The translations under genes were made by a program, and so were the position numbers. Shown piece by piece: positions 1 through 64,000 of a DNA stretch of 64,000 bases (positions are counted from its first letter, which is position 1; every line of letters starts with the position of its first letter). Under the pieces are notes generated by a model. It was not told the DNA's origin. It worked only from the letters and a program-made list of their open reading frames with translations, and ran no database searches. Source of the DNA: Pempheris klunzingeri. Its lineage: Eukaryota; Chordata; Actinopteri; Acropomatiformes; Pempheridae. Where the stretch lies: positions 22,469,662-22,533,661 of the forward strand of contig NC_092031.1 in assembly GCF_042242105.1 (NCBI RefSeq), in the 5' to 3' direction.

Positions 1-1043
1 AGACAAACTGTGCCTTATTTGCAACAGCTTTATATGATTTTTTTTTATATCAGTTTCTCTTTACAGTGTAATATTGATTTGCTATTCCCTGAAAGCTGTT
101 GACAGATAGCGATATAGAAAGCTCCACTATAAGTCGTTTTTTTTTTTAAGTTGCCAAATCAGACAACATTAATGAAAAATACAACTTCATCTCTATTTTT
201 TTTTCTTACTTAGTAGTTTTTTTTTTTTTTGTCCTTACAAATTTCACCCTTTCAATTCCCAAGGCCAATCACAGTTATTTATTTTGTCTTTTTATATTTA
301 TACTTTATCCTGTATTTATACTGACATTCCTTTTTAATTGATTGGGGATCTCTGAATTACCAGAAAACGCCAGTGCAGCCATTTTGACCACGGACATTTC
401 TTAGTAAATCAGCTCTCTTAAAAATGTGACAAAGTGAAGGAACCATTTCAAAAGGCCATGCTTTCTTAAATCATATGAAGTGGAAATGTCCATTATTAGC
501 ACTTGTGAATAGGAAAATGTAATATATTCAGATCTTTACTGTGAATACTGCATATTAACACAGCATAAACTTTTACCGGAGCCAGACTATACACTCAGTA
601 GTTACACTAATGGTAGAATGTCAGACTCAAAACACCTTTTAAGGTTTCAGATTTGTCAGCGATGGTTTGTTTTTCACACATGTAAAAGGTTAAAGGATGG
701 TGCTAGATGAGAAGATTGAAACCACTCTTGTACGTATACAGTAAAAAATAAGGCTGCAGACCAAGACCCCAAGAAATGCGCCGGCTCTGAAGCCAATCTG
801 ACATACTCGTGCTACAGGCAGCAGCTGGTCAGCATAGCTTAGCGCAAAGACTGAAACGGGAACACAGCTAGCCTGGTTCTGTCTGAAGGTGATACCACCT
901 GCCCACCAGCACCTCTATCTGACCTGATCCTGCCTGTCCCCGTGGAACACAAGGCCACGATGAGCTCCCTGCAATTAACACATTATGTCTTGTGTCTTTA
1001 CTCCAACACGAAAAATCACAGCACACTTTGCTTTTTGTATGGA

Positions 1044-1271
1044 TTAACCTTTGTATGGTGTTCGGGTCTGTGGGACCCGTTTTCATTTTTTTTTATCAAG
1101 AGCAAAATGATACGATTAATTGCTTTTCTCAAACTCAGACTCATCCGCCTTGGCTCATATTGATGAGTCTGAGTTTGAAAAAAATGATTAATTGTATAGT
1201 TTTTCTTTTGATAAAGAACATGAAAACGGATGAAATCGGGTCCACAAACCCGAACACCATACAAGGGTTAA
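1044..1271. mobile_element. piggyBac-like MITE with TTAA target duplication
   Basis: A 220-bp non-coding element bounded by TTAA at both ends (1044-1047 and 1268-1271). Its terminal inverted repeats are CCTTTGTATGGTGTTCGGGT on the left and the complement of CCCTTGTATGGTGTTCGGGT on the right, differing at one position. The interior is a nearly complete long inverted repeat: arms with AAACTCAGACTCATC and GATGAGTCTGAGTTT meet near 1158. TTAA duplication and CCYTTG termini are hallmarks of the piggyBac superfamily. No transposase is encoded, so it is a miniature non-autonomous copy. Confidence 0.7.
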
Positions 1272-4200
1272 ACAAATGAAATATACAGTGATCATTAGCG
1301 AGCTTTATTGGTGCTGGTAGGTGGTTTTAATGACCTCCATACAGCCAAACTAACAGCTTGTTTGTTGTGCTAAGCTAAGCTAAGCGTGGCCTCGTATTTA
1401 CCGGGCTGATATGACCACAGTGATCATCTTCTCATCTAACTCTCTGCAACTAAACCAAAGTATATTTCCCTAAATGTCAAACCGTTTCTTTAAGTGCATT
1501 GGCCAACACATTGCTTGCATTTACAGTTATGTCCTCTGTAGACGTGGGGCTCACTCTGGGTTCTGTTTAGACCAAATATGGCTTTTTTCCCCCTGCTACT
1601 TATGAAGTGTTGCACTTGTTAAATGGGTGATATGGTTACATGTAAGCAATTGATGCCCATCTTTGATATATGGCAAAACTGATACTCTTTACTTCCTGTC
1701 TTCTATTGTAAGAATAACCACTGGCCTGTTTTTTACCAGCTGGGGTGAATTTTGCAACAATTTTCCCTGATTAAAAAAAAAAAAAAAAAAAGAAAATCAC
1801 ATCTGACAGAAGCTTCCATGTTGCTTGGCCACTGACGTGCTTTAGTATTGTAAAAAAAAACCAAAACAATATTTGCCTGCATCCCTGTATACTACAGAAA
1901 GAAGAGCAATAAACTTATCACAGCAAAATCATTTCTGCAGTTACTTTTTTTTTTTTTATTCATGTCCAATTCCCAAGAAGCACACAATACAGGGTTTTAA
2001 TCTTTTCATGGGAACTTTATTTGTCACCCCTGATAAAGATACAATATAATATTCATCGCCCTTAATATTATCTTATAATCTAATATGAACATTCTAATAA
2101 ATTGCAATTTATACAACATGTACCCTGGAGATTCATATTCACCAGTGGTAAGTTAGCTTCCTGGTATCCCACGAGAGAAGACCAAATCTGGAAACTGCAG
2201 TGAAACGTCTCCGTCTGTCACATGAGATTGTTCTCAGGGGTTTGCACCATTTCGCATTGCAGATAGAAACGGAAATACCAGAACTGACACGATTCTCCAT
2301 TTGAACTGCAGAGAAAATCATGTCTGGTCTACACATCTTCTCCACCAACTTGGTTGTAATGTTTTACCCCCTTCTGAAGAAGCCACAAGTATCCAACAGG
2401 TCTGTGCCCTACACAACCCGATGATGGTGGCCATTTTCAAACATGGCTGACATCTGTAGAGACCTGTGTCACCAATTCTTTTTTTTTAACGGCGTTTGAC
2501 AAGTCTGAGAATATAATATACATCTTTTTAGCTTTGGCACTTTCCCAATATGGACATCAGAATATCTTGGGTTCTGCTGCATCATTGTTGACCATTCTGT
2601 TTTCAGTCTGACTCCCACCTTTATGAAAGTACAATATTAAAATTGCTGGAGTAGCCCTTTAAGTACAGCAATGTCTATAATGCAATGAAATTAAATGCAT
2701 ACAGTGGGGGGAAAAATTTATTTTTCCACATTAAGCTACAAGAGTAACAATAATAGTGATGCTCCAACAGACACATAAAATATCATCAACTGTATCTGGT
2801 GATAAAGTCAACATCAGCTTCAGTTCCTGCATACTCTTAGCTTATTATGGCTATGTCAAATTAAATCACTTTACATTATTACTATTTGCCAGATTAAAGG
2901 ATAAGGCTGGCAATATTTCATATTATATCCGTGGGATTTGTTGAGAAAAAGTAAATATAAATAATGCTATCCTATCCTTTAAAGTCTCTACAGTGTCCCA
3001 GTCTTGAAGGACCACCATCCATACAAACAAGGTGTGATGTTTGTCCACCAGCTACCGGCTGGTGGACGTGGCTTTCGGAGAAGGAGCGATGGCAGGTGGA
3101 TCTCAGTAGTGTGGAGTTGCAGCCTCCCCGTCGCCTGCCTGTGCGTGGTCAGCTGTAGTAAATGGGGAAGGGGGCGGGCCAGGGAAGGCGTCTCACACTG
3201 TGGAGATGCACCCCGAGTGTACTACACGGTTTGGTGTGGAAACATTCTATCATCAGTGCAAGCCAGAGAGACATGCCGAGGAACACGCTGAGTCCACGGT
3301 GACCTGAAGGGTCAAAGAGCAGTAACTACACAAGGATGATCTCCCTCCTCTCCTGACAGTCGTGTAGTTGGTACAGAAGTGGACATCATGTCATTTAGCA
3401 GCATTTACCGTTTGACAGGAGAACCCTTGCCGGGACTTCTACAAATGTAGTTACTACTGTTTGCCTTTGTATGGCAGCATGGTGGATCTGTGATCAGTGT
3501 GGATGAGCAGTTTAACTGTACAGTGCTATGACAGGCTGCTGAGGGGCATTAGGGCTCATTCTCAAACTGAAGCATGCAGGCATCGCTCTCCTCACTGTAT
3601 GTACTTGATCATCTCTGTGTTTGGGAATGAGCCTTAACTGTGAAGCAGAACCTGGCAGGAACAGCAGATTAGATGTACTATATACATACACATTTACATC
3701 AGTGGACACAAGGTCCTAAAGTAACTTTACATCAGGCAATGTAGCGCTGAACCGGCACCAGTTTAAGCCTCTCATTTACTGTTATTATATAGCAGTCTTT
3801 TTCGGAACGATCGCCAATGATCTCTGAAAAAGCCAGACGATCGCTCAACAACACATGCTCCAGTTCTAATGTACTGACATGTCTAAAAGGCCCCAAGTCT
3901 GTCCGTGTGGATCCAAAAATATTCGGTCCATAATATAAAAAAAAAGGTTTGCTTCCCTCATTGTGACTCCTTAAATTAAATTAAATGATCTCCTTGCTCA
4001 ATTTTTGCTACGTAAACCCGAATCCAAACATTTTACTATCAGCAACATTTGTATATCTCCATGTAATTAAAATACCATTATTTTACATTTGCATACACAA
4101 CATTTATATATAAATTAGAGTCCATATGTCATTATGCATTAGACTAGCGACCCGTAGCGTATCCAGCTTAGATTCAACACTCGTGAATCTCCTCCACTTC

Positions 4201-5030
4201 TTTATCAGCAAAGAGTAACACGGAAAGCAGGTAGCAGGTTTCTCAATAAACGCTGCTTTTGTTTGTTACTTTTGCTGCAGATTAACAGAAGATTAAATCA
4301 CAGATGGCTACTTGTTGCCAGTAACTTCCAGCTCACATCTGGTTAAAGTGAGTCTTCTTGCTTTCTCTACAAAACGAATTGTTGGTTTACCTATTTGATC
4401 TAACAGATTCACACTCCAACCGTACATTTCTGGAAAAAAGGTTTTGTTTGTTGTTTAATGTGCAGTGGACGAATTATTGTTTGATCCAGATGGACAGAAG
4501 AGGCTTTGCAGATAGTTTCAAAGCCGTGCCATGAGTCTTGTTAAATGATCCTCTGGGATTTCTGTTCTGATTTAGATGCTTCACTTTGTGACTCAAAATG
4601 TAATGAGAACATACGAAAGGTACAAACTGGGGCCTAATGTGTGAGAAATGGATCTGTCCCGTCCCAATCGTCGAGTCAAGACAACCTCTCACAGATTGCA
4701 TATTGAAAAAAGAAAAAAAAAAAAGAAAAAGTAAAGCCACGCTACCGAATCCATGAGCTTTCCGGAGAAAAACGCTTTTGCATACTCATTCATTTACAGT
4801 GAGTGAAGGTGCCCACAACAAACTGCGTGAAAAGTGTGTGTGTGTAATTGGACAGTAGGTCTATCTGCATACATCTGTACATGTCAACAATTCAGAGGTG
4901 AACACACATATGCATACATACAGTCCACAATGTACAATGCAATAGGTGGTTACTTTTGTTCATACATCATGAGTGTCACTGTTCAACACTTTATTTGGTA
5001 GATTCTGTATTTGTGTACAACAATTTCAAG

Positions 5031-5071
<41 letters not shown>
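5031..5071. repeat. (TA)n(CA)n microsatellite
   Basis: About 13 TA dinucleotides run directly into CA dinucleotides in the likely 3' UTR or downstream flank of map2k4. Confidence 0.95.
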
Positions 5072-5456
5072 CATATATGTATACTCTACTCCTTTTCCCT
5101 CACATTAAAAGAAGCACTGCATTTTACTGAGACAAAGTTATGTCTTCAAGTTTTTCTGGGTGAAGATGGATGATAATGTTTTGGATTTCCATGACTTTAA
5201 AAATGAGGCGATGGGAGCTGGAAGGGTTTGCTTAACGATATTCATCTCATTGCACCGGGCAATTTGGACTTAGTTCCTCTGTTCTTTGGAGCGTGCGAAT
5301 GAACAAGTGATCCTACGTAACTCTTGACGGCTAAGATGTCAAGCGTCGCATCACAAAACTTAAGTGTCGCACCCGCTGCATGTCGGGTGACTCCTCCCGC
5401 CCTGTCCCCACCACCACCACCACCACCACCCTGCCCCGTCCCCTGGCCTGACTCCA

Positions 5457-8400
5457 TCAGTCCACGTACATAGGAGAGATGGGGGAGGCGGGGATTTGAT
5501 CCAGGATGCGACATACGTAACTGGCGACGTCCACGAAACGCTCCTCGTACATCAGGATGAAGGGTTGTTTCTGGGGGAGAGACACAGTGAGCTTCAGGCT
5601 GATTGCGTGTCACGCTGCGGAGCTCAGTGCAGTCATAAAAACAGCAGTAGCTACGTGTACATGGACCCTCATGTTCCACTGATAATTGGGATGACAGCAC
5701 AGGCGGAGTAAAAATGCCTCATGTGAGCCTAGCGATCATGTCAACACTTATTCCGATCACTTCTCTCTAATGCATTTCTACCTGTGCATGCTTGGCGCAT
5801 GAGGAGGTGATAGTGACATCTCTAATATGAAAGATTCCACTTGGACTGAAAAAAAATATTGTCCATGTAACCGCGGCTGCTGATGGCAAAATAGATTCAA
5901 GCAATCACAGTTGCTGTTCCTGACATCCCAGCTAATTTGGTGTAAGGCAGGGGTGTCCAAACTACGGCCCGCGGGCCAATTTTCATTGGCCCGCAGGAAA
6001 TTCTAAAAATGTATTGTAACACGGCCCACACATGGAACTTGTGCTGGACTGTATTGTACTTCTTAGTGTCACCACTAGGTGGAGTAACTGTCTTGAATGA
6101 GGCAGCTTCTCTATAAAATGAGTAATAGAAGAAGAAATGTGCCACAGGTGACCCAAAATGGCAGAATTAAGGAAACGTAAGAGAGCAAGTGAGTGTAGAA
6201 AGTTTGAGACGCGGTGTGTGATGAGAGCACAGCTAATTACTAATGAAGATCACTTTTGCATTACGGAGGAGCTGCTGGATGTTAGCAGTCTAAAGAGCAC
6301 CACGACGGGTGAGGATGTTTCTGAAGCTGTGCCAGATGCAGTTGGCATGATCGGACTTAAATGGGACGAGCTGTGTGGAGGTACGACGGATGGGGCTCCA
6401 GCTGGGACAGGAGAGCGCAAAGGAATCTACGGTGTCCGCAGAGGGGCAAGAAAGTGGAGGTAAGACTGTTAATTCGAGCACCAGGGCTCTAGCACAGACT
6501 ATTTCAAGCTTCCCTCTCTGATGCTGATGCTGATGCTGATGCTGGTGCTGGCTAAGTTGTGGCTCTGTGCTGCAGCGGTTTTATTCCCTGAGATCAAAAA
6601 TGGACCAGTTTTGAAGCGAGAAGGAGCTCTTCATGAGCTCAGTGATCCTCTCTGGTTGGCATTTTTAGTGGATCTCACTGATCACTTTAACACCCTGAAC
6701 AAGAGCCTACAAGGCAAAGAGCAGCTTGTACCACAACTAATAAATGAAAGGCCACTAATGGAAAGGCTGTATTTTTTCTTGAATCATATTCAGTTATCAA
6801 GCAGAATTTACCTACATTTGATTGATTTTGCCAACTTTAATCCACTAGAGGTGAGGCGATATACATCACCTCTAGTGGATTAAAGTTAGCAGCATAGCTC
6901 ACTTCTAGTGAGTGGCCCAGCCCTTTGTTTGTTTTTCTGTATGTGGCCCTCAGTGAAAAAAGTTTGGACACCCCTGGTGTAAGGTATATCCTAAAACATG
7001 GCTGGTTAGATAAGAAGTCCTACATGGATGTAGCAGAAACACTGATGTTAGAGGTGGCAAAAAATAGAAAAGCTAACCTTGTATTTTGCTTAAATTTAAA
7101 TCTGCATAGATTTTTCTTTTAAGAAGAACCAGCAAACACAACGCTGACATACCATTGCCATAAATGCCATAAATTACTATGGTGTTAGCAACCATTTACG
7201 CGTCCTTGTAGCTTTGTTTTGGTCCCTACCAATTACAGTCATCTGATGAATTGTTTACGGGAAAATATTTGAGTGCAGCTTTAAAAAGCCTGGTTACTTT
7301 AATGTCAGTTCAGGGCCCTTTTAAACACACTGGACACCGGCACTGAGACACAGATAACACGTTCGTGTGCTCGATCTGCAGTGACTGACTAGTATGTTAA
7401 AAAAAAACATTCCAAGAACTCACCAGAAGCTCCTTGTACTTTGGCCTTTTTGATTCATCCTTTGTAAGGCTGAAGAGAAAAAGAACAAAACTCCATGTTA
7501 CCACCATGTGTGTACCAGGAAGGTAGAAATACTCAGAAACGCTACTGAGTGAGCGTGCAGCTCATCTAGGTTTAGCTTACAGCTCATTTAACTATTTCAA
7601 TTCCAACCAACACAAACTGGTCCATACAAAGTCCTTATTTGGTAAAAGAAGTAACACTTGTCATATCACCAAACAAACCGATAAATAACTCAAAGAACAC
7701 AACTGTGTTTGAACTACACTCTGAGAGATCATTTCAGGAAAACTCGTTATGAAAAAGGGCCACTTAATATTTCTATCTGGAGCTTTTTCAAGCTCTTCAT
7801 AAGCAAGTGTCTTTTGCTCAGTTGCCATGGAGATGGCTCTGTTGTACACTGAGCAGACTTTCAAATAATGAAGACTATGACGTGTCTGAAAGCTCTAGAA
7901 GTAAGCTAGTAAGTGGGTCTTTTTCTAAGGCCACAAAAGAATTTTCACTCTGTTTCTGTCGTTTTCAGTACTAAAAGGATGTTGGTGGTGTGTTTCACAC
8001 TGTAATACTGCACTGACTGTAACGGGGCTTACCATAGGTTAACAAAGTTGATGAACTTGGGGGAGAACTGCCTGTCCTCTGAGTCGTTGAGCTGTGGGGG
8101 CTCGCCTTTCACCACCTGTGTCAGCTGATCGAAAACACTATTCCACTTGGGGTAAGGAAACCTTCCCGTGGCCAGCTCGTACTGAAAGCAAACACAAACC
8201 AGCCACTGTGACGGGCTTCCCCTACTGCGACGGCTGTCGATTCAAACTTAACAAAAAGACACAACGAAAGGTGAGATCTCGTGTTGGCAGTATTTGTCTT
8301 ACCAGGGTGATTCCCAAACTCCACACGTCAGACCGGACGTCATAGCCTTGTCTGGAAGCACTGGGGTCTATCCTTTCGGGCTGAGACACACACACACAAG

Positions 8401-11400
8401 GACAGACTCTGTAACACTCACTGAATCCACACAGCAGGAGAGTTTTTGGTTTTCTCTCTCCAATAGGAGGACAGAGGTCAGGGGTCAAAATCTGAGCAGA
8501 GCCTTAAATCTGGTAGAGATCAAATATGTTGATATGGGACATGTCCGTACACATGTGCTGCGTGATCTAACGCTAAGGCCTTCACCGTCACCGGATATCA
8601 GTCGACCAACATGGTGGACGGCGCTCTCTTCCACCAGCATCGGAACATCAGAGGAGGGAACGTGCGTGGAGAACAAGTCCTGGAGGCGTGTCTGATTTTA
8701 GTCAAAAAAACTAAACCAAATCTAAATCAACTCAGACAATTCAGGTTGGTTTTCTCTCGAATTGTGTGAATTGTTGGATTGAATCTGTCCGATGCTGCGT
8801 TCACATGGATTCAGGCCGACAGTGGACGGTAAACCGGACATCGTTTTAGTGGATGAGAGCAGGACGGTAAAAGTGAGGTAACAGTAGACGGCACTGCTGT
8901 CCAGAGTTAAGAATATTATTAATATATGGCCTGTTTAAAATTCCTTTATTCATCATGACATCCACAAGGAGACAGATCAGTTCCCCGCCTCTTCCTGTTC
9001 GGAAACCCCCCAAACCTTTATCTCTTCGCCTCTACTTCTGCAGTGACCACAAAGGCACCATTTAGCTCTCTCCAAGTCAGATGTGATTGCAGATTAAACT
9101 GCACGTGGTGGTGTTATTTGACATGTAGTAATGCTGACACAGCTGTGAATCTTTCCCTCTCTACTTCTGATTGCTCACCGCCATGTAAGGCCTGCAGCCT
9201 GCGTCTCTGGTCTTGGCTATGGAGTCCACCAGCTGACCACTGATGCCAAAGTCACACAGCTTGATGTTACCCCTTCGGTCCATGAGAATGTTGGAAGGTT
9301 TGATGTCTGAAATTATAGAAAAAGACAGTTTGAGACAGAGATCTAATTTAATATAGATATACATACAAACAATACAAACGATATAAAAACGTACCTCTGT
9401 GGATTATTTTCAAGTTTTCTTTTAAGTGGTTCAGTGCTTTAACGGTCTGTTGAAGACAAAGCACATCACCTCTGTCAGACATCTGCCCGTCGGCGTGGAA
9501 CCAAAATGCATAAAAGAGAAGAGAATCGTCTACTCACCGCTAATGTTATTTTGCCTAATATTTCCTCTGGAATGACATAATCTAATGCACAATATACATA
9601 TTTGTAGAATTTGTCTAATGAGGTAGACATGAGTTCCATACAAATCCAACAGTCCCCCTGGAACAACGAGACAAAAATTAGTTTCCTTCCAGTCTGGGTT
9701 CATTTCTAAGAAACATTAAAAACGTGATGTAGGCGCATGTGCCAGTTCTTAATATTAAGAAGGCAGAGTGTGACCACAGACTGGACTTGAGTTTTAGTCA
9801 GACCTCTCTGAAGAGAGCGCCGTAGAACTGAACAATGTAGGGACAGTCACTACTCCTCATCACCACGTCCAGATCCATCAGCAGCTGCTTCTGCTCCTTC
9901 TCGTCCACAGTGGAGCGAATCCTCTACAGGCACACAGCACAAAGACGCAATCACAACTCTGATTTATTCCGACTTTCCAGAGCATCTGCTGCACAGCCGC
10001 TTGACTTTTCACGTCATTTACACACCTGCTGTCTGCCTCGTGGATGCTCCCCAAACTACTGCAGACACTGTATCATTTGGAAGAGGGACTGACGGCTCAC
10101 CTTGACAGCCATGATCTGGCCCGTGGGTTTGTGCACCATCTTGTTCACGGAGCCGTACGCACCGCGGCCGATCTCCCCGAGGTCCCTCAGATCCTCCGCC
10201 GTGAAGTCGCAATGCTGCTCCGGAGAGATCTTCAGCTTCCCCGACGACTCGATACTGTGTGTCCGCAGACGCTCTCTGGAGGAGCGCGGAGGATGAGGTC
10301 GGATCGGACGAGGACATGAGACAGAGGAGGAAGAGGCCACGGGAAGGAGGCAGAGAGGAACATGCATTACGGATTAATGTGGATGTGATGAATATTTAAT
10401 CTGAAACACAAACGAGCTTCCATGAAATGCTTTTTGATATAGTTCTTTCTTTCCTCTTTGCACAAACAACCTTATTTTTTTCCATGTAAACATTTTTTGA
10501 CACCAATGATGAATAATGACTAGTGAATGTGACTGAAGGTGAAGAGGCTCTCGTGTCAGTTACAGCGGAGCACAATGACTGTTAGCAACAGGCCTCTCAA
10601 AGCTCGTTGTGGTCTGCTTGCTGTTCTACTGATCATCTGCCTACAGATGCAGCAATGCGCCAGCAAAAGGCAAAGGAAGAAGACTGCGAGCAGGAAAATG
10701 CAGATGGAAACCATGCAGGCTTAGAATTCTTACAAAAATGGGCTCCGCAAATGTTTTATGAGGAAAGAAATGAAGGATACAGACAATATAAAAAGGACAA
10801 AAGGGGAATTTGAACTTAAACACGAGTTCCCATCAGCCGCCTGTACTCACATGTGAGGGTTCTGGAAAGAGGGGGCCGTCGGATGGAGCGGGAGCTTGGA
10901 GGCCGATTTCACTGGAGGGTTCGCGAAGTTCAGCTTCAGAGCTTTACGTTTACCTGGCAGGGCGAAGACAGAAACAGATCCAGGTTCCCACAACATGCAC
11001 ACCACACTGTGGCTTCGACCAGACGGTACGCACAGTGTGATCAGACGCTCGTCCTGCCTTGAGATGAGCCTTTTACGTGTGTGCTATAAGCAGAATTAAC
11101 AAATCCATGCCACAAACCTCTTGTGTGACCCAAGTACAAGCACATTATCGTGCTTTGTACAGTTCAATCCGGCTAGTAGGCCAGTAGAGAAAGGTGAGGG
11201 GAAGCATGATTTCATGTGTTTTCATCCACAGACTGACTCAAGCTCTTCTCAAGATCAGAGGAAAACACTAAGTGAACACAAGCAAAGTGCCCAATATTCA
11301 AGGGTTCCCAATACTCACATACAGCACCAGTTCTTTTAGCTGCACTGTATGGGACTCCTGTTCATCCAAATTATGTGTAAAGTCATTACTATTGCTGCAA

Positions 11401-14400
11401 TAGAGCTAAAAAAGAACCTTTGTGCAGAATACTAATATTGGGAATCCGTGTCCAAAACATTTCCACTGGCAACTTTAACAAGTGCAACTCAAACCTTGTT
11501 CAGTTCCCTTGAGACATCAAAGTGACCCAACACTTAAAGAGCGCTTGACTCCAAATTGAAGGCTGAATCAAGACGACAGCGTCTGTCACCTGTGAGCGTG
11601 TATTAGAATGTGTACCTGGGAGCGAGGCTCGCCTCAACGCAAAGTGCTCAGTTTAAGTGTTGGGTTGTCTTTGCCATGCCCTGCTCAACCAGCGCCTGAG
11701 TGCAAACAGATCCCTTAAGCTTTAAGCCCCGGTGCAAATGAATCTCTCTTGGCCATAACTGAATTTGTGATAATTAAGCAGTGAACAGTGGACAGACTCC
11801 CCAACTACCAGAGAACCACACAGGCTGTCTCAATAGTATACAGTGGCTTCCTTTCACCTGTGTTATCCAATCAAATGTGAGCGTGATAAACGCATCACCA
11901 ATGTAGAGCTTGCTGACCAATCGCTGTGCAGCAGCGCGGCCGGCCGAAGCGTGGCTCACTGAAGGCCGGTGAGGAGAAGGAACCACTGTAGACTACTGAG
12001 GTGTACCCACAGAGAGTAGAGGTCGGTGTGCTTTGTGTGCGAGTCTATTGCTTACTTTGGGACACTCCAGACAGGCTTATCTGAAACCCTGAAGTAAAGA
12101 AAACACATTTTACTACATTTTCTTCGGGCTTGTTTACGTGCGAGTGTGGGTCATGATTCAAAAGTGCCATCCCGGCGGAAGCCAGTGCTAAATGGAGTAA
12201 ATGTGCTTCGGCTGCTAAAAGAAGCACCGTGGGTTTGATGGGTCTGGTTCGGTGTACCTGTGCAGGTAACTGGATGTGGCTCCATTGTATTCCCAGCAGA
12301 ATGAGGAATAGTTCAGGTTTAGGTAATACTAGCCCAATAGCAGAATGTATTAAAATGAATATTTGATTGGCTCAGCTCTTCTTTTTTTTTTTTCAAAAAC
12401 CACCCTACAGTTATCACTTTGTGACCAATTCCCATGATACGACAAAATGAGAGACCCTTGTTTTAGCGGGATATTCCAGTTCTAGGTGGTATGTCACTGT
12501 GGACCACTGGTGTGCTGCTGCTGCTCTCCTGGCACGTGTCAGTCATGTTCCACACACTGGTGGCTTATGTCTTAAAGGCCCCTTATTGTGAAGCTCAGGC
12601 TCGTGTTTGGGGCTCCCAGTAGAATAGATTTTACATGGTTTAATGTTCAAAAGAACAATTTTTCATCATAGCAGACACGGCTGCTGCAGCTGTTTTCTGA
12701 ACGCTTTGTTTTACAAAATAAAAAAACAGATCAATCTGCCGCTCCGCTTCTCGCCGTGTTTGTGTAACCGGGGGCTGGCGTTGGTAAGGAAAAAAACTGA
12801 TTCAGGAGGTCGGCGGTCGGCAGGGACGGTCAGCCCGTTGAAGGGCTGGAGGAGGTCACGTCAACAGATCCCCTTGTGACATCATAGCGGGAGCTAAATG
12901 TGAATGGAGCGTTTTAAGTGCAAGATGGAGCAGGAGAAAAAAAATTAAAGGACAGTCGGACAAAAAGAGATGCATATTTCTGCTGAAAAATCACTTTTTG
13001 CATAATAAGGAGCCTTTAACAGTGTGTCGGACAGTAGTCCTGATAGGCAGCTGCCCATCACTGATGTTATGGATGTTATCCAGCTTCTTCCTAGCCCCCT
13101 GATACCTTGTGCGAGTTATTACAGAAACAAGACAGAACGCGGTAAGAGAGCTTCACAGGTGGTGGGAGGTGGATCTTGTTATCTTTACTTCATTGCTCAC
13201 CATTTCACCACTGGCAGCAACAGAATCTGCGAGACAGTTGAATTCACCACTTCCTTTCACCAGTGGTAACACGACTGACAGTCCGGTTACGCGTGCAATA
13301 CGCCATTAGAACGGTGGAGACATACCACCGAGAACCGGCACACGTCACCAAAACGGGCCCATTTTGACATGTGTGCTGCTCGATGCAGTGTCTCGTCATG
13401 GGGTCTGTCTACTGCAGGGCATTCTAACGGAAACTTGGTTTGAAAGCATGCAGAGAAGTGGGCAAAAAAAAATGCAGGTTTAAAACAAAATGAACAGTTG
13501 AAACAATAGGGCAACAGAGGAAAAAAGGGGGAGGGAACATTTCAGGGAGTTCCTTTGCCATGATGGGCTGAACAAACACAATGTGAACCCCAGCAGCAGA
13601 CTGAAACCTTGTAAAATAAGTGTGAATACCTGTTTCATTTTGACATCTCCAGCAGGTGTTGGTTTCTGTAAGGTTTGGATAAAACATTTGATACTAGACA
13701 TCTGCCACAGAGTGAGAAACAAACAGTCAGATCTGCTGACACTGGACACGTGACTGCACTGCTCTTCAATCAATGGAAAACCGTCCTGACCTGCAGCCAC
13801 CTACCAACACGCCCATTATCGGACACGACCCCGTGTGACGTGACGACGTGCTTTTTTTTTTTTTTTTCCAGGCAGAATTACACATTATGACTCCCATCAG
13901 CGGACGGTGCCGTTCAAGTTAGCTCACGGTACTTTACAGAAAACAGTTCAAACTATTCTTAGCAGGCTGTAGGTTTTCGGCCGCGGCCAGGCTCGGCTTT
14001 CCGTCCGATAATGGATATATAGTTTGGAATCAGAGCAGTCACATCACCCTAGCTAGCAACGTCCAGACGAATATCACATCAACAACACGCACACACACAC
14101 ACACACACACGCACACACACACGCACACACACACACGTTGTTTCAGTAGAACACAGGTGTTACAGAGGGTTCATTATTTCACACAGTCACGTTATTAAAC
14201 GGGCTGAAATCTCGACAGAAGTACACAAGAAGCTCCATGGCGTCGTCAAGACCAGCTAAGTCAACTGAACGACGTTTACACGTTTATGTTGGCACGGTGA
14301 ATATAATCACCACCCCTAAATGTAGCTGTAGTATCGGTGTCATTTATTCGCCGTGGACGGTGGAGCATTCAAACAGTGGCCTGGCTGAGGGAGAGGAACA

Positions 14401-15326
14401 CTTCAGTGTAGGCCTTGGTGCTGCTCCTAGCAGCCCGCTTTGCTAATGATGTCGGCCAGCAGACTTTCTTTGAAGGCTTCCTGTATAATGTCACGGCTTT
14501 GGGGGTTTGGTTTCTAGCGAGAATAGAGTCACGTTCAGTGAGGGAAAACACTCCACTGAGCCGCTGCGAGCCTGGCGGTTCCGCAGCTACACAGGAGCTA
14601 CTGCATCTCTGCTAACTTAGCAGCCATGTCTGTACTTTCACTTCAAGCTAGGCGGAGGCTGCTACAGCGATAGCGGAAGCTCGCGGTTCGGCCTTCAAGA
14701 TAAGAGCGTACAGTTTGGCAATCCGACACCTACACTACAGAGATTACACTGTTCAAGATGGAAATATCAATTGTTAAATACTGAACAGTAATCGCAGATT
14801 ACGAATATTGTAAATTCATATTTATAGGGTATGATATAAAGACTGAAACATCTCACATCATATGGCCTGCTGCATTCGATAATAACACTAGAATTATTAA
14901 ATTTACCGTATCACTTTACACCATTTGACGGAGCCAATACTACGCCTATCTGAGTTTACATTTACATGAGAAGACCATAATAAAACTTTAAAACTTTCTA
15001 CGATTTCATGAACTCATACCAAAATGTTTACTAGTTATGCCTGGTTAACAACGTGGATTTTATTTTGAAGGTTCTGACCGGAAAGCTTGAATTATTCCGT
15101 CTCTCTTGACTATTGGTTTTCTGCTTTTGGGAAGCTACAAGCTACCTTTTCCTACTAACTCCAGTGTCCTCATTTGAAACAGACTAATATGAAACAGAGG
15201 CCATTGCCGCCTACCTTGCATGCTGCTGCTCTGCGTCTGCTGGTGAAAATGGTGCGACGTGGATCCTGCAATGTTGCTGCTGTTGCTGGAGCTTGTGGAG
15301 TTGCTGTCAGGACTGGGAGTCGCCAT
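5457..15326 (-). CDS. map2k4: Mitogen-activated protein kinase kinase 4 (MKK4/SEK1), 11 coding exons
   Basis: Dual-specificity kinase that phosphorylates JNK (and p38) in stress and cytokine signalling. Coding exons, 5' to 3' on the minus strand: 15326-15215, 10953-10851, 10275-10101, 9923-9804, 9657-9538, 9446-9395, 9306-9179, 8380-8303, 8181-8033, 7469-7424, 5570-5457. They sum to 1,197 bp, 398 aa plus stop (human MAP2K4 is 399 aa). Seen: Ser/Asn-rich N-terminus, basic JNK-docking segment GKRKALKL (38-45), glycine loop GRGAYG (108-113), catalytic Lys130 in MAVK, HRD at 226-228, DFG at 246-248, activation-loop Ser256 and Thr260 in the SIAKT motif, and the C-terminal DVD docking helix ending MYVD. 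All junctions are GT-AG in phase. The start was chosen because MATPSPDSN matches the family N-terminus; the frame upstream is presumably 5' UTR. A hAT transposon sits in the last intron, and the first intron is 4.3 kb. Confidence 0.96.
5948..6976 (+). mobile_element. Degenerate hAT (Charlie/GTF2IRD2-like) DNA transposon
   Basis: Inserted in the last intron of map2k4. Perfect 16-bp terminal inverted repeats CAGGGGTGTCCAAACT (5948-5963 and complement at 6961-6976) are flanked by a perfect 8-bp target duplication GTGTAAGG (5940-5947 and 6977-6984), which identifies the hAT superfamily. The interior has decayed transposase frames on the plus strand: 6158-6463 starts MAELRKRKR and contains a TTDGAPA motif, and 6521-6883 contains [18 protein letters not shown]. 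These resemble the hAT transposases from which GTF2IRD2 and ZBED-type proteins derive. Most of the catalytic core is missing, so it cannot move by itself. The intact duplication suggests a fairly recent insertion. Confidence 0.88.
6833..6887. repeat. 22-bp perfect inverted repeat inside the hAT copy
   Basis: Arms 6833-6854 and 6866-6887 are perfect reverse complements separated by 11 bases. The fold-back lies where the transposase frame breaks off, which suggests it formed during internal deletion of the transposon, for example by aborted gap repair with strand switching. Confidence 0.85.
12573..13019. mobile_element. Candidate MITE with inverted ends, intron 1 of map2k4
   Basis: The segment opens TTAAAGGCCCCTTATTGTG and closes with CATAATAAGGAGCCTTTAA, which are imperfect reverse complements. 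A TTAA at each outer edge could be a target duplication. The interior is non-coding. The superfamily is uncertain: TTAA suggests piggyBac, but the overlap of TTAA with the terminal repeat makes the boundary ambiguous. Confidence 0.5.
14089..14136. repeat. (CA)n microsatellite
   Basis: CA dinucleotide array with a few G interruptions in the first intron of map2k4. Confidence 0.9.
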
Positions 15327-16894
15327 TGTTGTGTTGGATTCCGGCAGCGGCGCCCAGGCTGCAATGCAGAGTGAAACTTCGCCCTCTCTGCCTCCAGACG
15401 GGACACTGCGACACTTGAACGCAGCAGCTGCACCACAAGCCACGTCTGTGCCGCTGCTGCCTTCAGGGCCCGTCGGAAACACAGCCAATCAGGATTTCAC
15501 AGTGAAATGTTTGACATCTTGCAGTCATAGTGCCATCCTTATATCACCACATCCCCTCTCTATATATTCTCTATACTGTATCAATTCAATTTCCCACCAA
15601 GCTGCCACAGAAGTAGGTTTGCTCCTTTAGTCCACGTTGGTTCTGGCACCTTGTTGCATTTCGCATTAATGTTTTCTGTTGAACTTTACAACAGTAATTT
15701 GACAAAATAACTTAAACTCAAGGTCTTCTTCCCATTTAAATCCACCTTTCATCCACATCTCATGGTCTTCGTCGGTGGATGGAGTTTGCGAAGTTGTCAC
15801 AGGGATGGTTGAAGCCATAGACAACTACCTGCCGACACATGTCCACACTTGTAACTGCTCCCGCTGATGAACTGAGATCCAGTTGAAAGCTCTGGTAAAA
15901 GCTAGCCAGTTGACCTTGAGTTAAGGACTATATTCTGTCTCCTCCTGCTGTTTAAAATACTCCATTTGCCACTCGTCACTACCATGTTGTCGTGTTTTGT
16001 CCAAGTTTGTAGTTTGTGTCGTTATCGGTGCTTGTAACGTCTCTCCTGTCCAGCACCCAGTGAGGTTTGTGTCTAGAAAACTCAAGTGATCTCAAGTTTC
16101 TTTTGCTTTTTATCAGACAGGCTGGTGTCTGCAACTTTCCTGTGGAACCTGAACGCAGCATAAGATGCCAGAGATGTGAAGGAGACGCTGAAGTGCAAAG
16201 ACTGCTGGTATGAGGACTTTTATTATTCATTGGATTGTTTTACATTGTAAATCGCACAGATTTGCGTTCATCTCGTGCTGATCCTCTCACCTGGAGGTTG
16301 GCTAATATATCGGTCGTAGTTGCACTGCACTGATCACATTCCTCACTACATTGCACAATACTTTGCTCAGCAAATAACAGTTTAAGAAAATCAGTGTGTC
16401 ACTCAGGTGCAATGTGCAAAGAGGCAGCGACAGCAATTGAAAGTCAATTCCTTCTTAAATACGTAAATTCTATCAATTTAGCTCCAGATTTAAACCGGGA
16501 AATAAGATCCATTTCACAATTAATTAAGTATTTAAAATAAATAAAAACTCATATGTGCAATTAAGTGAACATGACACACTTTGGTTGGCAGCACTTCAAC
16601 TCTGGAAGGATTCTCACCTCAGCCTTCAAATAGAACTAAAAGAATGGAAAGTTAAACTCCTTCCATTACTGTGGTGATTCATTCCTTCCCAATCTTTGAA
16701 TGTTTTTGTTTTTTGTAATAAAAAAAAAAAAACACACAAAATTCCCTGACCTCTTCGCCCAATGTACCGAACATTCTCTAAATGTCCCGGTCCTGAATAT
16801 ACTTCTAAATCCCAAAATATTTCAAAAATATTGCCTTGACAGCTTCAGTAATCCCTGAATCTTAATTGCCCTTTGATCTTGCGTCACTTTGGCA
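15327..16894. other. map2k4 5' UTR/promoter region and adprm 3' flank
   Basis: Intergenic DNA between two tandem minus-strand genes. Bases just above 15326 continue the open, GC-richer first exon of map2k4 and are probably 5' UTR. A minus-strand AATAAA (plus-strand TTTATT at 16218-16223) is a plausible poly(A) signal for adprm, about 670 bases past its stop. I see no other gene. Confidence 0.5.
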
Positions 16895-19800
16895 TCACGG
16901 AAACCCAAACACTTGATCCATGATCCTCCCGTTCCCTTTCAGCTCCATCCTGTCCTCGTACACGGACACGGTGCCAAAGGCGTTGTCGTCGGGCGGAGTC
17001 TCGATCACCCCCGCTAAAGTCAGGTGGTGCACTCCCGTGTCTTTGTCCCAGTGGTATCCACCATCATGGTCGTGTCCGGCCATGAAACACACCACGCTGC
17101 TGTGGGACCGTATGATGGCCAGCAGCTCGTCAAAGTTCCAGGCGAGGCAGATGGGGTCTGTGGAGAGGGGGTGCACTGGGAGGTGACCTGGACAAGAAAA
17201 AAAAAATTAAAAAAAAAAGATTCCTGGTGTCAGGTCTACTACAAATTTGAAAATAATGGTGGTGGACAACTTGCAGACTCTGCAATAGTGTTGCTACAAT
17301 ACTAAAATGATGACGTCAACACAACATCTGCCTAAATGTGTCGGTGCCAAGAAATGATACCACAACAAAAACCTTAAAACATCAGGAAGAGTAATGGAAT
17401 GAATCGTGATAATGACAGAACATGGGACCGTCCACCATCTCCAAGGGGAAAAGACAGAGAAACAGATGTATGTTTCCACGTTGGTTAGTCTGAGCTGATG
17501 TTGCAGCTCTGTGTGGGTGCGAGCTCAGCGGGTTCGAAATGACATATCCTCGTTTCCATGAATAGGTCAGCACTCATGAAAGAAAACACTCAACAGCACA
17601 TTAAATGGGATTTTATTAAGCACAAAAATGACTGTAAGTCTGGCACTTCATGATGATGAAGCTCCAATCCAGGATTATTAGCCTGCACACACTGCAGTAG
17701 TGCATCAGTGCGCCTGTATAGAAACTATCCTTAGCATTCTTACCATAACCAGTGCTGATTATACACTGATCATTTAGAACTGCTATTGATCTGCATACTT
17801 AATAGCAGCTTATTTTGTGATAAAGTTAACGTTACCAGTGTGAACGACAGTTTTGCATAAAGATTTTTTTTAGCTAAAAAGCCAAAGCCAAATGATCACT
17901 GCCCTAAAATGCCACGTTAACCTCTGTTGGTGTAAAAACCGTGGTTGTCATAAAATGAATCAGTCTTTTGACTTATATTCGAGGGCACATAGCACAATAC
18001 CCGTCACATTCGCCCACCTGATGCTCTTTCCTCGGACAGGTCGGTGAGAAGCTGGAGGTGTTGGCCCCGTCCTTTTTATCACCACGCCGTGCAACACTAC
18101 TTCACCGACACCAGTTCAAATGAATGGTTCAGTGGTAACTTAAAGGAGTACTCCAGCAATTTTCACAGCAGACTCTTTCATATTAGGGAACGCACGTTTT
18201 GCTACTAACATTACTGATGGCTGTGTTCAAGTGTCCCAGCAGGTCGTGACAGGCTGTGACAGAGAGCTCTACCGCGGTTTACCCACTTCACCTTCAATAA
18301 AAGTAGTCATCGCCCGTCATTTTTATTTTTATTTTTTATTGTTCCTTTTAAAAAGGAGGCACTCCACCATTGCCTGCTCGACCGCAAGTGCCCTATGTCA
18401 TGGTCACCCTTTGTGAGGCCCTCGGCTTTTTGCCAGATTATCCCTGTGAAAGACGGCTGTTTTCAGTCACAGTGTGTTTGTGTCTTACACTGGGACTCGC
18501 TCTGTAGGTGAGCATTTCATTATGAATCCTTAGAAAACGTATTGCTTCTGCTTTTAAAAAGGAATTTAAATGAATAATCAATTTAGATCTCAAATAAAAA
18601 AAAAAAACAGCAAGATTTGAAATACAGCTCACAAAATAAACCCAAGGGGATGATGGTGTTCACTGCCGTCAGTCCGTCAGATCAAACTCAGAAGGCAGAG
18701 ATCAGACAAATAAAAAGCTTGTTCTGTGGTGTTGGAGCATGTGTTTCAGTACAAAGCTCGCTGTTCCAAAGGGGCTTGTGAAGATCCTGCACTGCACAAC
18801 TAGGCAGTGAGTCATGGTGGGAACAATGAGAGAAATATAACTGGATTAGATGTGTCAGGCCATTTCCCACCATTTTAGAGTTGAATCTACTAATTCTAAC
18901 TGTTCTAGAAACTACTGAAATGATCAGCTGGAGCGAACCTGTCTTTGATCACACTAGAATTTCTACAAAATGTCCGAATGATCAAATCACCAAAAATGAC
19001 TTCCCACATTTACCGGCTTCACTTGAAAAGATACCAGGCATAAAAAAAAGGTTCTACTTACTGACAATTGTGACTTTTTCCCGTTTCTCGTCGGCCGAGG
19101 ACAGGACAGAATGCAGCCAGTCCAGCTGCTCCTTGCTGAAGCCACCGTTGAACATTGTAAACCTCTGCTGCAGGCCCTCGCACTCTGAAACGAGACACAG
19201 CATGAACATCTTCATCTCACTCACCTTTGGTCCCCCCCCCTGGTGTCTGTGTAAGGGCTAGATAAAATAAATAAAGATGTAAATCAATGGATTCACTGGA
19301 ACCTACGTGAGGAAAGATCACTTGTGTTTTTAAAGGTAGCCTGCATGTTTCTGACTAACCAGTGGCTTTTGTTGGTGCTTGTTTTATGAAGGATGCTCAA
19401 GGATGAATGGATCTTGTATTACACATCTTGTCTGGTCATACCGGACCAGACAAGATGGGAGGAGCAACAGTGCTTTTTATTATTGCTTATGAATTCTATT
19501 TCATCTTCCACCTTCATCTGTAGAAGGAAAACTTGTTAATACTCTCACAGGTTACACAGTGTGGTTTCAAGTCCAATGTGAGATACATTTTAAATACAAT
19601 ATTTATTAAGATAATCAATAAAATAGTTAGCAGGGCAGCGTACCTGGGGGGCAGTTGAGATCCTCGTTGCTGTTGTACTGTCTGATCAGATTCATAGCAT
19701 TGCTGTACTGCTCGCTGGACTCCTCTCTGCCCAGCAGGCTCACGTCGTAGGCGTCCAGCACCACGAACGTGAAGCCGGGGAACGGGCTGAAGCGGTAGGC

Positions 19801-19941
19801 GTAGATGTCCCCGCCTGCCCGGGCTCCCGTCGGGCTGCCGTCCGGATGGACCGCGCTGTTCAGCTTCGACCCCAGCAGCGCGCTCCTGCTGAAGTTGTAG
19901 AACTCGTGGTTGCCCCACACATGGTGGACCTCCGGGGGGCT

Positions 19942-19978
<37 letters not shown>

Positions 19979-20247
19979 AACTCCCTCAGCACGGTGTCCA
20001 GCGCTCGCTCGGAGGCGTCGCGGCTCTTGTTGAAGCCGTCGATGATGTCTCCCAGCTGGAGGATGAAGGCTGGTTTGACAGCCGACTCTGACCAACTTTC
20101 CTGGGCATTCCTGAGCAGCTGCAGGCTGCTCCGGTAGTAGCGCCTCCTCGTCCGGGAATAATTGTAGCCGTCGTCGATATCTGCGTACTGAACGTCAGCG
20201 ATCACGCCGAATGTAAACAGCGGGGTTTGTTGGGGACACTCGCCCAT
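16895..20247 (-). CDS. adprm: Manganese-dependent ADP-ribose/CDP-alcohol diphosphatase, 3 exons
   Basis: Metallophosphoesterase that hydrolyses ADP-ribose, cyclic ADP-ribose and CDP-alcohols in a Mn2+-dependent way. Exons on the minus strand: 20247-19644, 19184-19062, 17187-16895; total 1,020 bp, 339 aa (human ADPRM 342 aa). Metal-binding motifs in order: GVIADVQYAD (Asp18), LQLGDIIDG (Asp67), GNHEF (Asn113, His114), and in the last exon SHLPVHP and AGHDHDGG. The start at 20247 gives MGECPQQ just before the first beta strand, as in the family; the same frame stays open upstream to an ATG at 20478, but that extension is not family-like. Odd feature: a (Gly-Ser) run at residues 91-102, encoded by six GGAGCC units, between the LGDIIDG and GNHEF motifs where mammals have a short linker. 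Both introns are GT-AG and in phase. Confidence 0.94.
19424..19457. repeat. 14-bp inverted repeat in adprm intron 1
   Basis: Arms CATCTTGTCTGGTC (19424-19437) and its exact complement (19444-19457) with a 6-base spacer. No associated element was recognised. Confidence 0.8.
19942..19977. repeat. Coding GGAGCC hexamer repeat (6 units)
   Basis: Six perfect hexamers on the plus strand encode the Gly-Ser run of adprm on the minus strand. The reading frame is kept for any unit number, so length polymorphism would change the linker without a frameshift. Confidence 0.95.
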
Positions 20248-20963
20248 TCTCGGTGTCGTCTTCGGTGTGTCAGTGCGGGTGTTGTATCTTCCGGTAGAGC
20301 TGATAGAGGAAGCAGTAAGCAGGAGCCGGTATCCTCTCAGCCCCCCCACATGCTGAAGTCCGGCCAGGCTCTCTGGTGAACTGCTGTATGTCCGCTGCCG
20401 TCCAACACCGTGACAGCACAGTAAGCAGCGCTCAGCCGGAAGTGTGTGTTTTACAAGTAAAGCAGGTAAAGCACACACTTCCGGCTGTACCCTTCAAAAT
20501 AAAGCAGTCAGAGAAGCTTGATGGATGTTGGCCACAAGTGGATGTGCTGTACCAAGATGGCCGCCCAGTTATTCTGACGCAAGACGGGATGTTTTTCTTT
20601 GCCTGAAGTAATAGAGACTTTATTTCTGACCGTCTAATGATACATGGTTCTGGGATGGGACTGGCCCTGCAGCAACTGAGTTTAATTTAAAGGTGAGTGG
20701 GGGAGGGAGGTCTTCCCTGGTTTTAAATCCTTAGAATAAAGTTTAGCTTTGCAACATTACCCACTGCACTGTATGGAAAGCAGGCCTTCACACTGAAAAT
20801 TACAGCAGGGAATGGGAAGTTTCTTATCGCTACAATCATACATCTTCATAAAAAACTCTGACAACACAAGCTTAATGGATTTATTTACATATTTATGCAT
20901 ACCATTAGTTTTGTTTTTTTTAAACAAAAGTTGAAAGATGCAGGATTGTGGGTGTCGTATAGG
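20248..20963. other. adprm 5' flank and rsph1 3' UTR
   Basis: Short interval between tandem minus-strand genes. It holds the adprm leader and promoter and, at its left end, the rsph1 3' UTR. A minus-strand AATAAA (plus-strand TTTATT, 20880-20885) lies about 80 bases beyond the rsph1 stop and is its likely poly(A) signal. ACACTTCCGGCTG at 20474-20486 contains an ETS-like core (CTTCCGG) that could belong to the adprm promoter. Confidence 0.5.
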
Positions 20964-23900
20964 TCAGTTCTCTGCCCCCTCCTCTGCTGGAGCTCTTTCC
21001 TTTTCCCCAGCTGAAAACACACAGACACACAAACAGTTATGTAAATGCTGATTTGGATCCCATGTTTTGATACTTGTCACACTTTCAGGACTGAATTCAT
21101 GTCTCAGAAACAACAACAGCAAACACTGAACTTCACCAGATTGGCATATTTACCACAGATCTATTGTATTGTATTGTACTGTGTTGTGTTGTGTTGTATT
21201 GTACTGTGTTTCTGTTATTTTGTCCACGATGTAACAAGCCCAGGTTTGTCACCGTTTCTCCTCAATTAGTTTTGATGATTTGAAAGTCAGTTTTGTTACA
21301 CGAACAGTTTTTCTTTTATGAATACAGACGCATACAACACATTTTTGAAATGGAAATGCAAATGGAAAGCAAAAAACAAAAAACTTTCAAAACTATTTAT
21401 GAATAAATAAATGACATCATTAGATGCCTGACAGCAGAAAGACAGATTTGAAACGACATTCACACCATATGTAGAGATGTATAATATATACAGAATAATT
21501 TTGTGGTATTCATGTGATTCATGTTTTAAATTCTTTTTACAGAGTGTGGCTGGTGGGAGTCTACTGGGAGGATTTGGACACATGACCTCAGCATTTCTAA
21601 GGTCCAGGCTATGGCCACGTCCCTGACGGGTGATGAGGTTCACCTGAAGAGTCTTGGCCTGGAGCCCACAGCGTCAGGCCGGTGATACACTTGGGAATCC
21701 ACTTGAGGACGGTGGTGGAGGCCAACTCACCTTCAGCCTGGTCCTGCAAAGATTGGAGGGACAGTGAGACTAAGCTTCAAATTATTTTGTGCACAGAGAA
21801 GAAAAGATCTAAAATATAGTACTGTGATAATTTTAGCTGGTACTGCAATCAGAATGCACAAATATTTCCATCTTGATGTTTTCACAAATGACCATAGGCC
21901 TCACAGTGTTCAGTATTTAAGGCATTCACAAAAGCACCAACTCCAAGCTAACTGACACACTGCAGCTGCATCTCCAGCATACAAAGCTCTAAGAATTCCA
22001 AAGGTTTTATATAGTTGCTCATGATCACACCATGCATACCAAGAAACATGCACTTAGAACAGGCAAGGGATCCCACTGAAAGTTAATAAAAATGCACTTA
22101 GCAGTATATTCAACAGCAGTACTGCACTGTTGTGCATTCAAAGACACTAGACATGTGACCATCATGCAGAGACACTGATGCGGCAGAGTGACCTATCATC
22201 AGCAGTTGAGTAGCATTGGCATTGGCGGCAGCACCTCCTCTGTGAGATAACCCTCTCTGGAGCTCAGGTAGGGCGACCTCTGTGCTTTTCTATTTCTACT
22301 GTTCTCCTCAGTGGTCGCTGGCTGGAGTTTAAGTCAACAGAGTTGTCATGGTTATGTTTCACATCATGACAAGAATTCATTCCTGACAATGTATTCCAGA
22401 TTATTTTGAGGAAATTAAAAAACAAAGATGGTTAGATGAGATGATTGAAATTGTGCTGATGTTAAATTACCTGTTCTGTTTGGTGGCATTCACCATGCTG
22501 CTCACACCCAATGTCAAACACATACTTCCCTGGGCCAAATGGCTGCAAAACAAGAGTGGGATTACAGAAACAGTTCTAACACTGAGGAGAGAATAGATTT
22601 CATTAATTAAAAACCAGATGACAATGAACTTAATGTTAGCATAAATGTACAAGATCATTAAATCGGTTATTATCCCCTACACATCCTACTCTAGCCGCAG
22701 CAAAAGATTCCAAATTTTCATTAACTGTTGGCCAAGCAGTTTGTGAATAGTTGATCGAAGCAGAACTTACATTATTGTTGACAAAGTTACCCACGTATCT
22801 GTGGTTGGAGTGGATGTACTCTCCAGCTGACTCCATCTTGCCATTCACCCATGATCCTTTGTACTTTGAGCCAGTTTCGTGGTAGTGGTAAATGCCCTGG
22901 CCATGCCTGGCAACCAGACAACACCAAGGATGTCAGTAGTTAGAATGGATTTGGTACTGTAATGTGCAGATGAAAAGAAATTCACGTATCCATGTTAAGA
23001 TTACATAAAGCTGATATTTTTATATTCAGGTTAGAGACCATATTTCATAAGTAAATAGGTCCTGCTCTGTACTAAAATCCACACTTACTGGGTAGTTATG
23101 GCTCATCTCTGCTACTATGGAAAGTAAAATCATGTTTCTGTTTTCTAAGAGTGCAGCTGAGAAATCACATTCTTGTATGTGTGTCTGTAATATTGAGCTC
23201 AGACAAAAGACATCAGGCAGGAGACGGCACAGGAGAAGGTGGCTTCTGAGTACAGGGTTCGGACCTTTCTCAGCAGGGAAATGTATGTTTTCAGAAAAGA
23301 AAACTACAAACATCTCAGTGGCGGTAGATATACCTGATATGATGCTGCCACTCTCCATCATACGCGTCTCCATTGGGGTAAGTGTACACACCATGACCCT
23401 GTCTCAGGTTCTCAGCCCACGACCCTGACAGACAAAGACAATACGCTCTGACAATAAGAGTGTGGTTTCTGAAGCTTTGTGTCACATTCATTTTGATAGA
23501 CACTCTGTACACACAATAATGAAGTGCATGTGCTGATAATTATCTCAGCTACCTTCATATTTAGAGCCGTCTGGGTAGTAGAAGGTGCCCTGTCCATGTT
23601 TCATGTTCTGGTAGTAGTCTCCTACGTACCTTGCCCCATTCTTGAAGCGATAGGTGCCCTATTAGACAAAACAGTCAGAGAGACAGGTCTGTTTCAGGTA
23701 ACATAATGGAAACCTGTGTACAGAAACAATAGTGACAGAACATTTTTACGATGAACAATCATCCTAGTGTACACTGACACCACTACACCTGTTCCATGTG
23801 AAATGATACTTTTCCTTTAGCCTGTATGGACTAATTGGAGTGAAAGTCTTGGGCACAGCAGGGTGCACAAACCTACTGTTCACCTCTGTTTCTCTGCTGT

Positions 23901-24318
23901 GTTTTCTTGATCAGGACTTGACTTGATCTGGACTCAACACAGGCACCTGTAGCACCGTGGGCCCTACCTGTCCGTGTCTTCTGCCCTTCTCGTACTGGCC
24001 CTGATAAATGTCTCCGTTGGGCAGAACAGCTTTACCGGCTCCGTGCCTCTCTCCTGCTTCGTTCCTGCCCCCCTCATACTCCTGTCAGTCAGTCCAACAA
24101 ACAAGAGCGGTTATGTCCAAAGACGGAGACGTTAGCGCAGAGCAACAGCCGCGTGTCTGCCTGCAAACACAACTGTTAGCAGGTAATGCTAAAGTTAGCT
24201 CCAACTAGCTAACCCAACTGCGTGTCATTAACCAATAATGATAAATCATGAAGCTACGTGCTCTCACCCCGAGTTTACTGCGTTCGTCGTCAAACTCATC
24301 AGAACCTGCATCCGACAT
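20964..24318 (-). CDS. rsph1: Radial spoke head protein 1 homolog (MORN-repeat protein), 8 exons
   Basis: Structural component of the radial spoke head of motile cilia and sperm flagella. Exons on the minus strand: 24318-24268, 24081-23968, 23658-23553, 23424-23334, 22906-22771, 22542-22471, 21743-21644, 21010-20964; total 717 bp, 238 aa. The protein starts [17 protein letters not shown], and then has about six MORN repeats ([52 protein letters not shown] and relatives), ending with a [18 protein letters not shown] segment and a TVLKWIPK motif that match vertebrate RSPH1. It is shorter than human RSPH1 (309 aa): the long acidic tail is reduced to about 15 residues ending EEGAEN. Whether further 3' exons exist by alternative splicing cannot be excluded. 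All junctions are GT-AG and in phase. Confidence 0.92.
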
Positions 24319-24930
24319 TGTTCGTGTCAGCCTCTTAGTCTGAACGGAGGAACTTTTATTAGGAAATGAAGTTTAAAAAAAATTATTAAAAAATGGAAAA
24401 ATGTCTAGCCAGCTCCTGCTAGTTTGCGGTTGCCTTGACAACGGTGCATCACACGTGATCCGGAAGTGCACGGTGCGGCGGCCTCATATCCAAACCCTGC
24501 ATTCAAACTAGCAAGGTAAAAAATACTGTCAACGAAAAGTACCGACGTGGTTTTAACAGCTTTGTATACTGCTGTATAAAGTATCAGAATTTATCATTTG
24601 ATCATGAAATGTGTATTATATGAATCTTCAAAGTAACAAACTGTTGAATGATAAATGAGAAGGGACCGACTCCCAGTAGAAATGAACTAAAATGGCAACA
24701 CTCAAGTAAAGCACATGTACCTCGTAATTATAATGAAGCATAATGTGTAGACCAATGAAACAAACCTCTACACACAGAAATCTGTGAATAAATTACTGGT
24801 GTAACAGGGGAGACCTGCATTTTGATACAATTCAGTTAATCCAATGTACCATTTGGTGACTGAAGCTCTTCAGATTGTCAACACTGTGTGCAGTCATAAA
24901 GGGGACTTTCATTTTAGTGGCAGTGATGGG

Positions 24931-24933
<3 letters not shown>

Positions 24934-24996
<63 letters not shown>
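24934..24996. repeat. (GAT)n trinucleotide microsatellite
   Basis: About 21 perfect trinucleotides. The apparent poly-Asp open frame across it is a by-product of the repeat. Confidence 0.97.
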
Positions 24997-24998
<2 letters not shown>

Positions 24999-25172
24999 AG
25001 AAACACTGAGTGAGATTTGGCTTTTTCCCAAAAGCTAATGTTTCCCAAAACTCCTTTTTCAGTGCACATTGTGTCCTCTCAGAGTGCCTGTGGTTTCCCA
25101 GCAGTGCCACTGGAGGGCGCTGTGGTCTGCCTGTTAATTGGAGGAAAAAGGATTTGAGTGAGTCTAATATAA

Positions 25173-25224
25173 TGTTCAATGATACTTAAGGGGTATTATA
25201 ATACCCCTTAAGTATCATTGAACA
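25173..25224. repeat. 52-bp perfect palindrome without spacer
   Basis: Two 26-base halves (25173-25198 and 25199-25224) are exact reverse complements with no loop. The flanks are not related. No transposon ends or target duplication were seen around it. Confidence 0.9.
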
Positions 25225-27682
25225 GAGACTTAAACATAGCTGTGGTATTTGTATAGGCAACATTTCCTTTAACAATTTCAGCTCAGTTTTGTTCTTTTCA
25301 ACTTTGAAAACCATCCAGTATGCTGCAGACTGTGGCAATTTGTATGAGAGGACAAAAAAAAATCTAGATTGATTGATTGGAAAAACATCTAAAAGGAATT
25401 TACTTGTATTACATACATCTGTCCAATACATTAGAACGTGTTGCTTGGTTGTTTTATTGATGCATATTAACATATGGTGATAATGAATGAGTTTTAGCTC
25501 AAGGAGGAGCAACTGTTAACAGCTGTCCATTTAATGGTATCGAAGTGGTATCTCTGACAGATAATGGACTGTGTGACCTCTGCTTAGCGGCCCTTTATTT
25601 AGACAACTTGAACTTGACTTGACATTAACTCGTAAGCCGTGAGATTGTGCCATCTGTTGCATTAAAGATTAGAATGAACTGCGGTCGTAATGCACTGCAT
25701 TTACTTTGGCTTTCTGAGCCCCACGAGGAGGAGATATTCAACATGTCTGAAGGAGTTATTCAATCAAAAGCAACACACATGGCAGTTAAAAAAAGGCAAG
25801 CGAAAGGCAGTTTGTGGCTGTCGTGATAATCCACATTGCATCATTGTCCTCGCGCTGAGTATCGTTGTCCTCTTGAGGACAGTCCCTAAGAATATCTCAC
25901 TCCTGATTAATTCCCTAAATTAGCCCATATTTAAGATGGAGGCGGCGTAAGCCGTAGGTTCATTGGCTGCTTGTTCATGATTTAGCACCCTTATTGTCAG
26001 TTTACAGCCATCTAATCTCCCTCTGAAGATGCAAGAATTACAAATGAGTGACAGTCTGAAGACCTCATTTGGTGTCCTGTCACCTTGGTACATGTAGCGT
26101 TGGGCTATAAGCACGCACACTCAAGAAAAATTCATTAAAGGTCAGGCATGCTTATTTGCTGTCTTTCAGAGAGCGAGATCAGAGGATCAATGTGAATCTC
26201 GTGTCTGTGTGTTAAATAGACAGAGCCAGGATATGGATGGCGTTGAGCAAAGACTGTAACAAGCAGGATAAAAGTTCAGAGACAGGCCTTCCTAATCATC
26301 ACTGATCATCATTCACAGTGTCACGTTCAACCTGTACACAAACAGGAGGATAAAAAGGACAATTTGTGGTTTAATCCTGAGTTTATTGTAACCAGGAACA
26401 GTTACTCTGCGGAGTCTCATGTCACTTTGAGGCTGCCAGGTACCATCCGGGGTACCCGTACAGAAACCTACACCAAAACCTCACCAAAAGTCCGGTATAG
26501 CAACCACCACCACCCCACCCCCCCACTGCCAAGCTTGTGTTCCTCTGTCTCCCAAGTGTGCCTCTTTGGGAGATGGTGGCTGGAGAAGAGAGAGGACTCC
26601 AAATCTCTGACACCACCACTAGTCCACGGTAATCTCTAAAGCCGACCCAGGAGGATCCTGGGGGGAATTTCTATTGAGGGATTCATCAGCTATGCTTTTA
26701 TTCGTAAGCCTGTCGTAGCAATCACAAGGGCCATGGATGCATTTTGTGTAAGATTTCAAAACTAAGCCTCTAAGCCTCGCAGACGGCGTTATTGTATGTT
26801 GTACTTCCACGCCGAGATGTGTGCATCTGAACACAATAGCTCTCCTGTTTAAAGTGGTTTAATTGGCTTTTACTAAATCTTGCATCTATTAATTATGTGA
26901 CTGTATGAAGCCCCCCCGCCTCTGGTCTTTATGCTGAGCATAACTTGGCTAGTCACATCCTGATCCTGGCTTTGTGCTTCACACACGGACATGAAGTTCG
27001 TATTCACTTCAATGTATTTCCCCACACCAAGGTTATTTAGACTTTAAATGCAAGGTGATGGACCGTGAAGGACGGAAATGGGCAAATGCAGTCGTTTGAA
27101 TGCCAAGATTTTGATCCCTGTTGAAAAATGTGTTTTAATCGTCTTAAAATGTCTTTTATGTTTTTCATGTTTTTATCCTGTAAAAGTTCAGTGTTGGTTC
27201 ATGCGTGCTTTTTCTATTTTGGCTAATACAGTGAAAAAAAAAAGAGGTTTTGATCTTAACAGACCATGCTGCTCAGATAAAGGTCAAATCTATTGGACGA
27301 ATAAAAAATCTATTGTACGATCCAAGTAGAACACTTGGTTCATGATAGTGTTTTTAGAGCCGTATTCTGTACACTGGACTGTGGCTGATAAGCACGACTG
27401 CCAGACCAGAGGAAACTTGTACGTGTTGACATTAACAGCCGCTTATAGAAGAGATGCATCCATAGTTCTGTCTGGTTCTACTTTTCCAAAAACAGCGATG
27501 AAGATGCTAAACAAACATTTCAGCATCCATGTGAGCGCTGGATCTTTGGCAGAGGTCACCCTCCTTTGGCATTCATTCTCTTCTTGAGCTGCAGTTGCTC
27601 TCCATCGCGGATTTATAACAAAAGCTCAGTGACATCTCCGTGATATCACATGCCAAACTAATCACTTCTCCCCACCCACATT

Positions 27683-27753
27683 CATTTGAGGCTTTGACCT
27701 AAATATAGGTGTTTGCTTGTGTCTCCTAACGCACCAAGAGGGACCTTATAAAA
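27683..27753 (+). promoter_or_regulatory. Likely muscle promoter of the myosin gene (E-box, MEF2 site, TATA box)
   Basis: In order: an E-box CATTTG (27683-27688), a MEF2-type site CTAAATATAG (27699-27708, fits YTAWWWWTAR) and a TATA box TATAAAA (27747-27753). This cluster lies about 280 bases upstream of the ATG. MyoD-family E-boxes plus MEF2 sites next to a TATA box are a standard arrangement in skeletal muscle genes. A GT donor-like CTGCTGGTGAGG near 27800 may end a 5' UTR exon, as myosin heavy chain genes usually have untranslated first exons. Function is inferred from motifs only. Confidence 0.6.
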
Positions 27754-28031
27754 GCAGTACGGGTCAAAGCGGTCCACATTTTTCAGCTTGGACCCCTGCT
27801 GGTGAGGACACCTTCTGTTTCATTGTTGCATGGGATTGATAGATTCTGACATTACTGGTAGGATCTCATCTTGTCATCAAGTGTCTGTAGGTAGAGGATT
27901 CATAAAGCACACCTTTTGTAAGAGTTGTCATTGATCGTGATGACTGGTACTAATTGTTCTGCAGTTATGAGAATCACTGCTGTGACATTTAACTGTGGAC
28001 TCTCCAGTCCCCTCTGGGGTGTGTTGCAGAG

Positions 28032-43841
<15,810 letters not shown>

Positions 43842-45729
43842 ACCTTGCAGTGATGATGCAGACTTCCCCTCTGCAACTTCGTAGTACAAGTAGAAACTCG
43901 CCAGAGTTAACAAACCATACTGTGTTGCTGTGAGATTATAGTAGAATAAAGCAGTGTGAAGCATGAGCTTTGTCTGTTTTTTTCTCCACAACAAGTGACA
44001 CGTATCGTCCATCATTAGATAAAGTGTATAGGCAAAACAAAGCAATGCGTCTGCAAACCAGAACAAGTGAGTGGGAACTGAGTATTGATCGTATCATTCT
44101 TGATGTATTTACAGGTTAGCTAAACTATCTAGTGCTAATTAGCCCGTCGTAGAAGTCACTGTAACATATAATCAGTTTCGTAGGAGTGTGCAGTTTATAT
44201 AAGTCCCCCCCCTCAGCGTGTGCAGTTTGCATCTAATTTGAGCATCTGTTTGCAGAGATCAGGGCGGATCCCAGCAGAATGCCTGCTGACATTTACATTC
44301 TGAGTTAAAATAGCCGTCCTCCTCACTGTCTCTTATCTACATGCGATAACTGATGCCAGCATGCGAGCGGTGGATTAACCATGATTAGACCAAACTCATC
44401 AAAGGAGCATGTGGACCAATTAGACAGGCTTCAGAGGATTCATGATTCAAGATGAAGCATGTATTTAACTGTGTCACTCCACCCTCAAACCTGTTTAGCG
44501 CATGCGACACACAGATTCTCTACTGTTTTCTTTAGTCTCTCTTGTCAGCGTCCTCAGTGTTACAGGAATTCATTTGTCTGAGACCCAGATTAGAAGTTAA
44601 AGTCTGACATGGGAGTATAATACTCATTTCTGTCATACTTACAGATACCCACTGTTTTAAGCAGCAAATATACTTGATGTATTAGGAGATAATTAACACG
44701 ACAGGAAAACATGACAACACACGTTTCCTATCCTGTTCATTCTATTAGTTTGAACCCCCCCAGTGAAACCCTGGCCACAGCCCAGCATTTGATTCCAAAA
44801 AGAGATGAATCACTTAGAGCTGTAAAACTCATCATGCAAATGCCCTTTCACATTTTCTACATTTTTAATAATCAGGCAACGCTTACAAGACAATAAAACC
44901 ACTTAACCCCTCTGCAATTCAATTCAAACAAGATATTTGCCATATCCCTATATATCTCTAAGACAGATTCATCTTGTTCACACACCTGTAAAATGTGTTT
45001 TGTGTTATCATTTGTCAGAGGGTGAAATTGATTTGCGTTTTGTTTATCTAATAACCTGAGCTGGATGCGTCATAAAGAGCCTCTCTGTCAAAGTGAAGAG
45101 GTCACACAATCACAGACTGAAGATACTCAGGTGTCAGTGAGAGACTATAACAACTCAGATCTTTTGCTTATAGAAAAACTCCAGTATTTCAGTAATACTC
45201 CAGTATTATCCCTTAAATTAAAGTAGCAATTACCCTTATGACTGCTGTCTCTGCTGCATTACATTATGTAGTGTGTGCAGCCAGGATGTCTGATATTCAT
45301 TCACACTATGATGCACTATGAAGAAAATACATCCAGCACGTCGTGGTTAATAGTGCTGCTGACGGGGTAACCATGGCAACTCCTGTGGCGTAGAGACGTG
45401 CTCTCAGCTCAGCGATTAGACCCACAATTTCTAGTGATGTCATCACATAGTCATATCATATCTTATGTATATTTATGTGCACAGTAGGCAGCAGTAACTC
45501 TAGGGAAGGCTTGGCCTTCTCTTTTGGTAACTTGATTGGATATAAGATGATGTTGTTATCAGTAACACTGTGATTTGAGTTATTTAATGTGCTCAGTTTG
45601 AGATGATCTGATTTAAATGATGCGCCTGGAGACAAAGCAGCATCGGAATCCTCCAGGTCCATTTGTGTCTGTTCACACACAGACCTCCCCACAATCATAA
45701 ACACATGTTGATCTTTTCCTGCATTATGA
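43842..45729. other. Myosin 3' UTR and gene-free DNA
   Basis: After the short 3' UTR I see no exon, RNA gene or recognisable transposon up to the first copy of the subtelomeric duplication. The open frames here are short and without similarity I recognise. Confidence 0.5.
43945..43950 (+). other. Poly(A) signal of the myosin gene
   Basis: AATAAA about 105 bases after the stop codon, giving a short 3' UTR as is usual for sarcomeric myosin heavy chains. Confidence 0.7.
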
Positions 45730-46510
45730 AATACTTGTAGTCATCGCACAGCAGCAGCAGCATCGATACGCACGTCACCAAATACAGAAAATTGCTGTGT
45801 GCATTTTAGGCACGTGGCACAGCCGCGGTTAGTGCATTAATCACTGAAATATTTCTACAGGACAGGATCAGACAGCACAGATCTGAAACTGACTGTCAGG
45901 GGTTTTGCTGTTAAACACGTTCCAAATGTTTTCCTCCAATAAAGCATTTGGAAGATGGAAGTTGTCCTCAGGATGAGACCAACCCCATCACAGCTGGACA
46001 TAGAAAAAGAGATGTGTGTATATAAGGGAGGAAGAACCCCACCACCTCCCCAGACCTCCACCCACAGAGCAGAACCTCTGCTATGCCAGACTGGAGATCA
46101 GCCACCTTAGGCAGCAGTTCTCCAGCAGATGGCAGCAGACTTGGCCTCTGCCGAAGCAGCTATCCTCCAGCTAGAAGGGAGCAGTCTGACTTCTGTGCTC
46201 TACATGACTGGAGGTCACCTGCTGGGTGCAGGAGTGCCCAGTGTGCTGAAGATGCAGCACACTGGGCCTCTCTGCAGTAGCAGCTGATCTGATCAGCCTG
46301 GAGCAGAAGCTCAGACTGGCAAGCTCAGAACCTTAGAGCTGTCCAGCTTTCTCCTCTGTGGGAGGAGGTCTGAAGCTGGAAGCTCACCGTGGGTCCTATT
46401 TACAAACTTCTGTCCCCACACTGGACATGTCATCAGTATGATGTCACATTCTGTATTATGACACACACAGTATGATGTCACATACAGTACTTTACTGTGT
46501 ATTTGATATT

Positions 46511-46704
46511 CAGAATCAGAATCAGAATCAGAATTACTTTAATATTACACACAGCTCAAAAAGAATAAGAACAAGAATACACTTCAAACACAAAGTAAAA
46601 TATAAATATATAAAAGTATGAATTAAAAAAAAAGATGTATTAAAAATTATTATTACAAATTATTACACAGAGGTAAATTACTGCACCAGGTGAGTCCAGA
46701 GTCT

Positions 46705-46745
<41 letters not shown>

Positions 46746-47640
46746 CACTACTAATAATACTACTAATAAAAATATATAACAACATGCACAATCATAGTAA
46801 GGCGCTGTACTATATAATACCAATAATACTACTACCACTACTACTACCACCAACAATAATATATAACAACATGTACACTCAGAGTGAGGCGCTGTACCAT
46901 ATTATAATAATAATAATAATAATGATACAAATAATACCACTACTACTAATAATAATATATAACAATGTGTACCTTCTAAGTGAGGAGATGTGTTATATAA
47001 TACTACTACTACCACTACTACTACTACTACCAACAATAATATATAACAACATGTACACTCAGAATGAGGAGATGTATTATATAAATTATAATAATAATGA
47101 TAATAATAATAATGATGATAATAATAATATAAAATATATACAACAACATGTACACACAGAGTGAGGAGCTGAATCATATAATAATAATAATGATAATAAT
47201 AATAATAATAGTAATAACATACAACAACATCAGAGTGGGGAGTTGTATAGATTAATGGCCACAGGCAGGAATGATTTCCTGTGGCGCTCTGTAGTGCATC
47301 GTGGTACAATTAGTCTGGCCCTGAAAGAACTCCTGTATCTAACCAGCACTTCATGGAGTGGGTTGGACACATTGTCCAAAATAGCTCCCACTTTGTGAAG
47401 CACTCTCCTCTCTGACACCACCGTCAGAGAGTCGAGCTTCACTCCCACAACGTCACTGGCCCTGCGGATCAGTCTGTTCAGTCTATTGACATCCTCTACC
47501 CTCAGCCTGCTGCCCCAGCATACCACAGCATAGAACATAGCACTGGCTACCACAGACTCATAGAACATCCTGAGCATAGTCCTGCAGATGTTGAAGGACC
47601 TCAACCGCCTCAGAAAATACAGACGGCTCTGGCCCTTCCT
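46511..47640 (-). mobile_element. 5'-truncated LINE in copy A
   Basis: The minus-strand frame 47604-47230 (124 aa) is a LINE reverse transcriptase C-terminus: SFNICRTMLRMFYESVVAS, VVCWGSRL, RLIRRASDVVG, then RHRKSFLPVAINLYN. Downstream on the minus strand are a long ATA-rich array and a (TTCTGA)n 3' tail (plus-strand CAGAATCAGAATCAGAATT at 46511-46529). Only the 3' end of the element remains. The exact family is not assigned. Confidence 0.72.
46705..47219. repeat. Composite minisatellite/microsatellite in copy A
   Basis: (AAT)n, (ACT)n and (ATA)n tracts alternate with about six degenerate copies of a 30-40 bp motif related to AACAACATGTACACTCAGAG. The motif resembles the adjoining LINE 3' UTR (ACAACAACATCAGAGTGG), so the array probably grew from the element itself. 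Confidence 0.8.
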
Positions 47641-48240
47641 ATAAAGGGCATCAATGTTTAATTCAATTGTTTAATGTGGTTTGGATGTTTTTATTCCTAC
47701 CCTTTGGAGGTGGGTTTCTTCCTGCGGTAGTCACCTCTCCTGGTTAAACCTCAGGCTCACTTTGGCTTCTTTAAGACTTCAGGTCTTCCAAATGATTAAA
47801 AATGTACACTTAAGAGGAAGAAATGAACTGAAACAGGTTCAGTCACCACCTTGTAATTAAAACAGTTATTAAAACAATATTCCAGTTAATACCAAACAAC
47901 ATAACATAATAACAATATTCAGATAGTAATATTTCAAAATGTAAAATAAATGTATTATTATCTATTTGATCTATTTTTGAGAGAATGAAAGAATTGCATG
48001 AAATCAGGTCACATCTTTGTGATTCTGTTTTTAACCAAAATTAAACATAAATGTCAGAAATGAACTATTTTTAAAATCAATTTGTTGGCGGTGACATGAT
48101 GAAGACCAGCATGCAGTAACTTTCTCGTGGCCTCTTTTACGTCCTGACAGTTGAGAAATCTACTTTTTTAAAGCAAAAGGTCCTTCTGTCTATTTCAGGA
48201 CAATACAAATGAACTTCAATTATTTTCTATACTGAATCCT

Positions 48241-49159
48241 TGAACAGTAGACGAGTGAATGATTTGTCCTGTTCCTTTATTATTTTAATCCAGATGTCTA
48301 ACCTGGTTGTTCCTGCAGTGTGGACACTTGCTGCAGGCTTCCCTGAACCCTCCCTGCCTGGCATGCAGAGATTCTCCTTCTCCTCCAGTAGTCACGGTCT
48401 CTCAGGTGGACGGACACATCACACTGCAACAATACACACAGTCCTGTTAGACTGAGGGTCTGCACGTCCCGTAAAAGCAACAAGTGGCATTGAATCATGA
48501 TTTCATCATTTCCAGTGGAAAACTTTGTGAAATTCCTTTTCACAAACATAGAATCAAAAGAACCTTTTCACCAAGGACCTCTGCTGTCCCCCAAAAGTTC
48601 ACCTCCAAATGAACCTGCTGGAGGCCCCAGAGCAACACTGAGCTACATGGCTCAGATGAACATCCATACCTCACACTCTCTGTGCAGTGTCAGCTGTGTT
48701 TCTATGCTGGAATACTAACACATGTTGTTTCACATCTACGTTGTGGTAACACAATCATTGAACAATATATAACATGTAAACACAACACTGAAGGTCAATC
48801 AATCCCTGCAAATCCTCCACAGACTAAAGTCTGTATGGCCTGGAAGAGGGAGAGACTTCTTTTATTTTATGTGGACATGATGAGAATGTTTGGACTGCCC
48901 GTAGGAGACCGCCGGTCTGTGTATCAAGCAGGAAAATGTCCATTCATAGTTCTTCCACCAGACATAGAATTTGTTGGAGAAGCTTCTTCAAACTGAGGAG
49001 AAAGTAAAGTTTCAGGTTAGTTTGTGTCTGAGAGTCAGAGAGAAGCTGCAGGACCTTTTTATACAGGACCTGTAGAGCTGATTCCAGAACTGATTTAGTG
49101 CAATGTTATCAATACAAATACATCCAGGGTAGCTCCTGTTCTTCACTTCTTATGTGTGA
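48241..49159. other. Unassigned subtelomeric DNA
   Basis: No gene recognised. Small open frames are present (for example 48682-48996 plus, 104 aa), but they have no domain I know and no splice context that supports them. Confidence 0.4.
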
Positions 49160-49241
49160 GTTGTTGTGGCCGAGTGGTAAAGGCGATGGACTCGAAATCC
49201 ATTGGGGTCTCCCCGCGCAGGTTCGAATCCTGCCGACAACG
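49160..49241 (+). tRNA. tRNA-Ser(CGA)
   Basis: An 82-base cloverleaf. The acceptor stem GTTGTTG pairs with CGACAAC (one U-G pair). The A box is TGGCCGAGTGG, the anticodon loop CTCGAAA has anticodon CGA (reads UCG), there is a class II variable arm GGGGTCTCCCC, the B box is GGTTCGAATCC, and the discriminator is G. One usual D-loop base differs (GGTAAA instead of GGTTAA), and there is no clear run of four T within about 40 bases downstream, so it could be a weakly expressed or non-functional copy. Confidence 0.85.
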
Positions 49242-50234
49242 AGCTGATGTTAATATACTTAATGCTAGATATGGTACATTTCCACATGTAAGTTGGCTAT
49301 GATGATTAATTAGCACAATAAGACAACACTATGCTTATGTTCAGAGAGGAAAGCTTTGACAGGAATTATTAAGTACATAAATAGACTAATGACCCTAATA
49401 ATGCACCAACTGTCTCACCTGCTTTAACACCCACAATGTTGTTTAAGATGTTCTGTGTGGTCACAGTGATTTAGGAATATGCAACATGTGAACACACCTT
49501 TGAACAAATGAGGGTCTTAAAGCAGATTTTGATACAGATGCCCTCCTGGAGAGAGGGCCTCAAAGTCAGGTAACAAAGGCCCTTATCATGTCAGTAGGTA
49601 TCATGTTCCCAAATACATTTCTAATTAAATTACATCCATGTAAGAAGGCATCCTATATAAGAAAATGAGATTAAAATGACAAAGATTATTGAAATAATTT
49701 CTAAGCATGGAGAGCGACAGTGGAGAGGGAAGAGAAGCACCGTACAGGACATCATTAGATCACATTGTCAGGTACTAAATAAAACCTGCTGCACAGACGC
49801 ACATAATACAGTACATTCAAAGCAATGTTATTGGAAATAATAATAATAATAATATAATAGATATATGCACTAAGACAATATTATGCATTATTCTATTATA
49901 TTGGTTAATATTATGATATTATATTAAATATTAGGTATTTGGTCACAAGCCAAAGTACTGGATAAACTTAAATGTTGACTTCACCGTGGTGCTGGGTGAC
50001 AAAGGATGACCAAAGTTATTACAATTCATGCTGAGGGTGACATGAATGTGTCTGCACCAAATATTGTGCCAAACTATTCAGTAGATGGTGAGATATTTCA
50101 CTAGTACACTGAAAATGTGGACCAGCTGGTGGCACTAGAGGAAAAACAAGGGTCACTAGGATTGATTCCCTGGGCACTCTGGATCTCTGTACCAACGTTC
50201 ATAGCAATTCCTGGATTATTGAGTTATTTTTTTT
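49242..50234. other. Gene-free DNA with a degenerate dispersed repeat
   Basis: No gene seen. About 49970-50220 resembles a non-coding repeat common in teleost introns (phrases such as GAGATATTTCACTAG, GGTGGCACTAGAGGAAAA and GGTCACTAGGATTGAT in fixed order). No ends could be defined. Confidence 0.4.
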
Positions 50235-50243
50235 TAAATTAAT

Positions 50244-50522
50244 GTGGAGTCGGTGTGTAACTTTGCCAAAACAATGTCGGACTCCGTAGTTTTCTCTGGT
50301 CCCCTGCCCAACCTGACCAGTGATGACATGTACACCCGCATGTCATCATTTAACCGCTGGCTGTCGAGGTGGTGCCCAGCTAACAATGTGGGCTTCATAG
50401 ACAATTGGAAGTCTTTCTGGGGAAAACCTGGTCTCATTAGAAGAGACGGCATCCATCCCACTTTGGACGGAGCTGCGCTCCTATCTAGAAATATGGTGAA
50501 GTTTATTAGTCCTAAAACTTGA
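50244..50522 (+). pseudogene. L2-type LINE ORF1, C-terminal fragment
   Basis: About 90 residues resemble the end of an SGNH/GDSL-type esterase domain carried by ORF1 of CR1/L2 LINEs: VFSGPLPN, SSFNRWLSRWC, VGFIDNW, then RRDGIHPTLDGAALLSRNM. The DGIHP motif carries the Asp and His expected of the catalytic dyad. The N-terminal part, including the nucleophile Ser block, is missing because the element is 5'-truncated. Confidence 0.7.
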
Positions 50523-50618
50523 CAATCCAGAGTCGAGACCAGGAAGCAGAGCTGCAGTCTTACACACTTCTCGGCTCCTCCATTAGAACAGTCACCCACC
50601 CAACATCCCCTAGAGACT

Positions 50619-53600
50619 GTGTCTGTCCCCCGACCACTCAGACCATTTAGATCTATTAAGTCCAACAGGAGAGGAGTTCAGCATAAACATTTAATCAGAG
50701 TTAATACCACCACTGGCACTATGAAACAGGACAGGAGAGTTAAATGTGGACTTTTAAACATCAGATCTCTGCCATCCAAAGCTGTTTTAGTAAACGATCT
50801 GATATCTGACCATGAAATTGATTTATTGTGTCTGACTGAAACCTGGCTACGTCCTGAGGAGTATGTTAGCCTTAATGAGGCCACTCCTCCCAGTCATATT
50901 AATACTCACATTCCCAGAGATTCTGGACGTGGAGGTGGAGTTGCAGCAATCTTCAACTCTAGTTTAATAGTCCAACCTAGACCCAAACTTAATTATAACT
51001 CCTTTGAAAGCCTTGTTCTTAGTTTTTCACACCCAACCTGGAAAACTCTAAAACCAGTGTTGGTTGTCACAGTGTACCGCCCTCCTGGTCCGTACTCTGA
51101 ATTCTTAACAGAGTTTTCAGAGTTTTTATCAGACTTAGTCCTTACTGTGGACAAAGTGATTATAGTAGGTGACTTTAATATTCATGTGGACAATGATAAT
51201 CATAGTCTCAGCACTGCCTTTGTCTCACTTTTGGACTCAATTGGCTTCTCCCAGAGTGTAAATGAACCAACTCACTGTTTTAACCACACTCTTGACCTTG
51301 TTTTGGCTGATGGTGTTGAAACTGAACAGTTAACAGTCTTTCCACATAACTCTATTTTATCAGACCATTACCTGATAACATTTGATTTCTTGCTACAGGA
51401 CTACGCACTATATGACAGGGAGGTCCTCACTAGATCCTTATCTGATAGTGCTGTTGCCAAATTTAAGGAGGTGATTCCTTCAGTATTTCAGCCAGTGTGT
51501 CCCTGTGCTGTGGATGACCCCCATGTTAATCTCAGCCCCTCCCAAATTGATTATCTGGTCCATAGTGCTGCAGGTTCACTGCGAATGACACTAGACTCTA
51601 TTGCCCCTCGAAAAAAGAAGAGAATTAAAGAAAAGAGACAAGCTCCCTGGTATAACTCCCAGACACGTGAGCTTAAGCAACACTCACGAAGGCTAGAAAG
51701 GACATGGCGGGCCACCAAAGTGGAAGAATCCCGTTTAATCTGGCAAGACAGTGTTAAAACCTATAGAAAGGCCCTCTGTAATGCCAGAGCCGCCTACTAC
51801 TCCTCATTAATAGAAGAAAATAAAAGCAACCCTAGATTCCTTTTTAGCACAATAGCTAGGTTGACAAGGAGCCAGAACTCTATTGATCCTTGTGTTCCCT
51901 TAGAGCTCAGCAGTAACGACTTCATGAGCTTCTTTAATGATAAAATTCTAACTATTAGGGACAAAATTCAGCACCTCCTGCCCTCAACAGGGTCTGGTCC
52001 AACCTCAAACCTAGGAACCATAGAAACAGCTGTTAGACCTGATGTGTACTTGGACTGTTTTTCTCCAATTGATTTTGCTGAATTGACCTCAATAATCTCC
52101 TCATCTAGACCGTCAACATGTCTCCTAGACCCCATTCCTACTGGACTCCTTAAAGAGGTCCTGCCCCTAATTAACACGTCCTTACTGGATATGGCAAATC
52201 AGTCTTTACTAACAGGCTATGTACCACAGTCCTTTAAAGTAGCAGTAATTAAACCTCTCCTGAAAAAGCCTACTTTTGATTCAGGTGTGTTAGCTAACTA
52301 TAGACCTATATCCAACCTTCCCTTTCTCTCCAAGATCCTGGAGAAAGTCGTAGCTAATCAGCTGTGTCATTTTTTAAACTCTAATAGCCTATTTGAGGAT
52401 TTTCAGTCAGGTTTTAGAGCGAACCACAGCACAGAGACAGCACTGGTGAAGGTTACAAACGACCTCCTTATGGCATCAGACAGAGGACTTCTCTCTGTCC
52501 TGGTCTTGTTAGACCTGAGTGCTGCTTTCGACACCATTGACCATCACATCCTGTTACAGAGACTGGAACAGTTCATTGGTATAAAAGGAACTGCATTAAG
52601 CTGGTTTAAGTCCTATTTATTAGATCGATTTCGGTTTGTACATATTAATAATGAATCCTCTGTCCACACTAAGGTTAGACATGGAGTTCCACAAGGTTCA
52701 GTGCTTGGACTAATACTCTTTATCTTATATATGCTTCCTCTGGGAAGCACTCCATTAATTTCCACTGTTATGCAGATGATACACAATTATATTTATCAAT
52801 AAAGCCAGATGAACAAAATCAGTTGGCTAAACTTCAAATCTGCCTTAAGGACATAAAGTCCTGGATGAGCAGCAACTTTCTGCTGCTAAATTCAGATAAA
52901 ACTGAAGTTATTTTACTTGGCCCCAGACACCTCAGAGACAGCTTTTCTACTACCATAACTGCTCTGGACGGCATTACTCTGGCCTCCAGCTCCACTGTGA
53001 GGAATCTGGGAGTCTTATTTGATCAGGATTTGTCCTTTAACTCCCACATTAAACAGATTTCTAGAACTGCCTTTTTCCATCTACATAATATTGCCAAAAT
53101 CAGGCCCATCATATCCACTGATGATGCAGAAAAATTGGTCCATGCATTTGTCACTTCTAGGTTGGACTATTATAACTCATTATTATCAGGCTGCCCCAAT
53201 AAGTCCTTAAAGACTCTCCAGCTGGTCCCAAACGCTGCTGCTCGTGTTCTGACGAGAACTAAAAGAAGAGACCACATTTCTCCTGTACTGGCTTCTCTTC
53301 ATTGGCTTCCAGTAAAATCTAGAATAGAGTTTAAAATCCTTCTCCTCGCCTACAAGGCTCTTAAGGGTCAGGCTCCATCATATCTTAAAGAGCTTATAAT
53401 ACCGTACTACCCCACTAGAGCACTGCGCTCCCAGAATGCAGGTCTACTGGTGGTTCCCAAAGTCTCCAAAAGTAGTGCAGGAGGCAGAGCCTTCAGCTAT
53501 CAGGCTCCTCTCCTGTGGAATCTCCTTCCAGTTTTGGTTTGGGGGCCAGACACCCTCTCTACATTTAAGAGTAGACTAAAAACCTTCCTTTTTGACAAAG

Positions 53601-53662
53601 CATATAGTTTAGGGCTGGCTCAGGCCTTAGATCAGCCACTAGTTATGCTGCTACAGGCTTAG
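50619..53662 (+). pseudogene. L2-type LINE ORF2 (endonuclease-reverse transcriptase), frameshifted
   Basis: Exonuclease-endonuclease-phosphatase domain: [36 protein letters not shown] and [10 protein letters not shown]. Reverse transcriptase: [55 protein letters not shown] and the catalytic YADD near 52770. The first frame runs to 52802, but from about 52748 the YADD region reads in another frame (continuing to 53662). The shift lies between LYMLPLGS and [11 protein letters not shown], where family members have a few more residues, so a small deletion is the simplest cause. Apart from this the frames are long and open, so inactivation looks recent. Confidence 0.88.
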
Positions 53663-53808
53663 ACTGCCAGGGGACTCCTATGGTGCACTGAGCTCCTCTC
53701 TATTCTCTATCCTCCTCTTCCTCTCCATCGTTATGTCTCATGTCAGTCAAATGTCTGCCTCTAACTTGCTATCTTCCCCGGAGCCTTTCTGTGCTTTCTC
53801 ATCTCTCA

Positions 53809-53940
53809 GGTTCCTGTGGATCCTGGTCCTGGCCCTGCTGATGTGGTTCTCTGGTTCCTGTGGGTCCTGGTCCCGGTCCCGCTAATGTGGTTCTCTGGTT
53901 CCTGTGGATCCTGGTCCTGGCCCCGCTGATGTGGTTCTCC
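53809..53940 (+). repeat. 44-bp tandem repeat, 3 units, in the LINE 3' UTR
   Basis: Three consecutive units each begin GGTTCCTGTGG and end GATGTGGTTCTC or a close variant. The unit differences are single substitutions. Confidence 0.85.
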
Positions 53941-54276
53941 ATCAGCCAATGGATGTGCGTCTGTCCAAGGCTACAGCCTGTCCGTCCTTGGGAGCTGGAT
54001 CTCTCCTTCACTGTGGTGCTCCCGGAGGTTTCTCTTTTCCCACTGGATTTTTTGAGTTTTTCCTTCCTGAAGAAGGAGGGTCATAAAGGGCAGGTGATGC
54101 CTCGGACTGATCCACCGGACTGATCCATTGGCCTCATCGACTGCTGGACTCTTTATTAGATTGTTCGTTAGCTTACACTTCTTGTTTATTTCAGTGAACT
54201 TTGTAAGGCTCTGTGAGACACTCTGTTGTGATATTGGGCTATACAAAATAAATTCAATTGAATTGAAATTGAATTT

Positions 54277-54477
54277 TAAATTACATATATATTCTCTTTA
54301 TCTATCCTATCTGGTTTTTACTAACTATACGTTATTCTAGAGCAGAACCACCTGTTCCCATGTGGAGTATAAAACTGGAGTTGAACAGGTAATGGGGGAC
54401 ACAGGATTCAAACCGTGATTGTCCACCCAAATTTTGGAAGCCTGTTTCCATTTATAGCAACGACACCACATCAAATA
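54277..54477. other. Short unassigned spacer
   Basis: Sequence between the LINE tail and the tRNA-like fragment; nothing recognised. Confidence 0.4.
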
Positions 54478-54510
54478 TGCGATTTGGCCGAGTGGTTAAG
54501 GCCATGGACT
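54478..54510 (+). pseudogene. tRNA 5' half (Ser-like), cut in the anticodon loop
   Basis: TG GCCGAGTGGTTAAGG (A box and D arm, canonical here) followed by CATGGACT corresponds to tRNA positions 1 to about 33. The next base begins duplication copy B, so the gene is interrupted directly before the anticodon. No matching 3' half follows copy B. The type II D arm and GGACT stem point to Ser (or Leu). Confidence 0.75.
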
Positions 54511-55485
54511 AATACTTGTAGTCATCGCACAGCAGCAGCAGCATCGATACGCACGTCACCAAATACAGAAAATTGCTGTGTGCATTTTAGGCACGTGGCA
54601 CAGCCGCGGTTAGTGCATTAATCACTGAAATATTTCTACAGGACAGGATCAGACAGCACGGACCTGAAACTGACTGTCAGGGGTTTTGCTGTTAAACACG
54701 TTCCAAATGTTTTCCTCCAATAAAGCATTTGGAAGATGGAAGTTGTCCTCAGGATGAGACCAACCCCATCACAGCTGGACATAGAAAAAGAGATGTGTGT
54801 ATATAAGGGAGGAAGAACCCCACCACCTCCCCAGACCTCCACCCACAGAGCAGAACCTCTGCTATGCCAGACTGGAGATCAGCCACCTTAGGCAGCAGTT
54901 CTCCAGCAGATGGCAGCAGACTTGGCCTCTGCCGAAGCAGCTATCCTCCAGCTAGAAGGGAGCAGTCTGACTTCTGTGCTCTACATGACTGGAGGTCACC
55001 TGCTGGGTGCAGGAGTGCCCAGTGTGCTGAAGATGCAGCACACTGGGCCTCTCTGCAGTAGCAGCTGATCTGATCAGCCTGGAGCAGAAGCTCAGACTGG
55101 CAAGCTCAGAACCTTAGAGCTGTCCAGCTTTCTCCTCTGTGGGAGGAGGTCTGAAGCTGGAAGCTCACCGTGGGTCCTATTTACAAACTTCTGTCCCCAC
55201 ACTGGACATGTCATCAGTATGATGTCACATTCTGTATTATGACACACACAGTATGATGTCACATACAGTACTTTACTGTGTATTTGATATTCAGAATCAG
55301 AATCAGAATCAGAATTACTTTAATATTACACACAGCTCAAAAAGAATAAGAACAAGAATACACTTCAAACACAAAGTAAAATATAAATATATAAAAGTAT
55401 GAATTAAAAAAAAAGATGTATTAAAAATTATTATTACAAATTATTACACAGAGGTAAATTACTGCACCAGGTGAGTCCAGAGTCT

Positions 55486-55526
<41 letters not shown>

Positions 55527-57208
55527 CACTACTAATAATACTACTAATAAAAATATATAACAACATGCACAATCATAGTAAGGCGCTGTACTATATAATA
55601 CCAATAATACTACTACCACTACTACTACCACCAACAATAATATATAACAACATGTACACTCAGAGTGAGGCGCTGTACCATATTATAATAATAATAATAA
55701 TAATGATACAAATAATACCACTACTACTAATAATAATATATAACAACGTGTACCTTCTGAGTGAGGAGATGTATTATATAATACTAATAATACTACCACT
55801 ACTACTACTACCACCAACAATAACACATAACAACATGTACACTCAGAGTGAGGCGCTGTACCATATTATAATAATAATAATAATGATACAAATAATACCA
55901 CTACTACTAATAATAATATATAACAACGTGTACCTTCTGAGTGAGGAGATGTGTTATATAATACTACTACTACCACTACTACTACTACTACCAACAATAA
56001 TATATAACAACATGTACACTCAGAATGAGGAGATGTATTATATAAATTATAATAATAATGATAATAATAATAATGATGATAATAATAATATAATATATAC
56101 AACAACATGTACACACAGAGTGAGGAGCTGAATCATATAATAATAATAATGATAATAATAATAATAATAATAATAATAGTGATAACATACAACAACATCA
56201 GAGTGGGGGGTTGTATAGATTAATGGCCACAGGCAGGAATGATTTCCTGTGGCGCTCTGTAGTGCATCGTGGTACAATTAGTCTGGCCCTGAAAGAACTC
56301 CTGTATCTAACCAGCACTTCATGGAGTGGGTTGGACACATTGTCCAAAATAGCTCCCACTTTGTGAAGCACTCTCCTCTCTGACACCACCGTCAGAGAGT
56401 CGAGCTTCACTCCCACAACGTCACTGGCCCTGCGGATCAGTCTGTTCAGTCTATTGACATCCTCTACCCTCAGCCTGCTGCCCCAGCATACCACAGCATA
56501 GAACATAGCACTGGCTACCACAGACTCATAGAACATCCTGAGCATAGTCCTGCAGATGTTGAAGGACCTCAACCGCCTCAGAAAATACAGACGGCTCTGG
56601 CCCTTCCTATAAAGGGCATCAATGTTTAATTCAATTGTTTAATGTGGTTTGGATGTTTTTATTCCTACCCTTTGGAGGTGGGTTTCTTCCTGCGGTAGTC
56701 ACCTCTCCTGGTTAAACCTCAGGCTCACTTTGGCTTCTTTAAGACTTCAGGTCTTCCAAATGATTAAAAATGTACACTTAAGAGGAAGAAATGAACTGAA
56801 ACAGGTTCAGTCACCACCTTGTAATTAAAACAGTTATTAAAACAATATTCCAGTTAATACCAAACAACATAACATAATAACAATATTCAGATAGTAATAT
56901 TTCAAAATGTAAAATAAATGTATTATTATCTATTTGATCTATTTTTGAGAGAATGAAAGAATTGCATGAAATCAGGTCACATCTTTGTGATTCTGTTTTT
57001 AACCAAAATTAAACATAAATGTCAGAAATGAACTATTTTTAAAATCAATTTGTTGGCGGTGACATGATGAAGACCAGCATGCAGTAACTTTCTCGTGGCC
57101 TCTTTTACATCCTGACAGTTGAGAAATCTACTTTTTTAAAGCAAAGGATCCTTCTGTCTATTTCAGGACAATACAAATGAACTTCAATTATTTTCTATAC
57201 TGAATCCT
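54511..57208. repeat. Subtelomeric duplication, copy B (2,698 bp)
   Basis: Near-identical second copy of 45730-48240. It is 187 bp longer, almost entirely because of extra units in the minisatellite core (an additional block around 55745-55930). Left edge: the broken tRNA. Right edge: direct join to inverted telomeric repeats, with CCT shared at the junction. Confidence 0.92.
55292..56608 (-). mobile_element. 5'-truncated LINE in copy B
   Basis: The same element as at 46511-47640. Its 124-aa reverse transcriptase tail (56572-56198) differs by one residue near the C-terminus from copy A (NLYNPPL for NLYNSPL). It was duplicated with the host segment rather than inserted independently. Confidence 0.72.
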
Positions 57209-57228
57209 AACCCTAACCCTAACCCTAA
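57206..57228. repeat. Inverted interstitial telomeric stub (CCCTAA)n
   Basis: About 3.5 CCCTAA hexamers on the plus strand, opposite to the terminal TTAGGG array. They form the boundary between copy B and the telomere-associated mosaic. Confidence 0.9.
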
Positions 57229-57406
57229 TTTCCTTTGCTTTACGGGTTGGTATAAACGTTTTTTCTTTTTCCTTCTTTTCCAGTTGTGGTTTTTCCGGTG
57301 TGGATTGACGTTGTGATTTCTCCTCCGGGCTAAGGTAAGTTTTCAAGGTAAGTGATATTTAAAGTTTAAGGAAACGTTAGGGTTTAGGTATGCATAAGGG
57401 TTGGTT
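57229..57406. repeat. Telomere-associated repeat 1, first copy
   Basis: A 178-bp block starting TTTCCTTTGCTTTACGGG and ending TGCATAAGGGTTGGTT, repeated almost perfectly at 57810-57988. It contains AGGTAAG-type donor-like sites and telomere-like TTAGGGTTTAGG. Confidence 0.9.
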
Positions 57407-57511
57407 AGGTGTTAGAAATTCTCTCGATGACTCCCCCCACCTCGTCTGACGACTTGGCAGTTGAAAATGGGGAGCCAAAGGCAGGGCACGGGCCTACGCA
57501 CGTCGCAATAT
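57403..57511. repeat. Telomere-junction repeat, inner copy
   Basis: About 109 bp containing CTCTCGATGACTCCCCCCAC and GGGCCTACGCACGTCGCAA, present again at 62691-62800 with one single-base length difference. The outer copy abuts the terminal array. Confidence 0.93.
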
Positions 57512-57540
57512 CTCTCTTTTCCCGTCTATTTTTCCTCAAC

Positions 57541-57795
57541 AGGTTTGGTAAGTGTATTGGTTTCTTTCTCTTTCTCTTTTACAGGTTTTTGGTTTTCAGG
57601 TGAGTATCCTTACTTTCTTTTCTCCCTTATAGGTTTTGGTTTTCAGGTAAGTATCGTTATTCTCTTTTTCCTTTTCAGGTTTTTGTTCTTCCGGTAAGTG
57701 ACGTTATTTATTCTATTTTTCTGGTAAGTAACGCTGTTTTTTGTTTAACCTTCTTTATCTAGGTTTAGGTCTTAAGGTGAGTGGAGATAATTATG
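57541..57795 (+). repeat. Splice-site-like minisatellite
   Basis: Five degenerate units of about 45-55 bp. In most of them a pyrimidine-rich stretch and AG precede a short G/T-rich core (for example GGTTTTGGTTTTCAG), followed by a donor-like GTAAGT or GTGAGT. On the plus strand it reads as a chain of acceptors and donors around 15-base 'exons'. No protein is encoded. Confidence 0.65.
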
Positions 57796-57809
57796 TCTAA
57801 TCTGAAAAA

Positions 57810-57988
57810 TTTCCTTTGCTTTACGGGTTGGTATAAACGTTTTTTCTTTTTCCTTCTTTTCCAGTTGTGGTTTTTTTCGGTGTGGATTGACGTTGTGATT
57901 TCTCCTCCGGGCTAAGGTAAGTTTTCAAGGTAAGTGATATTTAAAGTTTAAGGAAACGTTAGGGTTTAGGTATGCATAAGGGTTGGTT
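57810..57988. repeat. Telomere-associated repeat 1, second copy
   Basis: Near-identical to 57229-57406; it differs by an extra T or two in the poly-T stretch and then diverges into telomere-like GGTTAGGTTTAGG sequence. Confidence 0.9.
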
Positions 57989-58169
57989 TGGTTAGGTTTA
58001 GGGCAGGTTCCTGACTTGGCTTTAAACCCCGAATGGTTAAGGTCAGGGCTAGGGTGGGGATAGGCTTAAAAATTGGTGATTTTGACGGTCAAATAGGGTT
58101 AAACGTTGGAGAACGAAGTGGTTAGGTTTAGGCGTTGAAAAGGGTTAGGGTTAGGTGAAGTGGATTGAA

Positions 58170-58189
58170 CCGCCTCCCTAAGGAGACGG
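58170..58189. other. Hairpin in unit 1
   Basis: CCGCCTCC-CTAA-GGAGACGG: an 8-bp stem with one mismatch and a 4-base loop. It is the counterpart of the perfect hairpin at 59045-59066. Confidence 0.7.
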
Positions 58190-58529
58190 AGGTGCACGGT
58201 CCTTCAACACGGCAAGCCTGCTGGGACGTCCTTTTTGACTTTCATTTTCCTTTTTTAGGCTTATTTCTCATTGTTTTTGTTTTCCTATTGTCCTGTTCTT
58301 AGGTTCTTTTGGTTTTTTAATTTGAAATTTGAAATTTTTTAAGTCCAATTAGTTAGGCTTCTTTTTCTTTAATTAGTTAGGCTATTTTTTATCCCATTTT
58401 GGGCTTTGTTATCCATTATTTAGGTTTTTAATTGTTTTTATAAATTATTTATTAAGTTATTAATACTTCTATTAAATTAAATTCAAATCAAATCAAATTT
58501 AAATTAAAACAACTCCCCAAATAAACCCT

Positions 58530-58581
58530 GTGCCTCTTGCGCGACGTTTCGGGTTCTTTTACCCTTCTTCAGGCTAGGCAC
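58530..58581 (-). ncRNA. Hammerhead-ribozyme-like motif 1
   Basis: On the minus strand: GTGCC (stem I), CTGAAGA (fits core CUGANGA), stem II GGGT/ACCC closing AAAAGA, GAAA, then CGTC (U16.1 and cleavage-site C17), and GGCAC closing stem I; a GC/GC pair adjoins the core. Stem III is only the palindrome ACGT, so a monomer could not close it. Short hammerhead variants with palindromic stem III that act as dimers are known from Penelope-like retroelements, and this fits that class. One extra A sits between the core and stem II. Activity is not shown. Confidence 0.6.
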
Positions 58582-59044
58582 ATCTTAAAAAACCCATGAA
58601 TTTAGCTCTGAGATGTTTCCACCTCAGAGATCCCCGGCCGAATGAACAACTAAAGCTGCTTCCCTATTTATAGGTTCCGCCTATTTTGGCTTTTTAGAAA
58701 CTCTTTTTAGTTTATCCAATTTGGCTTTTAGTTGTTTTAACCCTATAAATGCTGCTTGTTTTTAACTATGAACTATTTTAGCCTATTTTTACTCTGTTTT
58801 TAAATATTTTAAGCCTATTTATTAATTTATTAATTAAATTTTTAATGTTAATTTAATTTTTTAATTTTTAACTTAAGTAAATTAATTAATTAATTAAATT
58901 ATATGGTTAGGGTTAGGGAAACTTAGAGGGTAAGGGTTTAAGATTAAGGGAAGGAACTTAGGGTTAGGGTTAGAAATAAAATTAAGTGGTTAGGGTTAGG
59001 GCTAGGGTCTGGGTTAGGGTTAGGGTTAGGGGAAGGCGAATGAG

Positions 59045-59066
59045 CCTGTCTCCCGAAGGAGACAGG
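59045..59066. other. Perfect hairpin in unit 2
   Basis: CCTGTCTCC-CGAA-GGAGACAGG: a 9-bp perfect stem with a 4-base loop. Kept with small changes in unit 1. Confidence 0.8.
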
Positions 59067-59371
59067 AGGTGCTCGGTCCTTCCTCCAGGCTGGTCTCCCT
59101 CCCCGGTCCCCGGACCTCCGTTGTTGGGCAGGCCGCCTTCCACGGCGCACCCGCGTCCAGCGGCCTCTATCGGCCATGGTCGTTTTTAATTTGTATTTAT
59201 TAATGTAGTCTTTGTTATTTTTTTAATTAAATTTCAATAAAAAGATATGAATTAAATTTATGAATTATGTTAATTTTACTAAAATATGAATTATCAAATA
59301 AATCAAATCAAATTAAATCTCTATGAAATTAAATTTTTATGAAATCAAAATTATCCAAACTATTTAAATAA

Positions 59372-59422
59372 TGTGCCCAATGCGACGTTTCGACTATTAA
59401 AGTCTTCTTCAGGCAGGGCACA
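59372..59422 (-). ncRNA. Hammerhead-ribozyme-like motif 2
   Basis: The same architecture on the minus strand: TGTGCCC/GGGCACA (7-bp stem I), CTGAAGA core, stem II GACT/AGTC closing TTAAT, GAAA, ACGT palindrome and the GTC cleavage triplet. Compared with motif 1, stem II changed on both sides (GGGT/ACCC to GACT/AGTC) with pairing kept, while the core bases are identical. This covariation is the main support for a selected RNA fold. Confidence 0.62.
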
Positions 59423-59990
59423 AATTGAAAAAAAACACTGGCTGCTATGGTCCGTCAGCTTTGCTCCAGAGATGTTGTCTCTTCGAAAGTAAGCTTCAGA
59501 ATGAAGGCAGTATACTATGAGTTTTATTTATACCTGCCTAAATTGCGCCTTTTTTACAATTTGGTTTATTTTAAAAAATAACTTAAATTTAAAACCCATT
59601 CTCTACTTTTAAGATATTAAATTACTAAAATGAATTAAAGCTTTTAATCTTTTTGTATTTTAACTATTTATTATTACATTTTAACTTGTTTAATATTTAT
59701 GAATTTTTAAATTGTTTTTTTATTAATGTAAGTAATTTGAATTTCGTATTAATTGTTTTTACAGCTAATTTATTAAACTAATTTTTATTAATTCAATTTT
59801 AATTCTCCAAATTAATTTAAGTAATGAATTTTAACCTAATTAATTTTTTAATTCTCCAATTTTATTCAAATTTATGTATTTTTGCCAATTTAAATTTTAA
59901 ATTCTCTAAATTAATTCCTACTCATGAATTATCAATTTTACCTATATCAATTTGGATTTAATTCATTATTTATTTTTAATTAATTAATTA

Positions 59991-60369
59991 AGGGTTAGGG
60001 TTAGGAAGGAAATGGAAAAGGTTAAGGTTAGGGTTAGGAATGGTTAGGGTTAGGAAAGATAAGGTAGGAATGGTTAAGGTTAGGGTTAAGGTAGGGTTAG
60101 GGTTAGGAAGGGTTAGGGTTAGGAGGGGTTAGGGTTAGGAAAGGTTAGGGTTAGGAAAGGTTAGGGTTAGGCATAGAATAGAGGATGGTTAAGGTTAGGA
60201 AAAGGGATGGGATAGGGTTAGAATAGATAGGAAGTGAAAATTAAGGGTTGGAAAGGTTAGGGTTAGGATCAAGGTTAGGGCCAGAATAAGGATTGGAGTT
60301 AAGGTTAGGGTTAGGTAAGATTAGGGTAAGGATGGGTTAGGGTTAGGGTTAGGGTTAGGGTTAGGGTTA
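59991..60369. repeat. Degenerate telomere-like repeat field
   Basis: TTAGGG units are interspersed with GGAAAGG, GGAATGG and similar variants, becoming perfect toward 60334. Typical of ageing telomeric DNA or telomere-associated satellite. Confidence 0.8.
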
Positions 60370-60828
60370 GGGTTAGGTAAGGGGGGTAATAACCACGATC
60401 ATCAAATTTGATGGTCCTGTTTTTGGGTGATAACTCCCGAACCGTTGGAGGTAGAGAGCTGAAAGTGGGTGGTACCCCCCCATTTCCATAGGCTGTCTTT
60501 CGTTTGGTGGGTCCCCCTAGTGGCTGTGACGTCGGGAAGTGGGCGTAAGTAGCGAAAAAAAGTTTGTTTTTGTTGTATCTCCGGAAGGGAAGGTCGTAGA
60601 GAGACGGGACCAAGCCTGGCGTGTTCAGAAGGGCCGAATTATGGCAGGCGGAAGTGGTTTGCAAAGCGCTAGGAGGTGTGGTTTTAAAGTTATAGGCGTT
60701 TGAAAATTCCCCATAGAGTTGAGTGAGGTGAAATTTTTCAAAGTGTTTTTTTGCAAAAAGTTCCCCCAGAAAGTGTTTAGGAGCGCGTTTCAGGCCATTT
60801 GGAGTTGATTGGAGGGTGTCCTGGAGAG
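60370..60828. repeat. Telomere-associated block 2, copy 1 (truncated)
   Basis: Starts AAGGGGGGTAATAACCACG, contains CCCCCTAGTGGCTGTGACG and runs to TGTCCTGGAGAG, where it is cut by TTAGGG repeats. It shares its full length with copy 3 and its 3' 320 bp with copy 2. The minus strand carries an open frame (60664-60311) that recurs in all copies, but its C-terminal part is translated telomere repeat. Origin not recognised. Confidence 0.85.
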
Positions 60829-60892
60829 TAGGGTTAGGGTTAGGGTTAGGGTTAGGGTTAGGGTTAGGGTTAGGGTTAGGGTTAGGGTTAGG
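60829..60892. repeat. Interstitial (TTAGGG)n tract
   Basis: About 10 perfect hexamers in the same orientation as the terminal array, between block 2 copies 1 and 2. Confidence 0.95.
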
Positions 60893-61705
60893 TTATATGA
60901 TGAAAACTGATATGGGTACCCCTACCCATGAACTTCATGAGCCGATAAGTCCGGATAGGAGGGTCCTAGAGTTTTGGAGTTGGTGCCTACCCCCCGTACC
61001 CATGGCATGCTGAATCGATGGGTGGCACCCCCTAGTGGCTGTGACGTCGGGAAGTGGGCGTAAGTAGCGAAAAAAAGTTTGTTTTTGTTGTATCTCCGGA
61101 ACGGAAGGTCGTAGAGAGACGGGACCAAGCCTGGCGTGTTCAGAAGGGCCGAATTATGGCAGGCGGAAGTGTTTTGCAAAGCGCTAGGAGGCGTGGTTTT
61201 AAAGTTATAGGCGTTTGAAAATTCCCCATAGAGTTGAGTGAGGTGAAATTTTTCAAAGTGTTTTTTTGAAAAAAGTTCCCCCAGAAAGTGTTTAGGAGCG
61301 CGTTTCAGGCCATTTGGAGTTGATTAGAGGGTGTCCTGGAGAGTGTTTTTTGGAAAAGTGGCCGTCCAGTAGTTGGCGCTGTGGAGCTGCAATCCTAGGG
61401 TGGGGTAGCTTGGCTTAAGGGGAGCCTAGGGGTGGTTGAATGGTGTTGGTGGGACATTCCTAGGGCGAGTTATGTTGAAAAGTTGCATTGACTATAGTGA
61501 GTGAAAATTTGCACAAGTGTTTTTTGTCCCTAGGTGTTTCCAGGAAGTGCCTAGGGGTGCATTTGAGGCCATTTGGAGTGGATTGGGGGGTGTTTTGGAG
61601 TTGATTGGAGGGTTGTCTGGGGGGTGTTTTGGAGTGGATTGGAGGGTGTTCAGAGGGTGTTTTTTGCTAGGGTTAGGGCTGCACTAAAGGAGTGTGGTTA
61701 AGGTA
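60893..61705. repeat. Telomere-associated block 2, copy 2
   Basis: It has a different first 130 bp (GATATGGGTACCCCTACCC and following) but from about 61028 matches copies 1 and 3. It continues through GTGGCCGTCCAGTAGTTGG to GGGCTGCACTAAAGGAGTG, as copy 3 does. Confidence 0.85.
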
Positions 61706-61756
61706 AGGGTTAGGGTTAGGGTTAGGGTTAGGGTTAGGGTTAGGGTTAGGGTTAGG
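61706..61756. repeat. Interstitial (TTAGGG)n tract
   Basis: About 8 perfect hexamers between block 2 copies 2 and 3, in the same orientation as the terminus. Confidence 0.95.
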
Positions 61757-62585
61757 TAAGGGGGGTAATAACCACGATCATCAAATTTGATGGTCCTGTT
61801 TTTGGGTGATAACTCCCGAACCGTTGGAGGTAGAGAGCTGAAAGTGGGTGGTACCCCCCCATTTCCATAGGCTGTCTTTCGTTTGGTGGGTCCCCCTAGT
61901 GGCTGTGACGTCGGGAAGTGGGCGTAAGTAGCGAAAAAAAGTTTGTTTTTGTTGTATCTCCGGAAGGGAAGGTCGTAGAGAGACGGGACCAAGCCTGGCG
62001 TGTTCAGAAGGGCCGAATTATGGCAGGCGGAAGTGGTTTGCAAAGCGCTAGGAGGTGTGGTTTTAAAGTTATAGGCGTTTGAAAATTCCCCATAGAGTTG
62101 AGTGAGGTGAAATTTTCCTAAGTGTTTTTTTGAAAAAAGTTCCCCCAGAAAGTGTTTAGGAGCGCGTTTCAGGCCATTTGGAGTTGATTGGAGGGTGTCC
62201 TGGAGAGTGTTTTTTGTAAAAGTGGCCGTCCAGTAGTTGGCGCTGTGGAGCTGGAATCCTAGGGTGGGGTAGCTTGGCTTAGGGGGAGCCTAGGGGTGGT
62301 TGAATGGTGTTGGTGGGACATTGCTAGGGCGAGTTATGAGGAAAAGTTGCATTGACTATAGTGAGTGAAAATTTGCCCAAGTGTTTTTTGTCCCTAGGTG
62401 TTTCCAGGAAGTGCCTAGGGGTGCATTTGAGGCCATTTGGAGTGGATTGGGGGGTGTTTTGTAGGGTGTTTTGGAGTTGATTGGAGGGTTGTCTGGGGGG
62501 TGTTTTGGAGTGGATTGTAGGGTTATTTTGGGGTGTTTTTTGCTAGGGTTAGGGCTGCACAAAAGGAGTGTGGTTAAGGTAAGGG
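61757..62585. repeat. Telomere-associated block 2, copy 3
   Basis: Head as in copy 1 and tail as in copy 2, so it is the most complete copy (about 830 bp). It is followed by TTAGGG variants with TTAGACTCAGGC interruptions (62600-62690). Confidence 0.87.
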
Positions 62586-62690
62586 TTTTGTAGAGGGAGA
62601 GCTTAGACCTAGGGTTAGACTCAGGCTTAGGGTTAGGGTTAGGGTTAGGGTTAGGGTTAGACTCAGGCTTAGGGTTAGACTCAGGGTTAG

Positions 62691-62800
62691 GGTTAGGTGT
62701 TAGAAAATTCTCTCGATGACTCCCCCCACCTCGTCTGACGACTTGGCAGTTGAAAATGGGGAGCCAAAGGCAGGGCACGGGCCTACGCACGTCGCAATAT
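62691..62800. repeat. Telomere-junction repeat, outer copy
   Basis: Near-identical to 57403-57511. Its last bases GTCGCAATAT join directly to AGGGTT of the terminal array. Confidence 0.93.
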
Positions 62801-64000
62801 AGGGTTAGGGTTAGGGTTAGGGTTAGGGTTAGGGTTAGGGTTAGGGTTAGGGTTAGGGTTAGGGTTAGGGTTAGGGTTAGGGTTAGGGTTAGGGTTAGGG
62901 TTAGGGTTAGGGTTAGGGTTAGGGTTAGGGTTAGGGTTAGGGTTAGGGTTAGGGTTAGGGTTAGGGTTAGGGTTAGGGTTAGGGTTAGGGTTAGGGTTAG
63001 GGTTAGGGTTAGGGTTAGGGTTAGGGTTAGGGTTAGGGTTAGGGTTAGGGTTAGGGTTAGGGTTAGGGTTAGGGTTAGGGTTAGGGTTAGGGTTAGGGTT
63101 AGGGTTAGGGTTAGGGTTAGGGTTAGGGTTAGGGTTAGGGTTAGGGTTAGGGTTAGGGTTAGGGTTAGGGTTAGGGTTAGGGTTAGGGTTAGGGTTAGGG
63201 TTAGGGTTAGGGTTAGGGTTAGGGTTAGGGTTAGGGTTAGGGTTAGGGTTAGGGTTAGGGTTAGGGTTAGGGTTAGGGTTAGGGTTAGGGTTAGGGTTAG
63301 GGTTAGGGTTAGGGTTAGGGTTAGGGTTAGGGTTAGGGTTAGGGTTAGGGTTAGGGTTAGGGTTAGGGTTAGGGTTAGGGTTAGGGTTAGGGTTAGGGTT
63401 AGGGTTAGGGTTAGGGTTAGGGTTAGGGTTAGGGTTAGGGTTAGGGTTAGGGTTAGGGTTAGGGTTAGGGTTAGGGTTAGGGTTAGGGTTAGGGTTAGGG
63501 TTAGGGTTAGGGTTAGGGTTAGGGTTAGGGTTAGGGTTAGGGTTAGGGTTAGGGTTAGGGTTAGGGTTAGGGTTAGGGTTAGGGTTAGGGTTAGGGTTAG
63601 GGTTAGGGTTAGGGTTAGGGTTAGGGTTAGGGTTAGGGTTAGGGTTAGGGTTAGGGTTAGGGTTAGGGTTAGGGTTAGGGTTAGGGTTAGGGTTAGGGTT
63701 AGGGTTAGGGTTAGGGTTAGGGTTAGGGTTAGGGTTAGGGTTAGGGTTAGGGTTAGGGTTAGGGTTAGGGTTAGGGTTAGGGTTAGGGTTAGGGTTAGGG
63801 TTAGGGTTAGGGTTAGGGTTAGGGTTAGGGTTAGGGTTAGGGTTAGGGTTAGGGTTAGGGTTAGGGTTAGGGTTAGGGTTAGGGTTAGGGTTAGGGTTAG
63901 GGTTAGGGTTAGGGTTAGGGTTAGGGTTAGGGTTAGGGTTAGGGTTAGGGTTAGGGTTAGGGTTAGGGTTAGGGTTAGGGTTAGGGTTAGGGTTAGGGTT
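62801..64000 (+). repeat. Terminal telomere array (TTAGGG)200
   Basis: 1,200 bp of in-phase TTAGGG hexamers without a visible variant, reaching the window edge. The G-rich strand runs 5'->3' outward, as expected for the right end of a vertebrate chromosome. Real telomere length is unknown because the window (and perhaps the assembly) stops here. Confidence 0.99.

Follow-up and report, generated by a model that had tools for sequence, protein, structure and literature searches.

Two hammerhead-like motifs beside a fish telomere probably belong to Penelope-like elements directed to chromosome ends

Close to the end of contig C20 of the fish Pempheris klunzingeri lie two short motifs that resemble hammerhead ribozymes. 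Their position raises the question of what kind of element they belong to, and whether the ribozyme-like fold takes part in bringing that element to a chromosome end. One assembly of 646 Mb in 439 contigs was examined; the window is the final 64 kb of C20, and positions refer to it unless a contig is named. C20 ends at base 22,533,661, which is also the end of the window, and the preceding 1,200 bp are perfect TTAGGG, which bears out the closeness to a telomere proposed in a first-pass annotation. The features around the motifs are as follows.

58529..58584, minus strand: hammerhead-like motif 1, family A, stem II GGGT/ACCC (core pattern and covariance models); predicted cleavage after the C at 58543
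59372..59424, minus strand: hammerhead-like motif 2, family B, stem II GACT/AGTC (core pattern and covariance models); predicted cleavage after the C at 59384
58149..58905, minus strand: unit A, a pLTR-type unit of family A with TATA box, hammerhead and 3' stem-loop
59024..60000, minus strand: unit B, a pLTR of family B with its CCTAACC end at 59024
58666..58672, minus strand: TATAAAT, 100 nt upstream of core 1
59526..59532, minus strand: TATAAAT, 120 nt upstream of core 2
58170..58189, minus strand: 3' stem-loop of unit A with one U-G pair, directly upstream of the CCTAACC end
59045..59066, minus strand: 3' stem-loop of unit B, CCTGTCTCC/GGAGACAGG, directly upstream of the CCTAACC end
59990..60380, minus strand: degenerate telomere-like tract 5' of unit B (by eye)
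57402..58142, minus strand: 5'-truncated fragment of PLE12, an 11.8-kb telomeric Penelope-like element (PLE), reference 7357-8097, stopping at the common internal site
57227..57410, minus strand: PLE12 fragment, reference 7507-7690, which does not stop at the common site and is followed by inverted telomere repeats
62691..62800, minus strand: PLE12 fragment, reference 7987-8096, adjoining the terminal TTAGGG array
60380..62560, strand not assigned: subtelomeric satellite, with matches at 10 of the 12 further ends that were read
62801..64000, plus strand: terminal TTAGGG array (repeat content, end of contig C20)

Elsewhere in the window, one tandem-repeat block is present in two copies ~8.8 kb apart (46434-47217 and 55215-56178), and a tRNA gene lies at 49160-49241 (Rfam, 64.3 bits).

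The two cores (58543-58572 and 59384-59412, minus strand) are the sole matches to the pattern CTGANGAN{8,30}GAAACGTC in the 64 kb, and 100 shuffles gave none. Both carry the type I hammerhead core CUGANGA...GAAA...NUH, apart from an extra A between CUGAAGA and stem II, a feature of every one of the 13 aligned copies. An additional A after CUGANGA also occurs in a viroid hammerhead. The elements CTGAAGAAG and CGAAACGT are unchanged across the same 13 copies. Stem II differs between the two minus-strand motifs just as first described (GGGT/ACCC and GACT/AGTC). Stem I had been described as growing from 5 to 7 bp and this needs correction, as both motifs have an outer helix of 7 bp (UGUGCCU/AGGCACA versus UGUGCCC/GGGCACA, one compensatory change) with a further 2 bp beside the core, read from the alignment. 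The loopless ACGT stem III was rightly noted: GAAACGUC leaves a self-complementary ACGU without a loop, which can form a helix only between two copies.

Covariation was measured on an alignment of 13 copies (two from the window, ten from other chromosome ends and one from C5:28.98 Mb; nine distinct rows), which left out four dispersed copies, the chance matches L003 and L004, the truncated copy L030 and near-duplicates. Stem II occurs in four forms, GGGT/ACCC, GACT/AGTC, GGCTCC/GGAGCC and GCAGC/GCTGC. Cells were paired in the named structure at 93.6%, versus 79.4% when shuffled and 12.7-44.5% when slid. Eight of 14 pairs change on both sides, and none of 500 shuffles was as high on any of five measures. 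The further copies thus yielded the compensatory changes that the first-pass annotation had asked for, with the qualification that in family D four of the seven outer stem-I pairs fail as aligned. This pattern argues that stems I and II have been maintained by compensatory change across four families.

A covariance model that included the window motifs in its build (R1) scored them at 73.3 and 62.3 bits, the next match reaching 13.2. A second model (R2), built from eight rows with no family-A row and no window row, also finds both (63.2 and 57.0 bits; next 11.7), with E-values of 1.4e-17 and 1.4e-15 against 0.48 for the next best, values that are rough owing to a short calibration. The Rfam models gave no hammerhead, either at gathering score across the window or, on 57500-62800, with the limit relaxed to E 5, so that the covariance-model check suggested at the outset succeeded with R2 and not with Rfam. 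Rfam hammerhead models expect a formed stem III. Two other weak Rfam matches in the window were dismissed as chance. Viral and prokaryotic matches to the core pattern (25 stretches; at least 118, of which 80 became loci) were likewise read as chance, the model reaching at most 26.6 bits over 45 of 105 loci; on the fetched fish loci the same model gave 54 to 80 bits in 36 of 38 matches, the other two being one motif split by a stretch boundary. Both window motifs are confirmed as hammerhead-like in their predicted fold.

The sequences surrounding the two motifs are related to each other. The alignment of units A (58131-58905) and B (59010-60000) spans most of both units and scores 119.5, against at most 51.5 for 100 shuffles of one of them, and on the minus strand both run in the same order: AT-rich sequence, TATAAAT, hammerhead, AT-rich sequence, GC-rich stem-loop, CCTAACC and telomere-type repeat. 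Unit A ends at the CCTAACC at 58149; its other limit at 58905 is our own cut, and the shared leader goes on 5' of it. In families A, B and C the core is preceded, 100-120 nt upstream, by TATAAAT or TATAAAA, and no such TATA box was found within 260 nt of the core in family D. Tandem transcripts must be assumed, because full pLTRs carry sequence upstream of the TATA box. The stem-loops by the 3' end are CCGTCTCC/GGAGACGG in A and that listed above in B, both by folding, and CCTGCTCC/GGGAGCAGG in C, by eye; comparison of the arms across the three families indicates that length changes are matched on both arms. A GC-rich hairpin beside the telomere repeats was considered as a separate RNA and rejected, since the complete element described below places the family-B hairpin at the start of ORF1.

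Unit B is the same module as both pLTRs of a complete element at C5:28983401-28992400 (L034), and this agrees with the Penelope-like origin proposed earlier. This element has a period of 5,210 bp and consists of a pLTR with hammerhead, ORF1 (634 residues), ORF2 (740 residues; reverse transcriptase and GIY-YIG) and a pLTR; the first pLTR is of the unit-B type, and a degenerate telomere-like tract, which the window tract at 59990..60380 resembles by eye, lies between ORF2 and the second pLTR. ORF2 matches GIY-YIG at 6.4e-11 and RVT_1 at 4.7e-5. ORF1 has no Pfam match and is 37% identical over ~185 residues to the GDSL-like end of ORF1 of PLE12. The latter is an 11.8-kb sister family with a weak GDSL-lipase match in ORF1 (0.0019, below cut-off) and matches to RVT_1 (7.7e-6) and GIY-YIG (3e-7) in ORF2; the two RVT_1 scores, 26.2 and 23.6 bits, both lie below the Pfam cut-off of 29.6. 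A phmmer search of ORF2 against solved structures found nothing. Both relatives combine reverse transcriptase and GIY-YIG in one ORF and show pLTR and tandem or partial-tandem structure, as expected of PLEs, and the suggestion of an endonuclease-lacking PLE must be dropped. No match to the relatives' ORF2 reverse transcriptase was found within the 64-kb window. The ORF2 frames (L032:9571 onward; L034) have no ATG near their start and overlap the end of ORF1; expression by frameshift or re-initiation may perhaps be involved.

The 752-residue ORF2 frame of PLE12 was found in at least 17 full-length copies without stops and at ~100% identity; groups of three or five account for 14 of these. At least 13 copies are on C1-C24, ten near ends and three at C5:29.0 Mb; these counts are lower bounds, 60 of 206 candidates having been scored. 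PLE12 units are spaced at 11,777-11,785 bp at the C22 left end and at 12,002 bp at the C5 right end, and no hammerhead was detected over the whole period (best 8.0 bits). A third element, of 5.33 kb, combines a family-D hammerhead with an 860-residue frame that has an ORF1-like end (32% identity over 164 residues) and shows no match to ORF2; the C11 left end carries another, 5'-truncated copy in contact with the telomere array, followed by a tandem row of five such units. Judged from positions alone, the order hammerhead, reverse transcriptase, hammerhead occurs again 14-20 kb from the C18 right end and ~86-91 kb from the C22 left end. Degenerate telomere-like tracts of their own, beyond the CCTAACC box, are present in all three element types (L032, C11 left, L034). 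On the short contigs C89 and C163 a 996-residue frame, which shows 49% identity with the telomeric reverse transcriptase, occurs in groups of four, for the most part spaced at 7,107 bp. On C11, an open frame proximal to the PLE array (C11:58853-59953; L014:8853-9953) matches a herpesvirus-tegument N-terminal Pfam model at 4.7e-15.

Across the whole genome the loose core pattern gave 202 matches versus 57 for a reversed control, and the pattern of families A-C gave 48 versus 0. The 100-kb zones next to chromosome ends, 0.77% of C1-C24, contain 43 of the 47 A-C copies on C1-C24, spread over 24 ends, and all 43 have the sense strand pointing away from the telomere. Of the four exceptions, one is at C15:13.24 Mb and three are at C5:28.98 Mb, a site 0.82 Mb from the end that includes the complete element. 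Family D, with 44 exact copies (reversed control 0), behaves similarly: 27 of its 28 copies on C1-C24 are near ends, at 12 ends and in one orientation (27/27), the exception being at C17:7.04 Mb. Families A-D jointly occupy 27 of 48 ends, and at the C13 right end family A forms an array of four copies at 1,590-bp spacing, noted in comparing it with retrozymes, small non-autonomous units that give circular RNA. A subtelomeric array in a fish, as first suggested, is therefore a recurrent arrangement in this genome. RAG1 is present, and among solved structures it matched 3jbw, from zebrafish, best (1,100 bits), ahead of a chain named mouse RAG1 (988 bits), in keeping with a ray-finned host. The proposed tie between ribozyme and telomere holds in part: the A-D motifs cluster near ends, but PLE12 is telomeric without a detectable hammerhead, and a dispersed hammerhead family with GCCTC-type stem II has one of 30 copies near an end (the 30 picked by eye from ~100 places, with some variants omitted). 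Otherwise telomeric elements, namely the family-D hammerhead and PLE reverse transcriptases, also form interior clusters, at C17:7.03-7.05 Mb and at C5:28.98-29.61 Mb; these are perhaps former chromosome ends, fusion points or assembly misjoins.

The 3' ends were examined with probes that spanned the end point, from 100 nt before it to 80 nt beyond, matched to 16 stretches; a fuzzy junction search gave many telomere-like false matches, and these boundary-crossing probes were used instead. From 65 probe alignments, 38 stop at CCTAACC (family A 7, B 13, PLE12 12, 5.33-kb element 6), which are not 38 independent events because exchange among subtelomeres may have copied some junctions, C12R and C4L having a composite in common. 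Another 21 pass through, being internal, tandem or cross-family, and six were set aside: one cut by the stretch end, four short ones ending at 100-102 and one wholly beyond the end point. Except in the stretch-cut alignment, no other stop point was seen within the probe, whose upstream reach is 100 nt. Telomere-type repeats, scored by hexamers, follow 30 of the 38 junctions; the other eight lack them. Terminated PLE12 pieces end at 8096-8097 in 12 of 13 cases, the exception being the piece at 57227-57410, which ends at reference 7690.

The box CCTAACC is the complement of the telomeric overhang, and within the elements it is an internal point. It is continued as CCTAACC-GGCCAGCGCC inside ORF1 in family B, CCTAACC-GGCCAGTGCC in family A, CCTAACC-ATTGCCAGCGCC in PLE12, at a point 111 nt short of the first ATG in the ORF1 frame, and CCTAACC-CTGCCAGAGCC in the 5.33-kb element. 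In this last element, of family D, the 3' end comes ahead of the next tandem unit's hammerhead, which is not so in A-C. After CCTAACC, GCCAG(C/T/A)GCC was observed in all four families with an internal copy (L034, L032, C5 left, C11 left), with GGNCCGNGC before the CCTAACC point, and this may possibly be the protein-binding part of the RNA.

The 5' ends are scattered. Ten readable PLE12 pieces have nine different starts, with the C5 left and window pieces both at 7357, although exact starts shift slightly with BLAST settings owing to internal repeats in the region; several PLE12 5' ends stand directly against CCCTAA repeats. In unit B, internal 5' ends fall at about 583-587, 608, 741, 907 and 950, and none of these five lies at the predicted cleavage point, 618. 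From the combination of a fixed CCTAACC, telomere repeats and scattered 5' ends we infer reverse transcription primed by the chromosome end, of which it would be the signature.

Taken together, the data make it highly probable that both motifs are the hammerhead parts of two protein-less, pLTR-type copies of telomere-directed PLEs that would have been attached through CCUAACC priming. The element RNA would be transcribed from the telomere side inward, and its internal CCUAACC, beside the stem-loop, would anneal to the chromosome's single-stranded ...GGTTAGG-3' terminus. The reverse transcriptase encoded by the element would begin at CCUAACC and copy the upstream RNA. Priming at this box would leave the element in antisense on the G-rich strand, its 3' end facing inward, which is the arrangement observed. 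Incomplete copying would leave 5' truncations, and telomerase would afterwards re-cap the chromosome end; two pieces of a telomerase RNA-binding domain on C16 suggest that the host probably has telomerase. Tandem copies would yield multimeric transcripts, and the hammerhead probably serves to trim these; two hammerheads may act together, paired at the ACGU stem III. The hammerhead would not be the telomere-targeting part, because the telomeric sister PLE12 has no detectable hammerhead.

The same junctions could be read differently. The GIY-YIG endonuclease might insert the elements into pre-existing TTAGGG repeats, in the manner of TRAS/SART, without attachment to a free end, and GIY-YIG is indeed present in both ORF2 types tested, one of them open and ~100% identical in at least 17 copies. 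Telomere repeats on the inner side of 30 of 38 3' junctions are predicted by insertion and by end attachment alike. Repeat-free joins to another truncated element, however, come about more easily by end attachment: at C2R unit A is joined to a unit B broken inside its hammerhead, at C20R PLE12 to PLE12, and at C2L a family-C unit to PLE12. The related lizard PLE enzyme, moreover, favoured AT-rich DNA in the cited part of its description (PMC11167929), and we regard insertion into standing repeats as rather unlikely. It is still less probable, and in our view quite improbable, that this is an ordinary subtelomeric satellite whose motifs spread by recombination between ends without recent retrotransposition. 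A satellite common to 10 of 12 other ends read, tandem arrays of near-identical units and the PLE12-unit A composite common to C12R and C4L would all suit exchange, but recombination alone gives neither one fixed 3' end in four families nor scattered 5' ends, and does not explain open ORF2 frames in at least 17 copies.

A further doubt concerns the hammerhead itself, which might be a relic that has kept its motif and lost cleavage. No 5' end was seen at the cleavage point, telomeric PLE12 manages without a hammerhead, and the core contains one additional A; in the experiments cited (PMC11167929), insertion in vitro did not need the lizard PLE hammerhead, and no reads began at its cut. Against this stand the compensatory changes in both stems between families with diverged surroundings, and CTGAAGAAG and CGAAACGT, invariant in the aligned copies, so that we consider loss of cleavage unlikely.

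Telomere-directed PLEs with hammerheads that would cleave, the reading preferred here, have several known counterparts. Hammerheads in PLEs and telomere-attached, endonuclease-deficient PLEs are known, as far as the cited passages go (PMC6155905, PMC6431247, PMC7229834). In those on the Terminons and Athena PLEs of bdelloid rotifers (PMC6431247, PMC5408684), likenesses to the fish elements are a PLE-type reverse transcriptase, hammerhead motifs, GDSL-type ORFs, a 3' junction with telomere repeats in reverse complement, copies cut short on the 5' side by telomere repeats, and head-to-tail arrays. The rotifer elements are described there as endonuclease-deficient, some with stand-alone GIY-YIG-like ORFs, and up to 40 kb long (PMC6431247, PMC5408684), whereas the complete fish element is ~5 kb, has GIY-YIG fused to the reverse transcriptase and a telomere-like box that is an internal site in or before ORF1, and resides in a vertebrate host with TTAGGG. 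The fish elements share the 3' telomere junction and uniform orientation, yet are not classed as Athena/Terminon members because their GIY-YIG is fused to the reverse transcriptase.

The Anolis Penelope/Poseidon element PAc, in the sections cited (PMC11167929), likewise has reverse transcriptase and GIY-YIG in one ORF, a tandem pLTR, a hammerhead near the ORF start and, likewise near that start, reverse transcription initiated within the RNA at a stem-loop, for which the first 172 nt of the ORF are required. PAc is reported there to have a single ORF and a preference for AT-rich DNA (PMC11167929); the fish elements differ in the CCTAACC start site, a second, GDSL-like ORF and their telomeric location. 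Minimal PLE hammerheads are, in the cited descriptions, also of type I with helix III reduced or absent (PMC6155905, PMC7229834). Families A and B differ from them in keeping a 7-bp outer stem-I helix with an internal loop, and in the extra A before stem II, though the two are set apart by descriptions and the differences may not be real.

No hammerhead or GIY-YIG is known in the silkworm elements SART and TRAS. These, of the non-LTR class, resemble the fish elements as retroelements directed to telomeric repeats (PMC7265360). In lake sturgeon a GIY-YIG PLE also lies beside telomere-like repeats in a fish; these PLEs are degraded neighbours of an integrated herpesvirus, with no telomere targeting or hammerhead reported in the cited portion (PMC12031113).

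As far as the literature was searched, the combination of a vertebrate host, an endonuclease-bearing PLE and a telomere-complementary internal end point common to several families is new; no vertebrate telomere-directed PLE was found in the open-licence literature, and a report elsewhere is possible. PLE reverse transcriptases have been described as relatives of telomerase (PMC6431247, PMC3846280). Tentatively, several PLE RNAs might serve as long telomerase-like templates, with the PLE enzyme adding kilobase blocks, telomerase and an endonuclease-bearing retroelement jointly building chromosome ends, and the hammerhead cutting multimers. The start box, the stem-loop and the hammerhead can each be tested separately. 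A fused endonuclease together with a telomere-complementary internal end suggests a direct path linking ordinary PLE insertion with the addition of telomeres, and this path would sit in a vertebrate that also has a telomerase-type domain.
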